From contig DF820466.1 in NCBI GenBank assembly GCA_000739535.1, positions 5,144 to 69,143 of the forward strand: a DNA stretch of 64,000 bases. The letters are read 5' to 3'. Numbering within the stretch: position 1 is the stretch's first letter; each line of letters opens with the position of its first letter. The notes beneath the pieces are model-generated. The model ran no database searches. It saw only the letters and a program-made list of their open reading frames with translations, and had not been told where the DNA came from. This stretch comes from Candidatus Vecturithrix granuli. GTDB taxonomy: Bacteria > Moduliflexota > Moduliflexia > Moduliflexales > Moduliflexaceae. The position numbers were made by a program, and so were the translations under genes. Positions 1-64,000 of this stretch are shown here, in pieces.

Positions 1-64
1 TCTGCTTTGACAGCGAAAGCAGAGCTTTCGCACTCCTCACCTGCAAACTTTTAAAACAGCTTCT
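1..64 (-). repeat. Truncated copy of the AGAAGCTG-ended inverted-repeat element
   Basis: Read on the minus strand, this stretch matches the left half of the element at 58944..59070: the terminal arm (47..64), a TTTGCAGGTGAGGAGTGCG spacer and the double hairpin GCGAAAGC/GCTTTCGC. It continues beyond the left edge of the window, so its other arm cannot be seen. It has the same sequence as the distant copy over the shared part. Confidence 0.8.
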
Positions 65-80
65 CAGTAGCCTTATTAAA

Positions 81-155
81 ACCCCACCCCGGCCCCTCCC
101 CAAAGGAGAGGGGTGAAAACTCCCCTCTCCTTTGGGGAGGGGCCGGGGGTGGGGT
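81..155. repeat. Long GC-rich hairpin
   Basis: The arms 81..113 and 122..155 are reverse complements over about 33 bp with one extra G in the right arm, around a loop of about 8 nt (TGAAAACT). The arms read ACCCCACCCCGGCCCC and its complement. It lies just behind the 3' end of the M20 peptidase gene (minus strand), so it may end that transcript, although no U-tract follows the stem. Confidence 0.75.
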
Positions 156-182
156 ATGCAACGTGACTTCGTTACATTCGCG

Positions 183-1343
183 TCATTCGATGACCCCATC
201 GGCCAGAGCCGCGCAGACGTTACACAGCAATTGCACAGTCGGCGTAATGTGGTGTAATTCCAGGTATTCGTCTTCGCTATGCGCGCGTCCGCCTTGCGGC
301 CCCAGGGCGTCAATCGTCGGAACGCCTAAGGCGGCAGTGAAATTGCCATCAGAACCTCCGCCTGAAGCGATCCAATTCATGGCAAGTCCTAATTCGGCTC
401 CAATTTTGGCGATGTGATCCCATAATTTCAGGGTTGCGGGCGAAGGCACCATGGGCGGCCGGTTTACGCCGCCGCTGACTTCGACGCGGACGCCTGGCAT
501 GCTTGCCTGCTGAGGAAGCTCGGCAAACAGGGTTTCAATCCGGTGGATTTCTTCAGGATCAGTGACCCGGATGTCAATAAAGGCCGATGCATATTCGGGA
601 ATCACGTTCGTTTTCGTTCCCCCGGACGCGACGTCCACATTAACGGTTGTGCCCTTTTCAGGGTTGCCGAAACTGTTGATCTTGAGGATCTGATGCGCCA
701 GTTCCACGACCGCATTTATGCCTTTTTCCGGCTCTACTCCGGCGTGAGCAGCTTTGCCGCGACAGAGAATCTGGTAAAATCCGACACCCTTGCGTTGCAG
801 CACGTAATCGCCCGTGGCCCGGCACGGTTCGAGCACAAACACCCGTTTACTCCTTTGCGCCAAGGTTTCGATCCAGGGGCGAGAAGCCGGGGAACCGATT
901 TCTTCATCGCTGTTAAAAGCCATACAAACAGAGAGTTTTTTGGAAATCCCAAACTTCTCAAGCGTTTCAGCAACGTGTAAGGCCGCTGTCAGTCCGGCTT
1001 TCATATCGGCCACGCCCGGCCCCATCGCGCGGCCGTTCACCAGCCTGAACGGACGTTCCTGCGCCGTTCCTTCCGGGAACACAGTGTCTATATGGCCTAA
1101 GCATAACACATCATATTGCCCCTGGAATGACTCCGGATTCACATTGGAGCTCTGCAAACAAGGGCCAAAACCTTCAAGAAACCGGTGTGTTTTGACGTAC
1201 CATCCTAATGTTGAAAAGCGGCGTTCAAAAAAGGCCGCAACCTGCGCCAAACCCGGCAAATGGTCGCTGGCGCTGTCAATATTGACGACAGTTTCCAGGT
1301 CTTGCAAAAATTGAGCATAGCGAGTTGCAATATAGTCGTTCAT
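183..1343 (-). CDS. M20 family metallopeptidase (carboxypeptidase G2-like)
   Basis: Predicted zinc-dependent cytosolic exopeptidase or amidohydrolase of the M20/ArgE/DapE/CPG2 family. The two-metal site is visible: H84 and D86 in GHIDTVFPEG, D113 in GVADMKAG, the E147-E148 pair in NSDEEIG, E172, and H355 in GGRAHSEDEY. At 386 aa it has the normal length, with the dimerisation domain in the middle. The start is supported by AAGGAG about 8 nt upstream (1351..1356). No signal peptide is seen. A transposon-like element (1364..1477) sits directly upstream of this ribosome-binding site, so the promoter must lie in or beyond that element. The exact substrate (for example an N-acyl amino acid or a folate-type glutamate) cannot be read from the sequence. 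Confidence 0.9.
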   Translation of the reverse strand: MNDYIATRYAQFLQDLETVVNIDSASDHLPGLAQVAAFFERRFSTLGWYVKTHRFLEGFGPCLQSSNVNPESFQGQYDVLCLGHIDTVFPEGTAQERPFRLVNGRAMGPGVADMKAGLTAALHVAETLEKFGISKKLSVCMAFNSDEEIGSPASRPWIETLAQRSKRVFVLEPCRATGDYVLQRKGVGFYQILCRGKAAHAGVEPEKGINAVVELAHQILKINSFGNPEKGTTVNVDVASGGTKTNVIPEYASAFIDIRVTDPEEIHRIETLFAELPQQASMPGVRVEVSGGVNRPPMVPSPATLKLWDHIAKIGAELGLAMNWIASGGGSDGNFTAALGVPTIDALGPQGGRAHSEDEYLELHHITPTVQLLCNVCAALADGVIE

Positions 1344-1363
1344 GTCATTCTCCTTAAATATTC

Positions 1364-1477
1364 GGTAGTGGTTAAATGGTAAATGATGCGTTCCCTGAGC
1401 GAAGTCGAAGGGAACAGCGAGCGGCTCGTTTCGACTTCGCTCAACGAGCGGGCATCACTTACTATTTAACCACTACC
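1364..1477. mobile_element. MITE-like element, copy A, with 8-bp target duplication
   Basis: This is a 114-bp non-coding element with imperfect terminal inverted repeats beginning GGTAGTGGTTAAATGGTAA and ending with the near-complement TACTATTTAACCACTACC. It is flanked on both sides by the direct repeat AAATATTC (1356..1363 and 1478..1485). A second copy of the same length is at 33233..33346. The centre holds GAGCGAAGTCGAAGG and its complement. It encodes no transposase, so it would have to be moved by an enzyme supplied elsewhere. Confidence 0.8.
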
Positions 1478-1552
1478 AAATATTCTTGAGTGTATCCATG
1501 TTTAATAAAAGAAGACAAGAAAAAATATGCGTTTTTTATCATTAATTTTTCG

Positions 1553-1593
1553 TGTTGTTCCGGGAATGAATCTTCGAAATTCCCGAAACAACA
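1553..1593 (-). repeat. TTGTTTCGGGAAT hairpin repeat, copy 1
   Basis: Hairpin with arms TGTTGTTCCGGGAAT and ATTCCCGAAACAACA around GAATCTTCGAA. The same sequence recurs in the opposite orientation at 56305..56343. The two copies also share the flanking ACAACAAAG. Confidence 0.7.
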
Positions 1594-1622
1594 AAACAAC
1601 AAAGAAAAATCAAGGAAAAGTC

Positions 1623-1651
1623 TTGACATGAAACAGTAAGAGCCTTATTGC
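1623..1651 (+). promoter_or_regulatory. Candidate sigma-70 promoter of the first ABC-importer operon
   Basis: A perfect -35 box TTGACA (1623..1628) is followed after 17 bp by TATTGC (1646..1651), a fair -10 box. It lies about 160 nt upstream of the solute-binding protein start. Between them sits a paired-hairpin repeat (1723..1793) that would be in the 5' leader. Confidence 0.45.
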
Positions 1652-1722
1652 TTTGAATGAGGTTTTGTGATGCAAAACTCTCACAACAGTGCGCCATGTC
1701 TGAATTTATGAACACATTTTTT

Positions 1723-1793
1723 AAATGTACCGCGAAACTTCGGTTTCGCGGCTGTATCAACGGTGCGCGAAATTTCAGTTTCGCGCTACATTT
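1723..1793. repeat. Paired GCGAAA hairpin repeat, copy 1
   Basis: Two adjacent hairpins, CCGCGAAAC/GTTTCGCGG and GCGCGAAAT/GTTTCGCGC, are enclosed by the outer inverted ends AAATGTA and TACATTT. Related copies are at 10686..10715 (single hairpin), 23201..23269, 35784..35838 and 58766..58834. It ends about 6 nt before the ribosome-binding site of the solute-binding protein gene, so it could influence translation or mRNA stability. Confidence 0.75.
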
Positions 1794-1812
1794 TCAAAGG
1801 AGGGTACATTGT

Positions 1813-3096
1813 ATGACCTGGAAAACACTCGTGATCGGATTATTGATTGCCATTCTGCTCGCCCCGGCCTGGGCCCAGGCGGCTGTGGAAATTGAATTCT
1901 GGCAATATTTTTATGAATCCAAAAAGTTGTTAGTTGATGATCTGATTAAAGAATTTGAGGCGCAAAACCCGGACATTAAAGTGATCCACCAGACCTTTCC
2001 GTATGATTCGTTTATCCAGAAAGTGGCGACGACCGTGCCGGCCGGACGTGGGCCGGATGTGGTGACGCTGTATTACGGCTGGTTCCCGACCTGGATCACC
2101 TCCGGGTGGCTGCAGCCGCTGCCAGAGGATAAAATTTCATACCAGGAAATCGAGGAGGAATTTTTCCCTATGGTGCAATCCGCCAAATTTGCCGGGAAAT
2201 ATTATGGCATTCCGACCGCAGTCCGCACCCTGGCGCTGCTCTGGAACAAGGATCTGTTTCAACAGGCCGGCTTAGACCCGGAAAAACCGCCGACGAATTG
2301 GGACGAGTTTGTCGAATACGCCAAAGCCACGACCAAGCGTGATGCCTCGGGCCAACTGGAAGTGGCCGGATATGCGTTTAACGTGCTGGGCCAGGATCAT
2401 CACTGGTTCAGAGAATGTCTGCTACGTCAAAATAATGCGCCCACGATGTCAGAAGATGGTAAGAAAGTACTCTGGAATTCCACGCCTGAAGGCTATGAAG
2501 CCTGGCAATGGTTTGTGGATCTGGTCAAGACCCATCGTGTCGGCGACCTCTCCTTTTTCCCGGATAACCCGTTTACACCGTTTGAACTGGGACGAGCGGC
2601 CATGTTAGTTGACGGGTCGTTCCGGGTAGCGGCGTTGAAAAAAGCGATGACCGAAAAAGGGCTGAACGCTGGCGTCGCGGTGCTGCCGGCGCAAAAATCC
2701 CCGGCCACCTTTGCCTCTTACTGGGTGCATGGGATCACGAAAAATGCGCAGGGTGAAAAACTGGATGCGTCGATCAAATTCCTCAAGTTCCTGACCAGTG
2801 AAAAAACGATGAAAGTCTGGTTGGAAAAGGTGGGAGAACTCCCGGCGCGCAAAGCCCTGATCGAAGATCCGGCCATTACGGAAGATCCGATTATCGGACC
2901 GTTTGTTCAACAGCTTCCGTATGCTTATGCGACTTTCTTCATTGACGAAAAAATCAATCGCGAGGCGATTCAAGCGGCGGTGGAAGCGGTTGTGTTAAAA
3001 AATGAAGACCCGAAAGCGGCATTGGATGCGGCGGTCGAAAAAGTCAATGCGGTCCGGGCTGAATTCTTTGACAAACATCCGGAGCTTGTTCAATAA
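1813..3096 (+). CDS. Extracellular solute-binding protein of a sugar ABC importer
   Basis: Periplasmic family 1 solute-binding protein (427 aa) that would deliver a sugar or related solute to the two permeases that follow. The start at 1813 is chosen over the longer in-frame ATG at 1657 because AAAGGAGGG stands about 8 nt upstream and a signal peptide begins here: a hydrophobic stretch at residues 6-20 and a likely cleavage after AQA near residue 23. The mature part opens with IEFWQYFYESKKLLVDDLI and contains GRGPDVVTLYYG, typical of the MalE/UgpB group. A hairpin lies between this gene and the permeases, which is common where the binding protein is made in excess. No ATP-binding subunit is present nearby. 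The ligand is unknown. Confidence 0.9.
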   Translation: MTWKTLVIGLLIAILLAPAWAQAAVEIEFWQYFYESKKLLVDDLIKEFEAQNPDIKVIHQTFPYDSFIQKVATTVPAGRGPDVVTLYYGWFPTWITSGWLQPLPEDKISYQEIEEEFFPMVQSAKFAGKYYGIPTAVRTLALLWNKDLFQQAGLDPEKPPTNWDEFVEYAKATTKRDASGQLEVAGYAFNVLGQDHHWFRECLLRQNNAPTMSEDGKKVLWNSTPEGYEAWQWFVDLVKTHRVGDLSFFPDNPFTPFELGRAAMLVDGSFRVAALKKAMTEKGLNAGVAVLPAQKSPATFASYWVHGITKNAQGEKLDASIKFLKFLTSEKTMKVWLEKVGELPARKALIEDPAITEDPIIGPFVQQLPYAYATFFIDEKINREAIQAAVEAVVLKNEDPKAALDAAVEKVNAVRAEFFDKHPELVQ

Positions 3097-3114
3097 CTGC
3101 CTGAACAAAATTTT

Positions 3115-3148
3115 AAAAACCGGGTTTCTTGAAGAAACCCGGTTTTTT
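3115..3148 (+). terminator. Palindrome of the ACCGGGTTT family behind the binding-protein gene
   Basis: Arms AAAAACCGGGTTTCTT and the complement GAAGAAACCCGGTTTTT end in a T-run, the form of an intrinsic terminator. It lies inside the operon between binding protein and permease, so it may act as a partial terminator that lowers permease expression. Confidence 0.7.
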
Positions 3149-3160
3149 GCCTGAAAATTT

Positions 3161-4051
3161 ATGACGCTTTCACTCGAAGCTCGCAAACGTTTATGGGCCT
3201 ATATTTTTATTACATTGCCCGTACTTTATTTTTTGATTGTCCGAATCTTTCCCATGTTTTATGCCTTTAACATCAGCATCCACGAATGGGATATTCTTTC
3301 CCCGACCAAGCCCTTTGTAGGTTTGAAAAATTTCCGGATTTTATTCGCTGATCCTATGTTCTGGAAAGCGTTGTGGAATACCTTTCTTTATACCCTGATC
3401 ATTGTTCCCGGCGGATTAATTCCCGGACTGGCTATTGCGTTGATGTTGAACAATATCACGCGCTTTGCGGTATTTTTTCGCGTCCTCTTTTTTGCGCCCT
3501 TCGTCACCTCACTGGTCGCGATTAGTTTTATCTGGAAATGGCTGTATGATCCCACCTTTGGGTTTTTTAATACGATTCTGAAAGCTTTTGGCCTCCCGGC
3601 TCAGAATTTTTTGCAGGACCCGAATCAGGTTTTGCCGGCGATCGCTGTTATGACAATCTGGCAGGGACTGGGATTTCAAATTATTATTTTCCTGGCAGGC
3701 TTACGCGCTATTCCTGATATGTATTATGATGCCGCCAAAATTGACGGCGCAGGCCCCTGGCAAATTTTCCGTTATATCACGATTCCGCTCTTAAATCCAA
3801 CTATCGTGTTTTTGGTGATTACCTCGGTCATTCAGTCATTACGAATTTTTACGCAAGTTTTTAACATGACCTTTCCGAACGTCGGAGGTCCTTTGCGAAA
3901 TGCCACAACCCTGGTGCTGGAACTGTACCAGCAAGCCTTTCATCATTTTAAGATGGGCTACGCCTCGGCCATCACCGTAGTCTTGTTTTGTATTATTTTA
4001 GTCATTACACTTTTCCAACTCAAGGTTCTTTCGAAAAAAGTGGAATATTAG
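3161..4051 (+). CDS. Sugar ABC importer permease, MalF/UgpA type
   Basis: Inner-membrane subunit (296 aa) with about six hydrophobic segments. The cytoplasmic EAA loop that docks the ATPase is visible near residues 188-213 (YYDAAKIDGAGPWQIF...PLLNP). The N-terminus LWAYIFITLPVLYFLIVRIFP is the usual first membrane segment of this family. It follows the solute-binding protein and precedes a MalG-type partner, completing the membrane part of one importer. The 146-nt gap to the next permease contains only two small inverted repeats (CCGCTACGCGG and GCCCTACGGGC). Confidence 0.9.
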   Translation: MTLSLEARKRLWAYIFITLPVLYFLIVRIFPMFYAFNISIHEWDILSPTKPFVGLKNFRILFADPMFWKALWNTFLYTLIIVPGGLIPGLAIALMLNNITRFAVFFRVLFFAPFVTSLVAISFIWKWLYDPTFGFFNTILKAFGLPAQNFLQDPNQVLPAIAVMTIWQGLGFQIIIFLAGLRAIPDMYYDAAKIDGAGPWQIFRYITIPLLNPTIVFLVITSVIQSLRIFTQVFNMTFPNVGGPLRNATTLVLELYQQAFHHFKMGYASAITVVLFCIILVITLFQLKVLSKKVEY

Positions 4052-4197
4052 AAAGTTGTCATTCGTTGCCAGACTTTTTCGTCGTAGGCGATCTACAGTA
4101 TAACCGCTACGCGGTAAAAGAGGAGAAAACGGATAGGCCATTGCTACAATACTTGAAGCCCTACGGGCTATAACTGGTAAATAATTACAGAACGTTT

Positions 4198-5019
4198 ATG
4201 AAAAAGCCTTTCAAAACAGGATTAATTTATGCGGCCTTAGCTTTGGGCGGGGTTATTATGGCGTTTCCCTTTATCTGGATGCTTCTGACCTCGTTTAAGG
4301 ATTATTACGAGATCATTGATATCGCCTCCTCGTTTTTTCCGCGCAAGTTCACGCTGAAGAATTATCAAAAAGTTCTTGAAACGGCGATGTTTGGGCGCTG
4401 GTTTCTGAATAGCCTGTTTGTGGCATCCTTAGAAACAGCCAGCGTCTGTTTTTTGAGCGCGCTGGTAGGCTTTACACTCGCCAAATATCGCTTTCCGGGG
4501 CAGAATCTCATTTTTCTCATGATTCTGAGCACCTTAATGATCCCCACGGAAATGCTGGTGATTCCCTGGTACCTCATGGCTTCGAAAATCGGACTGATTG
4601 ATACCTACTGGGGCGTCTGGTTTCCGAGTGTCATTACCGGGTTTGGCGTGTTTCTGATGCGGCAGTTTATGCGCGGCGTACCGGACGATCTACTCGATGC
4701 GGCTCGCATTGACGGCTTGCACGAGTTCGGCATTTTTTTACGAGTCGCTCTGCCTCTTGTGAAATCCGCCATCGCTGCCCTGGGCATTTTCACCTTTATC
4801 GGCAACTGGGGGGCGTTTCTCTGGCCGTTGATTATTATTGATAGTACGAAGATGCGCACGCTTCCGCTCGGATTAGCTTTTTTTTCAGGGGAAGCCGGGG
4901 TACAATGGGATATGATTATGACCGGGGCCAGCATCGCCACCATTCCGGTTCTCATCGTGTTCATTCTCTTTCAAAAACATATCATTAAAGGAGTGGCGTT
5001 AGCCGGACTCAAAGGATGA
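4198..5019 (+). CDS. Sugar ABC importer permease, MalG/UgpE type
   Basis: Second membrane subunit (273 aa) of the importer. It starts with a membrane segment, continues with the conserved FPFIWMLLTSFKD, and has the EAA loop LLDAARIDGLHEFGIFLRV near residues 164-182. The stop codon overlaps the start of larE in an ATGA arrangement (5016..5019), so translation of the two genes is probably coupled. This links the transported compound to the nickel-pincer pathway that follows. No ATPase gene is present; the ATP-binding subunit must be shared or encoded elsewhere. Confidence 0.9.
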   Translation: MKKPFKTGLIYAALALGGVIMAFPFIWMLLTSFKDYYEIIDIASSFFPRKFTLKNYQKVLETAMFGRWFLNSLFVASLETASVCFLSALVGFTLAKYRFPGQNLIFLMILSTLMIPTEMLVIPWYLMASKIGLIDTYWGVWFPSVITGFGVFLMRQFMRGVPDDLLDAARIDGLHEFGIFLRVALPLVKSAIAALGIFTFIGNWGAFLWPLIIIDSTKMRTLPLGLAFFSGEAGVQWDMIMTGASIATIPVLIVFILFQKHIIKGVALAGLKG

Positions 5020-5819
5020 CCTTACAAGCAAAATACGAGCGGCTGCAACAGATTTTACGCGAGATGGGGTCCGCGCTCGCGGCGTTTTCAGGAGGAGTTG
5101 ACAGCACATTGCTCCTCAAAGCCGCGCATGACGCCCTGGACGAGCAGGTTCAGGCCGTGACCGCCTGGTCGAAACGCTATCATGAACTGGATGAGCGAGA
5201 ATTGAAACAATTGACGACCGCGCTCGACATTCGACATCACATCATCAGATATGATGAAATGAACATCCCTCATTTTCGAGAGAACTCGCCGGAGCGTTGT
5301 TATTATTGCAAACGCTGGTTGTTTGAGCGATTCACACAGCTTGCCAAAGAATACGCCTTGCAGGTCGTGGTGGATGGTTCAAATCTGGATGATGTAGATG
5401 ATTTCAGGCCGGGCATGCGTGCGCTGCAAGAACTCGGGGTTCGCAGTCCGCTGCGTGAAGCCGGGCTGACCAAGCAAGAGATTCGCACCCTTTCACAAGC
5501 AATGGCCTTACCCACCTGGAATAAGCCCGCAATGCCCTGTCTGGCGACGCGCGTGCCCTATTATACGGAAATTACGTCGGAAGTGCTGCGCAAAGTGCAG
5601 GCCGCCGAAGCCTATCTCAAACAGCTTGGATTTCGAGAATTCCGGGTGCGGCATCATGATAAGATCGCCCGCATCGAATTGCCGCGCCAGGACATGATAA
5701 GAGTATTTCAGGAGCAATTGGATCAACCCATTATCGCCCATTTCAAAGAGATTGGCTACACATACATTACCCTTGATCTCCAGGGATTCCGCAGCGGCAG
5801 CATGAATGAGGTGTTGTAA
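5016..5819 (+). CDS. larE: ATP-dependent sacrificial sulfur transferase LarE
   Basis: LarE converts the two carboxylates of the LarB product into thiocarboxylates during synthesis of the nickel-pincer cofactor of lactate racemase and related racemases, in Lactobacillus giving up its own cysteine sulfur. The 267-aa protein has the PP-loop AFSGGVDSTLLLKAA (residues about 22-36), an ERCYYCKRWLFE segment, and the conserved cysteine C175 in KPAMPCLATRVPYY, at the place of the sulfur-donating Cys176 of the Lactobacillus enzyme. Its start overlaps the permease stop (ATGA), and larB follows after one base. LarC and LarA are not in the window. Confidence 0.92.
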   Translation: MTLQAKYERLQQILREMGSALAAFSGGVDSTLLLKAAHDALDEQVQAVTAWSKRYHELDERELKQLTTALDIRHHIIRYDEMNIPHFRENSPERCYYCKRWLFERFTQLAKEYALQVVVDGSNLDDVDDFRPGMRALQELGVRSPLREAGLTKQEIRTLSQAMALPTWNKPAMPCLATRVPYYTEITSEVLRKVQAAEAYLKQLGFREFRVRHHDKIARIELPRQDMIRVFQEQLDQPIIAHFKEIGYTYITLDLQGFRSGSMNEVL

Positions 5820-5820
5820 C

Positions 5821-6582
5821 ATGAACATACAGCAATTACAGCGTTTACTCACAGAGGTGCGCGAGCAGAAACTTGATGTTGACGCCGCCCTGGAACAGTT
5901 GAAAGATTTGCCCTATCAGGATTTGGGGTTTGCCAAACTCGATACGCACCGCCATCTGCGCCTCGGCGTGCCTGAAGTGATTTTCTGTCAGGGAAAAGCC
6001 CTGGAACATATTGCAGCGATTGCTAAACGTTTGGCGCAGGATAATCGTAATATTCTTGCGACCCGAGCCAGCCGTGAGGCGTTCGAAGCGATTCGAGCCG
6101 TTGTGGCTCAGGCAGAATATTATGAGCTTGCGCGAATCGTGGTCGTGCATCCGGCTGAGCTGCCTGAAAAAATCGGGCGCATCGCCGTCGTGTGCGCCGG
6201 CACGGCGGATATTCCGGTGGCGGAAGAAGCGGCAGTTGTAGCGGAAACCCTGGGCAGCCAGGTGGAGAAATTTTACGATGTGGGCGTGGCCGGCATTCAT
6301 CGCCTGCTGGATCAGCGGCAGAAGATTGCGAGTGCGAATGTGGTGATTACGGTCGCCGGTATGGAAGGCGCGCTGGCTAGCGTGGTCGGCGGCCTGGTTG
6401 ATAAACCAGTGATCGCCGTACCGACCAGCGTGGGCTATGGCGCAAGTTTTCACGGCCTGTCGGCGTTGCTCACTATGCTCAATAGCTGTGCTCCCGGAGT
6501 CTCGGTGGTAAATATTGATAACGGCTTTGGAGCAGGCTATCAGGCGCACCTGATTAATCAGCTCTGCGCGAAAAAGTCCTGA
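5821..6582 (+). CDS. larB: Nickel-pincer cofactor biosynthesis protein LarB
   Basis: LarB carboxylates and hydrolyses nicotinic acid adenine dinucleotide, the first step of the pincer cofactor pathway. The 253-aa protein has the family N-terminal part with GVPEVIFCQGKALEHI and the PurE-like C-terminal half (VVCAGTADIPVAEEAA, DVGVAGIHRLL, VVGGLVDKPVIAVPTSVGYG). The ATG at 5821 is chosen because it follows the larE stop by one base; an in-frame ATG at 5806 lies inside larE and is less likely. A double-hairpin repeat directly after the stop may end the operon. Confidence 0.92.
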   Translation: MNIQQLQRLLTEVREQKLDVDAALEQLKDLPYQDLGFAKLDTHRHLRLGVPEVIFCQGKALEHIAAIAKRLAQDNRNILATRASREAFEAIRAVVAQAEYYELARIVVVHPAELPEKIGRIAVVCAGTADIPVAEEAAVVAETLGSQVEKFYDVGVAGIHRLLDQRQKIASANVVITVAGMEGALASVVGGLVDKPVIAVPTSVGYGASFHGLSALLTMLNSCAPGVSVVNIDNGFGAGYQAHLINQLCAKKS

Positions 6583-6589
6583 ATGTCCG

Positions 6590-6642
6590 CCGGAGTGCGA
6601 AAGCTCTGCTTTCGCTGCAAAAGCAGGGCTTTTGCACTCCGG
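6590..6642 (+). repeat. GTGCGAAAGCTCTGC double-hairpin repeat
   Basis: CCGGAGTGC and GCACTCCGG enclose two hairpins (GCGAAAGC/GCTTTCGC and a GCAAAAGC-type copy). Relatives are at 8431..8483, within 58944..59070 and at 1..36. It begins 8 nt after the larB stop and lies between the convergent larB and methyltransferase genes, a position suited to transcript ends. Confidence 0.75.
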
Positions 6643-6649
6643 ATGTTTT

Positions 6650-7402
6650 TCAAGTCCTCTCGTTTTTCCTGGCAACCATCACCAGATTGGGGGATGAAAG
6701 CTCTTCAAAGGGGTGAAATGTCATATTGCCGTAATATTCAAATGCCCCAAATCCCTGCGTCGCCAGCACAGATTCTAATTCATCTTTCTGGTATGGATAC
6801 AACGGCGTGCTATTCAAGGTATGAACAGGAATCCCATTCTGCCAATCAATGCTGAGCACATTGAATCTGATCCGATCCGGGTAAAAATCGTAAAACCGGA
6901 CAAATTCTGTTGTTCCCTGACGATGAATGCCGATAATTCGCTGTTGTTCAGCGAGAATGTGATGATAGTTCAATAATTGAATCACCACAATTCCTCCTGG
7001 GGATAACAAGCTGTAAAAACTCTTCAGCGCGGATTGAAGCGTGGCGTGATTTAAAAGGTGGGGCAGCGAATTTCCCAGACAGAAAACTGCCTTATACTTC
7101 CCTTGAATCTTGTAGCGCGCTTGTTCCATCGAAGTCTGAATCCATGTCGCTTCAACCCCCATTTCCCGGGCATGATCGCACGCGATGTTCAGCATCACAG
7201 CCGAAATATCCGCGCCAACCGTTCGAAGTCCTAATTGCGCCAAAATAATCGCATGAAGTCCGGTACCACAGGCAATATCAACCACCGAATGGAATTGATA
7301 ACGTTCAACCCAGGTTTTCAGCATAGCTGTTTCACCCGGCATCCGTTCTTGAAACCGGGTCATCGTATCATAATATGCGGCAATCTCTTCGTAAAATCCC
7401 AT
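6650..7402 (-). CDS. Class I SAM-dependent methyltransferase
   Basis: The 250-aa protein has the Rossmann-fold SAM site: motif I VVDIACGTGLH (residues 40-50), an acidic end of strand 2 in TVGADIS, and a FCLGNSLPHL segment at motif IV. The start at 7402 is used because GGGAG precedes it; the open frame extends 24 codons further upstream, but that part is translated from a palindromic repeat. The substrate is unknown. It is convergent with larB and divergent from upp, so it is probably a single-gene transcript. Confidence 0.8.
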   Translation of the reverse strand: MGFYEEIAAYYDTMTRFQERMPGETAMLKTWVERYQFHSVVDIACGTGLHAIILAQLGLRTVGADISAVMLNIACDHAREMGVEATWIQTSMEQARYKIQGKYKAVFCLGNSLPHLLNHATLQSALKSFYSLLSPGGIVVIQLLNYHHILAEQQRIIGIHRQGTTEFVRFYDFYPDRIRFNVLSIDWQNGIPVHTLNSTPLYPYQKDELESVLATQGFGAFEYYGNMTFHPFEELSSPNLVMVARKNERT

Positions 7403-7430
7403 TTTCTCCCTCGTTCCAGGGGCAGCGATA

Positions 7431-7460
7431 GAAGCCGGGGTTTTCAAAAAACCCGGCTTC
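7431..7460. repeat. Palindrome of the ACCGGGTTT family (GAAGCCGGG variant)
   Basis: Arms GAAGCCGGGGTTTT and AAAACCCGGCTTC. Unlike most copies it lies upstream of genes on both sides (methyltransferase and upp are divergent), so here it cannot be a simple 3' terminator. Confidence 0.7.
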
Positions 7461-7763
7461 TGATCGGCAAACATACCGAAACTTCAATTTCAATAGAGGT
7501 GAATCCTCAAATTTTAAGGTGTATTGCAGATTTTATGTCAAGTTCTATTCTCCAAAATATTTTTCGAAATTTTCTCATCATGAATTTAAATCTCTTGAAA
7601 TGGAAAAAAGTCTTGACTTTCTGGGCTGTTCATTTACAGGTGCTAATGAAAGCAAGTATTGGTACAAAATAGAAACTTACCGCGCATTTAAGATCACGAT
7701 AACCTGAAATCACATAACCGTCCCTTTCCTGGCGCAGCATCACCAATTTCATGGAGGAGGTCT
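7461..7763. other. Divergent intergenic region
   Basis: About 300 nt without a supported gene between the methyltransferase and upp. It must hold the upp promoter; TTGACT near 7614 is a possible -35 box but no convincing -10 box is spaced correctly. A strong GGAGGAGG ribosome-binding site stands just before upp. Confidence 0.5.
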
Positions 7764-8429
7764 ATGGCAACATATATTAACGGCAAGCAATACCTGCAAC
7801 TGACGATATTAAAAATGACACCGCAGTTGCATACCTTATTAACGATTGTCCGGGATAAACAGACGAAACGCAACGATTTTATTTTTTATGCGGATCGGAT
7901 TAACCGTTTATTGATTGAAGAAGGTTTGAATTTTTTACCGACAAGGGAAAAGATCATCGAAACCCGAACCGGCGAAAAGTATATCGGGTCAGAATTCGTA
8001 GGGAAAATTTGCGCCGTGCCAATCATCCGAGCTGGATTAAGCATGGAGAACAGCATCCGCGAAGTTGCTAAGAAAATTCGCATTGGGCATATTCTCATCC
8101 AGCGCAATGAAGAAACAGCCGAACCGATCTTTTTTAAAGACTGGTTACCGGGGGATATTGCTAAACGCTATGTGTTTGTGCTTGATCCCATGCTGGCGAC
8201 CGGCGGCTCAGCAATTGCCACCATAAAACGGCTGAAAGAGCGTGGAGTTGAGGAAAATAAAATTATTTTTATCGCAATGGTCTCAGCTCCGGAAGGCATT
8301 AAAGCCGTTCTCGACGCATTTCCGAATATTCGCATCATTACGGCCGAGGTGGATCAGGGCCTGAATGAACGCGCCTATATTGTACCAGGATTAGGCGATT
8401 TTGGTGATATTTATTTCGGAACAGCGTGA
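7764..8429 (+). CDS. upp: Uracil phosphoribosyltransferase
   Basis: Converts uracil and PRPP to UMP in pyrimidine salvage. The 221-aa protein carries the PRPP-binding loop VLDPMLATGGSA (near residues 139-150), the VPIIRAGLSME segment, and the uracil-binding C-terminus GLGDFGDIYFGT. Length and motif order fit the type I phosphoribosyltransferase family. GGAGGAGG is 8 nt upstream. It appears to be transcribed alone, ending at the repeat 8431..8483. The psuK-psuG pair near 56-58 kb would supply uracil. Confidence 0.93.
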   Translation: MATYINGKQYLQLTILKMTPQLHTLLTIVRDKQTKRNDFIFYADRINRLLIEEGLNFLPTREKIIETRTGEKYIGSEFVGKICAVPIIRAGLSMENSIREVAKKIRIGHILIQRNEETAEPIFFKDWLPGDIAKRYVFVLDPMLATGGSAIATIKRLKERGVEENKIIFIAMVSAPEGIKAVLDAFPNIRIITAEVDQGLNERAYIVPGLGDFGDIYFGTA

Positions 8430-8430
8430 A

Positions 8431-8483
8431 CCGGCGTGCGAAAGCTCTGCTTTCGCTGTCAAAGCAGAGCTTTGACACTCCGG
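8431..8483 (+). repeat. GTGCGAAAGCTCTGC double-hairpin repeat
   Basis: Starts one base after the upp stop codon. Two hairpins, GCGAAAGC/GCTTTCGC and GTCAAAGC/GCTTTGAC, are enclosed by CCGGCGTG and CACTCCGG. The inner segments AAAGCTCTGCTTT and AAAGCAGAGCTTT are reverse complements of each other, so a single long stem is an alternative fold. Confidence 0.75.
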
Positions 8484-8556
8484 TCTTAAAGAAGCGGATT
8501 TCTATTTTGTTCTAAAAATCAGTATGTCGGACAGCATACAATGGAGGAAGGAGTGT

Positions 8557-10107
8557 ATGAAAGTAGCCACAGCAGAGGAGATTCGCCAATTAGATCTGGA
8601 AGCGATTGAAACCATCGGCATCCCGGGCATCGTCCTGATGGAAAATGCCGGATTGCAGGTCGTTCGCGTGATGAACGCCCATTTTCCCCACTTAAAAACC
8701 CAAAAAGTGTTAGTAGTGTGCGGGAAAGGCAATAATGGCGGAGATGGTCTGGTGATTGCCCGCCATCTCGACAATCAGGGCGTTGATGTGCGCGTCACGC
8801 TGTTGACTGAAAAAACCCAATTAAAAGGCGAGGCAAAAATCAATTTCGATATTGCTGAAAAAATGAACCTTCCTATTGTGGAACTGACCTCCAACGAGCA
8901 ACTTCCGGCGTTTCGAAACTTGTTACTCCAGGCCGATATTGTTGTAGATGCGATTCTGGGAACCGGCTTGAATGACGCGGTCAAGGGATTCTATAAACAT
9001 ATCATTGAATCAATCAACAAAACGCATAAACCGATTATTGCTGTGGATATTCCTTCAGGATTGAGCGCTGATACCGGCATGGTCTATGGAAGTTGCATTA
9101 AAGCGGACGTTACCGTGACCTTTGCCATTCCTAAACGCGGAGTCATCCTCTATCCTGCCGCCGATTATGTCGGCAATCTGGAAGTCGTGGATATTGGTAT
9201 TCCGAAAAAATTGATTTCCTCGTCACGCATCAAAGTCCATCTCGTGGAATATGCGAATGTGCAGGGAGTGTTTCGAAAACGGATGCCCAATACGCACAAA
9301 GGCACCTATGGCCATGCGCTGGTGATTGCCGGTTCTCCGGGAAAATCAGGGGCAGCTTTGATGGCTGGACGCAGCGCCCTGCGATCCGGGGCTGGTTTAG
9401 TCACACTGGCGATTCCTGAAAATTTGCGAGTCCCCCTTGAAATTCCGACTCTGGAAGTCATGACGACTTCATTACCGGAAACGCCTCAAGGCACTGTGAG
9501 CCTTGAGGCGTACGATAAAATTCTGAACCTGGCTCAGGATAAACGAGTAGCGGCGATTGGTCCTGGTCTGTCAGTTCATCCCTCAACGGTTGAACTGGTG
9601 TTGCGTCTGATTCGTACCCTTGAAATCCCAATGGTACTTGATGCTGATGCCATTAATGCTGTGGCGCAAAATCCTGAAGTCCTGCTTGAAGCCAAAGCCC
9701 CTGTTGTTTTGACACCCCACCCTGGAGAAATGGCGCGCCTGACGCCGAATATCCACGTCCAAAATAATCGCATCCCGGTGGCGCAGGAAACCGCCCGAAA
9801 ATATAATGTGTTTATTGCTCTGAAAGGCGTGCGAACCATTGTCGCCGCCCCGGATGGCAATGTCTTTATTAATCCGACAGGGAATCCTGGCATGGCAACC
9901 GCCGGCACCGGCGACGTGCTGACTGGGATCATTGCCGGGCTGATCGCGCAGAATATTATTCCCGTGGAAGCGGCAAAATCTGGCGTATTTTTGCACGGCC
10001 TCGCTGGTGATCTGGTGGTCAAAGACAAAGGAGAATACGGCTTACTGGCCGGAGATTTAATTGATGCGATCCCGAGAGCCATTAAGTTCATTCAGGACTA
10101 TTGTTGA
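8557..10107 (+). CDS. nnr: Bifunctional NAD(P)HX epimerase / ADP-dependent NAD(P)HX dehydratase
   Basis: Repairs hydrated NADH and NADPH. The 516-aa protein is the usual fusion of an N-terminal YjeF_N epimerase domain (residues about 1-215; GKGNNGGDGLVIARHL) and a C-terminal ribokinase-like dehydratase domain (about 235-515; HKGTYGHALVIAGSPGKSGA, TPHPGEMARL, NPGMATAGTGDVLTGIIAGL). The start at 8557 follows GGAGGAAGG by about 6 nt and is preferred over an in-frame ATG at 8524. The gene ends at a strong palindromic terminator. Confidence 0.93.
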   Translation: MKVATAEEIRQLDLEAIETIGIPGIVLMENAGLQVVRVMNAHFPHLKTQKVLVVCGKGNNGGDGLVIARHLDNQGVDVRVTLLTEKTQLKGEAKINFDIAEKMNLPIVELTSNEQLPAFRNLLLQADIVVDAILGTGLNDAVKGFYKHIIESINKTHKPIIAVDIPSGLSADTGMVYGSCIKADVTVTFAIPKRGVILYPAADYVGNLEVVDIGIPKKLISSSRIKVHLVEYANVQGVFRKRMPNTHKGTYGHALVIAGSPGKSGAALMAGRSALRSGAGLVTLAIPENLRVPLEIPTLEVMTTSLPETPQGTVSLEAYDKILNLAQDKRVAAIGPGLSVHPSTVELVLRLIRTLEIPMVLDADAINAVAQNPEVLLEAKAPVVLTPHPGEMARLTPNIHVQNNRIPVAQETARKYNVFIALKGVRTIVAAPDGNVFINPTGNPGMATAGTGDVLTGIIAGLIAQNIIPVEAAKSGVFLHGLAGDLVVKDKGEYGLLAGDLIDAIPRAIKFIQDYC

Positions 10108-10133
10108 TTCAGGAGATTCCTGTTTAATACATT

Positions 10134-10168
10134 AAAAACCGAGTTTTTTCAAAAAACTCGGTTTTTTT
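10134..10168 (+). terminator. Palindromic terminator behind nnr
   Basis: Arms AAAAACCGAGTTTTTT and AAAAAACTCGGTTTTTTT form a perfect stem with a T-run on either strand. It lies between nnr and the convergent decayed gene and could stop transcripts from both sides. Confidence 0.8.
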
Positions 10169-10174
10169 CTTCCT

Positions 10175-10672
10175 TCAACCTCGGCAAGAGGGCACCGGAA
10201 GAACAACCACCCCAGCAGAAAACACCAACTCTCCAGAGTTTGGTTGAGTCGCTCGTGTATTGTGATAGAGATACAAGGGCAAATTGCTGCGATTGGGCAT
10301 TGATTGGATCAGCTCAATGCCCGGAACAGTGATTATCTCTGAGGTCAAGATCAGCGTGGCCGCGCCGGCCGATAACAAGGGCAGCCGTTGTTCCCAGGGT
10401 AATCTTTCAAGCTCCTGTTGGCATGTCAATATACGACTGACCTCCGTGCAGATAGGGATCCTATAAAGGCCAGGCATGCGCCTGGAAAAATCGGAAAGCA
10501 ACTGTTTCCTCAGAAAAAAGTACAGATAGAGGTCGCGTTCAAAGAAAGTTTCCCCGAAAAATAAGGGGCGATAAAAAAACAGGATCCCCACCCCTATCAA
10601 CATCCAAAGTTCTTTTTCTTTGAAAATATTTCGAATAGGAACCCGTTGTTGTTCCGGAATGTGTGCAGACAT
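10175..10672 (-). pseudogene. Internally deleted remnant of a YfhO-like membrane protein gene
   Basis: The 165-codon frame joins two parts that normally sit far apart. Residues about 17-60 (a membrane segment, then FFERDLYLYFFLRKQLL) look like the extreme N-terminus of YfhO-type polytopic membrane proteins. Residues about 64-145 (MPGLYRIPICTEVSRIL, RLPLLSAGAATLILTSE, LPLYLYHN) look like the soluble C-terminal end of the same kind of protein, where the text normally reads LLNLLNVRYVI and VYEN. The many membrane helices expected between them are missing, so a large in-frame deletion is the simplest explanation. Only one membrane segment is left. The assignment is by recognition of the two ends, not by alignment. 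Confidence 0.55.
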
Positions 10673-10685
10673 ATTTGTACTTCAA

Positions 10686-10715
10686 TGTAGCGCGAAATTA
10701 GAATTTCGCGCTACA
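10686..10715. repeat. Single GCGAAA hairpin, related to the paired repeat
   Basis: TGTAGCGCGAAATT and its complement form one hairpin of the family seen as pairs elsewhere. It overlaps the 3' end of the YaiI/YqxD gene: the last codons (C-S-A-K-F and stop) are read from the repeat, so its insertion seems to have replaced the original end of that gene. Confidence 0.7.
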
Positions 10716-11156
10716 ACGTGAACATTCATCCAGCAAGCGGATAAAATTTTCACGGAATCGCCGTTCATCTTCGGAAGAGCGTTTTTTCGGTCCCTTTACA
10801 CGAACCCCGGCCTTTCGAGCTTCATGGTGCAAATAGCGGCGTTCGAGTAAACTCTCAATGGTCCGATCTCGAAAAATCCGGCCTCGCGGGGTAATCGCCA
10901 TTCCCTTTTTTCCCAGAACAATCGAGGCCAGACCATAATCTTGTGTGACCACGATATCACCGGCTTCAGCCCGATTGATAATGGCAATATCGGCGGCCTG
11001 GGGCAGAGAATCCACCAGGACCGTCTCGACCTTCCAACCTCGATCAAAATAGCCAGAAGTTGAGACGACAAATACCACTGCGATTTTCCGCTGCGCAGCG
11101 ATCTCCACGATCGTTTCCTTGACTGGACAGGAATCTCCGTCCACAAGAATTTTCAT
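10698..11156 (-). CDS. YaiI/YqxD (UPF0178, DUF188) family protein
   Basis: 152-aa protein with the family signature MKILVDGDSCPVKETI at the N-terminus and the PIN-like core DIVVTQDYGLASIVLGKKG. Function is not established. Its ATG overlaps the mutS2 stop codon (11153..11156), so the two are very likely co-transcribed and translationally coupled. The last residues come from a dispersed hairpin repeat (10686..10715). Confidence 0.88.
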   Translation of the reverse strand: MKILVDGDSCPVKETIVEIAAQRKIAVVFVVSTSGYFDRGWKVETVLVDSLPQAADIAIINRAEAGDIVVTQDYGLASIVLGKKGMAITPRGRIFRDRTIESLLERRYLHHEARKAGVRVKGPKKRSSEDERRFRENFIRLLDECSRCSAKF

Positions 11157-13537
11157 TTGCGAGCCAGTTCTACATTCGTCATGCCGTAATTATGGTCATC
11201 AACCGCATAATTGATCACATGAGGATGAGAACGGAGTAAATCGGAGACAGCTTTTTTGAGCGTGCCTGTGCCAAGACCATGAACGACGGCAACCGACGAT
11301 ATGCCTGAGAGAAATGCCTGATCCAGATATTTTTCTATCTCTTCCAGGGCTTCATCAACATGCTTTCCGACAACGACCAGTTCCAAAGGCACAGATTGGT
11401 CATACGCTCCAGCCCCGGAATGATCTGACACTGAAATTGCAGGAACTCCTGACGACAGCGTGGGTTGACTCATTGGAGTCAGTTGAGTGATGGGAACCTC
11501 AATCCGCATCGAACCAACTTGCACTTCTGCCTGTTTCTCATCTTTTGACAGTTTCACGACTGTGCCTGTCTGGCTGAATCCGGCTAAACGAACTTTTGCG
11601 CCAACCGTCAATTCGCCAGGTACGGTATCCGTTGCGGCAATGCGCGGCGGTCTGATTTTTTTCAACTTTTCACGAATAGTCACAGCCTCTTTGTGCAGCG
11701 GTTTCAACAATTGTTTACCTTCTTCACGGGATTTTCCGGGCAGTTGTTTCAACACTTGCTGCGATTGCTGCAGCGCCTGATCCACAATCCGACGTGCTTC
11801 TTCCAATGCTTCATTCACAATTTGCTGTCGTTCCTGCTCAGCCATAGCAAGCAGTTTATCAGTTTCTTTTTCCAGACGCAACACCCCGCGATAGCGCGCA
11901 TCAATTTCCGTTTTTTTCCGAGATATTTCTTCGCTATCAGTGGTGAGTTTCCGGATTAGATGATCCACCTTGAGCAGATCTTCCCCCATCAAGTCTTTAG
12001 CTCGCTGAATAATCGTTTCTGACAACCCTAACCGCTCTGCGATAATAAAGGCATTGCTCTTGCCCGGCAATCCAATCTGGAGCCGGTAGGTCGGGGATAG
12101 CGTATTCACGTCAAACTCGACGCAGGCGTTCATAGTGCGCGGATGCGTGTAGGCATAAGATTTCAAGGCGTCATGGTGCGTCGTGGCAAGACACAGTGCG
12201 TTTGCCTGATCGAGATGTTCCAAAATGGCGATGCCGAGCGAGGCGCCTTCGGCCGGATCTGTGCCGGCCCCCAATTCATCTAAGAGCACCAGACTGCGAC
12301 GATCTGCCTGCTTGAGAATCTGAACGATGTGGCTGATATGCGACGAAAAGGTGCTGAGGCTCTGTTCGATGCTCTGCTGGTCGCCAATATCCGCAAAGAT
12401 ATTCCGGAAAACGTTGACTTCACTATCCTTTGCAACTGGGATGTGCAATCCGGCCTGCACCATCAGGGCCAGCAATCCAATCGTTTTTAACGACACGGTT
12501 TTCCCCCCGGTGTTTGGTCCGGTAATTAATAAAGTCGTATGTTCCTCGGTCATGCGTACATCAATCGGGACGACCCGCACTGGATTTTCTTCGTATTGGA
12601 GCAAAAGCAGCGGATGGCGAGCCTGCATCAGGCGCAACTCTCGTTTCCTGGTTAATTTCGGCTGTGTGCAGCTCCACTTTTCACTTAATTTGGCTTTGGC
12701 ATTAATAAAGTCAAGTTCTCCAAGCACAGCGAGAGTTTCCTGAATCGGTTCAAGGCGCTGTCGAACAAGATCGGTCAGTTCGAGCAGAATGCGTTGAATT
12801 TCCTGTTTTTCCTGCGATTCCAGCGTGGCGATATAATTATTGAGTTCAACCGTTTCTAACGGTTCAATAAACACTGTGACCCCACTGGATGACTGATCAT
12901 GGACAATTCCCTTAATTTTACCGCGGGACGAAGCTTTCACCGGAATGACATACCGGTTCTGGCGTACAGTGATCACTTGATCTTGAATCACACTCTGATA
13001 ATCCTGGCGCTGTAAAAAATTTTGCAGCCAGGACTGAATTTTCTCACGAGCCTGACGCAAGTCGCGTCGGATCCGTTTTAAGGCCGGACTGGCTCCATCC
13101 AGAATCTCACCTTCTTCATCAATCGCCTGCCGGATTCCGGCTTCGACTTCATCCACCAGGGCAATGCATGCGACTTTCTGGAGAATATGGGTATATACCG
13201 GGGGATCAATCGCCTCGATAAATTTTTTTATAGCCCTCCCTGCGCGTAGGGTATCATAAATCTGGCGAAATTCTAAAGGAACCAGGATTGCGCCCTGGAC
13301 ACGCGCTAAGGCCAGGGGTTCACGCAGATCGCGCAAACCTTCAATCGGAAGCGGGCCATGTAGAGCGCGAATGTCTTTGACCTCGCTGACTTCAGCCAGG
13401 CGCGTTTCGACCATCTGTGGCTCCGTCATCGGCTCAAGCGCGTCAATATGGGTTATCCCCAGGGCAGAATACGTGAAACGTGCGAGATAGGCTTTGATTT
13501 TTTCAAATTCCAACGTTTGTAATGTGAGTTGCTCCAT
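11153..13537 (-). CDS. mutS2: Endonuclease MutS2
   Basis: MutS2 ATPase, linked to suppression of recombination and to ribosome rescue in other bacteria. The 794-aa protein has the MutS core and ATPase (Walker A GPNTGGKT near residue 340, Walker B LVLLDELGAGTDPAEG, then ATTHHDALKSYA), a coiled-coil stalk, and a C-terminal Smr-type domain ending near HGLGTGTLKKAVSDLLR. The start at 13537 (MEQLTLQTLEFEKIK) matches the usual N-terminus; the frame is open 28 codons further up, but that part overlaps a terminator. The LDLR motif expected at the start of the Smr domain reads LELV, so nuclease activity is uncertain. It lies between yqeY and the coupled YaiI gene. Confidence 0.92.
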   Translation of the reverse strand: MEQLTLQTLEFEKIKAYLARFTYSALGITHIDALEPMTEPQMVETRLAEVSEVKDIRALHGPLPIEGLRDLREPLALARVQGAILVPLEFRQIYDTLRAGRAIKKFIEAIDPPVYTHILQKVACIALVDEVEAGIRQAIDEEGEILDGASPALKRIRRDLRQAREKIQSWLQNFLQRQDYQSVIQDQVITVRQNRYVIPVKASSRGKIKGIVHDQSSSGVTVFIEPLETVELNNYIATLESQEKQEIQRILLELTDLVRQRLEPIQETLAVLGELDFINAKAKLSEKWSCTQPKLTRKRELRLMQARHPLLLLQYEENPVRVVPIDVRMTEEHTTLLITGPNTGGKTVSLKTIGLLALMVQAGLHIPVAKDSEVNVFRNIFADIGDQQSIEQSLSTFSSHISHIVQILKQADRRSLVLLDELGAGTDPAEGASLGIAILEHLDQANALCLATTHHDALKSYAYTHPRTMNACVEFDVNTLSPTYRLQIGLPGKSNAFIIAERLGLSETIIQRAKDLMGEDLLKVDHLIRKLTTDSEEISRKKTEIDARYRGVLRLEKETDKLLAMAEQERQQIVNEALEEARRIVDQALQQSQQVLKQLPGKSREEGKQLLKPLHKEAVTIREKLKKIRPPRIAATDTVPGELTVGAKVRLAGFSQTGTVVKLSKDEKQAEVQVGSMRIEVPITQLTPMSQPTLSSGVPAISVSDHSGAGAYDQSVPLELVVVGKHVDEALEEIEKYLDQAFLSGISSVAVVHGLGTGTLKKAVSDLLRSHPHVINYAVDDHNYGMTNVELARK

Positions 13538-13563
13538 GTGGTTTCTCAACGGCGCGAGTGGAC

Positions 13564-13603
13564 AAAAAAAGTGCGATGTGCATGAAAAACGATCGCACTT
13601 TTC
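13564..13603 (-). terminator. Intrinsic terminator behind yqeY
   Basis: On the minus strand AAAAGTGCGAT pairs with ATCGCACTTTT across a 14-nt loop and is followed by a run of T. It lies between yqeY and mutS2, both on the minus strand, so mutS2 probably has its own promoter or receives read-through. Confidence 0.75.
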
Positions 13604-13621
13604 ATTTTCTGAACATTCCAA

Positions 13622-14065
13622 CTACACTAACTGATCCTTCACAAGTTGGCTGACCAATTTTCCGTCGGCGCGTCCCTGGATTTTGGGCATCAGGGCTTTC
13701 ATGACTTTCCCCATCTCCTTCGCCGAAGTCGCGCCAACCTCCCGAATCGCCTCTTGAATAAGGGCAGAGAGTTCTGCCTCTGTCAATTGTTTCGGAAGAT
13801 AGGTTTCCAGAATATCCAACTCTGCCTGTTCTTTTTCGACTAGATCTGTACGTCCACCTTTTTCAAATTGTTCGATGGAATCTTTATGTTGTTTTACAAG
13901 GGTTGCCATGACTTTGAGTACATCATCATCTTCGAGATCTTTGCCAAGCTCAATCTCTCGATTTTTAATAGCAGATCGAACCAGCCGAATGATTGACAGA
14001 CGAATCTGCTCTTTTTGTTTCATGGCGGTCTTCATATCCTGAGTGAGTTGCTCTTTTAAGCTCAT
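13622..14065 (-). CDS. yqeY: GatB/YqeY domain protein
   Basis: 147-aa cytosolic protein matching the YqeY family over its full length: SLKEQLTQDMKTAMKQKEQIRLSIIRL at the start region, and the tRNA-binding-like tail KEMGKVMKALMPKIQGRADG. YqeY resembles the C-terminal domain of the amidotransferase subunit GatB, but its cell role is not settled. It is followed by an intrinsic terminator and then mutS2. Confidence 0.9.
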   Translation of the reverse strand: MSLKEQLTQDMKTAMKQKEQIRLSIIRLVRSAIKNREIELGKDLEDDDVLKVMATLVKQHKDSIEQFEKGGRTDLVEKEQAELDILETYLPKQLTEAELSALIQEAIREVGATSAKEMGKVMKALMPKIQGRADGKLVSQLVKDQLV

Positions 14066-14115
14066 AGTCCTTCTATTTAAGGTCAGATAAATTTGTGAAT
14101 ATTCAACAGTCCAAA

Positions 14116-14148
14116 AGAAACCAGGTTTTTTGAAAAAACCTGGTTTCT
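14116..14148. terminator. Palindrome of the ACCGGGTTT family (AGAAACCAGG variant)
   Basis: AGAAACCAGGTTTTTT and its complement form a perfect stem. It lies between malQ and yqeY on the minus strand, in position to terminate malQ transcription. Confidence 0.65.
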
Positions 14149-14190
14149 GCTTTTCTAGTTGCGGCTTTTCACAAGTTTATGCCATCTGCA

Positions 14191-15741
14191 CTATTTATTT
14201 CTTGCTTGCAGGGTTTTGCTTTCTTCTTCCTGCGCATCTGTAGAATCTATCGCCGCTCTGCCATAGATCTGTGTAAACATCGCCAAACGGTCGAGTACGT
14301 GTTGGGGAATCATATCCCAGGTAAATCGCCATTTCCAGTTTTGTCCGGACGTTGCGGGCGTATTCATACGGGCCTCGCTGCCTAAACCGAGCAAATCCTG
14401 TAAAGGCATAATCGCCATATCGGCAACAGATGACCAGGCGGCATGAATAAAATTCCAACAAATATCACGCCCGTCCGTCTGGAGGTATTTTCTCACCTGA
14501 TCCGCATCTTCGGGCAGGCATTTTTCATACCAACCGCGCGTCGTATCATTATCATGGGTGCCGGTATAGACCACGCAATTTTTTTCATAGGTGTGCGGCA
14601 GATAATCATTATCTTCTTTGGAATCAAAGGCAAATTGGAGAATTTTCATGCCCGGGAATTCGAAGGCTTCGCGCAGCTTGACCACATCGGGGGTAATCAC
14701 GCCAAGGTCTTCGGCGATAATCGGAAGTTTCCCGAGCGCTTTTTCAACAGCATGGAAAAGACTTTTCCCCGGCCCAGGTTCCCAGGTGCCTTTGACCGCC
14801 GTTGTCTCGCCCGCCGGGACGCGCCAGTATTTCGCAAAACCGCGAAAATGATCCAGGCGGATGATATCCACCAGTTCCAACGTTTTGGCAATCCGCGCAA
14901 TCCACCACACATATTTCCGTTTTTTCATCACATCCCAGCGATAGAGCGGATTGCCCCAGAGTTGTCCGGTCAGGCTGAAATAATCCGGTGGAACTCCGGC
15001 GACATACGTGGGTTGACCGTCTTCATCAAAGAAGAATAAATCCGGGTGCGCCCAGGCATCAGCGCTGTCATAGGCCACAAAAATCGGCACATCCCCAATA
15101 ATTTTAATCCCATGCTCATTTGCATAAGCTTTCAAGGCTCGCCACTGGGTAAAAAAGCAATACTGAATAAATTGCTGATAGCCGATCGCAGGTTCTAACT
15201 GTTGTTTCCACGATTCCAATACTGCAGGACGCCGTTTGAGTAAATCTTTTTCCCAGGTATTCCACATAGCTCCATTGTGGTGCTCTTTTAGCGCCATAAA
15301 CAGCGCGTAATCTTCCAACCAGCTTTTTTCTTCCTGGCAAAATTTTTCATATCCCTGGCGCTGTTCCGCTGTTGCAGTTGTTACAAAGACGTGGTACGCT
15401 TTTTTGAGCAGCGCGGTTTTACATTGAATTACCGGGCCATAATCAACGCTGTGTTCATCAAATTTTACAGGAACCTTAAGATCCTCCTGAGATAAAAAGC
15501 CCTGTTTGACAAGCATTTCCAGGTTAATCAGCAGAGGATTCCCGGCAAAGGCTGAAAAGCACTGATACGGGGAATCACCATAGCCAGTTGGACCAAGCGG
15601 ACATATCTGCCACAATTGCTGTTGGCAGGCTGCGAGCATATCCACAAACTTGTACGCCTGTTCCCCGAGATCACCGATGCCGAAAGCACCTGGCAAGGAT
15701 GTCGGGTGTAATAAAATCCCGCTCGAACGTTCAAATCTCAT
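14191..15741 (-). CDS. malQ: 4-alpha-glucanotransferase (amylomaltase)
   Basis: GH77 enzyme that transfers alpha-1,4-glucan segments in maltodextrin or glycogen metabolism. The 516-aa protein has the full set of family motifs: DVPIFVAYDSADAW, the nucleophile Asp in IIRLDHFRGF (about residue 290), the acid/base Glu in IIAEDLGVITPDV (about 340), and the transition-state stabilising part THDNDTTRGWY (about 393). The N-terminus RSSGILLHPTSLPGAFGIGDLG is also typical. No other glycogen gene is adjacent; it is probably transcribed alone. Confidence 0.95.
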   Translation of the reverse strand: MRFERSSGILLHPTSLPGAFGIGDLGEQAYKFVDMLAACQQQLWQICPLGPTGYGDSPYQCFSAFAGNPLLINLEMLVKQGFLSQEDLKVPVKFDEHSVDYGPVIQCKTALLKKAYHVFVTTATAEQRQGYEKFCQEEKSWLEDYALFMALKEHHNGAMWNTWEKDLLKRRPAVLESWKQQLEPAIGYQQFIQYCFFTQWRALKAYANEHGIKIIGDVPIFVAYDSADAWAHPDLFFFDEDGQPTYVAGVPPDYFSLTGQLWGNPLYRWDVMKKRKYVWWIARIAKTLELVDIIRLDHFRGFAKYWRVPAGETTAVKGTWEPGPGKSLFHAVEKALGKLPIIAEDLGVITPDVVKLREAFEFPGMKILQFAFDSKEDNDYLPHTYEKNCVVYTGTHDNDTTRGWYEKCLPEDADQVRKYLQTDGRDICWNFIHAAWSSVADMAIMPLQDLLGLGSEARMNTPATSGQNWKWRFTWDMIPQHVLDRLAMFTQIYGRAAIDSTDAQEEESKTLQARNK

Positions 15742-15805
15742 AGTGTTTTCCTTTCTTGATGGATTCGTCTCGTTAAATGAACAGATTTCACAAAGCAGCC
15801 TGGTT

Positions 15806-16630
15806 TTAACGCATAAACTGTAGAATCATCAACACAATCCCGATGATAAAGCACGCGATTGCGCCATACAACCCCCAGGTCATCCCTGATTTAGCAGAGG
15901 CGATTAGTTCTTCTTCAGATTTCAGCGAAATGAGGAATTTGCCTTTTTCGCGTGGTTTTTGAATCATCAATTCCCCGGAACGATCAGAAGCTGATCCCAT
16001 AATATAGACCCTGCGGTTCAGCGGCAACAGCCATTCTTTGAAATGATAACCCAGAGTCCGTCGTCTGCCGCTGTCGCGAGATGTTCCAATCGAAAAGGAG
16101 CGGCCGCCAAAAGAAATATTTCCCCGAGATACCGAAGAACTCGGCTCAAACCGATCAATCACTTGTTCGACATCAATGTTCGCGCCTTCCGGATCAACCA
16201 AAATCGTTCCAGTCTCATCGCGCACATAAAATTTGGTTGAGCGGGAATTATTCGCCACCGAATCGCTGCCTTTACGCGTGCCCCGCCGGGTTTTCCGAAC
16301 CATTCGACCGCTGGCTGGATCTTTTTCAGTGTATTCTTCTTCGTAATCTTCCTCCCAATTGCGTTCGACCGACATACGATAATGAACGCAGCGTTCTTTA
16401 GCGAGTTCCGATTCTATGGGCTGATCGCATTCAATTACCCCGTTGATTTCCGTCTTCTGCTCAAAAGAGCCTGCTCCGATTTCGTCCGCCACTCCTTGCC
16501 AGACGTCTCGCAAGGCTGCTGTTGTTGACGTCTCAACTGTGTACATCTCTTCGAATTTCCGTTTATTGCTAAAATAGATCACCAGTAAAATAATACCAAC
16601 AACAAGTAGAATTCCTCCGATAATTCCCAT
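15806..16630 (-). CDS. Membrane protein with GIDE domain (E3-ubiquitin-ligase-like)
   Basis: 274-aa protein with a membrane segment at residues 3-20 and another at the C-terminus (about 250-270), enclosing a soluble region that fits the GIDE domain known from the mitochondrial E3 ligase MULAN/MAPL and also found in bacteria: GVIECDQPIESELAKERCVHYR, a charged insert, KFYVRDETGTILVDPEGANI, then SLKSEEELIASAK before the last helix. The eukaryotic RING finger is absent, so it is not itself a ligase. Its bacterial role is unknown. The zinc-ribbon gene upstream on the same strand is 79 nt away, so they may form a pair. Confidence 0.75.
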   Translation of the reverse strand: MGIIGGILLVVGIILLVIYFSNKRKFEEMYTVETSTTAALRDVWQGVADEIGAGSFEQKTEINGVIECDQPIESELAKERCVHYRMSVERNWEEDYEEEYTEKDPASGRMVRKTRRGTRKGSDSVANNSRSTKFYVRDETGTILVDPEGANIDVEQVIDRFEPSSSVSRGNISFGGRSFSIGTSRDSGRRRTLGYHFKEWLLPLNRRVYIMGSASDRSGELMIQKPREKGKFLISLKSEEELIASAKSGMTWGLYGAIACFIIGIVLMILQFMR

Positions 16631-16709
16631 ATTAGCCTCCTTTTCTCAATATCTCCTCGCGTATGCAACATTGAAAGAATTTCTATAAGCCATCTGCTCT
16701 GCCACCCGG

Positions 16710-17297
16710 TTATTCAGAATCATCAATACTATCAGGATCTTTTTGAATATCATCGTTGTTTTCAAAAATATTCTGAATTTTTCGATTTTTCGTCCCTTTT
16801 TCTCCAAATAATCGATTGAAGATCCCTTTCTTGCGCTGTTTCTGTTCTTCTTCTTTGGTGCGTTCCTCTTGCTGAATCTGTTTTTTGACTTTCAGCATCA
16901 AAGGTAATGCTTTGGCTTTGGCTTCATCCAGGGATTCTTTATAACCGACGAGCAGATTTTCTATGCGCAATAAATCGGCATAATCGGCCCAAATTCCTCG
17001 ACATTCAGGACAGCGATAGAGAAGGATATCAGATGAATAGGCATAGGTAAAAGATACGAGAAGTGCGGTACAATCAGGGCATGACATATCTTGTGATCCG
17101 GATGAAGATTCAGTCAATGTTTTAGTGTGTTTTTCAGGTGGAGGGGTTTTTGCAAGCCCTTCAAAACCAAAATGTTTTACTTCGCGAAATTTTCCCTCAC
17201 GAAACCAGAAACCATTGCAATCAGCGCATTTCAACAGCTCAATCCCTTCATATTCATATATGAATAACTCATGTTGACATTTTGGACAGATACTCAC
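16710..17297 (-). CDS. Double zinc-ribbon (TFIIB-type zinc finger) protein
   Basis: 195-aa protein with two zinc ribbons of the zf-TFIIB type: CPKCQHEL ... LLKCADCNGFWF (residues about 4-33) and CPDCTALL ... YRCPECRGIWADY (about 73-107). A highly charged, probably coiled helical tail follows (KKQIQQEERTKEEEQKQRKK). There is no signal peptide. Likely a nucleic-acid- or protein-binding adaptor; no partner is proven. It directly precedes the GIDE-domain gene on the same strand. Confidence 0.75.
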   Translation of the reverse strand: MSICPKCQHELFIYEYEGIELLKCADCNGFWFREGKFREVKHFGFEGLAKTPPPEKHTKTLTESSSGSQDMSCPDCTALLVSFTYAYSSDILLYRCPECRGIWADYADLLRIENLLVGYKESLDEAKAKALPLMLKVKKQIQQEERTKEEEQKQRKKGIFNRLFGEKGTKNRKIQNIFENNDDIQKDPDSIDDSE

Positions 17298-17537
17298 GTA
17301 GTCTCTCCCTTCAAAATATATGGATTATCGGCCTGTTTTTTTACAGTGTACGTCATACAGAAATGAACATAGAATTATTCAAGAGTTCCTGTCAAGAATT
17401 TTTGATCTGAAGTCCGAGGATTGACGCAAAATCTTGAATATTTTTATTCCTGGCTCAAAAAAATCCACGGTTTTCTTAACAAATCGAAATTTTTTATTGA
17501 CAAAATTCTCAGGGATGCACAAGGTATGTTCATAAAT
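17298..17537. other. Leader region of the tRNA cluster
   Basis: AT-rich 240 nt between the zinc-ribbon gene and the tRNA cluster. TTGACG near 17423 and TTGACA at 17497 look like -35 boxes, but the only TATGTT is 22 bp behind the second, too far for a normal promoter. No gene is seen. Confidence 0.4.
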
Positions 17538-17609
17538 GCGGGAATAGCTCAGTGGTAGAGCATCGCCTTGCCAAGGCGAGGGTCGCGGGTTCAAATCCCG
17601 TTTCCCGCT
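17538..17609 (+). tRNA. tRNA-Gly (GCC)
   Basis: A complete cloverleaf of 72 nt: acceptor GCGGGAA/TTCCCGC with discriminator T, D arm, anticodon stem TCGCC/GGCGA with loop TTGCCAA (anticodon GCC), and T arm GCGGG/CCCGT-type with TTCAAAT loop. The 3' CCA is not encoded. Confidence 0.95.
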
Positions 17610-17618
17610 TTTTTTTGA

Positions 17619-17694
17619 GGCGACATACCCAAGTGGTTAAGGGGGCGGTCTGCAAAACCGCTATGCTCCGGTTCAAATCCGGATGTCGCCTCCA
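17619..17694 (+). tRNA. tRNA-Cys (GCA)
   Basis: Cloverleaf with acceptor GGCGACA/TGTCGCC, anticodon stem GCGGT/ACCGC, loop CTGCAAA (anticodon GCA) and T arm CCGG/CCGG with TTCAAAT. Unlike the tRNA-Gly just upstream it encodes its CCA (17692..17694). Confidence 0.95.
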
Positions 17695-17739
17695 AAAATG
17701 TTCTGCCGGGGTGGCGGAATTGGTAGACGCCTGGGACTT

Positions 17740-18444
17740 AAGTGAATTTGAGTGCCTGAAAGGAAACTTTCAGAGTAGAATCCTTCAAATTCGGGGAAAC
17801 CTGTAAAATGGCAATCCCGAGCTAAGCCCGGTTGATGATTTAGTTTTGCTTGCTTTGAGGGTTTTCTCTTATTAATTCATGAGAAAATACACAGAACAGA
17901 AATTAAGAGAAGCTGTAAAAGCAAGCAGATCAATTCGTCAAGTTCTTAAAAAGTTAGGTCTTGCAGAAGCAGGAGGGAATTATTCAACAATACAGGAAAA
18001 AATCACTGAATTGAATCTTGATACAAGTCATTTCCTCGGAAAAGGCTGGAAAAGAGGATTTTCAGAGCCAGTCTTTCAGCCAAAACCATTAGAAGAGATT
18101 TTGGTGGTAAATTCTTCTTATCAAAGTTATAAGTTAAAACGAAGATTAATAGAAGAAGGAATAAAAGAAGAATGCTGTGAAAGATGTGGAAGGAGTTCCT
18201 GGAATGGAGAAAAGATTCCTGTAGAACTGCATCACAAGAATGGGAATCGAAAAGATAATCGTTTAGAAAATCTTGAATTCTTGTGTCCTAACTGTCATGC
18301 TCAAACAGAAACTTATAGAGCAAAGAATGCCGGGAAAGTGTAGAGACCTGACGGAGGATGCCTAAAGTTTTTAACTATGGTGAAGGGAAGGTCCAGACCA
18401 CAAACACAACAATTTTTGTGGCGACGAAAGTCGTAGTTGGTAAG
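17740..18444 (+). ncRNA. Group I intron (IC3-like) in tRNA-Leu(UAA)
   Basis: 705-nt self-splicing intron candidate. The 5' splice site follows a U, which pairs with G in a guide sequence GAGTGCC (17750..17756; U-G pair at the splice site, one mismatch further in), and the intron ends in G (18444). Core segments typical of tRNA introns are present: GGGGAAACC, then GGCAATCCCGAGCTAAGCC (P4/P5 side), GTAGAGACCTGACGG (P7 side) and AAGGTCCAGACCAC near the 3' end. P6 can be drawn as CCCGG (17827..17831) with CCGGG (18330..18334), placing the HNH gene in the P6 loop. The subgroup is inferred from these motifs and the insertion site. Confidence 0.9.
17879..18343 (+). CDS. Intron-encoded HNH homing endonuclease
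   Basis: 154-aa protein encoded wholly within the group I intron. The C-terminal half is an HNH nuclease with zinc-holding cysteines: CCERCGRSSW, then the catalytic ELHHKNGNRKDNRLENL and FLCPNCHAQT. The N-terminus (RKYTEQKLREAVKASRSIRQVLKKLGL) looks like a small helical DNA-binding region. It presumably cuts intron-free tRNA-Leu genes to spread the intron. The frame ends with TAG inside the intron core: its last codons coincide with the proposed P6 3' strand, J6/7 and the start of P7. Codon use is much more A-rich (AGA, AAA, GAA) than in neighbouring genes, pointing to separate origin. No strong ribosome-binding site precedes the ATG. Confidence 0.9.
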   Translation: MRKYTEQKLREAVKASRSIRQVLKKLGLAEAGGNYSTIQEKITELNLDTSHFLGKGWKRGFSEPVFQPKPLEEILVVNSSYQSYKLKRRLIEEGIKEECCERCGRSSWNGEKIPVELHHKNGNRKDNRLENLEFLCPNCHAQTETYRAKNAGKV

Positions 18445-18506
18445 AAAATCCCATGGGAATTTATTCCCGTACCGGTTCGAGTCCGGTCCTCGGCACCATG
18501 AAAATG

Positions 18507-18543
18507 CAGCGTTTCGTCAAAAATGATGAAACGCTGTTTTTTT
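18507..18543 (+). terminator. Intrinsic terminator of the tRNA cluster
   Basis: CAGCGTTTC pairs with GAAACGCTG across a 12-nt loop, followed by a run of eight or more T. It begins 9 nt after the CCA of tRNA-Leu. Confidence 0.85.
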
Positions 18544-18550
18544 ATCTGTG

Positions 18551-19168
18551 ATGTCACAACGTTACCCCATACCAGCCCAAACAATCCGTACGGAAATCAA
18601 CATTAAACGTTCGCGCTTTATTGCGACGGTCGGCCGCGCCGAGACTGTCGAAGCGGCGCGCGCGTTTATTCAGCAGATTCGCGCTGAGATGCCGGATGCG
18701 TCGCACCATGTCTATGCCTTTCGCGTGGGCTATGGCAGCAGCGTCCAGGAAGGCTTATCAGATGACGGCGAACCGGCAGGCACCTCCGGCAAACCGACCA
18801 TGGCGGTTTTACGTGGCGCTGATTTGGGAGATGTGGTGCTTGTGATCACTCGCTATTTCGGAGGAACTAAACTGGGCACCGGCGGATTGGTACGCGCCTA
18901 CAGCCTCGCCGCCAAAGAAGTCCTCGACATTCTGCCCAGGATCGAGAAAATCTCAACTGTCAGCGTGGAAATCCCTGTGCCCTACGCTCATTACGATCAG
19001 GTGAAACGTCTTCTGCCGGATTATCAGGCCACAATTCTTGATGAGATTTTCGCAAAAGATGTTACGTTGAAACTCAGTATCCCGCAAGATCTCTTTGGAC
19101 CGTTTTCCGCCCATATTCGTGAATTCACGCTTGGCAACATCGCCCCCATCCTCGCGTCTGAATCTTAA
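18551..19168 (+). CDS. yigZ: YigZ/IMPACT family protein
   Basis: 205-aa protein with the IMPACT signature: SDDGEPAGTSGKP, then VLVITRYFGGTKLGTGGLVRAY (residues about 76-120), and the C-terminal DUF1949-like part. The family shares a fold with ribosomal protein S5 and elongation factor domains; its bacterial function is not firmly known. ATG 18551 directly follows an in-frame GTG at 18548, and either could be used. It begins right behind the tRNA terminator and probably uses read-through or a promoter within the terminator region. Confidence 0.9.
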   Translation: MSQRYPIPAQTIRTEINIKRSRFIATVGRAETVEAARAFIQQIRAEMPDASHHVYAFRVGYGSSVQEGLSDDGEPAGTSGKPTMAVLRGADLGDVVLVITRYFGGTKLGTGGLVRAYSLAAKEVLDILPRIEKISTVSVEIPVPYAHYDQVKRLLPDYQATILDEIFAKDVTLKLSIPQDLFGPFSAHIREFTLGNIAPILASES

Positions 19169-19294
19169 TATTGATTCGTTGCTCATCTGGCTCTGGCAGT
19201 GAAAAAATTTTAAAAAAAAGTTGGACTATTGGAATGGAAGACATATCTTAATATGGGTTATATCTTGAAAATTTAAACCATCTCTTCATGGTAG

Positions 19295-19328
19295 AGAAAC
19301 CGGGTTTTTGTCAAAAACCCGGTTTCTT
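19295..19328. terminator. Palindrome of the ACCGGGTTT family
   Basis: AGAAACCGGGTTTTTG and its complement. It lies about 130 nt behind yigZ and 45 nt before the OmpA gene, so it either ends the yigZ transcript or sits in the ompA-type leader. Confidence 0.6.
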
Positions 19329-19372
19329 AACACACAGGGATGAAGATTTCATTTACATGGGAGGATAATTTT

Positions 19373-20680
19373 ATGCATGTTTCTCGTATTCAACCAATAT
19401 TTCTGATGGTTATCATGAGCATCTTGTTGCTGACGCTTGCCTTTCCAGCGATTGCGCAGCAAGTTCCTGCAACAGATTTGAGAGAATCCCCTAGGGACGA
19501 CACGACTCAGAAAGTCACGCCTGTTTCCCAAACTACAATTAATATAGAGGTCTGGTTAAACAAGCAGTGCAGTGCCGCATTTTATCCAGGCGAAAAAGCC
19601 GTCATCTATTTCAGAACCGACGCCGATGGATATGCTACGTTGTATGATATTGATACGCAGGGCAAAGTGCTGGTTATTTTCCCCAACCGGGAAACGCCGG
19701 ATAATTTCGTAAAGGCTGGTCAGATCTATGAGATTCCGGCGCAGCAAGCGGATTATGATCTAATTGTTGAAGGACCGGAAGGGATTGAATACATTGAAGC
19801 GGTCGCCTCAACCGACGCCTATTATCGCTGGAATCACAATGAGGGCGAACCGCGCTGGCTGCAAGATTGGGGACTCAAAGGCCGAAAACTCGAAGCCGGC
19901 AGTTCGCAGCCGCAGGAGACCATGACAGCTTACAAACAGAGTCCTGAATATCAAAATTTGCCCAAAGATATGGGTATGGCCGGTCTTCAGAGTTTATCGC
20001 ACAATTTGCAGCTTTCGCAAATCCTGCGCGAACAAATCCAATCGAAATTGATTGTACGTCCGCGTGAAACCGAACAAAGCACTAGAACACCGCAAACCGG
20101 AACCACTCAGCCTGAAGGCAAGGTGCAGCCGGTTAGCCAACAGCCGCTCAGGAATTACAGCACTGCGACCTGTTACATGTATATTGTGGATCAGGCTCCG
20201 GTTTCAGCCCCAGCCCCTCAGCCCACTCAACCGCTGGCGTCAAACATTCCATCCGGCGAAGAGTATCTGCGCCAGCAAGAACGAGAATTCCAACAGATTC
20301 CCAGCGTGAATCTGCAACGCCAGGGAGAACGCCTGATTGTCGAACTTCCCGGACGAGTGTTGTTCGATTCCGGCTCTTCTTTCCTGCGTTCGGAATCGCG
20401 CCAGGATCTCTCGCAGGTCGCTGACGTGCTTTTGCGTTATCCCGACACGCAGATTATGGTGATGGGACATACGGACAGTATTGGTAATGAACAGACCAAT
20501 CAACGCCTCTCTGAAGCTCGCGCCAAATCCGTCGCTGATTTCTTGATTTTTCAGGGCGTCACTCCGGCGCGGATTAATTGGATTGGCTACGGCGAGGTCA
20601 TGCCGATTGCCTCGAATTCTACCGAAGCCGGCCGTCAGCGGAATCGCCGTGTCGAATTGGAAATCCGCTACGCGCAATAA
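19373..20680 (+). CDS. OmpA-family protein with N-terminal DUF4384 domain
   Basis: Exported protein of 435 aa. The start at 19373 follows GGGAGGA by 7 nt; the frame is open 11 codons upstream but lacks such a site. A signal peptide ends near residue 30 (FPAIAQQ). Residues about 55-145 (INIEVWLNKQCSAAFYPGEK ... YATLYDIDTQGKV) fit DUF4384, a domain usually seen in surface or lipoprotein-like proteins. The C-terminus (about 325-435) is a peptidoglycan-binding OmpA domain: FDSGSSFL, MGHTDSIGNEQTNQRLSEAR, NRRVELEI. Without a beta-barrel region it is probably a periplasmic or outer-membrane-attached peptidoglycan anchor. A proline- and glutamine-rich linker joins the two domains. Confidence 0.85.
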   Translation: MHVSRIQPIFLMVIMSILLLTLAFPAIAQQVPATDLRESPRDDTTQKVTPVSQTTINIEVWLNKQCSAAFYPGEKAVIYFRTDADGYATLYDIDTQGKVLVIFPNRETPDNFVKAGQIYEIPAQQADYDLIVEGPEGIEYIEAVASTDAYYRWNHNEGEPRWLQDWGLKGRKLEAGSSQPQETMTAYKQSPEYQNLPKDMGMAGLQSLSHNLQLSQILREQIQSKLIVRPRETEQSTRTPQTGTTQPEGKVQPVSQQPLRNYSTATCYMYIVDQAPVSAPAPQPTQPLASNIPSGEEYLRQQEREFQQIPSVNLQRQGERLIVELPGRVLFDSGSSFLRSESRQDLSQVADVLLRYPDTQIMVMGHTDSIGNEQTNQRLSEARAKSVADFLIFQGVTPARINWIGYGEVMPIASNSTEAGRQRNRRVELEIRYAQ

Positions 20681-20692
20681 CGTCATCCAGCG

Positions 20693-20725
20693 AAAAACCG
20701 AGTTTTTTCAAAAAACTCGGTTTTT
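20693..20725 (+). terminator. Palindromic terminator behind the OmpA gene
   Basis: AAAAACCGAGTTTTTT and its perfect complement. It lies 12 nt behind the OmpA stop codon and only 7 nt before the next gene start. Confidence 0.7.
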
Positions 20726-20731
20726 AGAGAT

Positions 20732-21769
20732 ATGCAAGACACCGCCAAACAACTTCAAGATCTGATTTTCCAACGGTATGCCGCTATTTCGGAGAAAACG
20801 CTGTTCCAAATTTATCAATTGGAATCTGACCTTTTTGTTACGCCGCCAGAGGTGGTGCACTTTCTGTGTGCAGAACGACAACAGGTGCGTGAACGCCTGA
20901 AAAATGAACTCATGCAGGCAGATTCAGGCCAGCAGTCCCCCTTGCTCTCCCTATTTCTGCGACTGACCAAACAATTTGTCTATCAAAAAAATCAGTTTGT
21001 TTCTTATACGCCGCAGGATGAAATGATTCTGAAGGCCATTTACCGCAGATTTCTGCACAATTTATATCATCTTGTCACCCAGGCCGATTCGCCCCAGACT
21101 CTTCAGCTTCTCTTCCGTGACGTTCTGGTGCAACACCATCTTGCGCTGCGGGCGTTTACTGCCCGATTTCTCAATGAAGCCGATCTGTCACCGGAACATC
21201 ATTTCCTGTTTTCGCAGCCAGTCTGTGAAGAATATTCCGAACACTTGCAATGGGAATTGTTCGGTCTGGATTATGCGACATTACAAGAGCCGGTGCTCGA
21301 TCTGGGCTGCGGCCAGCATGGGCGTTTCGTGCATTTTTTACGTTCACAAGGGATTGAGGCTTATGGCATTGACCGAATTTGTCATCCCATGCCCTTTCTT
21401 ACGGAAACAGATTGGTTTCAATTTCACTATCAACCTGAAACCTGGGGCACAATTCTTTCTCATCTGGCCTTTTCCAATCATTTTCTTTTTCAACATGCCT
21501 ATAAACACGGCACGCCGGAACGCTGCGCCCGCCTGTTTATGACCATTCTCGCAGCCTTAAAACCTGACGGTACGTTTCATTATACTCCGGGATTGCCCTT
21601 TTTTGAACCGTTGCTTCCTTCCTCCACGTATGAAATTACTCGAACTTCTGTAACATTTCAAGGCATTGGTGAGTTTCAAACCAATAGCCCTTATCACGAT
21701 CTTTTGGGGCAAGATGTGAATTATGCCGTGCAAATCCGGAAGATCGCACGTTCAGAAATTGCGCTTTAA
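20732..21769 (+). CDS. SAM-dependent methyltransferase-like protein
   Basis: 345-aa protein with a helical N-terminal half (residues 1-180) of no recognised family and a C-terminal Rossmann-like half. Motif I is visible as VLDLGCGQHGRFVHFL (near residue 189), followed by GIEAYGIDR at the end of strand 2. The substrate is unknown. The gene begins immediately behind a palindromic terminator, without a clear ribosome-binding site, so the start is uncertain. Confidence 0.65.
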   Translation: MQDTAKQLQDLIFQRYAAISEKTLFQIYQLESDLFVTPPEVVHFLCAERQQVRERLKNELMQADSGQQSPLLSLFLRLTKQFVYQKNQFVSYTPQDEMILKAIYRRFLHNLYHLVTQADSPQTLQLLFRDVLVQHHLALRAFTARFLNEADLSPEHHFLFSQPVCEEYSEHLQWELFGLDYATLQEPVLDLGCGQHGRFVHFLRSQGIEAYGIDRICHPMPFLTETDWFQFHYQPETWGTILSHLAFSNHFLFQHAYKHGTPERCARLFMTILAALKPDGTFHYTPGLPFFEPLLPSSTYEITRTSVTFQGIGEFQTNSPYHDLLGQDVNYAVQIRKIARSEIAL

Positions 21770-21802
21770 CTTGACAAAAACGTTCAATATGTTCATTCAG
21801 GG

Positions 21803-21835
21803 AAAAACCGAGTTTTTTGAAAAAACTCGGTTTTT
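21803..21835 (+). terminator. Palindromic terminator behind the methyltransferase-like gene
   Basis: AAAAACCGAGTTTTTT and complement with T-run. It lies 34 nt behind the stop codon. Confidence 0.75.
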
Positions 21836-21880
21836 AGACATGTACTCATTTTTCTGATAATGTACTCATGGAGCGACTCT

Positions 21881-22789
21881 ATGGCAAGTTTACACTTACA
21901 GCAAATTACAGAATGCACGTATCTGATTCCCTCGCCTGCGAATATTGGCGTATATGTCAATGATCATCGCGCGATCCTGATTGACAGCGGTAATGATCAA
22001 GACGCCGGCCGGCAAATTTTGAAACTGTTGAAGGCACGGGATTGGGAGCTTGATTTGATTGTCAACACCCATTCCAATGCGGACCATGCTGGCGGCAACG
22101 CCTTTTTGCAGCAGAAAACCGGCTGCCGCATTGCGGCAACTGCTCTGGAAGCGGCGTTTATTCAGCATCCTGTGTTGGAACCAGCCTTTCTGTTTGGCGG
22201 ATTCCCGATGAAAGCTCTACAAAACAAATTCCTGATGGCAAAGCCTTCAACCGTCACGGATGTGATTCCTGCGTCAGGCCCGATTCTGGCTACAGGATTA
22301 GAAGCCCTGCCCTTGCCCGGACATTATTTTGAGATGATCGGAGTGAAAACGCCGGATAATGTGATTTTTCTGGCGGACAGCCTGTTTTCGGAAGAAATTC
22401 TGAATAAATATCATCTGATCTTTCTTTACGATCTGCAGGCGCACTTTAGTACCCTGGATTGTTTACGTACGCTCAATGCGGCCTGGTATGTGCCGAGTCA
22501 TGCGGAACTGACTTCTGATATTACTGCGCTGATAGACTGTAATATCCGCAAAATTCAGGCAATTTTGGAACAGATTGTTTCCTGGTGTCAGCCTGGAGCC
22601 ATGTTTGAGGAATTATTGGCGCGGCTTTGCCAGACTTACAACATCACATTAAACTCGAATCAATACGTGTTGATTGGCAGCACACTCAAATCCTGTTTAG
22701 CGTACCTGACAGACCAGGGACGAATTACTCCCCAATTTGCTGATGGAACCTTACGCTGGGAGCAGAATGTGACATCAGGGTTGTCATGA
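21881..22789 (+). CDS. Metallo-beta-lactamase-fold hydrolase
   Basis: 302-aa protein of the MBL superfamily. The metal motif reads NTHSNADHAGGN (near residues 58-69), so the second histidine of the usual HxHxDH is an asparagine, a variant seen in a subset of these hydrolases. LPLPGHYFEMIGVKTPDNV and VIFLADSLFSEE give the further ligand histidine and aspartate. The C-terminal third (about 210-300) is helical and probably covers the active site. The start at 21881 is preferred over ATG 21860 because GGAGCG precedes it by 6 nt. The substrate is unknown. Confidence 0.8.
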   Translation: MASLHLQQITECTYLIPSPANIGVYVNDHRAILIDSGNDQDAGRQILKLLKARDWELDLIVNTHSNADHAGGNAFLQQKTGCRIAATALEAAFIQHPVLEPAFLFGGFPMKALQNKFLMAKPSTVTDVIPASGPILATGLEALPLPGHYFEMIGVKTPDNVIFLADSLFSEEILNKYHLIFLYDLQAHFSTLDCLRTLNAAWYVPSHAELTSDITALIDCNIRKIQAILEQIVSWCQPGAMFEELLARLCQTYNITLNSNQYVLIGSTLKSCLAYLTDQGRITPQFADGTLRWEQNVTSGLS

Positions 22790-22885
22790 ATAGTGTACTC
22801 ACCCGGCATAATGAAACTACATGGATTTCATATAAGGAGGATTGAGTTTTGATGTCCCTCGGAGACATCCTTCCTACACCTGACC

Positions 22886-22971
22886 ACATGAATTTTGACA
22901 AGTTCGTAGTTTCGCATTCAGGTCGAAAAATTCGCTAAAGCGAGAACTACAAACCTGTCAGATTCATAGTG
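22886..22971. repeat. Imperfect long inverted repeat
   Basis: CATGAATTTTGACAAGTTCG...AGTTTCGC pairs imperfectly with GCGAGAACTACAAACCTGTC...GATTCATAGTG. It lies between two convergent genes (MBL hydrolase and the DUF2892 gene). Parts resemble the GAACTACGAACCTG segment near 61815. Confidence 0.5.
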
Positions 22972-22987
22972 ATCATGTAGTAGTCTT

Positions 22988-23182
22988 TTACCTTTGGAAT
23001 TTGTTTTCACATGTTGAAATTCCAAAGGGCAGATAGGCCGGACACCAACCTAAAGAACCAGTGATAATCGGAAGAATTCCGATCAAGCCCCACCAACTTC
23101 CAGCCAACAAGCCCAAGAGCAAAATAATTGCTCCAACAATGATGCGGATCATTTTATCAGTTTTGCCAACATTCTTTTTCAT
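22988..23182 (-). CDS. DUF2892 (YgaP-like membrane domain) protein
   Basis: 64-aa inner-membrane protein. KKNVGKTDKMIRIIVGAIIL at the start and two hydrophobic segments, followed by GSLGWCPAYLPFGIST, match the DUF2892 family, in which the same domain forms the membrane part of the rhodanese YgaP. The two cysteines in the tail are typical. A strong AGGAGGG ribosome-binding site precedes the start. A paired-hairpin repeat lies directly upstream. Confidence 0.85.
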   Translation of the reverse strand: MKKNVGKTDKMIRIIVGAIILLLGLLAGSWWGLIGILPIITGSLGWCPAYLPFGISTCENKFQR

Positions 23183-23200
23183 GGTGTTTCCCTCCTATGA

Positions 23201-23269
23201 AAATGTAGCGCGAAACTCCAGTTTCGCGCACCATTCATCCACCCGCGAAACTGGAGTTTCGCGGTACAT
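23201..23269. repeat. Paired GCGAAA hairpin repeat, copy 3
   Basis: Two perfect hairpins (GCGCGAAACT/AGTTTCGCGC type and its mirror CGCGAAACTGG/CCAGTTTCGCG type) are enclosed by AAATGTAG and GGTACAT. Similarity to the copy at 58766..58834 continues outside for about 40 nt (TGATTTTCATTGC...GGGTGAGCG), so these two share a longer ancestral unit. Confidence 0.8.
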
Positions 23270-23397
23270 CTGATTTTCATTGCGTCGGGTGAGCGCAAGA
23301 TCATGATAACTCCTTTGCAATTCGAGTGAGAAAGACGATGCTCTACATTATTCTATATAGTGCACTTTGTTCCTGGCGTCAAGCAAAACTCTGAAGT

Positions 23398-25659
23398 TCA
23401 GGCTTCTTTCTTGAAATAGGCTTCATACACGTTGGCGGCGGTCATGCGGACGCCTTCCAGCCCCAGGGCCCAGAGCACCAGTGAAAAGTAATCTTCAAAC
23501 ACGATCGAACCGAAATCGGGGCTGGGGGCATAAAGAATTTGGAAACCCAGGGCTATTGCGGCCGAAAAATAGATGACTAAGGAGCCATAAGTCACGATTT
23601 TAGACACTGTACGGGGTTTACGGATATAGGAGATCATCTGATCGAGATCCCCGCTCTTCTGCTTCTCTTCCAATAACGCTGAGGCCGCATCACTCAATAC
23701 TTCCGCCCGATTATACAGGCCGCGTTCCTCCTGCGTCTCATTTAGTAGCAATTGTTCTGCCTGTTCTGACAGGCGTAACACGGCATGAAGGTGTCTGCTT
23801 TCTGCCTGTTCGCGAAGTTCTTGTATCCTGACAAACAGTACAAGTTGATCCTGAATCAGGCGCAGATACTCAAACGTCTCGTTCAATTCATCAAATTTCA
23901 ACAAGTTATGACAATAATCGCGCCATTGCGCTATTTTCCCGCCTAATTTCGGATATTGTGCGGCTTCTTCGAGCAATTTTTCCAGATTTCGCAGCAAATC
24001 TTCATGGGTTAATGGTCGAAGTTTAGTCGAACTTTGTTCTTGCGTCTGAGTGGATTCTGGGCGTAAAGTTTGTTCAGTGCGTTCTTCATCCGACGATTCT
24101 TCATTCGGCGTCTCTTGGTGCGTGATCGGGTGAAACGGCTCATATTGTTTACGGATACCATCGAGCATTTCGATCACCTGATTGACATCCCATTCCGCCC
24201 GGTGGATGGCATCCCAGGATGCGCCTTCCAGGAAATTTTTACAGTCGCGGATCATCCGGCGTAACTCAGTCATTTTCTTATCACGGCCCTTTATCCGTTT
24301 TTCCGCTTGTTTGATTTTTTCGATAATCGTCAGTGTTTTGTCGAGCTTGTGCAGGGCGTCATCAACATCCTCATAGCGATTATCTTCAAGGGCTTGTTGC
24401 GCTTTCTGGTACCAATTACTGACAATCTGGCCGACCTGCGCGCCTGTCACCTGTTTTACGTGCTGTTGATAGTCATCCAACACCTTTTGCAAGCGTTGGG
24501 AACGAAACATGTTTTCATTGATCTTTTCAGGCGATAATTCAAAAGCCGCTTTGCGCAGCAAGGCATTGGTTTCATCCAACGCGCTCATACTCTCCGCGCT
24601 CATCAGAATACGGTCAATCTCGCTCAAAATCAGTTCAGTTTTGCTTTTATCCGCTTTTTTTACATATTCCAGGCTGCTGAAAAGCTTTTCGCGGGCAGTT
24701 TGTAAATCGCGCCGGGCCAGGCGATAGGCCTGAAAAAATATCTCGATCTGTTTGAAGATGGCTTCTGTCTCTTCGTAATCGCTCTCAATTTTCGGCAAGA
24801 GTTGAATCAACTCGCTATTCAGGCGCGAGTTTTGCGGATCGCTTTCCCCCAGAGTTTGGACCTCGTTCAACAGATCTTGAATTTTGGCCCGCAGTTCCTC
24901 CGCCCCCTGCTTGCGGTGCTCATATTCTGCCAGTTTGTGTCCCACTCCCCTCAGAGCGGCTTCTGTATGCTCGAATTGAAATTCCTGATTATATTGCCGT
25001 GCTTTTTCTAAAAATCGTTCCGCCTCTACCAGAAATGGATCAGCTTCGTTTCCGGCCAATTTAATTGTTTTGTGTAATTCCTCTACTCGCTGATCCAGCC
25101 GATTTTTATGTCGTCCTTTTTTCGCCCAATGATTGACGCCCGATGTCAACAGCACCGACCCTAATAACACCACAACCGGCAATTCCCACGAGGCTTTCAC
25201 GCTGACGCGAATATTCACATCTTTGCGTTCACCGCTGACCGTATCATGAATCGTGAGGCCGCCGAGGTAGGTCCCGGCTTGTTGGAAGCCGCCGATGGTC
25301 AAATCCACGCGCTGCAACCCGCCCGGGGTCAAGGCCACTTGCTGTTTGGCAATGCCCACCATCACGGTGCTCACATCCACAATGTCGCCGCTGGTAATGT
25401 CGGTAAAAGGGCGGGCAACCAGTTCCAATTCCGCGCGCTTGAGACTGCTGGTTTCCCGGATAATCAGTTGAATTTTGCGGTCAGTCGCGCCGACCGTGAT
25501 CCCTTTGGTTAAGATGATTTCTTCCGGTTCAATGGCGATTTGCAGTTTTGACGGCAGTTGCGCTGTTTCCGTCGCGCCCACTTCCTGGCTGTACCCAGGA
25601 CAGGCTAAAAGTAAACAGCATTCCAGGATGAATATGAAAAACATCTGCTTTGTGTGCAT
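23398..25659 (-). CDS. Large coiled-coil envelope protein
   Basis: 753-aa protein with a signal peptide or first membrane helix (FFIFILECCLLLACPGYSQ), an extracytoplasmic beta-rich domain (residues about 30-155; EPEEIILTKGITVGATDRKI, GTYLGGLTIHDTVSGER), a membrane helix near 163-180, a long alpha-helical, largely coiled-coil region (about 190-660), and two membrane helices near the C-terminus (SLVIYFSAAIALGFQILY; FSLVLWALGLEGVRM). I do not recognise the family. The start at 25659 is chosen because the longer frame is translated from palindromic repeats. It lies 100 nt behind a sigma-54 response regulator gene on the same strand. A scaffold or mechanical role is possible but unproven. Confidence 0.7.
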   Translation of the reverse strand: MHTKQMFFIFILECCLLLACPGYSQEVGATETAQLPSKLQIAIEPEEIILTKGITVGATDRKIQLIIRETSSLKRAELELVARPFTDITSGDIVDVSTVMVGIAKQQVALTPGGLQRVDLTIGGFQQAGTYLGGLTIHDTVSGERKDVNIRVSVKASWELPVVVLLGSVLLTSGVNHWAKKGRHKNRLDQRVEELHKTIKLAGNEADPFLVEAERFLEKARQYNQEFQFEHTEAALRGVGHKLAEYEHRKQGAEELRAKIQDLLNEVQTLGESDPQNSRLNSELIQLLPKIESDYEETEAIFKQIEIFFQAYRLARRDLQTAREKLFSSLEYVKKADKSKTELILSEIDRILMSAESMSALDETNALLRKAAFELSPEKINENMFRSQRLQKVLDDYQQHVKQVTGAQVGQIVSNWYQKAQQALEDNRYEDVDDALHKLDKTLTIIEKIKQAEKRIKGRDKKMTELRRMIRDCKNFLEGASWDAIHRAEWDVNQVIEMLDGIRKQYEPFHPITHQETPNEESSDEERTEQTLRPESTQTQEQSSTKLRPLTHEDLLRNLEKLLEEAAQYPKLGGKIAQWRDYCHNLLKFDELNETFEYLRLIQDQLVLFVRIQELREQAESRHLHAVLRLSEQAEQLLLNETQEERGLYNRAEVLSDAASALLEEKQKSGDLDQMISYIRKPRTVSKIVTYGSLVIYFSAAIALGFQILYAPSPDFGSIVFEDYFSLVLWALGLEGVRMTAANVYEAYFKKEA

Positions 25660-25678
25660 AGTCTTTACCCTTCGTATA

Positions 25679-25796
25679 AGAAACCGGGTTTTTGGCAAAA
25701 ACCCGGTTTCTCTTCTATTTCTTGAAATCTTCATGCAAGAAACCGGGTTTTTGAGAAAAACCCGGTTTCTTTTCTATTTCTTGAAATCTTCCTTGC
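25679..25796. repeat. Tandem duplication of the regulator gene's 3' end with its palindrome
   Basis: Two 59-bp units (25679..25737 and 25738..25796) each hold a palindrome of the AGAAACCGGG family and the segment TCTATTTCTTGAAATCTTC. The right-hand unit contains the genuine last codons and stop of the response regulator gene; the left one is an extra copy downstream of it. Confidence 0.85.
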
Positions 25797-27177
25797 GTAG
25801 TTCGAATTTTTTCATTTTGCCGTGAATGCTTCGGGTAGTCAATCCGGTGTGTTCGGCCACCCGCTTAATACTGCCGTGGTAGCGAGCCAGGATGCGTTTC
25901 AGATATTCTTTTTCCACCTGATCAATGGCCTGGTCACGCACCTGATCCAGGGGTAAATCTTCGTTAAAATCCAGCAAATTGCTTTCACCGGTTTTGCGGT
26001 GCACTTTGTTAGGGAGATCAATATTGACTAATTCGGATCCGCGTTCGAGAATAATTGAGCGTTCGATGATATTTTCCAATTCACGCACATTGCCAGGCCA
26101 ATCATAAGTCATTAATGTATGAATTGCCTCATCTGAAATTGCGTGAATTCGACGGCGTCCATGCTTTTCGACAAAGTGTTGAGCCAAAAGCGGAATATCC
26201 TCTTTACGCTGGCGCAGCGGCGGGAGATTGATCGGAATCACATTGATGCGATAATACAAATCTTCACGGAATCGCCCTTCTTCAACCGCCTGTTCCAGGT
26301 CTTCATTGGTGGCAGCGATGATGCGCACATCGGTTTCAAGCGTGCGCGTGCCGCCAACCCTTTCAAACTGGCGTTCCTGAAGCACTCGTAGCAGTTTCAT
26401 CTGCATAGCAGGCGACACATTGCCAATTTCATCCAGAAACAGCGTACCCTGATCCGCGAGTTCAAATTTACCGATTTTCTGACGAATTGCTCCGGTGAAG
26501 GAACCTTTTTCGTGACCGAATAACTCGCTTTCCAGGAGATTGTCGGCTAAAGCTCCGCAGTTAATGGCGACAAAGTTCTTACGTTTGCGTTTACTGCCAA
26601 AATGGACGGCTCTGGCGACAAGTTCCTTACCGGTGCCGGTTTCTCCCTGAATCATAACGGTCGAATCGGTCATAGCGACATTGGCGATCAATTGAAAGAC
26701 TCGTTCCATTTTCGGACTTTGGCTGATAATATTTTCGACCGTATATTTGCCCAGAACTTCACTGCGCAGATAACGGTTTTCTTCTTTCAAACGCTGCTGC
26801 TCAAAGACCTTTTCGATCACCATCAAGACTTCCTGCGCATTAAAGGGTTTGGTGATATAATCGCTCGCCCCCAGTTTCATGGCTTCAACCGCAGTTTCTA
26901 TCGTCCCGTGCGCGGTCATCATGATGACTGCAACGTCCAGTCCCTCATTACCAGCTTGCAGACTTTTCTGGCGCAACGCTTTAAGCAGCGACATCCCGTC
27001 CATTTTCGGCATTTTGATATCCGAGAGAATCAGATCAAACTCGGCGTGTTCACATGCCGCCAATGCCTCTTCCCCGTTGTGCGCTACTTGCGATTCATAG
27101 CCTTTACGAGCTAAAATCTGATCTAAATAACTGGAAAAGACCTTTTCATCGTCAACAATAAGCATACGTTTTGGCAT
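25774..27177 (-). CDS. Sigma-54-dependent response regulator (NtrC/AtoC type)
   Basis: 467-aa transcription activator. Receiver domain at residues 1-120 with phosphorylation site D53 ([13 protein letters not shown]) and [11 protein letters not shown]+ domain about 145-385 with Walker A GETGTGKE, the sigma-54 contact loop in [12 protein letters not shown] (GSFTGA instead of the commoner GAFTGA), and Walker [10 protein letters not shown]; a Fis-type helix-turn-helix at the C-terminus ([20 protein letters not shown]). It would activate sigma-54 promoters when phosphorylated by an unlinked histidine kinase; none is adjacent. The coiled-coil envelope protein downstream is a candidate co-transcribed gene or target. 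Confidence 0.93.
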
Positions 27178-27191
27178 ACTACCCTAATGAA

Positions 27192-27230
27192 GAATTGTCA
27201 ATTGTCAATTGTCAATTGTCAATTGTCAAT
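27192..27230. repeat. Heptanucleotide tandem repeat (AATTGTC)5
   Basis: Five tandem AATTGTC units plus a partial one. It overlaps the end of the GT9 gene: the last residues I-D-N and the TGA are read from it. A 7-nt unit shifts the reading frame when copy number changes, although here it would only alter the extreme C-terminus. Confidence 0.9.
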
Positions 27231-28247
27231 GATTCCCAGAAGTTGTTCCACAGCCTTTTCAACCTCTTGCACGGTTAAAGCTTTCATACAATCGTGCGTT
27301 TTGCACTCTGTTTTATGACATTCCAGACAAGATACTTTGCCCTGAACCGCCTTGTGCAGCGGGGAAGGATAGGTCCAATTCACCGCGGCCGTCGGCCCCA
27401 TAATCGTCAATGACGGCGTTCCGACAGCGACCGCAATGTGCCGGGGCGCTGAACAATTTCCGATATGCAGGTCGCTTTTTTGGATCAGAGCCGCAAGCTG
27501 TACCAAATCTGTCGGACAGGCCAGTTTATGCGGATATTGCCCTTGCTGCACCAGCGAGGTCACCATGTCGTGCTCTTCGGGCCCCCAGATAAAAATCACG
27601 GCTGCCTGATAGCGTTCGACCAGACGATCCGCTAATTCCACGTAACGCTCAGGAATCCAGCGTTTGGCCTGGCGGCGGCTTGTCGGATCAATCGTGATCA
27701 CAGGTCCGGCCTGCTGTTCTAAGAGATGTTCTTGTCTGAAAAATTCATCAATATAATGTGTAGCGTCTTCAGACACCATAAGCACTGGCGGCGTCAGTTC
27801 GCCTGAAATACCGACGGCGCGCAGTAAGGCGAGTTTATCTTCAACGGCATAGCATGTACCATTTTTAATTTCAGGCGTGTGCGTGTACCACCAGGATCGT
27901 CCGCTGTGATACGTCGCAATGCGCTGCGGCGCGTCTGTCAGAAAAGACATCCATGCACTGCGCGGGTTACAAAAAAAATCAATAACCAGATCATACTTCG
28001 CTTTACGTAATTCCCTCGCCAGTTTAAGATCTTCCAGAAACGTGTTGCGGCGCTTGCGGGTGATAATCGCATCAAGATGCGGATTGCCGCACAGCAATGC
28101 CGCCGGTCCGGTTTCTGTCAAAAAACTGATACGGCTGTGAGGATAATGATCGCGTAGCACTTTGATTGCCGGGGTTGTTAACAACACATCCCCGACCTGC
28201 CGCAGTTGAATCACCAAAATATTTTCAGCGCTTTTGATACCAGTCAT
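27219..28247 (-). CDS. Glycosyltransferase family 9 (heptosyltransferase-like)
   Basis: 342-aa enzyme with the ADP-heptose:LPS heptosyltransferase fold. The N-terminal ILVIQLRQVGDVLLTTPAIKVL and the C-terminal DLHIGNCSAPRHIAVAVGTPSLTIMGPT are the hallmark segments; a cysteine-rich tail (VSCLECHKTECKTHDCM) follows, as in several GT9 proteins. It would add a sugar to the lipopolysaccharide core or another surface glycan on the cytoplasmic face. The start at 28247 overlaps the upstream phosphatase gene by 23 nt, suggesting coupling; an ATG at 28271 is an alternative. The 3' end runs into a heptanucleotide repeat. Confidence 0.88.
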   Translation of the reverse strand: MTGIKSAENILVIQLRQVGDVLLTTPAIKVLRDHYPHSRISFLTETGPAALLCGNPHLDAIITRKRRNTFLEDLKLARELRKAKYDLVIDFFCNPRSAWMSFLTDAPQRIATYHSGRSWWYTHTPEIKNGTCYAVEDKLALLRAVGISGELTPPVLMVSEDATHYIDEFFRQEHLLEQQAGPVITIDPTSRRQAKRWIPERYVELADRLVERYQAAVIFIWGPEEHDMVTSLVQQGQYPHKLACPTDLVQLAALIQKSDLHIGNCSAPRHIAVAVGTPSLTIMGPTAAVNWTYPSPLHKAVQGKVSCLECHKTECKTHDCMKALTVQEVEKAVEQLLGIIDN

Positions 28248-28617
28248 GTAATGAACGCCAAAGCTCCTCATAGGGTTGAGCACTCGGATGTTTCGTCTGA
28301 ATGAACGCCAAAGCTTCGTCAAACGACATGCCGCACTCATAGAGATAGGCGGTGCAGATCGTCGCTGACCGGCTGACCCCGGCAAAACAATGCACTAACA
28401 CGCGATGGCGCTGCAGAATATGTTCGCGGATAAACTGCGTACATTCGCCTATCACGGACAAATCGGCCAGATATTCAAAATCGGGAAAATAGACGCGTTT
28501 ATAATACAACGGCGTATAATAGTGAAATTGGCTCAGATTCAGAATCGCATCCACCGCCGGATGCGATTCTGCATCCGCCAGATCGCCGATGGCCAGACAG
28601 TCAAAAATAAAATCCAT
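28225..28617 (-). CDS. Dual-specificity protein phosphatase
   Basis: 130-aa protein of the DSP family. The P-loop is VLVHCFAGVSRSA with nucleophile C77 and R83, and D46 in YFPDFEY is placed to be the general acid. It has no membrane segment. It overlaps the GT9 gene, so they are probably expressed together. The target (phosphotyrosine/serine protein or a sugar phosphate) is not known. Confidence 0.88.
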   Translation of the reverse strand: MDFIFDCLAIGDLADAESHPAVDAILNLSQFHYYTPLYYKRVYFPDFEYLADLSVIGECTQFIREHILQRHRVLVHCFAGVSRSATICTAYLYECGMSFDEALAFIQTKHPSAQPYEELWRSLHDWYQKR

Positions 28618-28703
28618 TCAGTATCCTCTTGTACAATTTATTCTTCACCTTCACCCCTGTCAAACTCATTTTGATGAGAACGAAAATTCAGGAATCGTTT
28701 TTT

Positions 28704-29951
28704 TTACTTCTTCCTTCTACGCGCCAGTTCCGCTAACACGTCATCCACGCTGATCTGATGTTTTGCCAGTAATACCGTGACAAAATAGAACACGTCGGCG
28801 GCTTCCCAGATGATTTCATCCGGCGTGTTGGCTTCGACGACTTCCTGAGCTTCTTCCAAAATTTTCTCGCGCAGCAGTTCAGGCGTCAATTGGGCGGTAT
28901 AGGATTTAGGATCATTGGCCTGAATGCGCTGCACGAGCACGTCGTACAGTTGATGCAGACTGAAACGCTGATCCCCAAAACAGGAATACATGCCGGTATG
29001 ACAGGCAGCGGTCTGTTGTTTGACGGTCGCAAGCAAGGCGTCGCGGTCACAATCGGTACGGATTTTCACGAATTCCTGGGTATGCCCGGAGGTTTCGCCT
29101 TTGGTCCAGAGTTCCTGGCGTGAGCGCGAAAAATATGTCATTTTGCCGCTTTCAAAGGTTTTGCGCAGCGAATCTTGATTGCTGTAGCCCAGCATGAGTA
29201 CCTGTCTGTATGCATCTTGCGCGATTGTCGGAATTAATTCCCCCTTCTGCCAATTCAATGAGGCGATAAAGGCATCGGTCAGATTGATTTTGCCGGTATA
29301 GAGCGCCATGCCCAGTTGCACGTCAACGCCGAACTCCGCAAGCTGCTGTACTTCTGCAAGCGACGCCACGCCTCCGGCGACCGTGATTTTTCTGTTAGTG
29401 GCTTGAAGCAATTGTTGCACTAAGTTCAGGTCAGTGCCTTGCATCATGCCCTCGCGTTCGACGCAAGTAAACAAAAACTCCGAAGCGTAGGGTTCCAATT
29501 CCTTTACGGCTTGCAAAAGTGGAATGTTGGTTTGATGTTTCCAGCCGCGCGTCACAATTTCGCCATGCAAAGCGTCAACCGCGATTATAATGCGCGGCTG
29601 TCCAATGTGATTCACCAATTCTTGAAGAAAGGGATGATTGATTTGATTGCGCTCAAACGCTTGCGACCCGATAATCACTTTCACCGCGCCCAGAGAAACC
29701 AGTTCTTTTGCTTTTTCAACTGTACGGATACCACCGCCCACGCGACAATCAGCATGTTTCAAGAGCGATTTCATCAGGGCGATATTTTCGCCTTTGCCCA
29801 TCGCCGCATCTAAATCAATGACCGCGACATCGCCATATTGATCGAATTGCTGCGCCAAAGCGACCGCATCTTCCCGTTCCAATACTTTTTCCTGTCCTTG
29901 TTTCAGTTGCACCACCTTGCCCTGCATAATATCAATTGAAGCCACTACCAT
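28704..29951 (-). CDS. Trifunctional HisA-HisI-HisE fusion protein
   Basis: 415-aa fusion covering three histidine biosynthesis steps. Residues 1-232: HisA isomerase (ProFAR isomerase), with catalytic D7 ([12 protein letters not shown]) and D126 ([10 protein letters not shown]). Residues about 237-327: HisI cyclohydrolase, with [16 protein letters not shown], the metal site DCDRD (300-304) and [10 protein letters not shown]. Residues about 332-415: HisE pyrophosphohydrolase, with [13 protein letters not shown] and EAADVFYF. HisIE fusions are common; HisA at the front of one is unusual. The gene overlaps hisF by 7 nt and follows hisH-hisF in one operon. Confidence 0.93.
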
Positions 29952-30700
29952 CGTACAACAACTCCTTTTTCTGCAAGTTCACGTTTAATATTCTGAATCG
30001 TGTATTCGCCATAGTGCAATAACGACGCCAGCAACACAGCATCCGCTTTTCCGATTTCTATCGCTTCAAACATCTGATGCACATTCCCCGCGCCGCCGGA
30101 GGCAATCACAGGAATACCGACAGATTCTGAGACTCTGGCGTTTAATTCTAAATCGTAACCTTGTTTCATGCCATCCATGTCAATCGAATTGAGTAAAATC
30201 TCTCCTGCACCAAGCTTCTCAGCTTTGATCGCCCATTCAACCGCATCAAGTCCGGAATCATGCCGGCCGCCGTGAGTATAAGCATGCCAGCTATTCCCTG
30301 TACGCTTGGCGTCAATTGATAACACCATGCACTGGGCCCCGAAAATATAGGCCCCTTCAGACAAGAGTTCAGGCTGTTTGATGGCTGAAGTACACATCGC
30401 CACTTTGTCGGCCCCGGCCATCAAAATTCGGCGCATATCTTCGACGCTGCGGATGCCGCCGCCGACCGTTAAGGGAATAAAGACCTCTTTTGAGACGTTT
30501 TCGACCACTTCAATCAGCGTTTCACGACTTTTATAAGATGCGCCGATATCTAAAAAGACCAGTTCATCTGCGCCCTGGTCATTATAAAAACGGGCGAGTT
30601 CTACCGGGTCACCGGCATCGCGGATCTCTTTGAATTTCATCCCTTTGACGACCCGGCCATCGTCCACATCTAAACAGGGGATAATGCGTTTTGCTAACAT
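29945..30700 (-). CDS. hisF: Imidazole glycerol phosphate synthase, cyclase subunit
   Basis: HisF closes the imidazole ring using ammonia delivered by HisH. The 251-aa (beta/alpha)8 barrel has the catalytic D11 in [15 protein letters not shown] and D130 in SIDAKRTGN, and the phosphate loops [10 protein letters not shown] and ASGGAGN. The ATG at 30700 overlaps the hisH stop by 7 nt, and the 3' end overlaps the HisA-I-E gene, so the three are translated in a tightly coupled operon. Confidence 0.96.
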
Positions 30701-31296
30701 AAGGTCACCCAATTTCTTAAGAGTTGAATTCCGACATCGCTGCTTTTTTCAGGATGAAATTGCACCCCGTAAATACGCCCTTTCTGCACCGCAGACGTAT
30801 AGGTGATGCCGTAATCGGTTGCGGCAATTGCGACTTCCGGACTCTCCGGGTTGACATAATAGCCGTGCAGAAAGTAAAAAAAGGCGTTATCGGCAATGCC
30901 TTCAAATAGCGGCGTAAATCTGGTATGTTGTACCTGATTCCAGCCAATCTGCGGCACTTTGCCTTGAGTAAACTGCGGAATATTGCCGTGAAACACGTCA
31001 AAACCTTTTACCCCCGGAGATTCCTCGCTGTCACCAAAAAGCATTTGCATTCCCAGACAAATGCCTAAAAAGGGCTGATCCGCAGCTAACCATTCCGCAA
31101 CCGGGTCGTACAATTTTTTAGCTTTCATAGTTTCCACCGCCGCCCCAAACGACCCAACGCCCGGCAAAATAATTTTTTCAATATGTTCTGTAAAATCCGC
31201 CTGGGATTGAATGATCACATTATCAATGTTCAGAAAATCAATCGCTTTTTTGACTGAGCGGAGATTCCCCGCGCCATAATCAATAATTCCAATCAT
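30694..31296 (-). CDS. hisH: Imidazole glycerol phosphate synthase, glutaminase subunit
   Basis: HisH hydrolyses glutamine for the HisF cyclase. The 200-aa class I amidotransferase has the nucleophile cysteine in [11 protein letters not shown] and the His/Glu pair in VQFHPEKSS; the N-terminal [14 protein letters not shown] is typical. AGGAG stands 8 nt before the ATG at 31296. It is the first gene of the leftward his operon, divergent from hisG. Confidence 0.96.
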
Positions 31297-31384
31297 CCTC
31301 GTTCTCCTACCAAAATACCCGTTCGTAGTCAATGCTTTAGCGGCTCTTCACGCCGCTAAAGCGGCTACTACAAACATCACGACT

Positions 31385-31436
31385 CTCCTATCAATCTGGA
31401 GCGTAAACTATACTTTGTGCTCCAGATTGATAGGAG
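31385..31436. promoter_or_regulatory. Perfect 18-bp inverted repeat between divergent his genes
   Basis: CTCCTATCAATCTGGAGC (31385..31402) and its exact complement (31419..31436) flank 16 nt. It lies in the 377-nt gap between hisH and hisG, where both promoters must be. A second hairpin, CTTTAGCGG/CCGCTAAAG (about 31332..31360), lies nearer hisH. It could be an operator, a leader hairpin or a repeat; no T-run follows. Confidence 0.5.
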
Positions 31437-31673
31437 GTTGATTCTCATTATGCTGTGACATAGCATACAAAAACGGCGAAAAGCGTCAAGGGAAAAAACA
31501 TGATGACACACTCCTTCCTGGAATTAATGCACAAACCTCAGCAAGAATTTCCTGCTCATCAGGTTTTATTTCCTTGACTTCTTTGTGGATTCATTTTTTT
31601 CAGAGGAACGTGTTTTTTAAGAAGACAGGATAATCTCTAAAAATATAGATGTTTGTGGAGAACGACTATACTC

Positions 31674-32540
31674 ATGAAAGCAGAAACGAGAAAATTACGC
31701 GTGGTGATCGCGAAAGGTCGTATTTTTCAGAATATTGCGCAGCTTTTGCACGATGTCGGCATTGATCTTCGGGCGAGTGAGCGCGATTATCGTCCGGTCG
31801 TCAATAACCTGGACATTGAAATTAAATTAATGAAACCGCAGAATATCCCTAAATTAGTGGAATTGGGGTCGCACGATATTGGTTTTACCGGGAAAGATTG
31901 GGTGGTGGAAACCGCTTCTGATGTGCATGAAGTCATGGATTTTGGATTTGATCCGGTGCGAATTGTCGCAGCGATCCCAGACTATCTCGATCTGGAAAAA
32001 TTACGACAGCAGCGGATTGTCGTCGCGTCGGAATATGAACGGATTGCCACCTCATATCTGCAACAGCACGGATATAATTATGTGCTGTTAAAAACCTTTG
32101 GCGCAACCGAAGTGTTTCCCCCGGATGATGCGGATATGATTATTGACAATACCTCGACCGGCAGAACCTTACAGGAGCACAAATTACAGATCATTGATAC
32201 GGTGTTGGAATCGTCAACCCGCTTTATCGCTAATCATGCCGCGATGCAAGATCCCTGGAAAGTGGAACAAATCCATCAGATGGAAATTTTATTTCAGTCA
32301 ACTCTGGCCGCGCGAGGGCGGGTCATGTTGGAAATGAACGTACCAAAAGAACATTTTGATGAGACTGTCAAACTGCTGCCGTGTATGCGTTCTCCTACGA
32401 TATCTCCGTTATACGGTGAGGCCGGATATGCGGTAAAAGTAGCGGTAAAAAAAAGTGAAGTGCTGTATTTAATCCCCAAACTCAAAAAATTAGGGGTAAC
32501 AGATATTCTGGAATATGAATTACGTAAGGTGATCATTTAG
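31674..32540 (+). CDS. hisG: ATP phosphoribosyltransferase, long form
   Basis: First enzyme of histidine synthesis, joining ATP and PRPP. The 288-aa length fits the long HisG with a C-terminal regulatory domain, which works without HisZ. Visible are LRVVIAKGRIFQNIAQLL at the N-terminus, IGFTGKDWVVE, the PRPP loop ADMIIDNTSTGRTL, and the regulatory-domain end KKSEVLYLIPKLKKLGVTDI. The start at 31674 gives the family N-terminus; an in-frame start at 31653 is possible. It is divergent from hisH-hisF-hisA/I/E; hisB, hisC and hisD are not in the window. Confidence 0.93.
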   Translation: MKAETRKLRVVIAKGRIFQNIAQLLHDVGIDLRASERDYRPVVNNLDIEIKLMKPQNIPKLVELGSHDIGFTGKDWVVETASDVHEVMDFGFDPVRIVAAIPDYLDLEKLRQQRIVVASEYERIATSYLQQHGYNYVLLKTFGATEVFPPDDADMIIDNTSTGRTLQEHKLQIIDTVLESSTRFIANHAAMQDPWKVEQIHQMEILFQSTLAARGRVMLEMNVPKEHFDETVKLLPCMRSPTISPLYGEAGYAVKVAVKKSEVLYLIPKLKKLGVTDILEYELRKVII

Positions 32541-32593
32541 TCAGAGGTATTGTTTCAGAAACGGAGAACAATCACTCAAGGAGGATAAAGATT

Positions 32594-33220
32594 ATGAAAA
32601 CAATAGTATGTTTTGGCGATTCGAATACCTGGGGCTATCATCCGGCGACGAAAGAACGCTACGGGCGCGATGAACGTTGGGCCGGTGTGTTGCGAAACAC
32701 ACTCGGTGCAGAGTATCTGATTATTGAGGAAGGCTTAAATGGACGCACAACGGTGTGGGATGATCCGATTGAGGGCTACAAAAACGGCAAAGAGTATCTG
32801 ATTCCCTGCCTGGAAACGCATAAGCCGCTTGATCTGGTAATTATTATGCTGGGAACCAATGACCTGAAAAAACGTTTTTCTCTGTCAGCCTTTGATATTG
32901 CCAAAGGCGTGGGCGTATTGGTTTCAATGGCGCAGCGTAGTGAAACAGGTGCCGGCGGCCATGCGCCGAAGGTGCTGTTGCTTGCTCCTCCACCGGTCGC
33001 CAAGCTGAGCGATTTTGCGGAGATGTTCGAAGGTTCTGAGGAAAAATCGCGGAAACTCGGCAAATATTATCGTCAGGTTGCAGAAGAACTGGGCTGTGCG
33101 TTTCTGGACACTTCAGAAGTGATTGTCTCGAGCGATGTTGACGGCATCCATTTTGATTTGGATGAACATCGTAAGTTGGGGGAAAAAGTCGCAGCAATCG
33201 TACGGACACTCTTGCAGTAA
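32594..33220 (+). CDS. SGNH/GDSL-family hydrolase
   Basis: 208-aa esterase-like protein. The block I nucleophile is S10 in VCFGDSNTWGYH, block III is MLGTNDLKK, and the Asp/His of the triad are near DGIHFDLDEHR. No signal peptide is present, so it should act in the cytoplasm. It resembles the arylesterase/acetylhydrolase group. CAAGGAGG is 10 nt upstream. It follows hisG by 53 nt and may share its transcript, though no functional link is evident. Confidence 0.88.
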   Translation: MKTIVCFGDSNTWGYHPATKERYGRDERWAGVLRNTLGAEYLIIEEGLNGRTTVWDDPIEGYKNGKEYLIPCLETHKPLDLVIIMLGTNDLKKRFSLSAFDIAKGVGVLVSMAQRSETGAGGHAPKVLLLAPPPVAKLSDFAEMFEGSEEKSRKLGKYYRQVAEELGCAFLDTSEVIVSSDVDGIHFDLDEHRKLGEKVAAIVRTLLQ

Positions 33221-33232
33221 ACGGAAATATTG

Positions 33233-33346
33233 GGTAGTGGTTACATGGTAAGTGATGCGCTCCCTGAGCGAAGTCGAAGGGAACAGTGGACGGCTCGTTT
33301 CGACTTCGCTCAACGAGCGGGCATCACTTACTATTTAACCACTACC
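33233..33346. mobile_element. MITE-like element, copy B, with 8-bp target duplication
   Basis: Same 114-bp length and terminal inverted repeats (GGTAGTGGTT ... AACCACTACC) as copy A at 1364..1477. Flanked by the direct repeat AAATATTG (33225..33232 and 33347..33354). It begins 13 nt behind the stop codon of the SGNH hydrolase gene. Confidence 0.8.
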
Positions 33347-33370
33347 AAATATTGCTTCACGTAAAGATGC

Positions 33371-33403
33371 AAAAACCGAGTTTTTTGAAAAAACTCGGTT
33401 TTT
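33371..33403 (+). terminator. Palindrome of the ACCGAGTTTT family
   Basis: AAAAACCGAGTTTTTT and its complement. It lies between the MITE-like element and the M24-like gene and would end the transcript of the SGNH hydrolase. Confidence 0.65.
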
Positions 33404-33451
33404 AGTCTGCTGTCTTTGCGCGAGATGATTCATTATGAAAGGAGCTACATT

Positions 33452-34555
33452 ATGGTGCAGCATGAAGAGATTCAGGGAAAAAAAGCGAAGGTGCGGCAAT
33501 TAATGGCGCAATTGGAGTTGGATGGCATTTTGCTCCGCAAACAGTGCAATTTTTCCTGGTTAACGTCCGGCGGCTTGAATCTGGTAGGGATTGCGACCGA
33601 AATGGGTGTGGCTTCCCTGTTAATCACGCCTGATAAAGAGTATGTACTTTGCAATAACATCGAAGCCCCGCGCATGGAACAGGAAGAACAGTTGCCGGAA
33701 CAAGGGTATGAAGTACGTTCCTATCCCTGGTACGATGAGCAGGAACAACAGCTTGTCAAAGAACTGACAAAAAACGGGCGCGTCGGCTGTGATTCTCCGT
33801 TTCCGGGCACCCGGGATATTGCCAAAGAATTCAACCCGTTGCGCTATGCCTTAACGCCCTGGGAAGTGGAACGCTACAAAGAGGTAGGATTTTTAACCTC
33901 AAAAGCGATTGAGGAGGCCGCGCAGACCATAGAACCGGGGGACAAAGAATGTGAGATTATCGGCAGGTTAGCTGAACACTTGTGGGCTGAACGTCTGGAT
34001 TATATTACGACCTTTTGCGCTGCGGATGACCGTATTTCCAGATTTCGCCACCCGATTGCGACGGAACGCAAGATCGAAAAACGCGCCATGCTGTGCGTGA
34101 ATGCTCGCAAATGGGGGTTGATCATCTCTCTTACCCGTTTTGTGCAATTTGGCAAAGTGCCGGAAGAATTGCAGAAAAAGTATGCAGCCAATGTGTATAT
34201 TGATTGTGTATTGATGGCGAATACGATTCCCGGAACTCCTGTGGTTGAAGCCTTTAAAAAGGGAATTGCGGCCTATAAAGAGACCGGGTTTGCAGAAGAA
34301 TATCAACTTCACCATCAGGGTGGTTCAATCGGCTATGTAGGGCGAGATTATAAGGTGAACTTTAAGAGTACGGAGATTGTGCAGGAAAATCAGGGCTTTG
34401 CCTGGAATCCTTCCATTACCGGCTCGAAAAGTGAGGATACGATCCTGGCGACATCTACAGGGCCTGTCTTATTATCAAAACCGGTGATTTTCCCGGAATA
34501 TACGCTGGAAGTCGGCGGATATACCTTCGTTCGGCCTGCCATTTTAGAAAAATGA
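33452..34555 (+). CDS. M24 (creatinase/Xaa-Pro peptidase-fold) protein lacking metal ligands
   Basis: 367-aa protein with the two-domain M24 layout: a creatinase-type N-terminal domain (about 1-125) and a pita-bread domain. The start follows AAAGGAG. Of the five metal ligands expected in aminopeptidases, the first two aspartates appear replaced: LCVNARKWGLIISLTRFV has N and S where the family has D in VDxGAxYxGYxxDxTR. The histidine region HHQGGSIGY and an acidic SKSEDTIL remain. It is therefore more like metal-free creatinase than a peptidase. It directly precedes tctCBA, separated by a palindrome, which hints at a shared amidino- or carboxylate-substrate pathway. Confidence 0.75.
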   Translation: MVQHEEIQGKKAKVRQLMAQLELDGILLRKQCNFSWLTSGGLNLVGIATEMGVASLLITPDKEYVLCNNIEAPRMEQEEQLPEQGYEVRSYPWYDEQEQQLVKELTKNGRVGCDSPFPGTRDIAKEFNPLRYALTPWEVERYKEVGFLTSKAIEEAAQTIEPGDKECEIIGRLAEHLWAERLDYITTFCAADDRISRFRHPIATERKIEKRAMLCVNARKWGLIISLTRFVQFGKVPEELQKKYAANVYIDCVLMANTIPGTPVVEAFKKGIAAYKETGFAEEYQLHHQGGSIGYVGRDYKVNFKSTEIVQENQGFAWNPSITGSKSEDTILATSTGPVLLSKPVIFPEYTLEVGGYTFVRPAILEK

Positions 34556-34563
34556 GCCACCTG

Positions 34564-34598
34564 AAAAAAACCGAGTTTTTCGAAAAAACTCAGTTTTT
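34564..34598 (+). terminator. Palindrome of the ACCGAGTTTT family with one mismatch
   Basis: AAAAAACCGAGTTTTT and AAAAAACTCAGTTTTT; the A in CTCAG breaks one pair. It lies 9 nt behind the M24-like gene. Confidence 0.65.
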
Positions 34599-34732
34599 AG
34601 ATGTGCAAATATTTTCCTGAAATATTATATTTACAGAGAAAAGTTCTTGACGAAAGTAAAATGCCTCGTTACAGCGATAGATGTTGTGATCGTAATATTT
34701 ATTCACTGACTTACATAACAGGAGGATCGTGT

Positions 34733-35722
34733 ATGAAAAAGTCATGGAACAAGTATTGCCTTATTATCCTGCTCGCCGTCATGACAGCAGGCATGGGCTT
34801 GAGTGCGTTTGAATCGCTGGCGGCAGAGTATCCTGAGCGGGAAATTGAACTGATGGTGCCCTGGGCAGTCGGTGGTTCGACGGACATTGTATTTCGGACA
34901 TTGCTGGCGGTGCTGCCGAAATATTTGAAGGCCCCGGTGATTATCGTGAACAGGCCGGGCGGTGGGGCCGTGCCCGGATACGCCGAAGCGATGCAGAAAA
35001 AACCGGATGGCTACTATTTTGTGGCCTGGGCTACGCCGTCAATTACCAAAACTCACATGAGTGTGACTCCTTATGATTATCAAACCTTTGAACCGGTTAT
35101 CAATCTCTCTAATGCTCCGTGTTGGCTGCTGGTTCCCAAAGATTCACCCTATCAAAATTTGAAAGATTTTCTTGAAGAAGCGAAAAAACGACCGGGGGAA
35201 ATTACGATTGGCAATGCCGGGGCAGGCGGCGGCACTCACATGATTGCCCTGGCATTTGAAAACGCGGCCGGCGTGAAATTCAATCATATTCCGCATCAGG
35301 GCGGTGGCCCTACCATTGTTGCCGGCGTGGGCGGCCATGTTGATTCGATTAATGTCTCGCCGCCGGAAGGCGTGGCTCAATTAGCTTCCGGAGACTTGCG
35401 TTGTCTGGCTGTCTTCTCAGAAGAACGTCTCGAAGACTTTCCAGATATTCCAACGGCGATAGAGCAAGGTCTGGATTTTACCCTGAGCCAATGGCGAGGT
35501 ATTGCCGCAATTAAAGGTACGAATCCTGAATACATAAAAATTATTCATGACGCCTTTAAAGCCACGATGGAAGATCCTGATTTTCTGGTGTTAGCCAAAC
35601 AGGCGGGGATTCTCCTGGATTATAAAGGCACTGAAGAATTTACAACATGGGTGCAGGAACAAGATGCCTTGTACAAAGACTTGATCATCAGTAATAAAAT
35701 GGGCGATAAGTATAAATACTGA
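34733..35722 (+). CDS. tctC: Tripartite tricarboxylate transporter substrate-binding protein
   Basis: Periplasmic binding protein (329 aa) of a TTT importer. Start at 34733 follows ACAGGAGGATC; the frame is open 44 codons upstream but that part is not a signal peptide. The signal peptide covers residues about 1-30 ([25 protein letters not shown]). Diagnostic segments are [42 protein letters not shown] and [21 protein letters not shown]. tctB and tctA follow in the same direction. Ligands of this family are carboxylates; the exact one is unknown. Confidence 0.93.
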
Positions 35723-35751
35723 GGCTCTGACCAGAAATTTTCGGATAATTT

Positions 35752-35838
35752 AAAAACCGGGTTTCTTGAAGAAACCCGGTTTTATGTACCGCGAAATTTT
35801 GATTTTGCGGGCGCGAAAAACAATTTCGCGTTACATTT
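35752..35838. repeat. ACCGGGTTT palindrome fused to a paired GCGAAA hairpin repeat
   Basis: The palindrome 35752..35783 (AAAAACCGGGTTTCTT and complement) is followed without a gap by a paired GCGAAA repeat 35784..35838 (ATGTACCGCGAAATTTT ... TTTCGCGTTACAT). They fill the gap between tctC and tctB and may reduce expression of the membrane subunits relative to the binding protein. Confidence 0.75.
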
Positions 35839-35858
35839 TAAAGAAAAAGGTGAAGTTT

Positions 35859-36320
35859 GTGGGAAAAAAAGAAATCGCTTTTGGCCTGGTGTTGATGCTG
35901 TTATCTGTGATCATGTTTGCTCTGACATATCAATTTCCTCGGCAAACGCTGGCTCTTTCCCCGCGAGTGTTTCCCCGGTTTGTCAGTACCTGTATGTTTA
36001 TTCTGGCGACATTTCTTGTTATTCAAGGGATTGCAGGCATGCGTCAGCAAGGAGAACAGCATGCGCCGGTCTTTCGTATCGAAAAAGCCTTTGCTATTCG
36101 CATAGTTTCCATGATTGCCCTGGCGTTTGCTTATACCAGAATTTTACCGCTTGTGGGCTATATACTTGCCACGCCGCCGTTTGTGGCCGGAACCATGATC
36201 GTGTTTCACGAAAAACGCTGGTATTGGATCGTCGGAATTTCACTTCTCACATCAATTGTGTTGTATCTGCTTTTTCGTATGCTCTTTAAAGTTCCCCTGC
36301 CGCGGTTTAATCTCTGGTAA
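35859..36320 (+). CDS. tctB: Tripartite tricarboxylate transporter small membrane subunit
   Basis: 153-aa membrane protein with four hydrophobic segments, the TctB pattern: EIAFGLVLMLLSVIMFALTY, then LSPRVFPRFVST, and later MIALAFAYTRILPLVGYILA. A GTG at 35859 is taken as the start because AAGG precedes it and the longer frame is translated from the repeat upstream. It pairs with TctA in the transporter membrane complex. Confidence 0.85.
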   Translation: MGKKEIAFGLVLMLLSVIMFALTYQFPRQTLALSPRVFPRFVSTCMFILATFLVIQGIAGMRQQGEQHAPVFRIEKAFAIRIVSMIALAFAYTRILPLVGYILATPPFVAGTMIVFHEKRWYWIVGISLLTSIVLYLLFRMLFKVPLPRFNLW

Positions 36321-36389
36321 TGCTTGTCGTAAGCACTTTACAGTTTGTCCAAATCAAGCGATAAATCGTTTACGACAAACGCGCAAAGT

Positions 36390-37868
36390 ATGTCATCAAT
36401 TATTCAAGGGTTTTTACACGTTTTACATCCCTTTCATTTTCCGTTTTTATTTCTAGGAGTTGTTGGCGGCATTATTGTAGGCGCGCTGCCTGGATTAACT
36501 GGTTCTGTTGGCATTATTCTCCTGCTGCCCTTTGTGTATTATCTTGATGTCAGTACCGCCATGGTGATGTTATGCGGCATGTTTTGCGGCTCCATGTATG
36601 GTGGATCAATTTCTGCGATTTTGATTTCCACGCCCGGAACGCCGTCAGCCGCAGCAACTGTACTGGATGGCTATCCCTTAGCGCAAAAAGGCGAAGCTGG
36701 CAAGGCGATTGGCGTTGCTACCATTGCTTCAACAATCGGAGGGATTATTTCCACCTTTTGCCTGATGTTGATTGCGCCCCAATTAGCCCGCGTTGCCATC
36801 AAATTTGGTCCGGTAGAATATTTTGCACTGACAGTGTTTGGGTTGACTGTGATAGCAAGCGTCGCAGGCAAGTCTCTGGTAAAAGGTTTAATTTCAGGAT
36901 TTTTTGGACTGATGATTGCAACCATCGGGCTTGACCCGGTGACAGGTTATGCCCGTTATTCTTTTAATATTCCGAATTTAATGACGGGCTTTCCGCTCCT
37001 TCCGGTGTTAATCGGGTTATTCGCAATTTCGCAGGTTTTTGTTCAATTAGAAGCGGTAGGAAAGCAATTTCAGCAGTTTGATCAAAATATTAAAAATGTG
37101 CTGCCCTCACTGCAAGAATTGAAACAATTGGCATTGGTGATGATTTCGTCCTCATTTTTGGGAACCCTTATTGGGGTGATTCCTGGAACAGGTGGGGCTA
37201 TTGCCGCATTTTTAGCGTATAATGAAGCCCGCCGTTGGTCAAAGGATCCTGATTCTTTTGGAACCGGAAATCTGGCCGGGGTTGCTGCGCCTGAAGCCGC
37301 TAATAACGGCACGACCGGCGGAGCCATGGTGCCGCTTTTGACGCTCGGCATTCCGGGTGATGTCGTGACCGCCGTGATGTTGGGCGCGCTCATGTTGATC
37401 GGATTACGCCCTGGCCCCTTGCTGTTTAAGGAACACGCCGACGTGGTCAATGCAATTTTTGCAGGCTTACTCCTGGCGAATGTCCTGATTCTGTTGCTCG
37501 GCATCGTGAGCGTCAAACTTTTCCCCAAAATCCTGAAAGTGCCGAATCAAATTTTATTTCCGATTATTTTCGCGCTCTGTTTCTTAGGGGCTTTTTCGCT
37601 CAATAACAGTATCTATGATATGTTTGTTGCCCTGGTTTTTGGAGTTCTGGGCTATATTATGCGCAAGAATGATTTTCCGGCAGCGCCGGCTGTGTTGGGC
37701 GTAATTTTAGGCCCCATTGCTGAAGACGTGTTGGGACGCGCAATCCTCACCTCGCGCGGCGATTGGAGTGTGTTATTCAAATCGCCGATTGCGCTCTTTT
37801 TTTATCTGATTTCTATCGTGTCGCTAGCGTATTCATTAAAACGTCAATTTGAGGCAGGCGCAAAATAA
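36390..37868 (+). CDS. tctA: Tripartite tricarboxylate transporter large membrane subunit
   Basis: 492-aa protein with about 11-12 membrane segments. Signature parts: GGIIVGALPGLTGSVGIILL, MYGGSISAILISTPGTPSAAATVLDGYPLAQKGEAGKA (positions about 60-98) and GTLIGVIPGTGGAIAAFLAY. ATG 36390 gives the usual N-terminus, although no strong ribosome-binding site precedes it; a TTG at 36345 is in frame. It completes the tctC-tctB-tctA operon. Confidence 0.93.
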   Translation: MSSIIQGFLHVLHPFHFPFLFLGVVGGIIVGALPGLTGSVGIILLLPFVYYLDVSTAMVMLCGMFCGSMYGGSISAILISTPGTPSAAATVLDGYPLAQKGEAGKAIGVATIASTIGGIISTFCLMLIAPQLARVAIKFGPVEYFALTVFGLTVIASVAGKSLVKGLISGFFGLMIATIGLDPVTGYARYSFNIPNLMTGFPLLPVLIGLFAISQVFVQLEAVGKQFQQFDQNIKNVLPSLQELKQLALVMISSSFLGTLIGVIPGTGGAIAAFLAYNEARRWSKDPDSFGTGNLAGVAAPEAANNGTTGGAMVPLLTLGIPGDVVTAVMLGALMLIGLRPGPLLFKEHADVVNAIFAGLLLANVLILLLGIVSVKLFPKILKVPNQILFPIIFALCFLGAFSLNNSIYDMFVALVFGVLGYIMRKNDFPAAPAVLGVILGPIAEDVLGRAILTSRGDWSVLFKSPIALFFYLISIVSLAYSLKRQFEAGAK

Positions 37869-37959
37869 ATGTCTTGTCCTCAGTACACGACAAAAAATGT
37901 CTTCCCCCTTGTTCCCCCCGCAATCGGCAGGGCTGTAGAGTTCTTGTAAAACATGTCCG

Positions 37960-38009
37960 TCTCGACTTCGCTCGACGTGCGGTGTTCCGGTCATCGAGCG
38001 AAGTCGAGA
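37960..38009. repeat. TCTCGACTTCGCTCGA inverted repeat
   Basis: TCTCGACTTCGCTCGA (37960..37975) and its exact complement (37994..38009) with an 18-nt loop. The core GAGCGAAGTCGA also occurs inside both MITE-like elements. It lies in the 364-nt gap behind tctA. Confidence 0.7.
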
Positions 38010-38173
38010 TGACAAACATCCGCAGAACTTAACAACCCTGGGGATTGAGGGGGTGGAATCAAAACTGTCCGAAGTATTGATAATAAATCCTGTAAAAATT
38101 TGTTGACAGCAAAAAGATTCTCCGGTAGGGCATAAAATTGTCGTAGAACCATTAAGGATTTTCCAGCCTGAAC

Positions 38174-38207
38174 GATATTGCAGAAGGCGTGCGCCTTCTG
38201 CAATATC
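38174..38207. repeat. 16-bp perfect hairpin upstream of the second binding-protein gene
   Basis: GATATTGCAGAAGGCG and CGCCTTCTGCAATATC enclose 2 nt. It ends about 25 nt before the start codon at 38233, close to the ribosome-binding site. It could be a leader control element or an insertion; there is no T-run. Confidence 0.55.
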
Positions 38208-38232
38208 GCCAATGTTTCATGGAGGTGTTCAG

Positions 38233-39714
38233 ATGAAAAAAACTCGTATAACCTGCAGCCTTCTTTTTCTTTTCGTGTTCATTCTTCCAACCTTGCTTTT
38301 CGCTCAAGTTCCCCCGCGTTTAGATGTGGTCAAATGGGAATTTCCCCCGAGTTTTGGCAAAGTAACTATTAATCTGGTGGGGGATGCGGGCCACAATCTG
38401 CGGCCTTATGAATTCTGGAAAAGCGACTTCGAACAGGTCGGCCTTAACATCGTCATTACAGAAGTGCCGTTCGAAGGCGTGTATGAGAAGGAGAAAACCG
38501 AATTTATCGCCGATACCGGCGCGTTTGACGTGGTAACGTTTTATCCTTCATACATCGGCGATTTCGCGGGAAACGGTTATTTAGAACCTCTGGATGAGTA
38601 TATGCAGAAAGCTCCGGCAGCGGTCTGGGATCCGAACGCCAATGATGTACTGGCGCCGTTCTGGGAACTGTATTGCAAATTCGATGGCAAAGCGTATGCA
38701 CTGCCGATTGATGGGGATGTACACATGCTGATGTATCGCAAAGATTTATTTGAACATCCAGAAGAAAAAGCAGCGTTCAAAGAGAAATACGGCAAAGAAC
38801 TGGCTCCGCCGGAAACCTGGGAAGATTGGTTGCAAATCGGAGCATTTTTTACCCGTCCGAAAGGGGAAAAACTTGGCGGGGAAGTGTTGAATGAAAATTT
38901 TTACGGGTCCGCCGAATTTGCGAAACGCGGGTTTAGTTTCGCCTGGTTTGTGAATCGCTGGGCGCCCTTTGGAGAACCCTATTTTGACGAGAACATGAAG
39001 CCTCTGGTGAATTCGCCGAATGCGGTCAAGGGCTTGCAAAACATGGTGGATGGTTTGAAAAATAATCCGCCGGATGTGCTAGGCTATGGGTATGATGAAT
39101 TACGCGACGCGTTCTTGAAAGGTTATGTCGCGATGATTGTGCAATGGACGGATGTTCCCAAAAAAGGCGCGGATCCAACCCAATCGGCGATCGCGGGCAA
39201 CATTGGTTATGGTCGGGTACCAGGGTGGGAAGTTGACGGTAAAGTGGAGCATCGTTCCATGATGCCGGTCGGACGCGTCATTGGCGTGGCGAAAAGCTCT
39301 GCCAATAAAGAAGCCGCGTATTGGGTCGCCAAGCATGTCAGTTACGACACCAGTCTGGAAAATGTTTCTACGTCATTGACAGGCTTAGATCCCTACCGGA
39401 CAATTCATTTCACGAATCCCCAGGCATACACCATGTTTCCCAACGAAGCCGAAGCCCTGAATTACCTCAAGGGTGTGGAAGCGGCAATGGCTGATGGATA
39501 TCCTGAAATTTTTATCCCAGGCGCCGCTCAGTATCAAGATAGCCTTGATCTGCATGTCAATAAAGCGTTAACCGGTCAGGAAACCCCGCAGCAAGCTCTG
39601 GATACTGTTGCGAAAGAATGGGATGAAATTACTGAGAAACTTGGCCGGGAAAAACAGATTGAACTCTGGAACAAAGCTCTGGTCACCTATAAAGCGTTGG
39701 GATTGATTAAGTAA
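38233..39714 (+). CDS. Extracellular solute-binding protein of the second sugar ABC importer
   Basis: 493-aa family 1 binding protein. Start follows CATGGAGGTG. Signal peptide at residues about 1-23 (ITCSLLFLFVFILPTLLFAQ). The mature part has INLVGDAGHNLRPYEFWKSDF, TGAFDVVTFYPSYIGDFAGNG and ALPIDGDVHMLMYRKDLFE, the expected lobes of this family. A terminator-like hairpin (39725..39762) separates it from the permeases. The operon continues with two permeases, an EthD-like protein and a ribokinase-like kinase, so a pentose- or nucleoside-type sugar is a reasonable guess for the ligand. Confidence 0.9.
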   Translation: MKKTRITCSLLFLFVFILPTLLFAQVPPRLDVVKWEFPPSFGKVTINLVGDAGHNLRPYEFWKSDFEQVGLNIVITEVPFEGVYEKEKTEFIADTGAFDVVTFYPSYIGDFAGNGYLEPLDEYMQKAPAAVWDPNANDVLAPFWELYCKFDGKAYALPIDGDVHMLMYRKDLFEHPEEKAAFKEKYGKELAPPETWEDWLQIGAFFTRPKGEKLGGEVLNENFYGSAEFAKRGFSFAWFVNRWAPFGEPYFDENMKPLVNSPNAVKGLQNMVDGLKNNPPDVLGYGYDELRDAFLKGYVAMIVQWTDVPKKGADPTQSAIAGNIGYGRVPGWEVDGKVEHRSMMPVGRVIGVAKSSANKEAAYWVAKHVSYDTSLENVSTSLTGLDPYRTIHFTNPQAYTMFPNEAEALNYLKGVEAAMADGYPEIFIPGAAQYQDSLDLHVNKALTGQETPQQALDTVAKEWDEITEKLGREKQIELWNKALVTYKALGLIK

Positions 39715-39724
39715 TCCCCGGGAA

Positions 39725-39762
39725 GAGAGGCGCATCCTGTCTGCGCCTCTCCTTTTTTCTTT
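39725..39762 (+). terminator. Intrinsic terminator or attenuator inside the second ABC operon
   Basis: GAGAGGCGC pairs with GCGCCTCTC across 9 nt and is followed by CTTTTTTCTTT. It is 10 nt behind the binding-protein stop and may cause higher expression of that protein than of the permeases. It is unrelated to the dispersed palindromes. Confidence 0.8.
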
Positions 39763-39829
39763 ATCCGAATCTTCTGTTGCCGAGATCTCTGATATCTATT
39801 GGAACACCATATAAAAGGGTCCCCGCATA

Positions 39830-40738
39830 ATGATTAGACGTGGATTTTTTCAAAACTTGCGCAAACGGAAAATTGCTATTTTATTTGTTTTGCCGACTGC
39901 ACTCACATTACTCGCCATTACGATTTTTCCTTTACTCTATGAATTGCGCCTGGCGTTCATGTCCTGGGAACTTGCGATGAGCGCGTCTCCCAAATTTGTC
40001 GGGATCCAAAATTTTATCAAAATCCTGACCGAGGATACACGTTTTTGGGCCTCGATGAAAGTGACAGCCACTATGATGACGATTGGCGTGACCATCCAAC
40101 TCGTGTTAGGCTTCCTCCTTGCCTTGCTGCTAAATCGTTTAGGTCCCTGGCGTTCGCCTTTTGTGTCCTTATTGTTAATTCCAGTGATGATTGCCCCGGT
40201 TGTGGCCGGATTTCAATTTCGTATGATTTACCATAATCAGTTTGGCCCCTTGAATTATCTGATTGAATTAGCGACTTTTGGACGTTCACAGGGAGCGGCC
40301 TGGATCGCAAGCCCAAACATCGCGCTTTTTGCTGTGATGGTCGCCGATATCTGGCAATGGACGCCTTTTTTGATGCTTATTGTCCTGGCTGGTCTCCAAT
40401 CCATTTCGCCGGAAATGTATGAAGCGGCCGAAATTGATGGCGCTTCCCCCTGGCAGTCATTTTGGCACATTACCGTTCCTCTCATTAGCTCGGTCGTGAT
40501 TGTTGGCATCCTGATCAGGGTGATGGATATGTTCAAATTGTTTGACATCATTTATCTTGTCACGGGCGGCGGCCCGGGCAATGTGACCGAAACCATCAGT
40601 TTTTATACATACCTGCAGGGGTTTAAATTTTTTAGTTTGGGATATACCGCCGCGATGGCCTTTATTCAATTGATCGTGATTATTGTGATTTCCCAGATCT
40701 TTCTGAAATACCAGAAAAGACTACGAGGAGCAGCATAA
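39830..40738 (+). CDS. Sugar ABC importer permease, MalF/UgpA type
   Basis: 302-aa inner-membrane protein with about six helices. IAILFVLPTALTLLAITIFPLLY is the first segment and the EAA loop is MYEAAEIDGASPWQSFWHI (near residues 197-215). It ends 2 nt before the next permease gene. The ATP-binding subunit is not encoded in the operon. Confidence 0.9.
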   Translation: MIRRGFFQNLRKRKIAILFVLPTALTLLAITIFPLLYELRLAFMSWELAMSASPKFVGIQNFIKILTEDTRFWASMKVTATMMTIGVTIQLVLGFLLALLLNRLGPWRSPFVSLLLIPVMIAPVVAGFQFRMIYHNQFGPLNYLIELATFGRSQGAAWIASPNIALFAVMVADIWQWTPFLMLIVLAGLQSISPEMYEAAEIDGASPWQSFWHITVPLISSVVIVGILIRVMDMFKLFDIIYLVTGGGPGNVTETISFYTYLQGFKFFSLGYTAAMAFIQLIVIIVISQIFLKYQKRLRGAA

Positions 40739-40740
40739 TT

Positions 40741-41577
40741 ATGAGGCGTCTCAGCAAAAAGCAACACACGGTTACGCTTGTCATCCTGATTGTGTTTTTA
40801 CTTATCTTTATGTTCCCTGTTGTGTGGATGTTTCTCACCTCGTTTAAGACTGAACAGGAATATTTTTCGTATCCACCAGTCTTTCTGCCCAAAGATTTTA
40901 GTTTGCGGAATTACGTCAATGCGATGACCTTTCCCCCTGATGGACGCGGGGGATTTCAGGGACTGCGAGATAGCTTGATTATCGCCGTAAGTACGACGAT
41001 TGCATCAGTTGTGATGGGCGCTCTTGCGGCGTATAGCCTGTCGCGTTTCAACACCGGAGGAGAAAATTTTTCTTTTTGGATTCTCTCAACCCGGATGATG
41101 CCGCCTATCGCGGCCGCGCTTCCGTTATTTCTGATTTTTAAGCAACTGCGCTTGCTGGATACTCATCTGGCGTTGATTATTGCGAATACGATTTTCAATT
41201 TGCCCTTTGTGGTTTGGCTGCTCAAAGGGTTTTTTGACGACCTGCCGGCGGAGATGGAAGAAGCGGCGTTGATAGAAGGCTGTTCTCCCTGGGGGGCGTT
41301 TTGGCGCATTGCTTTGCCGTTGGTGGCCCCGGGAATTGTGGCGGTTTCATTGTTTTCGTTTATTTTTGCCTGGAATGAATTTATGTTTGCGTTATTATTT
41401 ACGCGCCGCAGTGTCCGCACTCTGACGATTATTGTGCCGAGTCTGGTCGGCGGGCATGAAATTCTATGGGGGGAAATTGCGGCGATTGGCATGGTGGCGA
41501 TCCTGCCGGGGATTCTGTTATCGTTACTCTTGCAACGATATCTTGTCCGAGGTTTAAGTATGGGTGCCATCAAATAA
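40741..41577 (+). CDS. Sugar ABC importer permease, MalG/UgpE type
   Basis: 278-aa partner permease. First segment LVILIVFLLIFMFPVVWMFL, then TSFKTEQEYFSYPPVFLP, and the EAA loop MEEAALIEGCSPWGAFWRI (near residues 172-190). GAGGAG is 12 nt upstream of the ATG, overlapping the end of the previous gene. Confidence 0.9.
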   Translation: MRRLSKKQHTVTLVILIVFLLIFMFPVVWMFLTSFKTEQEYFSYPPVFLPKDFSLRNYVNAMTFPPDGRGGFQGLRDSLIIAVSTTIASVVMGALAAYSLSRFNTGGENFSFWILSTRMMPPIAAALPLFLIFKQLRLLDTHLALIIANTIFNLPFVVWLLKGFFDDLPAEMEEAALIEGCSPWGAFWRIALPLVAPGIVAVSLFSFIFAWNEFMFALLFTRRSVRTLTIIVPSLVGGHEILWGEIAAIGMVAILPGILLSLLLQRYLVRGLSMGAIK

Positions 41578-41596
41578 CAACAACAAGGAGGATATT

Positions 41597-41926
41597 ATGG
41601 CTCAACCTGTCAAATTGATTGCATTGCTCAAGGCAAAACCCGGAATGAGCCGGGAAGAATTTACAAAACGCTGGGTAAAAGGGCATTGTCCGTTTACATT
41701 GAAATTCAAAAACCTCAAAGGTTATCGCGTCAATATTGCGATTGATGAGTATCAGGAACTTGAAGGGGAATTGCCATACGACGGCACGGCTGAATTATGG
41801 TGGGATTCTCTCGAGGAGTTGCAAGCAGATTTTGCTTCTCCCGAAGGGGTAACGGCTGGCGCTGATGCTGACGAGTTCACGGTTGTACGAACGCATATTT
41901 ACACGAAAGAATATATTCTCAAATAG
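41597..41926 (+). CDS. EthD-domain protein
   Basis: 109-aa dimeric alpha/beta-barrel protein. KLIALLKAKPGMSREEFTKRW and GYRVNIAID match the EthD domain, and the C-terminal TVVRTHIYTKEYIL is typical. AAGGAGG is 7 nt upstream. It sits in the sugar operon 20 nt behind the second permease. EthD-like proteins are small enzymes or accessory proteins of degradation pathways; the role here is unknown. Confidence 0.8.
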   Translation: MAQPVKLIALLKAKPGMSREEFTKRWVKGHCPFTLKFKNLKGYRVNIAIDEYQELEGELPYDGTAELWWDSLEELQADFASPEGVTAGADADEFTVVRTHIYTKEYILK

Positions 41927-41952
41927 CGAGTGTTCGCCAGATTTTACATTCT

Positions 41953-41984
41953 AAAAACCAGGTTTTTGAACAATCTGATTTTTT
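41953..41984. repeat. Degenerate palindrome of the ACCGGGTTT family
   Basis: AAAAACCAGGTTTTTG is followed by the decayed complement CAATCTGATTTTTT. Several pairs are lost, so it is probably an old copy with weak or no terminator activity. It lies between the EthD and kinase genes. Confidence 0.6.
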
Positions 41985-42022
41985 CTGCTGAATGTAAAAA
42001 GAAGATGAGGGAGGAGATGTCA

Positions 42023-42946
42023 ATGGAGAAACCGAAAATTTGTGTTGTTGGAGCCTGCAATTTGGATTTAATTAGTTATGTGCCCAGACTGCCTGCTCTG
42101 GGCGAAACCTTACATGGCACGCGATTCCACATGGGATTTGGCGGCAAAGGGGCGAATCAAGCGGTCATGGCGGCAAAGTTGGGCGGCGATGTCACGATGA
42201 TTACGAAACTCGGGCAGGATGTGTTTGGGGAGAACACCTTGAAAAATTTTCAAGCCTGGGGCGTGAAGACAACACATGTTCACTTTACAGATCAGGCGTT
42301 TTCAGGGGTTGCCCCGATTGCGGTTGATCCTGACGGACATAATTCTATCATCATTGTCACGGGAGCGAATGATTTGTTGACCGAAGACGAGCTTGAAGCG
42401 GCTCGCGCTGATATTGCCGCAGCTCAGATCATGGTATGCCAGCTTGAAATCCCGATGGATATCAACTTGAAAGCCCTGCAAATTGCCAGGGAAGAAGGGG
42501 TAAAGACCATATTTAATCCAGCGCCGGCGCGGCCGCAGTTGCCTGAGGAACTCTACCAACTTAGCGATATTTTCTGCCCGAATGAAACGGAAACCGAACT
42601 CCTGACCGGCATGCCGGTTGGCACCTTAGAAGAAGCTGAAGCCGCGGCGCGGGTGTTGCTTGAACGCGGGGCCGGCACCGTTATTCTGACTCTGGGGGAA
42701 CGCGGCAGTTTATTGGTGACAAAGGAGACCAGAGAACTTGTGCCAGTTGATAAGGTGAAAGCGATTGACACCACTGGCGCGGGCGACGCGTTTGTTGGCA
42801 GTCTGGCGTATTTTCTGGCACAGGGGAAACCATTGATGGAAGCCATGAAACGCGCCAACCGCATTGCTGCCATCAGCGTACAAGCGTCAGGCACCCAAAC
42901 CAGTTTCCCTGAAGCTAAAAATCTTTCGTCAGAATTATTGACGTAA
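42023..42946 (+). CDS. PfkB-family sugar kinase (ribokinase-like)
   Basis: 307-aa kinase closest in pattern to ribokinase. VVGACNLDLISYVPRLPALGETL and GFGGKGANQAVMAAKLGG form the sugar-binding N-terminus; the C-terminal catalytic signature is DTTGAGDAFVGSLAYFLA with the base Asp in GAGDA. NPAPARPQLPEELY is typical of RbsK. ATG 42023 is chosen because GGAGG lies 8 nt before it; ATGs at 42005 and 42017 are less well placed. As the last gene of the second ABC operon it would phosphorylate the imported sugar. Confidence 0.88.
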   Translation: MEKPKICVVGACNLDLISYVPRLPALGETLHGTRFHMGFGGKGANQAVMAAKLGGDVTMITKLGQDVFGENTLKNFQAWGVKTTHVHFTDQAFSGVAPIAVDPDGHNSIIIVTGANDLLTEDELEAARADIAAAQIMVCQLEIPMDINLKALQIAREEGVKTIFNPAPARPQLPEELYQLSDIFCPNETETELLTGMPVGTLEEAEAAARVLLERGAGTVILTLGERGSLLVTKETRELVPVDKVKAIDTTGAGDAFVGSLAYFLAQGKPLMEAMKRANRIAAISVQASGTQTSFPEAKNLSSELLT

Positions 42947-43024
42947 GTAATTACAAGGATTTCTCATAAGAAAAGGATTTCTGAAGAGTGCCTGAAAACA
43001 TATTTGTAATTACTCAACACATTT

Positions 43025-43059
43025 AAAAACCGAGTTTTTTGAAAAAACTCGGTTTTTTT
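43025..43059. terminator. Palindromic terminator between convergent genes
   Basis: AAAAACCGAGTTTTTT and its complement with a longer T-run on the plus strand. It lies between the kinase gene (plus) and the chemoreceptor gene (minus) and can serve both. Confidence 0.8.
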
Positions 43060-43075
43060 CTGTAAAATAACTCGC

Positions 43076-45595
43076 TTAAAACCTTTCAAAATCGACATCG
43101 TGCACATCTTCATCGGGGCTGCGAGTGTTCATCCCAAAAAGAGGGAATCTTTCTTGTGTCTCGGTTTTCATGTCGATCACCTGCTCTCCTTTCCGTTTTG
43201 AAATATACTCTTCAACAGAGGGAATCTTGCTGCCATTGTTAAGTTCAGAACGCCCCTCTGATTTTACTAATTGAGAGCTGTCATCCACATGAAAAAATTT
43301 CATCATCTGTTGCAATTGTTCGGCCTGCGACGCCAGTTCTTCAGCCATGGCGGACATTTGTTCAGAAACGGCCACATTTTGCTGAATAATTTGATCTAAT
43401 TGCTGCACGGCGCGATTGATTTGTTCGGCTCCGGAATTTTGTTCATGACTGGCCGCGCTGATTTCCTGAACCAAATCCGCTGTTTTTTGCACATCTGGAA
43501 CAAGCTTGCTCATAATGTCTCCAGCTCTTTCAGCTACAACTACCCCGGAATTGGCTAAGGCGTTAATCTCTGTTGCGGCGGTCCGGCTCAATTCCGCAAG
43601 GGCGCGAACTTCTGAAGCCACGACGGCAAAACCTTTGCCATACTCCTGGGCTCGTGCGGCCTCAATCGTGGCATTTAAGGCTAATAAGTTGGTCTGACCC
43701 GCAATCTCTTCGACGATTTTGATTTTTTTGGCAATCTCTCGCATGGAGACAACCGCTTCCTGAGCGGCTTTTCCGCCTTCATTGGCATGTTCTGCCACTT
43801 TTCTGGCAATTTTCTCGGTTTGTTGAGCATTATCAGCATTCTGGCGGATATTAGCCGCCATCTCTTCAATCGAAGCAGACACTTCTTCGGCGGCGGTGGC
43901 CTGTGCATTGGCTCCCTGGGACATCTCTTGCACATTCGTGCTTAAAGATTGGCTGCCCATTGCCACATTTTCAGCCACATTTTGCACGCCGGTCACCATC
44001 GCATTCAATTGTTTGATCATGCCTTCCATGGTGGCAAAGAGTCCTTTGACTGTTTGCCCTTCCATTCCGAACTTCACAGTTAAATCTCCCTCAGCCACTT
44101 GTTTGATTAATTCGGCAGCTTTTCGCGGTTCAGCGCCCAACTGATTCAGAATTGATGAAATGATCAGTATCGCAAGTATTGCCCCGATCACAATTGCGCC
44201 GCCTAACAGGATTAGTAACAGATTGCGAGCATTGACATAGTCGGAATTACTCGTGTGTTTATCGTGCTGCATGGCTGCATCATTTTGAGCGACAATTTGT
44301 TCTATCAATTGTCGGCATTTTTGAGCCAGTTCGTCGCCTTTGTCCGTGGATAAACGAAATGCGCGGGTATTGGTATTTTCCCGGCTAATGCTAATCACTT
44401 GCGTATTCATGTCAAAAAATTCACGCAACACGCTCTGAAATTTTTCTAATTTGGCATGTTCTTCCTCTGTTGTGACAAGTTGCCCGAAGGTCGCTAATAA
44501 ATTTTCGATTTTGGTTTTGAAGGCATTAATGCTCTCTGCATGTTTATCCATCGCCTCAACCGTGGATTCAAGAATCAAACTTTTTTCTTGTTGATAGACC
44601 GCGACCACATTTTGCATGATATTGGCCGAGAGCATCGCTTTGGTCGAAGCATTCTTAACGCCATTCGCGGCTTCCTGATTCAAGCGGCCATTGAGCTGCA
44701 CCAACTGATTTAAGGAAGTCCCTGCTTGTTCGTAATACTCACGCCCTTTCGTCGCTGCCATCCATCGGGCAGTCGCCGACATCTGACCGGTGCTGTCTAA
44801 CCGCATGATTTTATCGCTGTTATAGATAAAAATTTTATATGTTTTTTCAAAGGCGTTTAAATAGGAAAGTCCTTCTGGCGAGATGTCTTGTTTTAATGTA
44901 TTTATGATATCACTAACGGACGCAATGTATGTCTGGCGCTGTTGCTCATAGGCCTCTTTTTGCTGCTGATCCTCATCAATGATAAAATCCCGTTCCGCAC
45001 GTTGAATGAGCAGCAGATTATGTTCCAGCTGGTTGACAAGCGATACTCTGGCTGAAGCTTTTTTTGCTGTTTCCGTATAGGTCGAAATCTCCTGATCATT
45101 CAGGGCAATAATCTCTTGTAAAATCTGTTCACACTGTTGATAGGTTCGTTGTCCCTCGCTTCCCGAAAGCTCGCGGGCCTTGACATTGGAATTGATCTGC
45201 GCCAGATCAATTACTTCCTTACTCAGATCGAAGTAGTGTTGTAAGGCTTCTGCAAATTGATCTAAGAGTGTACTCTCCGATTCAGCAGTAATACTCCGCA
45301 AACGTTCATACTTTGACTGTATGGTAGTTTTGGTATCATTAATGAATTGGGCATAACGGTTCTTGGCTTCCTGGGTTTCTTCAAGAATCACTTTTTTTTC
45401 AGCCCCCAGGATTTCTTCTAACTTCCGACTTAATTCGTCGCTCAATTTCACTTTTTCTACAGACACATCCACGATGACATTTAAGCGGTCTTTCATAGTG
45501 CGGAGTTTTTGAATTCCAAACACAGAAACAACTGCCATCAGGAGCAAAATACATGTGAATCCTATGCTTAATTGTGATTTTACAGTTAATTTCAC
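43076..45595 (-). CDS. Methyl-accepting chemotaxis protein
   Basis: 839-aa chemoreceptor. A membrane helix at residues about 8-28, an unusually long helical sensor region (about 30-455) and a second helix about 457-482 are followed by HAMP ([20 protein letters not shown]) and the signalling domain with hairpin tip [20 protein letters not shown] and [14 protein letters not shown]. The sensor looks like two successive four-helix modules, compatible with an HBM-type sensor. The start codon is GTG with GAGGT 6 nt upstream. No che genes are nearby. The C-terminal 60 residues are an unstructured tail that ends without the CheR-binding pentapeptide. Confidence 0.93.
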
Positions 45596-45619
45596 GGGTT
45601 ATACCTCATTAATGTTTAT

Positions 45620-45648
45620 CTGATAGAGATCTATTAGAGATCTATCAG
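45620..45648. promoter_or_regulatory. Operator-like direct and inverted repeats upstream of the chemoreceptor gene
   Basis: AGAGATCTAT occurs twice with an 11-bp period, one helical turn (45625..45634 and 45636..45645), inside an inverted repeat CTGATAGA ... TCTATCAG. It lies 25 bp upstream of the GTG start, where a repressor could block transcription or translation. Confidence 0.45.
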
Positions 45649-46106
45649 CATTGATACTGCAATGGCTTTTGGAATATTTTGCCGGGTCAGTTTGGTACTC
45701 TATCAAATAGAGCAAATCCAAAATATGAATGCCAAGAAGGGTAAATCTTTATAATTTTATTACAGGGAGCAGACATGCCAGAATTTGTCAAACGAATCTT
45801 TCAAAAAAAGACCTGCCAAAGAAAAATTTTTTTACCTGGATGAAGTTTTTCCCGCATCGGAGTTTGTGTTATTCCTGTTACTCTACACCAATACCCTGTT
45901 CCCTCGGTATTTTCGCCGGAATATAGTTTTTTTGAGAAAATTTATTGACTGTTCTTCCAGGTACTTTCACATGTTGATAGAGTCATAACTGTTTATGAAT
46001 ATTATAAGTTTGTAAAGAGCAGAAATCAGGTTTTTTTGAAGAACCTGGTTTCTTGTCCGGTTTATCTTCATAAATTTATCTGATCTCAATATGAAGGAGG
46101 GACGCT
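45649..46106. other. Intergenic region without recognisable genes
   Basis: About 450 AT-rich nt between the divergent chemoreceptor and oxidoreductase genes. Short frames of 65-67 codons are open here, but they lack ribosome-binding sites and resemble no family I know. One palindrome (46021..46053) is present. Confidence 0.5.
46021..46053. repeat. Palindrome of the ACCGGGTTT family (imperfect)
   Basis: AGAAATCAGGTTTTTTT and GAAGAACCTGGTTTCT, with mismatches. It lies upstream of the oxidoreductase gene and downstream of no gene, so it is not a gene-end terminator here. Confidence 0.6.
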
Positions 46107-47153
46107 ATGAGTTTTGGATTTGGTCTGGTAGGCTTAGGGTTGATTGCAGATTTTCAGGCAAAGGCGATTCAGGCCATGACGAATGGGAAATTGGTAGCCT
46201 GTTATTCACGAAGTCAAAAGAAAGCGGATGAGTTCGGCCAAAAATACGGATGCCAGGGGTATGCTGACATGACGCAGTTTCTGGCGCATCCCGGGCTTGA
46301 GATTGTCAGCATTTGTACACCTTCCGGTGCGCACCTTGAGCCGGCATTACAAGCGGCCGAGGCCGGAAAGCACCTCGTCATTGAAAAGCCCTTAGAAATT
46401 ACGCTTGAACGCTGTGATCAAATCATTCGCGTGTGTGAAAAGCATCAGGTTAAACTGGCCGGGATTTTTCAATCGCGCTTTTCGGAGATTGTGCACGTGA
46501 TTAAGCAGAATCTTGAACAAGGCCGGTTTGGAAGGTTGGTGCTTGGCGATGCCTATGTGAAATGGTATCGAAGCCAGCAATATTACGATGAAGGCGGATG
46601 GCACGGCACGCTGAAATTTGACGGCGGCGGCGCGTTGATGAATCAATCTATTCACGCCATTGATTTGTTGCAATGGTTGATGGGACCCGTGGAATCTGTC
46701 AGTGCCTTTGCTGGTACGCTTGGCCATGAGCGCATTGAAGTTGAAGACGCGGCTGTTGCTGCGTTGCGTTTTAAAAACGGAGCCCTGGGAGTCATTGAAG
46801 GCACAACAGCTATCTATCCGGGATTTATGAAAAAGATTGAAATCTGTGGTACGCGGGGAAGCGTCGTGCTAGAAGAAGATATTCTGAAAACCTGGAGCTT
46901 TGCTGAAAAGCAGGAGCAAGATGCAACCCTTTTGGAAAAATTTGGCACGAAGACAAAAATCGGCGGCGGCGCAGCTGACCCGGCCGCAATTAGTTTTCAG
47001 GGACATCAGCGCCAATTTGAAGACTTTGTTGAGGCGATTGAAACCGACCGGCAACCCTTAATCAATGGGGTTGAAGCTCGAAAGGCGGTAGAAATTATTT
47101 TGGCAATCTACCAGAGTGCTTGCGAAGGCAGACCCATCGCCCTTCCGCTTTAA
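46107..47153 (+). CDS. Gfo/Idh/MocA-family oxidoreductase
   Basis: 348-aa NAD(P)-dependent sugar or inositol dehydrogenase-like enzyme. The Rossmann N-terminus has FGLVGLGLIADFQAKAI; the catalytic lysine is in HLVIEKPLEITL (about residue 95), and the C-terminal domain has GGALMNQSIHAIDLLQWLMG with the usual histidine. AAGGAGGGA is 7 nt upstream. The substrate cannot be read from the sequence. The gene precedes ftsY by 35 nt, but the two are unlikely to share a function. Confidence 0.9.
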   Translation: MSFGFGLVGLGLIADFQAKAIQAMTNGKLVACYSRSQKKADEFGQKYGCQGYADMTQFLAHPGLEIVSICTPSGAHLEPALQAAEAGKHLVIEKPLEITLERCDQIIRVCEKHQVKLAGIFQSRFSEIVHVIKQNLEQGRFGRLVLGDAYVKWYRSQQYYDEGGWHGTLKFDGGGALMNQSIHAIDLLQWLMGPVESVSAFAGTLGHERIEVEDAAVAALRFKNGALGVIEGTTAIYPGFMKKIEICGTRGSVVLEEDILKTWSFAEKQEQDATLLEKFGTKTKIGGGAADPAAISFQGHQRQFEDFVEAIETDRQPLINGVEARKAVEIILAIYQSACEGRPIALPL

Positions 47154-47188
47154 AAACGAAATCCGATAACACAGGGGGAATACAACGA

Positions 47189-49618
47189 ATGTTTACAAGA
47201 TTCAAAGCGACTCGAGAACAAAAAAAACTACTCAAAGCGATTAAAAAAAATCCTGATGATTCGAGCGCCCTGGCCCAGTTGGGGTGGAATGCGTATGCAG
47301 AACACGATGAGGATGAAGCCAGTCGCTATTTCACCAGAGCGATTGAGGCGCGATCAGAAGCTTTTGCCGCCACTGACGCCCTGTACGGCCTGGCGTTAAT
47401 TGACCTCGAACATAAACGCTATGCTGAAGCGCGGGAAATGCTGCGCCAGATTATTAAAGACTCCCCCGATTTTCAACGCCGGGCTGAGGTGCACCTGGCC
47501 CTTGGCCAGGCGAATGAATGGCTCTGGCGCACTTCTTCATGGAAAAATGAGAAGGAAAAGGCTGAATCCGATCTGTTGCAACGTGCTCGCGATCATTACC
47601 AGCAGGCCCTTGAGCGCAAAACCGAACAGCGCGACAGCGCCAATTTTTTTCTGGGAAAATTGTTGTATGACAGTCAGCAACAGGAAGAGGCCATTTCTTA
47701 TTTACAACAGGTCAGTAACTCCACAATGCTCGATCAGGTAGAAGCATGTGAGGCGAATGCCTTGTTAGGCAGATATTTTTGGACAGTGAAACAGGACGCG
47801 GCCAAAGGCCGTGAGTTTTTGGAAATGGCGCTGAAAAAAAATCCGAAACAGAATCTTCTGGCCGATATCCAGCGACAACTTGGGGATATTGCGTATGCGC
47901 AAACAGATGATGATCTGGCGACCCAATGCTATGAACAGGCGTTGACCGCCTATAAGGATGTGCAGACAGAAGAGGTGCTTGAGACGCTGGTCAATCTGAG
48001 TGAACTTAAATATCGCCATCACTGGCTAAAAGCCGCCATTGATTATGCCGAACGAGGACTTCAGATTCCTACAGAATCGAAAACTATTCCCCCAAGGTTA
48101 CTCAAAATTTTAGCGCAAAGCTATGCCGGCATCAAAGATTATGTGAACGCGGCAGCATACGAGCAGCAATACTTTCAATCAACCAAAGACCCGGATGAAA
48201 AAGCCGCAAGCCTTCTCCGACTGGGCGTAAACTATGAACTCCAGGAACAGGTGAAAGACGCTGTAGATGCCTACCGCAAGGGCCTGAAATTCGCCAAACG
48301 CAATTTAGAAGCGAGTAAATTGAATGCGGCCCTGGGCCGTTTGTATCTGCACGATGGACGGTTTAATCAGGCGATTAATCACATTAAAGAAGCGGTTGAG
48401 AAAGCTGAAGAAGACAAGGCCCACGCCGCCGCAGTTTATCGTTTGCTGGGGGAATGCCATACCGCTCGCAAAGAAACTGAAAAGGCGATTGAAGCGTATG
48501 GCAAGATTCTCGTTGATTTTCCGGAGACTGGAGAAGAGCCTGTCGCTCGTGAAGCGCTCAAGGATTTCCGTAAGCAATTCAAAAAAGAACTTCAGGAGAT
48601 CGAACGTGCTCAAAAACAAGAAGATGCTGACTTGCAGGTGAAAGCTGGCGATGCGGAGGAAGTCGAACGCTTGTTGGAATTGATTGATGAAATTCTTGAT
48701 GAAAAAGGGTTCTTTGAGCGTTTGAAAGAAGGTCTGGCGAAAACCCATCTCAGCTTTGTCGCCCGGATTGAAGAATTGCTTGCTAAAAGCACCGACGTCG
48801 ATGATGAACTGATCGAAAACCTGGAGGAAGCTCTGATTCTTTCCGATATTGGCGTGGCGACCTCCCAATGTATCATCGAACACCTTCAGGAAAGCGTTGA
48901 ACGTAAGGAACTTCAAGATCCGCGTCAGATCAAATTTTATCTCAAGCGCGAGGTGCAAGCTATTTTGCAAGGCAGCGAAAAACGCTTAGATATTGAACGT
49001 GAAAAACCGTTTGTCATTTTGGTGATAGGCGTGAACGGGACGGGTAAGACTACCACGATTGGGAAAATGGCGAGTAAGTTCAAGGCTATGGGGAAAAATG
49101 TGTTGCTTGTCGCAGGCGACACGTTCCGGGCGGCGGCGATTGAACAATTAGAAATCTGGGGCGAACGCGCCGGATGCGAAGTCCTCAAACACACTTCAGG
49201 GGCTGATCCGTCTGCTGTGATGTTCGATGCGATTCAGGCCGCCAAATCCCGCAATGTGGATGTCGTGATTGCCGATACCGCCGGACGCTTGCACACGAAA
49301 AAAAATCTGATGGAAGAATTGAAAAAGATGGTGCGGGTGATCGCGCGCGAACTACCAGGCGCACCGCATGAAACCCTGATGGTGGTAGATGCCACAACCG
49401 GCCAGAATGCCATTTCACAGGCGCAATTGTTTCATGAAGGCGTGGGATTGTCCGGTTTGATTCTCACGAAACTTGATGGTACCGCGAAAGGCGGGATTAT
49501 TGTCGGCATTGCCAATGATCTCAACCTGCCCGTGACCTATATCGGTATCGGTGAAAAGGTCGAGGACTTACGCGAATTTCACGCCAAAGAATTCGTTGAT
49601 GCGCTCTTTGAAGATTAA
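47189..49618 (+). CDS. ftsY: TPR-FtsY fusion: signal recognition particle receptor with TPR N-terminus
   Basis: 809-aa protein. The last 300 residues are a complete FtsY NG GTPase: N domain with FFERLKEGLAKTHLSFVARI and LEEALILSDIGVATSQCIIE, P-loop GVNGTGKTTT (about 614-623), AGDTFRAAAIEQLEIW, DTAGRLHTKKNLMEEL, TKLDGTAKGG and the tail YIGIGEKVEDLREF. The first about 460 residues are tetratricopeptide-like helices (for example LAQLGWNAYAEHDEDEASRY, YRLLGECHTARKETEKAIEA), where other FtsY proteins carry a short acidic A region. A charged helical linker (about 460-500) joins them. ATG 47189 follows GGGGG; the frame is open 23 codons upstream, inside the preceding gene. Confidence 0.93.
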   Translation: MFTRFKATREQKKLLKAIKKNPDDSSALAQLGWNAYAEHDEDEASRYFTRAIEARSEAFAATDALYGLALIDLEHKRYAEAREMLRQIIKDSPDFQRRAEVHLALGQANEWLWRTSSWKNEKEKAESDLLQRARDHYQQALERKTEQRDSANFFLGKLLYDSQQQEEAISYLQQVSNSTMLDQVEACEANALLGRYFWTVKQDAAKGREFLEMALKKNPKQNLLADIQRQLGDIAYAQTDDDLATQCYEQALTAYKDVQTEEVLETLVNLSELKYRHHWLKAAIDYAERGLQIPTESKTIPPRLLKILAQSYAGIKDYVNAAAYEQQYFQSTKDPDEKAASLLRLGVNYELQEQVKDAVDAYRKGLKFAKRNLEASKLNAALGRLYLHDGRFNQAINHIKEAVEKAEEDKAHAAAVYRLLGECHTARKETEKAIEAYGKILVDFPETGEEPVAREALKDFRKQFKKELQEIERAQKQEDADLQVKAGDAEEVERLLELIDEILDEKGFFERLKEGLAKTHLSFVARIEELLAKSTDVDDELIENLEEALILSDIGVATSQCIIEHLQESVERKELQDPRQIKFYLKREVQAILQGSEKRLDIEREKPFVILVIGVNGTGKTTTIGKMASKFKAMGKNVLLVAGDTFRAAAIEQLEIWGERAGCEVLKHTSGADPSAVMFDAIQAAKSRNVDVVIADTAGRLHTKKNLMEELKKMVRVIARELPGAPHETLMVVDATTGQNAISQAQLFHEGVGLSGLILTKLDGTAKGGIIVGIANDLNLPVTYIGIGEKVEDLREFHAKEFVDALFED

Positions 49619-49633
49619 ATTCCCAAGAGGAAA

Positions 49634-49666
49634 AGAAACCGGGTTTTTTCAAAAAACCCGGTTTCT
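49634..49666. terminator. Palindromic terminator between convergent ftsY and cyclase genes
   Basis: AGAAACCGGGTTTTTT and its complement form a perfect stem. It touches the stop codon of the cyclase gene and is 16 nt behind ftsY, so it can end both transcripts. Confidence 0.8.
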
Positions 49667-51120
49667 TATAATGAGATCACATCTTGTAACTCGTACACCT
49701 GCACTTCCTGTTCCTTGCCTTTGATTTTGACGGGTTCGAGTTTTTGCACTTCAGCGACATGTTTAATCGCCTGATAAGTGCTCTCACTGATCAGAATTTG
49801 TCCTCCGCTGGCAATAGCTTGCAGGCGGGCGGCCAGATTGACATTATCGCCAATGGCGGTATATTCCAGACGTTTTTCAGAACCTACATTGCCAACAACT
49901 GCATCGCCACTGTTAATGCCGATGCCGATTTTGATGAGCGGCTGCTGCTGTTCATGCTGTCTCTGATTGAATTCTTCAAGCGTGTGCTGCATTGCCAACG
50001 CAGTACACGCGGCGCGAACAGCGTGATCGGGTTGGTCAATCGGCGCACCGAAAATACACATGATCCCATCTCCCAAAAACTTATCGAGCATCCCTTCATA
50101 CTGATAAATGATGTCGATCATCTCAGAAAAATAGGCGTTTAAGATCGAGACGACCTGCGTTGGTTCAAGCTGTTCAGTCATCGAGGTAAACCCACGAATA
50201 TCAGAAAACAAGATCGACACGTTGCGTTTTTCGCCGTGTAGCGTGAGATTACCTGAACTGACGATATTCTCAACCACTTGTTTCGCCACATACCGGGAAA
50301 ACATGGTCTTCAATGTTGAATACTGGCGGGCTTCGGAAAGATCGTGAAGCACAATGAGCACTCCCATTTCGGAATCGTCAGCGTCGCGTAAGGTCGAACT
50401 CATCAGGGCGAGCGGCGCGCGTATCCCGTCTTTACGCAGGAAGTCAATTTCGCGGTAAATGGGAGAATCCCAGGTTTTGATCGCCTGAATAACGGTGTCA
50501 TTCATCTCGTCGTTTCCCGGGTAGCCAAAAAAGACGCTGGCGTAAGATTTTCCGATTGCTAACTGGCTGTCGATTCCGAGAATATGGGATGCAGCCTGAT
50601 TAAAAGCGGTAATTTTCCCCTGAAAATCAAGACTGATGACCCCATTATTCATGCTTTGCAAAATCCGCTCATAGCGGAGGCGCGAGCGATCTAACTCTGA
50701 AGAGATTTGAGACTGATTCAACAAATTTTCTACTGTCAACAGCAAATCCTGTTTATCCCAGGGTTTTTCAATGTAGCGTTGCAGGCCGGCATGATTAATG
50801 CAGTAAGTGACGTCTTCCAGCCCGGCCTGGCCAGTCAGGAGCACGTTGATGACCCGTTTGTCGCGTTGGTAGATGTGTTCGAGCACGTATTGGCCGAGCA
50901 TATCGGGCATCAATTGATCACACAGGACCAGAATCACCCGGCTATTCATCTTATAAATTTCATCGAAAAATTGCAACGCTTCATGTCCGCTTTCCGCGCA
51001 CTCAATCTCATAAGACGGTTTGAAGCATTCCGACAGTTGGGTATAGAGCGACTCTAAGATGGTCGGTTCATCATCGATACACAGAATATACTGCTGTTTC
51101 GTGTTTTGATAGTTCTGCAT
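49666..51120 (-). CDS. Response regulator with PAS and class III nucleotide cyclase domains
   Basis: 484-aa soluble signalling protein. Receiver domain at residues about 10-130 with D68 (VLCDQLMPDMLG) as phosphorylation site and KPWDKQDLLLTV; a PAS domain about 145-270 (YERILQSMNNGVISLDFQGK); and a class III adenylate/guanylate cyclase domain about 295-470, with metal aspartates in ILFSDIRGFTSMTEQ and FLGDGIMCIFGAP, and YTAIGDNVNLAARL. It would make cyclic nucleotide in response to phosphorylation. Its AAAGG ribosome-binding site overlaps the ftsE stop region, only 6 nt away, so it is co-transcribed with ftsE. Confidence 0.92.
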   Translation of the reverse strand: MQNYQNTKQQYILCIDDEPTILESLYTQLSECFKPSYEIECAESGHEALQFFDEIYKMNSRVILVLCDQLMPDMLGQYVLEHIYQRDKRVINVLLTGQAGLEDVTYCINHAGLQRYIEKPWDKQDLLLTVENLLNQSQISSELDRSRLRYERILQSMNNGVISLDFQGKITAFNQAASHILGIDSQLAIGKSYASVFFGYPGNDEMNDTVIQAIKTWDSPIYREIDFLRKDGIRAPLALMSSTLRDADDSEMGVLIVLHDLSEARQYSTLKTMFSRYVAKQVVENIVSSGNLTLHGEKRNVSILFSDIRGFTSMTEQLEPTQVVSILNAYFSEMIDIIYQYEGMLDKFLGDGIMCIFGAPIDQPDHAVRAACTALAMQHTLEEFNQRQHEQQQPLIKIGIGINSGDAVVGNVGSEKRLEYTAIGDNVNLAARLQAIASGGQILISESTYQAIKHVAEVQKLEPVKIKGKEQEVQVYELQDVISL

Positions 51121-51126
51121 GACCTT

Positions 51127-51810
51127 TCAGGTACTGGCGATTTCTTCTTCCGCAATCACATCAATCAGCTTGCCTTTATCAAGACAGAAAACTTTCTTAC
51201 GGATTTTTTTGATCAGATCAACATCGTGAGTCGCAACAACAACCGTGGAACCCTGGCGGTGCAGATCTTCAAACACGTGCATAATTTCTAATGAAATCTC
51301 CGGATCAAGGTTGCCGGTAGGTTCATCTGCCAGAAGAATCGGAGGGTTATTGATGATGGCCCTGGCAATGGCGACGCGTTGTTGTTCGCCGCCGGAAAGG
51401 CGCAGGGGAAACATATCGCGCTTGTTTTTCAATCCCAGGTATTGCAACACATGCATGATGCGCTGATTCATTTCCCGTTTAGGGGTGCCAAGCACTTCAA
51501 GCGCGAAAGCCACGTTTTCAAAAACGGTTTTTTGAGGGAGCAGCTTAAAATCCTGAAACACCACGCCGATATTGCGCCGCAAAAACGGAATGCTGTGGCG
51601 TTGCAGCCGGGCAATATTAAAATTGTTCACCAGGACGGATCCTTTGGTCGGCAGTTCTGCCCGAAAAATCAGACGGAGTAACGTGGTTTTCCCGGCCCCG
51701 CTCTTCCCGGTAATAAAGACAAATTCCCCTTTTGTGATACGCATTGTGATTCCCTCAAGCGCAGGGACATCGCCATGATATATTTTGGAAACATTAAATA
51801 ACTGAATCAT
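51127..51810 (-). CDS. ftsE: Cell division ATP-binding protein FtsE
   Basis: 227-aa ABC ATPase of the FtsE type: [20 protein letters not shown] at the start, Walker [19 protein letters not shown]-loop [21 protein letters not shown], signature [15 protein letters not shown] and Walker [14 protein letters not shown]. In division, FtsE works with the membrane protein FtsX to control peptidoglycan hydrolases. FtsX, normally the next gene, is missing; a cyclase-response regulator follows instead. The start lacks a good ribosome-binding site. A LolD-like role is an alternative, but the QDFKLLP text favours FtsE. Confidence 0.9.
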
Positions 51811-52394
51811 AGGGGATAATTTTTAGTAGTCCTTCCCAATATTGTCAAGAATCTCATGTACCATAAGTCATATATTTCCAATCGAGAAATCTCGCAACCA
51901 TTTTTTTTCGCCAGAAAAATAGTTTTGATTCTTCCATTTTATCCTCTCATAAAATAAGCCGTTTTCAGGCTGTCAATGAAAATCCTTGAAAAATAATTGA
52001 AAGCGAGAATATCACATCTCGATTTTGCAAGCGGCGTCAGTACGAATCTCAACTATGAACGGCCTTCTACACGATTGAAGACACTTGTCTCTGATGGAAA
52101 GTTTCACATGTGGCGTTGATGAAATTCTCATAAATTTCTTGACAACAATCAGAGGCATTTTGTATGACACTATATTGGTGATGTTCTGTAATATTTCTTT
52201 AAGGTTTACCTGATGAATGTGCTGAAGACAGACTTTCGAAGTCTGGTAGATGGAGGGAATCCTAATCTGGCAGGTAAACTTTGAAAGAACAGAAGAATAA
52301 TTTTTATAAACCTGGTATTTGAATACATCATTATAATTTCGGATTGTCATATAGGCGCTAGTGAGTGTATGACAACCTTCAATGTCAAAAAAGT
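51811..52394. other. Long divergent intergenic region between ftsE and fdhA
   Basis: 584 AT-rich nt. One minus-strand frame (52012..52404) is open for 130 codons but has no family resemblance and no ribosome-binding site, and I do not call it a gene. The region should hold the promoters of ftsE and fdhA. Confidence 0.5.
52139..52168 (+). promoter_or_regulatory. Candidate promoter of fdhA
   Basis: TTGACA (52139..52144) and TATGAC (52163..52168) are 18 bp apart. They would leave a leader of about 220 nt before the fdhA start. The -10 box is weak, so confidence is limited. Confidence 0.35.
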
Positions 52395-55106
52395 ATGGCA
52401 ACAATACATATCAGCATCAACGGCAAAGCGATTGAGGCGAAGCCAGGGATGACAATCTTGGAGGCCGCGAATGAGGCCAATATCCATATTCCGACCCTGT
52501 GTTATCATCCCAGCCTTCCGCCTGATGGCGCGTGTCGTGTCTGTTTGGTTCAGGTGAAAGGGTCGCCGACTCTCCAAACATCCTGTACATTTCCGGTGAG
52601 TGAAGGCATGGAAGTGTTTACTGATGTGCCTGAAGTCAAGTTAGCTCGCAGAACGGTGGTGGAATTGCTGTTGGCCGATCACCCGTTAGATTGCATGACC
52701 TGCGAAAGCGCCGGGGCCTGTGAACTGCAAGACCTGGCTTATGAAATGAATATCGAACGGTCGCCATTTCCGCCCTCAGCAGAACCCCGTCCGGTTGATC
52801 CGGATCCGAATCCAATGATTCGTTGGGATATGAATAAATGCGTACTCTGCCGCCGTTGCGTACGCGCCTGTCACCACATTACCGGAGCGGATATTTTAAC
52901 GGTGTCAGAGCGCGGATTTCCGGCCACCATTTCGACCGCCTTTGGCGAGACGCTCGAAGCATCGGCGTGTGAATTCTGCGGGCAGTGCGTGGAATTTTGT
53001 CCGGTCAACGCCATTTCGGAAAAGCTTCCACGTCATAAAGCGCGCGAATGGGAAATCAAAAAGGTGCGGACTACCTGCGCCTACTGCGGCTGCGGGTGTA
53101 ATTTAGAACTGCATGTGAAAGACAATGAAGTCGTGAAAGTGCGCACCTATTTCGGCGCAGAAGCGAATGAAGGCGCGACGTGCGTGAAAGGACGTTTCGG
53201 GTATCAATATCTCAATCATCCGGATCGCCTCACCACTCCGCTGATTCGCAAAAATGGCGAACTGGTTGAATCTACCTGGGATGAAGCTCTGGATTTCGTG
53301 GCAACCCAATTTGGTCAAATTAAGGAGAAACACGGCGCAGATGCATTAGCTGTCCTGACCTCCGCGCGCTGTACCAACGAGGAAAACTATGTGGTACAAA
53401 AATTCGCGCGGGCGGTGTTGGGCACAAATAATGTTGACCACTGCGCGCGTCTCTGACACTCCGCTACCGTGACCGGTCTGGCCACAGCGTTTGGAAGCGG
53501 AGCAATGACAAATTACACCGCTGATTTTGAAAATAGTAAAGCGTTCTTTATTATCGGGTCAAACACCCTTGAACAACACCCGATTATCGCCTATAAAGTG
53601 CGCAAAGTAGTGCGGGAAAAAGGGGCAAAACTGGTTATTGTTGACCCGCGCGAAGTCCCATTGGCGAAAATCGCGGATATGCACCTGAAAATCAAACCGG
53701 GTTCGAATATTGCCATTTTGAATGGTTTGATGAAGGTGATTCTGGATGAAGACCTGTGGGATAAAGCTTACGTGCAAGAGCGCACCGAAGGCTTTGACGA
53801 ATTGAAGGCCATGTTGGATAAAGTGACGCCGGCATGGGTGGAAGAAATCACCGGCGTGTCGTGGCAGCAGGTGCAGGAAGCCGCGCGCATGATCGCCGTG
53901 AACAAACCCTGCGCTTTGATCTATTGCATGGGGATCACGCAGCATATCACCGGGCATCAGAATGTGCTCTCGTGCGCCAATCTGCAAATGTTACTTGGCA
54001 ATGTCGGCGTCCCGGGCGGCGGCGTGAATCCGTTGCGTGGGCAGAATAATGTGCAAGGCGCGTGTGACATGGGCGGATTGCCGAATGTATTCACCGGCTA
54101 TCAAGTGGTAATTAACGCTGATATTCGCAAGAAATTCGAACAAGCCTGGGGCGTGGAAGCCTTACCTGCCAACGTCGGTTTGACCGTGACGGAAATGGTG
54201 GGCGGCGCCGGTAAGAAAATCAAAGGTTTGTATGTCGTCGGAGAAAACCCGATGGTGAGCGATCCTGACCTGAACCACGTCAAAGACAGCCTCGAAAAAC
54301 TTGATATTCTAGTGGTGCAGGATATGTTTCTAACCGAAACCGCGCAACTGGCAGATGTGGTGTTGCCAGCGGCCTCGTTTGCAGAAAAGGACGGCACATT
54401 TTCCAATACCGAGCGTCGGGTGCAGCGCGTGCGTAAAGCGATTGACCCGCCGGGCCAGGCGCGTTCCGACTGGGAAATTGTTTGTGATTTAGCTACCAGG
54501 ATGGGTTATCCGATGCACTATGCGCATCCGTCTGACATTATGGATGAGATCGCCAGCGTTACCCCGAGTTACGCTGGAATTAGCTATGATCGGTTGGAAA
54601 AGGATGGCATCCAGTGGCCCTGCCCGACCAAGGATCATCCGGGCACGAAAATTCTGCACGTGGGCAAATTCTCCCGCGGCCTGGGTAAATTCAGCGCAGT
54701 CGAATACCTGCCGCCGAGCGAACAGCCGGATCAAGAGTATCCGCTCATCTTCACAACCGGCCGCAGTTTGTTCCAGTATCACACCGGAACAATGACGCGG
54801 CGTTCGGCTGGCATCAATACGCTTGCGCCGGAAGCGACGGTCGAAATCCATCCGGAAGACGCCAACAAATACGGCATTGCCGATGGCGATAAGGTCAAGG
54901 TCAGTTCACGGCGCGGACAGGTAGTTGCGCAAGCCTCAGTGGGGCAGAAACCGCTGGTCGGATCGCCGATCCCAGGCGTCGTCTTTATGACGTTCCATTA
55001 TGCTGAAGCGTCAGCGAACTTCCTGACCAGCCCGAAAGTTGATCCGATTGCGAAAATTCCTGAATTCAAAGCCTGTGCTGTCAAAGTTGAGAAATTTGCA
55101 GTATAA
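52395..55106 (+). CDS. fdhA: Selenocysteine-containing formate dehydrogenase, catalytic subunit
   Basis: 903-aa molybdenum or tungsten enzyme oxidising formate or reducing CO2. An in-frame UGA at 53454..53456 interrupts the frame at residue 354, in the context DHCARL-U-HSATVTGL, exactly where formate dehydrogenases carry the Cys/Sec metal ligand; both sides are in the same frame. Domains: 2Fe-2S ferredoxin (C36, C47, C50, C64), His-Cys3 cluster (H96, C100, C103, C109), two 4Fe-4S clusters (C149-C159, C192-C202), then the molybdopterin catalytic part starting with CAYCGCGC (228-235) and C263. The form resembles the NAD-linked FdhA of acetogens, but no diaphorase subunit is adjacent. The ATG lacks a good ribosome-binding site. 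Confidence 0.94.
53462..53489 (+). promoter_or_regulatory. SECIS-like hairpin for selenocysteine insertion
   Basis: Starting 5 nt after the UGA, CGCT pairs with AGCG and inside it TGACC with GGCCA (one A-C mismatch), with apical loop GGTCT. The loop text GGUCUG is the same as in the Escherichia coli fdhF SECIS element, which binds SelB. The distance from the UGA is right for a bacterial SECIS. Confidence 0.75.
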
Positions 55107-55126
55107 GGGAGTAGAAATCTCTTACT

Positions 55127-55159
55127 AAAGGCGTCATGGCATTCATGACGCCTTTTTTT
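55127..55159 (+). terminator. Intrinsic terminator behind fdhA
   Basis: AAAGGCGTCATG pairs with CATGACGCCTTT around GCATT-type loop, followed by seven T. It ends 4 nt before the next start codon. Confidence 0.85.
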
Positions 55160-55163
55160 GCCT

Positions 55164-56276
55164 ATGAAAATAATACCATTTAAACTCGAACGATTTTTTG
55201 CACAGTATGAATTCAATGTGCCCTATCTGCTCTGTTGTTCAGACTGCGAATCCCTTACGGTGCAGGAGCTTTTGGAACTTGAACCCGGCGCACAAGAGCA
55301 GTTGCAACGCCTCTGGCTCGGCTACACCGAATCTACCGGTCATCCCGAACTGCGCCAGGAAATTGCGCGATTGTATGCGCGCATCAGCCCTGAGCAAGTC
55401 TTAGTTCACGCCGGGGCCGAAGAAGCGATTTTCAATTTCATGAATGTCATGCTTGAGCGCGGCGATCATGTAATTGTGCATGACCCGTGCTACCAGTCAT
55501 TGCGCGATGTCGCCGCAGCCATCGGCTGCGAAGTCACCAAATGGACCGGACAGGAACAGGATCGCTGGGAACTTGATTTGGAGTTTCTGCGCCGGCAGAT
55601 CAAGCGTAATACCAGAGCGATCATCATGAATTGCCCGCACAATCCGACCGGCTATCTTATGGACCTTCAGAAATTTCAGCAAGTGATCCAGCTTGCCCGA
55701 GAGCGCAATCTGCTGCTATTTTCGGATGAAGTCTATCGCGGCCTGGAATATAACCAGGACGATCAACTCCCGGCCGCCTGCGATCTGTATGAAAATGCCG
55801 TCTCCTTAGGCGTCATGTCGAAAACCTACGGATTAGCCGGCTTGCGCATCGGGTGGATCGCGACGCAAAACCAGGAAATCTACGCCAGCATGGCCGGGTT
55901 TAAGGATTATACCTCGATTTGCAGCAGTGCTCCCAGCGAATTGCTTGCCACAATCGCATTACGTCACAGAGATCACCTGGTGCAACAGAATCGCGCTATC
56001 ATCATGAACAACCTGCATCAGTTGAATAATTTTTTCTATACCCATCACGATCTGTTTGATTGGATTGCGCCAGAAGCCGGACCGATTGCGTTTCCACGCC
56101 TGAAAACTGACCAGGATATCGAAGCGTTTTGTCTGGATATTGCCCGGAAAAAAGGCGTGTTGCTGCTTCCCGGCAACTATTACGATTTTGGCAACAAGCA
56201 TTTCCGCATCGGCTTCGGACGGAAAAATATGCCGGAGGCCCTGGAACACTTTGAGGAATATCTTCAAGAAATGTAG
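55164..56276 (+). CDS. PLP-dependent aminotransferase, class I/II
   Basis: 370-aa fold-type I aminotransferase. The cofactor lysine is K220 in SKTYGLAGLRIGW; other contacts are in MNCPHNPTGYLMD (Asn) and LLLFSDEVYRGLEY (Asp, Tyr), and the substrate carboxylate arginine is in HFRIGFGR near the C-terminus. The N-terminal part ends with LGYTESTGHPELRQEIA. The start codon follows a terminator T-run by 4 nt and lacks a ribosome-binding site, so either the stem is used as a switch or a later start is used. The amino donor and acceptor are unknown. Confidence 0.88.
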   Translation: MKIIPFKLERFFAQYEFNVPYLLCCSDCESLTVQELLELEPGAQEQLQRLWLGYTESTGHPELRQEIARLYARISPEQVLVHAGAEEAIFNFMNVMLERGDHVIVHDPCYQSLRDVAAAIGCEVTKWTGQEQDRWELDLEFLRRQIKRNTRAIIMNCPHNPTGYLMDLQKFQQVIQLARERNLLLFSDEVYRGLEYNQDDQLPAACDLYENAVSLGVMSKTYGLAGLRIGWIATQNQEIYASMAGFKDYTSICSSAPSELLATIALRHRDHLVQQNRAIIMNNLHQLNNFFYTHHDLFDWIAPEAGPIAFPRLKTDQDIEAFCLDIARKKGVLLLPGNYYDFGNKHFRIGFGRKNMPEALEHFEEYLQEM

Positions 56277-56304
56277 AACGAAATTGTATTTCGTTTCTCT
56301 ATGC

Positions 56305-56343
56305 GTTGTTTCGGGAATTTCGAAGACTCATTCCCGAAACAAC
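56305..56343 (+). repeat. TTGTTTCGGGAAT hairpin repeat, copy 2
   Basis: GTTGTTTCGGGAAT and ATTCCCGAAACAAC enclose TTCGAAGACTC. It matches the copy at 1553..1593 in opposite orientation. It lies just upstream of psuK, between the aminotransferase stop and the psuK start. Confidence 0.7.
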
Positions 56344-56358
56344 AAACAACAAAGATCA

Positions 56359-57279
56359 ATGTACCCATACGTTACCGTAATTGGCGGCGTCAATCTGGAC
56401 ATCAAAGGCTGTCCCCTGGGACAATTGACGGCTGCGACCTCAAATTCGGGCAAAGTGCATACCTCCGCCGGAGGCGTGGGGCGCAATATTGCACATAATC
56501 TGGCTTTGCTCGGCGTCCCGGTGTATTTACTTGCTGCCGTCGGGAATGACAGCTTTGGCGCGCAGATTTTGGCTGAAACCAGAGAGGCTGGCGTTCAGGT
56601 GGATTATATGCAGGTGATCGCAGGACAGCAGACCGGAATCTATCTCGCTGTGCTCGATCATGTGCACGATCTGTCCGTAGCAATTGCTGATATGGACGTC
56701 ACCGCATCTATTAATCAAGACTATCTTGAGCAGCAGCGCGGCCTGATTCAACAGAGCCGTGTTGTCGTCTTAGAAACGAATCTCAGCACAGAGGCGCTGC
56801 GGACAGCGATTAAACTCTGTCGGCAGGCGCAGATTCCTTATCTGATCGAACCGGTTTCCGTTGAAAAGGCCCGAAAAATTCATGCCATTTCAGGAAATGT
56901 GGACACGATTACGCCCAACACATCAGAATTAGAAGCCCTGTCAGGGCGCAAGTTCGCAACTATGGAGAGCCTTCCGGCAGTTTGCGCCGAATTACAGGGA
57001 CGATTTCGACATCTGTTGGTGACGCTGGGTGCGCAAGGGGTCTATCATTATGACGCCTCAGCACAATGTGGCCAACACTATGCGGCCTTCCCGACCCGTG
57101 TGCTTGACGCCAATGGCGCGGGAGATGCGTTTGTGGCCGGTTTTGTCAGCGGAATTTTTCATGAATACCAGATTGATCGCTGCATTCGTCTGGGCATGGC
57201 TGCCGCTCATTTCACGCTTCAGTCCATTGATACTGTGAATAATGAATTAACTTTTGAACGCTGTTTAACTTTAATTTGA
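56359..57279 (+). CDS. psuK: Pseudouridine kinase (PfkB family)
   Basis: 306-aa PfkB-family kinase that would phosphorylate pseudouridine to pseudouridine 5'-phosphate. VTVIGGVNLDIKGCPLGQLT and TSAGGVGRNIAHNLALLG are the substrate-binding N-terminal segments seen in PsuK; the catalytic signature is DANGAGDAFVAGFVSGI. The identification rests on the adjacent psuG gene as well as on these segments. ATG 56359 gives the family N-terminus; the frame is open far upstream, overlapping the aminotransferase. Confidence 0.88.
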   Translation: MYPYVTVIGGVNLDIKGCPLGQLTAATSNSGKVHTSAGGVGRNIAHNLALLGVPVYLLAAVGNDSFGAQILAETREAGVQVDYMQVIAGQQTGIYLAVLDHVHDLSVAIADMDVTASINQDYLEQQRGLIQQSRVVVLETNLSTEALRTAIKLCRQAQIPYLIEPVSVEKARKIHAISGNVDTITPNTSELEALSGRKFATMESLPAVCAELQGRFRHLLVTLGAQGVYHYDASAQCGQHYAAFPTRVLDANGAGDAFVAGFVSGIFHEYQIDRCIRLGMAAAHFTLQSIDTVNNELTFERCLTLI

Positions 57280-57325
57280 TTATCAGGAACACTAAGTACT
57301 TTGACAAAATGACCGTCTCATGTTT

Positions 57326-57392
57326 GCCCCAGAGACCCAGAGCTCGCAGAGAAGAGATGAAATGAATCTCTGTGTTCTCTGTGTCTCTGTGG
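57326..57392. repeat. Imperfect CAGAGA-rich inverted repeat
   Basis: GCCCCAGAGACCCAGAG on the left and CTCTGTGTCTCTGTGGC on the right form a long imperfect hairpin between psuK and psuG. Similar CAGAGAACACAGAG repeats are common in environmental bacteria. It separates two genes that should be expressed together. Confidence 0.6.
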
Positions 57393-57426
57393 CAAAAAAC
57401 ATGCAGATAATTTTGTCCAACTACTT

Positions 57427-58371
57427 ATGAACAGTATGAACGTATACATCCAATGTTCAGACACTGTAAAGCAGGCCATTGAGGCTAAATTGCCGCTTGT
57501 TGCGTTAGAATCAACCATAATTTCGCACGGTATGCCCTACCCTGAAAACATTGAAACCGCGCAAGCGGTTGAGGAGCTTATCATGCAAGAAGGCGCGATT
57601 CCGGCCACGATTGCTATTATTGCAGGAAAAATTACTGTGGGTCTCACTACTGAGCAAATGGAATTTCTGGCAATTGAGAAAAATATCGTGAAAGCCAGTC
57701 GCCGTGATTTGCCGGTGATTCTGACCAAGAAGTTGCATGCCTCAACCACCGTCGCTGCCACCATGATTTGCGCGCGTCTCGCCGGAATCGAAGTATTTGT
57801 GACCGGCGGTATCGGCGGCGTGCATCGCGGCGCAGAGCATTCCTTTGATATTTCTGCAGATTTGCAAGAATTGGCGACTACCAATGTGGCTGTGGTTTCG
57901 GCCGGGGCCAAAGCGATTCTCGATCTGCCCCTGACAATGGAATATCTGGAGACTCAGGGTGTGCCGGTGCTGGGTTATCAAACCGATGAGTTTCCGGCTT
58001 TTTACACCCGAACCAGCGGCATTCCGGTCAATTATCGCGTTGATACGCCCGCCGAAATCGCCCGGATTCTATGCGCCAAATGGGATTTGGGCTTAGATGG
58101 CGGCGTGATCATCGGCAATCCGATCCCGGAAGAATATTCGATGGATCCTGTGACAATGAATACCGCCATTGAAATAGCCCTCAAACAAGCCGATGAATGT
58201 GGCGTCAAAGGCAAAGAGGTGACTCCCTTTTTGCTGGATAAGATCAAGGAATTGACCAGCGGTGAAAGCCTGGCCGCCAATATCGCTCTCATCAAAAACA
58301 ACGCCTTGCTCGGGGCCAGAATTGCGCGGGAGTTAAATTCCATGAAGAGAGATAAGCAAGAAGGCTTTTGA
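57427..58371 (+). CDS. psuG: Pseudouridine-5'-phosphate glycosidase
   Basis: 314-aa enzyme that splits pseudouridine 5'-phosphate into uracil and ribose 5-phosphate. Family text is visible throughout: VALESTIISHGMPYPENIE, ASRRDLP, ASTTVAATMICARLAGIEVFVTGGIGGVHRGAE, VVSAGAKAILDLPLTMEYLE and QTDEFPAFYTR; the catalytic lysine of the family lies in the AGAKAILD region. It follows psuK on the same strand. The products join PRPP and pyrimidine salvage (upp, 7764..8429). An ATG at 57436 is an alternative start. Confidence 0.94.
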   Translation: MNSMNVYIQCSDTVKQAIEAKLPLVALESTIISHGMPYPENIETAQAVEELIMQEGAIPATIAIIAGKITVGLTTEQMEFLAIEKNIVKASRRDLPVILTKKLHASTTVAATMICARLAGIEVFVTGGIGGVHRGAEHSFDISADLQELATTNVAVVSAGAKAILDLPLTMEYLETQGVPVLGYQTDEFPAFYTRTSGIPVNYRVDTPAEIARILCAKWDLGLDGGVIIGNPIPEEYSMDPVTMNTAIEIALKQADECGVKGKEVTPFLLDKIKELTSGESLAANIALIKNNALLGARIARELNSMKRDKQEGF

Positions 58372-58566
58372 CGACTTTTTTTTGCTTATGAAGGATGAAG
58401 GTATAGCGAAGAATTGTAAATCCGCTTCCTGGCATGGAGAATTGTGCTGTATCTGGGCGAGTAAAAATTTCCTTGACTTTTCCTTTCTTCCTAAAAAGCG
58501 TGCCTCCAACTATCAGACACAACTGATTGATATTACTACATCATTTCCTGAGTTTTTACGAGTTCA

Positions 58567-58615
58567 GGAGTACAAAGCAGCCTTTGCGCAATGTGCAACG
58601 GCTGCTTTGTACTCC
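58567..58615. repeat. 16-bp inverted repeat GGAGTACAAAGCAGCC
   Basis: GGAGTACAAAGCAGCC (58567..58582) and its complement (58600..58615) enclose 17 nt. It adjoins the longer inverted repeat at 58617..58727. Both are in the 716-nt gene-free gap behind psuG. Confidence 0.75.
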
Positions 58616-58616
58616 T

Positions 58617-58727
58617 ATGAAACTACAAGGATTTTGTGTAGGAAGGATTCCTGGCGGCGAATTGGTCGGCGTAACACCGAACCCTGCCTCCGAGAATCCT
58701 TCCTACACAAAATCCTTGTAGTTTCAT
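58617..58727. repeat. 34-bp perfect inverted repeat
   Basis: The arms 58617..58650 and 58694..58727 are exact complements (ATGAAACTACAAGGATTTTG...), separated by 43 nt that contain a further small palindrome (TCGGCGT...CACCGA). It has the layout of a non-autonomous element. No other copy is in the window, though CTTCCTACAC recurs near 22870. Confidence 0.8.
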
Positions 58728-58765
58728 CATGCCGGACGAGCGTCCGCTCATGTGAACTCCTTTGA

Positions 58766-58834
58766 AAATGTAGCGCGAAACTCCAGTTTCGCGCACCAGT
58801 GAGACTGCCGCGAAACTGGAGTTTCGCGGGACAT
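58766..58834. repeat. Paired GCGAAA hairpin repeat, copy 5
   Basis: AAATGTAGCGCGAAACTCC, GTTTCGCG and the mirrored pair CCGCGAAACTGG/AGTTTCGCGG. Nearly the same as the copy at 23201..23269, including flanking text (GGGTGAGCG). It lies in the repeat-rich gap behind psuG. Confidence 0.8.
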
Positions 58835-58943
58835 CTCTCATTTTCAGTGCCGGGTGAGCGTCAGCTCATGACCTCTCCTAAAATTACTGAAACAGCGCAT
58901 TGTTGGTACCGGGGAGAATCGAAAGAAAATATGGATTATTCTA

Positions 58944-59070
58944 AGAAGCTGTTTTAAAAGTTTGCAGGTGAGGAGTGCGAAAGCTCTGCTTTCGCTGTCA
59001 AAGCAGAGCTTTGACACTCCTGTTCACCTCTCTCGAAATGCCCGTTGCATGGACTTTTAAAACAGCTTCT
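58944..59070. mobile_element. MITE-like element with 18-bp perfect terminal inverted repeats
   Basis: 127 bp bounded by AGAAGCTGTTTTAAAAGT (58944..58961) and its exact complement (59053..59070). The centre carries a GTGCGAAAGCTCTGC double hairpin (58975..59021), a family also found alone elsewhere. TAA flanks both ends if the terminal base is counted as duplicated. A truncated second copy is at 1..64. It ends 17 nt before the start of the next gene and may form its 5' leader. Confidence 0.75.
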
Positions 59071-59087
59071 AAGGAACAAGAAATTAT

Positions 59088-61811
59088 ATGAAACATTACA
59101 TGGCTCTTGTTTTGATATGTATTGGTATGTTTGCTCTGGTGGGATGTAATGGGCAACCTGAGAAAAACGACGAACAGGGAAACCGACAGGAAAACAATGC
59201 GCTTGCCGAAATATCCGACTTTGTAGAACAACATGGACTGACTGAGAACATTGATCTTCTGGAAACTTTCTATATTCACCAGCAAAAAGAGACATCAATC
59301 CTGCGTTTTCGAATTGATGCGAATCCGGACTCATATCTGCTGCATGGCTGGACGATGCCTGAATCCAGATTTACATGGGCAGTTGGGGATAGAAGCAGGG
59401 TATTGTTTTATCGCTATGATATAGAACATGATGTTGAAGTAGAAATTACGTGTAGGTCTATTGCTTCAATCGAAAATTTGTCTCAGATAACTGGGGTGTT
59501 TGTGAATGACAACAGTATTGGAACATTCACCCCTAACCATGAGAATTTCCAGCACTTCACATTAACGATTCCTGCCCAGGCCCTCCGATCGGGAGAGAAT
59601 ATTATAGAATTCCGTTTTACTTATACAACAAAACCGAGCGATATTCATCCAAATTCAGCAGATAGTCGTCATTTAGCGGCAGCTTTTCAAAAAATAAGCT
59701 TTCAAAGTAAACAGCAAAATGTGTATGCGCATGAAGCTACGCAAACCATTGATTTCCGGCAGGAAGCGCATCCGGAAACCTTTTTGCTTTCCGGGTGGCA
59801 AGCCCCTGAAAAGGACCGTACCTGGGCCATGTCAAGAAACAGTCAGGTGCGGTTTTATACCTATCCCCCTCCCAAAAACCTCAGTTTGAAGGTAGTGTGC
59901 GTGGCGATCCCCTCAGAAACTCACGAGAAACAAATAGTTAGAGTCCACTTAAATAATACCCCTATCGGAACATTTACGGTCAATACCAACGATTTTAAGG
60001 AATATACCCTGAAATTGCCGGCCCAATTCCTCCGTTTTGGTGAAAATTTTCTGGAGTTTGCCTTTGCTTATACCTCAAAAGTATATCGCGTCATCCCGGA
60101 TTCAAAAGATAATCGGAATCTTTCAGTCGCGTTCCGGCAGATCATGTTCAAGAATAATTCCCCTACAGATACAGATAACTTGACTGATGGAAAGGTCATC
60201 ATTCAACGAGCTGATTCGACCATCAGCGCCATTCAAAGCCTGCCTCATCTATTTGAGCTTGAGCTTGACTATGTCAGCATGAAGGGCGCAGCGCCTCGAG
60301 TTCGTCTGCTCCGCGACCAGCAGGAGGCTATCGAGATTGAACTCCCTCCGAACGAGCAGACCTATCGGCAAAGCTTTCAACTTGACCAGCCAGCCATGTA
60401 CAAAATTCAACTAATCACGGAAGGCGATTCAGAAAGCTACACCCGCTGGAAGCGTGTTACTGCCCATGTTTCCTCTCAGAATACAGGATTTCAAAAAGCG
60501 GAAACGCGCAGCTTTGTGAGGAGTTCCAAGCCGGATATCCTTGTCTATGTGGTTGATACCCTTAGAGCTGACCATGTCGGCTGTTATGGGTATGAACGCA
60601 ATACCACTCCCAATATCGATCGTTTCGCGCAAGAAAGTGCGATTTTTACCAATGCCTATGCGGCAGATTCCTGGACCAAAGCCAGCGCAGCGACAATTGT
60701 GAGCGGACTCTTGCCTAAACATCATGAAACCGTAACCAAAAAGGATAAGCTCCCCGATCGCATTGTGACCCTGGCCGAGATGCTCAAGGAAAATGGCTAT
60801 TATACGATTGGCTTCACTGCGAATGGGAATTTTGGCAACGTCTTCGGCTTCTCGCAAGGCTTTGATGAATTTAGACGCTTCGTTGATCGTCAGCCGGTGA
60901 CTCTCTCAATCATGTCGGATGTGTTGAATAAAAGCATCATCCCGTTTCTGCAAGAATACGCTACGGTAAAGGATCGGAAGCCGCTATTCTTGATGATCTG
61001 GACGATGGATCCGCATGATCCTTATACCCCGGACGAAAGTGTCAAAAATCTGTTTGATATTGACCAATACGAGCCAATTAATACCTATGATGAGAAATTT
61101 TTGTGGAAAATCCAGGCCGGCATCCTCCAACCAACCTCATCACAAATTGAGTATATTAAAACCCGCTACGATCAGGAAGTCTATTTTAACGATCGAACGT
61201 TTGGAGAACTTCTGGATACTATGAAATCGGTAGGGCTCTATGACAATGCTTTCATTCTTTTTACTGCGGATCATGGCGAGGAATTTTGGGATCACGGCGG
61301 CGTGGGACATGGGCGAACCCTTTATAATGATCAGGTAAAAATCCCATTCATTATAAAAGCCACTCAGATTCCAGCAGGTTCCTATTCCAGATTGGTTCAG
61401 CATATTGATGTTTATCCGACTATCCTCGACATAATCGGAGGGGAAGAACCATATCCCCTTGATGGCATATCGCTGCTCCACACTCCAAATCCTGAACGAA
61501 CGCTGTTCCTTGAAGAAGATTTTGATAGCAATGTGCTGACAGCCTCAGTAAATCCTGAGAAAAAAATCATTTTCAATCGTCAATTTCATCGTCCTGGGGT
61601 GGCGGAACCTGTGCCCGCCTTTGAAGTGTTTAATTTCAATGATATTGACGAACAGAACAACCTTGGATTGAATACACTGAACGATGAATTTCGCTTTCAT
61701 GAATTATTCTTCTTTATTAACAAGGAGAACACCCTGAATTTTGAGCATACAGAAGCAGAGATTCCTCCTGAACTCGACGAACAGTTGAGAGATTTGGGGT
61801 ATGTGAAATAA
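59088..61811 (+). CDS. Lipoprotein of the sulfatase superfamily with two repeated N-terminal modules
   Basis: 907-aa exported lipoprotein. The lipobox is LVGC with C20. Residues about 65-205 and 215-355 are two copies of a beta-rich module (each with ILL/FLLSGW, VFVNDNSIGTFTPN or HLNNTPIGTFTVN, FRFTYTTK or FAFAYTSK). The C-terminal half (about 480-800) is an alkaline-phosphatase-fold hydrolase: PDILVYVVDTLRADHVGCYG, and later FTADHGEEFWDHGGVGHG. At the catalytic position the motif is SWTKAS, so T530 replaces the cysteine that sulfatases convert to formylglycine, and the following Arg is absent. A phosphatase- or phosphoglycerol-transferase-like reaction is more likely than sulfatase activity. 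Confidence 0.85.
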   Translation: MKHYMALVLICIGMFALVGCNGQPEKNDEQGNRQENNALAEISDFVEQHGLTENIDLLETFYIHQQKETSILRFRIDANPDSYLLHGWTMPESRFTWAVGDRSRVLFYRYDIEHDVEVEITCRSIASIENLSQITGVFVNDNSIGTFTPNHENFQHFTLTIPAQALRSGENIIEFRFTYTTKPSDIHPNSADSRHLAAAFQKISFQSKQQNVYAHEATQTIDFRQEAHPETFLLSGWQAPEKDRTWAMSRNSQVRFYTYPPPKNLSLKVVCVAIPSETHEKQIVRVHLNNTPIGTFTVNTNDFKEYTLKLPAQFLRFGENFLEFAFAYTSKVYRVIPDSKDNRNLSVAFRQIMFKNNSPTDTDNLTDGKVIIQRADSTISAIQSLPHLFELELDYVSMKGAAPRVRLLRDQQEAIEIELPPNEQTYRQSFQLDQPAMYKIQLITEGDSESYTRWKRVTAHVSSQNTGFQKAETRSFVRSSKPDILVYVVDTLRADHVGCYGYERNTTPNIDRFAQESAIFTNAYAADSWTKASAATIVSGLLPKHHETVTKKDKLPDRIVTLAEMLKENGYYTIGFTANGNFGNVFGFSQGFDEFRRFVDRQPVTLSIMSDVLNKSIIPFLQEYATVKDRKPLFLMIWTMDPHDPYTPDESVKNLFDIDQYEPINTYDEKFLWKIQAGILQPTSSQIEYIKTRYDQEVYFNDRTFGELLDTMKSVGLYDNAFILFTADHGEEFWDHGGVGHGRTLYNDQVKIPFIIKATQIPAGSYSRLVQHIDVYPTILDIIGGEEPYPLDGISLLHTPNPERTLFLEEDFDSNVLTASVNPEKKIIFNRQFHRPGVAEPVPAFEVFNFNDIDEQNNLGLNTLNDEFRFHELFFFINKENTLNFEHTEAEIPPELDEQLRDLGYVK

Positions 61812-61913
61812 GAGCGGAACTACGAACCTGGCGTCTTCAATAAAGCTGACAGTGCATTGGTTACATCCAGTCGGCAAGACAGGAGCAAGGAGTGGGGGGG
61901 ATAGCCTGCTGTA

Positions 61914-62813
61914 TTATAGTACTTGAGGCAGTTGCGAGAGCTGCGTGAGAATAACATCCGGTTTCAAATCTGAACACCTGAGATCATTTTCGCGCAGCCG
62001 CAATGAGCGTTGATCTCCGGCAAATAAAGCGGTTTTCAGTCCGAGTTGCGCGGCCGGCCAGATGTCATTCAACAGGTCATTCCCCACATATAACGCTTCT
62101 TCAGGCGCAATGCCGTATTGACGGAGTTGTTCAACTACTCCCAGAAATAAGGTTGTCGCTGGTTTGGCCTCCTGATATTGAAACGACCAGGCGCATAAAT
62201 CAGCATCAAATCCGAGATCGGAATGGGAATGGCCTAAAAACGCCGGGAAAAGTAATAAGGTATAAAATTGAGCATTCGACACAATTCCCAAAAGTATTGG
62301 CATATCTCTGAGCGTTTGCAGGGTTTCGCGTAAATCCGGCATGGGCCAGACCGGATTGACCCGGCATTCATATTCCACGCTGACCCGGCTGATTGTTTCG
62401 TCGGTGATCTCGCCTTCGAGTAAATCCTCTACCTGAAGCGTAACTAATACCGTGTGCCACTCCTCCCGAATATCCACTTCTGGCGAGGTTTTGCCCTCTA
62501 ATCGCCGTTGGGCATGAGTCTGTTGAATGGCCTCTAAAAGCAGTTGCGTACCTCGTTCGCTGGCTTTTTCCAGATTTTCGGTAAAATCCGCATATTGCAG
62601 TGCTTCCGCCAGCGCACGGCTATTACTCATTTCTCTGGCAATGCTGATATCGCCGGTTTTGGAAATGAACAGCGTACCATAGACATCAAATAACAAGGCT
62701 CGAATATTTTGCAATTTCGGGAGCTTTTCAGCAATCCGGGTCGGCTGCGGCTCCATGAAAACGCTGAGTTCCTGAATACGTTTGATCAGAAGTTGATCTC
62801 TGGTGTTGTACAT
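61914..62813 (-). CDS. HAD-superfamily hydrolase
   Basis: 299-aa phosphatase-like protein. Motif I is ALLFDVYGTLF with nucleophile D43 and tyrosine at the +2 position; motif II is GIVSNAQFYT; motif III/IV is EALYVGNDLLNDIWPAAQLG. It contains a helical cap (about 90-185). The start at 62813 excludes an upstream extension translated from a palindrome. It follows the glycosyltransferase gene on the minus strand after 65 nt, so it may dephosphorylate a sugar phosphate in that pathway, which is only inference. Confidence 0.85.
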   Translation of the reverse strand: MYNTRDQLLIKRIQELSVFMEPQPTRIAEKLPKLQNIRALLFDVYGTLFISKTGDISIAREMSNSRALAEALQYADFTENLEKASERGTQLLLEAIQQTHAQRRLEGKTSPEVDIREEWHTVLVTLQVEDLLEGEITDETISRVSVEYECRVNPVWPMPDLRETLQTLRDMPILLGIVSNAQFYTLLLFPAFLGHSHSDLGFDADLCAWSFQYQEAKPATTLFLGVVEQLRQYGIAPEEALYVGNDLLNDIWPAAQLGLKTALFAGDQRSLRLRENDLRCSDLKPDVILTQLSQLPQVL

Positions 62814-62827
62814 CGTCTTGGTTCTGT

Positions 62828-62861
62828 AAAAACCGGGTTTCTTCAAGAAATCCGATTTTTT
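62828..62861. repeat. Palindrome of the ACCGGGTTT family (imperfect)
   Basis: AAAAACCGGGTTTCTT and AAGAAATCCGATTTTTT, with two mismatched pairs. It lies between the glycosyltransferase and HAD genes, both on the minus strand. Confidence 0.6.
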
Positions 62862-62878
62862 GGATTTTGCTGGGTTCC

Positions 62879-64000
62879 TTATGTTCGTAATAAACAAAAT
62901 CGTTCCGGGGCCAGAAATTGAGTGAGAAGCGCGTCGGCGTTGATGTCGTTCAGCGTCTCCGGCTCAGAATCGGCCACGGTCTGATAGAGTTGCATCAGGC
63001 GTTTGCCGTAAATGTCGAGATTAAAATGCTCCAGCACCGCCTGTCGGTTTTGCCTGATCATTGCGGGATCAGGCTCAGAGACGCAGAGCGTTGGTGGCTG
63101 AATTTCCTGCCTTGCCGCAGGAGCGTTCACCAGATATTGAATGACAAATTGTTGCAAAGATTCATTCAATTTGCCAAAATCCACAGACTTGTCATGAATC
63201 GCTTCCGCAACAGCCCGCTCAATATCGTCATTACTGGCCGTGCGACCGTAAGCCTGATACACGTGCTTGACACTCAGCGTTATTTCTTGAATGAATTGAT
63301 CCTTCCCAACCCACGCCAGCGGAACATCAAGACGTGCATAGAGCGCGGACAAATTCACGCCGGCTTCTTCAATGGCTGTTGTCACTTCCGGTAAGTTGCG
63401 TCCAAGCAATGGGCGGCCAGCCAGCCAGGGTTCCAGGAACGCCAGGCCAAAGCCTTCAGCCACGCTGGTGCTGACTAGCGCATGAGCAGACGCGAACAAC
63501 GAATTGAAATCGCCCTGCCACTGATCGGCAAAGTCAAATTTGACCGGCAGATTCAGAGATTGCGCAAAGGCGACCCACTGCTCATAAATGGGTTTCGCAA
63601 GCGGATTTTGAGGGGCGAGGGTCAGAGCAAACAGATTCTCTGACTCTGCCAGGGCAGCCCACAGCAAAAATTCCCCAATATTTTTGCGCCGGATCGCCCG
63701 TCCGGGATAAAGATAGAGTTTTTCCGAAATATTCTGCCTCTGGGGTAAATCACCAGGTGAAAGATTTTCGGTTGCAATCGCATTCGGAAGATAATGGAGC
63801 TGTTCCCGACAAGCTCCGGCAGCCTGCAAAAATCGGAGATCCCGTTGATTCAGCAACGCATAATGAATATGATGGCCTTGCGGATAAAGTTGCATCCCCA
63901 ACAGTTGCGCACTTCCGAAATGTTCACGCAAGAGTGAATAGTTTTCGGGACGACCATCTTCGGCAAAATCATGGGGCTGCAAGAGTAAGAGCTGTCCCTC
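62879..64000 (-). CDS. Glycosyltransferase family 4-like protein, 5' end beyond the window
   Basis: Partial: the frame stays open through the right edge (EGQLLLLQPHDFAEDGRP), so the true start is outside. At least 373 residues of the C-terminal part are present. The GT-B donor site is visible as SVAEGFGLAFLEPWLAGRPLL with the E-x7-E type pair, and LYLYPGRAIRRKNIGEFLLWA is the sugar-nucleotide region. Probably acts in surface polysaccharide or glycan synthesis. It is followed by the HAD hydrolase gene. Confidence 0.85.
   Translation of the reverse strand, partial: EGQLLLLQPHDFAEDGRPENYSLLREHFGSAQLLGMQLYPQGHHIHYALLNQRDLRFLQAAGACREQLHYLPNAIATENLSPGDLPQRQNISEKLYLYPGRAIRRKNIGEFLLWAALAESENLFALTLAPQNPLAKPIYEQWVAFAQSLNLPVKFDFADQWQGDFNSLFASAHALVSTSVAEGFGLAFLEPWLAGRPLLGRNLPEVTTAIEEAGVNLSALYARLDVPLAWVGKDQFIQEITLSVKHVYQAYGRTASNDDIERAVAEAIHDKSVDFGKLNESLQQFVIQYLVNAPAARQEIQPPTLCVSEPDPAMIRQNRQAVLEHFNLDIYGKRLMQLYQTVADSEPETLNDINADALLTQFLAPERFCLLRT

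Follow-up and report, generated by a model that had tools for sequence, protein, structure and literature searches.

Textbooks present the group I introns in the tRNA-Leu(UAA) gene (trnL) of cyanobacteria and plastids as "ancient". These introns, that of Anabaena among them, belong to subgroup IC3 (Kuhsel, 1990; Xu, 1990; both as cited in PMC3984707). The locus described here lies in a window of 64,000 nucleotides from Candidatus Vecturithrix granuli (contig DF820466.1, positions 5,144 to 69,143); coordinates below refer to this window. Its intron resembles the cyanobacterial and plastid introns in host gene, in insertion between U34 and A35, in the P1–P9 core and in the terminal G, and it is detected by models built from the cyanobacterial ones. 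It differs from them in carrying an HNH endonuclease gene in P6, in its place outside the cyanobacterial clade and in its non-cyanobacterial host.

A related arrangement in a bacterial tRNA gene is that of I-Ssp6803I, a homing endonuclease of the PD-(D/E)xK class. It is encoded in a cyanobacterial tRNA-fMet intron (Bonocora and Shub, 2001, as cited in PMC3984707). In both cases a group I intron that interrupts the anticodon loop contains the endonuclease gene, but the tRNA is a different one and the nuclease fold differs, that of the window being HNH. SegB, a homing endonuclease found at the tRNA loci of T-even phages, makes its cut within tRNA genes (PMC13096335); the HNH family described here is likewise tied to phage tRNA loci, whereas SegB is a free-standing GIY-YIG enzyme with no intron. 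According to a 2014 review by Hausner and co-authors, the phage introns then known were all in protein-coding genes, despite the many tRNA genes of phages (PMC3984707). The open-access papers searched contained no description of phage trnL introns, of trnL introns that carry an HNH gene, or of any mobility gene for trnL(UAA) introns. We consider it quite likely that a homing IC3 intron of phage lineage, driven by the HNH gene in its P6, invaded the chromosomal tRNA-Leu(UAA) gene of this bacterium.

The split tRNA-Leu(UAA) gene

The 5′ exon (17705–17739, forward strand, as are all features given here) ends in GGGACUU, the last three nucleotides being C32, U33 and U34, and the 3′ exon (18445–18498) encodes the CCA end. 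Both halves were located by eye; ARAGORN and Rfam at default cutoffs saw only tRNA-Gly and tRNA-Cys at the locus and missed tRNA-Leu. These two genes, tRNA-Gly(GCC) and tRNA-Cys(GCA), occupy 17538–17694, and a gene of the YigZ/IMPACT family follows at 18548–19168. After splicing the anticodon loop would have the regular seven nucleotides, CUUAAAA, closed by GGGA/UCCC. By similarity search, a single tRNA-Leu with the anticodon UAA was found in the genome, the other tRNA-Leu genes having CAA and UAG. Since it is apparently the sole UAA-anticodon tRNA, its spliced form would be needed for the life of the cell.

The nearest sampled relative (G001), from another genus of the same family, has the same cluster: a zinc-ribbon gene, tRNA-Gly, tRNA-Cys, tRNA-Leu and a YigZ-family gene. 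Its trnL gene is intronless and reads GGGACTT/AAAATCCCATGGGAATTTATTCCCG, with the slash at the junction, where the sequence is identical to that of the window exons. Because of this identity the intron can be placed at exactly 17740–18444, 705 nt. The first-pass annotation had put the boundaries at 17739/17740 and 18444/18445 and had described the spliced tRNA as complete with CCA, and in both respects it was accurate. The order of the cluster is the same in two further genomes (G002 and G003) of the same taxonomic order, whose orthologous trnL genes are also intronless. Thus the intron is absent from all three other genomes of the phylum that were examined. The source assembly is listed with 10.75% contamination; the trnL locus is nevertheless syntenic with that of G001. 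No prophage genes were seen adjoining the trnL locus, which is chromosomal.

Structure and class of the intron

The elements of a group I ribozyme are arranged around the open reading frame. P1 is formed by CUU/AA (17737–17741, the slash marking the splice site) with UUGAG (17748–17752), which places the pair U17739–G17750 at the 5′ splice site, and the same pairing occurs in phage and cyanobacterial introns. P2 is the hairpin CUGAAAG-GAAA-CUUUCAG (17756–17773), seen in the sequence, the alignment and the covariance-model structure. P3 pairs AUCCUUC (17780–17786) with GGAGGAU (18353–18359), and P4/P5 with J4/5 extends over 17790–17821, from UUCGGG (17790–17795) to CCCGAG (17816–17821). The two strands of P6, CCCGG (17827–17831) and CCGGG (18330–18334), enclose a loop filled by the open reading frame, an arrangement also seen in the phage introns L161 and L224. 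P7 pairs GACCU (18345–18349) with AGGUC (18389–18393), and the last base of the intron is G18444. P3 and P7 stay paired through compensatory changes. P3 is GCUCUC/GGGAGC in cyanobacteria, CUCCUC/GGGGAG in phages and AUCCUUC/GGAGGAU in the window; the corresponding forms of P7 are GACUC/GAGUC, GACUA/UAGUC and GACCU/AGGUC.

The general Rfam model, RF00028 (Intron_gpI), gave 26 bits against a gathering cutoff of 50, and its alignment ran wrongly into the open reading frame. For this reason two half models were built from cyanobacterial trnL introns only: R1, from the 5′ exon to P6 (20 introns), and R2, from J6/7 to the 3′ exon (18 introns). R1 matched 17731–17828, including P4/P5, with 59 bits (E 7.5e-14), the runner-up in the 64 kb having an E-value of 0.97. 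R2 matched 18338–18451, including the 3′ strand of P7, with 58.3 bits (E 2.5e-13), and this was its sole match at E up to 10. Since the trnL half models succeed, the failure of RF00028 is read as a limit of that model, probably caused by the HNH gene in P6. The RF00028 cutoff was rejected as a test of group I membership in view of the misalignment; as the sole screen, the Rfam cutoff would wrongly have discarded the intron.

The intron is therefore a group I intron of subgroup IC3 and of the tRNA-Leu(UAA) type, as shown by the P3–P8 core, the U–G pair, the terminal G and the site between U34 and A35. The first-pass annotation, which had recognized the split gene, the U–G pair and the terminal G, is borne out by the matches to both halves and by the covariation in P3 and P7. 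The Infernal search that it proposed was negative with the general model and positive with the trnL models (E about 1e-13 each).

Distribution in bacteria

Matches to R1 were obtained in 21 of 385 genomes from across bacteria. Outside cyanobacteria, trnL introns were found among these 385 genomes only in the genome of the window and in one other family, two genera of which carry them (L372 and L378). Bacterial lineages can thus hold such introns, which would be compatible with vertical inheritance within the phylum and loss in the relatives of the window. We regard this as highly improbable, since the introns of L372 and L378 lack an open reading frame and do not group with that of the window in the ribozyme tree, all three other genomes of the phylum are intronless, including the syntenic one of the same family, and the AT-rich open reading frame is unlike the neighbouring genes.

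The cyanobacterial trnL introns measured 212–302 nt, and none among 146 cyanobacterial genomes had an HNH gene of the window's family in a trnL intron, in agreement with the first-pass statement that the cyanobacterial introns mostly lack a gene. One cyanobacterium (L396, genome G402) has a free-standing HNH gene, 39% identical, and the small contig that bears it also has a tRNA-Leu(UAA) gene without an intron.

Other tRNA genes in these genomes are split as well. IC3 introns between positions 35 and 36 of tRNA-Asn(GUU) occur in the window's genome (L001, G000:C20:797307-797558) and in several other bacterial families sampled (L370, L375, L376, L379, L380, L383, L386 and L390). In two introns of the tRNA-Asn type (L381 and L382), a different HNH frame immediately precedes the ribozyme core, a position suggestive of the P1 loop. 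A group I intron between positions 35 and 36 of tRNA-Lys(CUU) is common to both genera of the family (L002, G000:C18:787502-787729; L055, G001:C3:149319-149606); it seems to belong to another subgroup, because R1 misses both copies. A further strong group I intron in G001 (L054, G001:C59:119001-119232; 72.5 bits) has no recognisable flanking tRNA.

The HNH endonuclease gene

The open reading frame (17879–18343) encodes a protein of 154 amino acids with an HNH motif and a Cys4 zinc site (C100, C103, C136 and C139). Pfam HNH_3 and HNH both score above their cutoffs, and the match to phrog_10822 is full-length (residues 2–152, E 2e-48), so that the HNH gene of the first-pass annotation is an intact member of a known phage family. 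The final codons form the 3′ strand of P6 and J6/7, and the stop codon UAG (18341–18343) is the UAG of GUGUAGAGAC, inside J6/7. Because the gene sits in the peripheral P6 loop and ends within J6/7, protein and ribozyme share a few bases. No good Shine-Dalgarno sequence is evident before the ATG. An AlphaFold2 model (pLDDT 87) has three N-terminal helices followed by the HNH zinc finger. A fold search gave weak HNH matches only, the best being EcoKMcrA (E 0.009), and a sequence search of the PDB gave no match for the family.

The G + C content at third codon positions is 0.23, compared with 0.50–0.57 in the neighbouring genes and 0.31 in the related phage gene (L288); the base composition of the open reading frame is foreign. 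Duplication within the genome was rejected as its source, the only other family members there being a 41% pair on contig C9. That locus (L008, G000:C9:140231-140926) is one frame of 342 amino acids with two HNH modules, each about 41–42% identical to the HNH of the window, outside tRNA genes. A plasmid origin was likewise discarded, a search of plasmids with the HNH having given no match. When genome contigs were scanned, the only match lay in a Rubrobacter bin, within a tRNA array that resembles those of phages.

Homing endonuclease genes frequently decay once they are fixed. The element could accordingly be immobile now, with an intron that splices and an HNH protein that has lost its homing activity or acts as a maturase. 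We think this rather unlikely, given that the open reading frame is full-length and keeps every invariant residue, H119, N131 and H140 of the HNH motif as well as the four zinc cysteines. Relative to the phage copy L288, dN is about 0.39 and dS is saturated near 2, with 64, 32 and 85 differences at codon positions 1, 2 and 3. Judged by these substitutions, purifying selection has acted on the gene since its divergence from the phage copy, a constraint that may date from the phage lineages.

Phage tRNA-Leu introns and their endonucleases

Relatives of the HNH were found in 219 phage records. In two sets of viral loci of the family, a tRNA gene lay within 600 nt in 108 of 124, compared with 66 of 555 random intervals, these being taken from other, tRNA-rich viral contigs. 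IC3 cores are frequent in viral contigs, and many among the matches listed are tRNA genes, including tRNA-Leu(UAA) genes split at the same position as that of the window. At least 16 phage trnL introns contain an HNH gene of the phrog_10822 family. It lies in P6 in the sense orientation in L161, L177, L253 and L224, in P6 in antisense in L118, L133, L239 and L356, and in the P1 loop in L143, L169, L236, L312, L318, L321, L335 and L336. In about a dozen more cases it lies just outside the intron.

Among the closest in architecture are L161 and L288, on one contig (IMG/VR 3300009008_000023), and L224, from the 595-kb huge phage LR756511.1. They share with the window the tRNA, the position, the type of ribozyme, the HNH family, the sense orientation in P6 and the stop codon UAG inside J6/7. 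They differ in that they are located in phage tRNA arrays and not in a bacterial chromosome, and their HNH proteins are 40–50% diverged. Near the tRNA genes on the contig of L161 there is also a gene for an RtcB-type tRNA ligase (L161 39-704).

Introns lacking an open reading frame, and unannotated in the records, were found in the trnL genes of the 735-kb LR756501.1 and of a cultivated jumbo phage, Agrobacterium phage Atu_ph07 (L226, MF403008.1, about 113250-112800). The trnL intron is not mentioned in the Atu_ph07 paper (PMC6102473). The record of Microcoleus phage My-WqHQDG annotates a tRNA-Arg of 286 nt, and therefore phage tRNA introns have not gone wholly unnoticed.

Most members of the HNH family are free-standing beside many types of tRNA, and within or near trnL introns the gene is found in P1, in P6, in antisense and downstream. 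One may then ask if it simply parasitizes phage tRNA arrays and settles in any neutral spot, its position in the trnL intron being unrelated to intron mobility. There is also one looser neighbour, L091 (916-1150; IMGVR_UViG_3300032087_006453), where a phage tRNA-Lys(UUU) gene has an IC3 intron and a free-standing HNH of the window's family lies about 400 nt downstream. In the parsed associations of HNH and intron, however, the intron is always at the trnL GACTT junction, with no clear case in any other tRNA, as would be expected if the DNA target at trnL(UAA) were shared. The parasite explanation seems to us an unlikely one.

Phylogeny and origin

In the HNH tree the HNH of the window and that of L161/L288 are sisters (SH-aLRT 99, 60% identity), and the HNH of L224 entered P6 separately. 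By parsimony a minimum of 11 switches into or out of introns is required, and of 22 among all location classes, but the tree is poorly resolved, and its starred branches force fewer changes than these minima of 11 and 22. The number of switches indicates that the nuclease joined trnL introns many times. As the HNH proteins of the window and the phage are only 60% identical, the donor itself was evidently not sampled.

The ribozyme tree, built from about 200 columns, has the cyanobacterial introns as a 100/100 group. The intron of the window lies opposite, with the phage introns and the two bacterial trnL introns that lack an open reading frame, so the tree suggests an affinity with phages. Its closest relative by identity is a phage intron, L233 (80%), and not L161. 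In AU tests the window as sister of the cyanobacteria was not rejected (p 0.227; log-likelihood 18.4 lower when forced together), and the pairing of the window with L161 is compatible but unproven (p 0.474). The ribozyme tree, though suggestive, was accordingly not taken to prove that the donor was a phage. As the AU tests decide between neither placement, the case for phages is founded chiefly on the HNH tree and on the shared architecture. A tree against tRNA-Leu introns, the second check put forward by the first-pass annotation, thus places the intron outside the cyanobacterial clade and gives no firm pairing with L161.

The AU result would also be compatible with an intron derived from a cyanobacterium or a plastid, with later acquisition of the HNH gene, as the wording of the first-pass annotation suggests, and the cyanobacterial trnL introns do share its insertion site and subgroup. 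This origin is nonetheless quite improbable. The cyanobacterial clade excludes both the window and the phage introns, and the CGGGG/CCCGAG form of P4 is of the phage type. Moreover, the sister of its HNH lies inside a phage trnL intron, in the same place in P6, and an HNH-bearing trnL intron was present in 0 of the 146 cyanobacterial genomes.

The empty orthologous sites in relatives, the foreign third-position composition and the presence of phage relatives in other replicons indicate that the intron was recently transferred. Horizontal transfer, as proposed in the first-pass annotation from the presence of an HNH-bearing intron next to genes that do not look cyanobacterial, is thus upheld, with the amendment that the evidence points to phages rather than cyanobacteria as the reservoir. 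The active homing that it also proposed is kept here as a prediction.

Proposed homing and its implications

In the phage-derived intron that we favor, the ribozyme would fold in the precursor tRNA around the unspliced anticodon loop, with P1 formed by CUU/AA and UUGAG and a core from P3 to P8. If the transcript is spliced at 17739/17740 and 18444/18445, as predicted from the conserved anatomy, the UAA anticodon loop would be restored and the host thereby left unharmed. The HNH protein would most likely cut or nick the anticodon region of trnL(UAA) genes that lack the intron, after which repair templated by an intron-bearing copy would insert the intron into the cut gene. The donor was likely a phage with such an intron. 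Within phages, HNH genes of the phrog_10822 family in tRNA arrays have moved into trnL introns more than once, into various peripheral loops and in both orientations, or lie beside them.

The ribozyme is of the known IC3 trnL type, and the HNH belongs to a phage family already known. No account of the two together, or of phages with trnL introns, was found in the open literature searched. The tRNA-Leu missed by ARAGORN and by the Rfam cutoffs as run, and the unannotated intron of Atu_ph07, expose a gap in annotation. Phage trnL introns, and the one HNH family found inside or next to them, offer candidates for the vehicle and the enzyme by which trnL introns spread; the mobility and target site of these introns thereby become directly testable. 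More tentatively, and with some doubt, it may be proposed that, in phage tRNA arrays, nucleases of the phrog_10822 family target tRNA genes, have become associated with trnL introns time and again, in various loops and orientations, and propel these introns into bacterial chromosomes. If so, phages would account for the patchy occurrence and presumed horizontal transfer of trnL introns, perhaps also of those of cyanobacteria.
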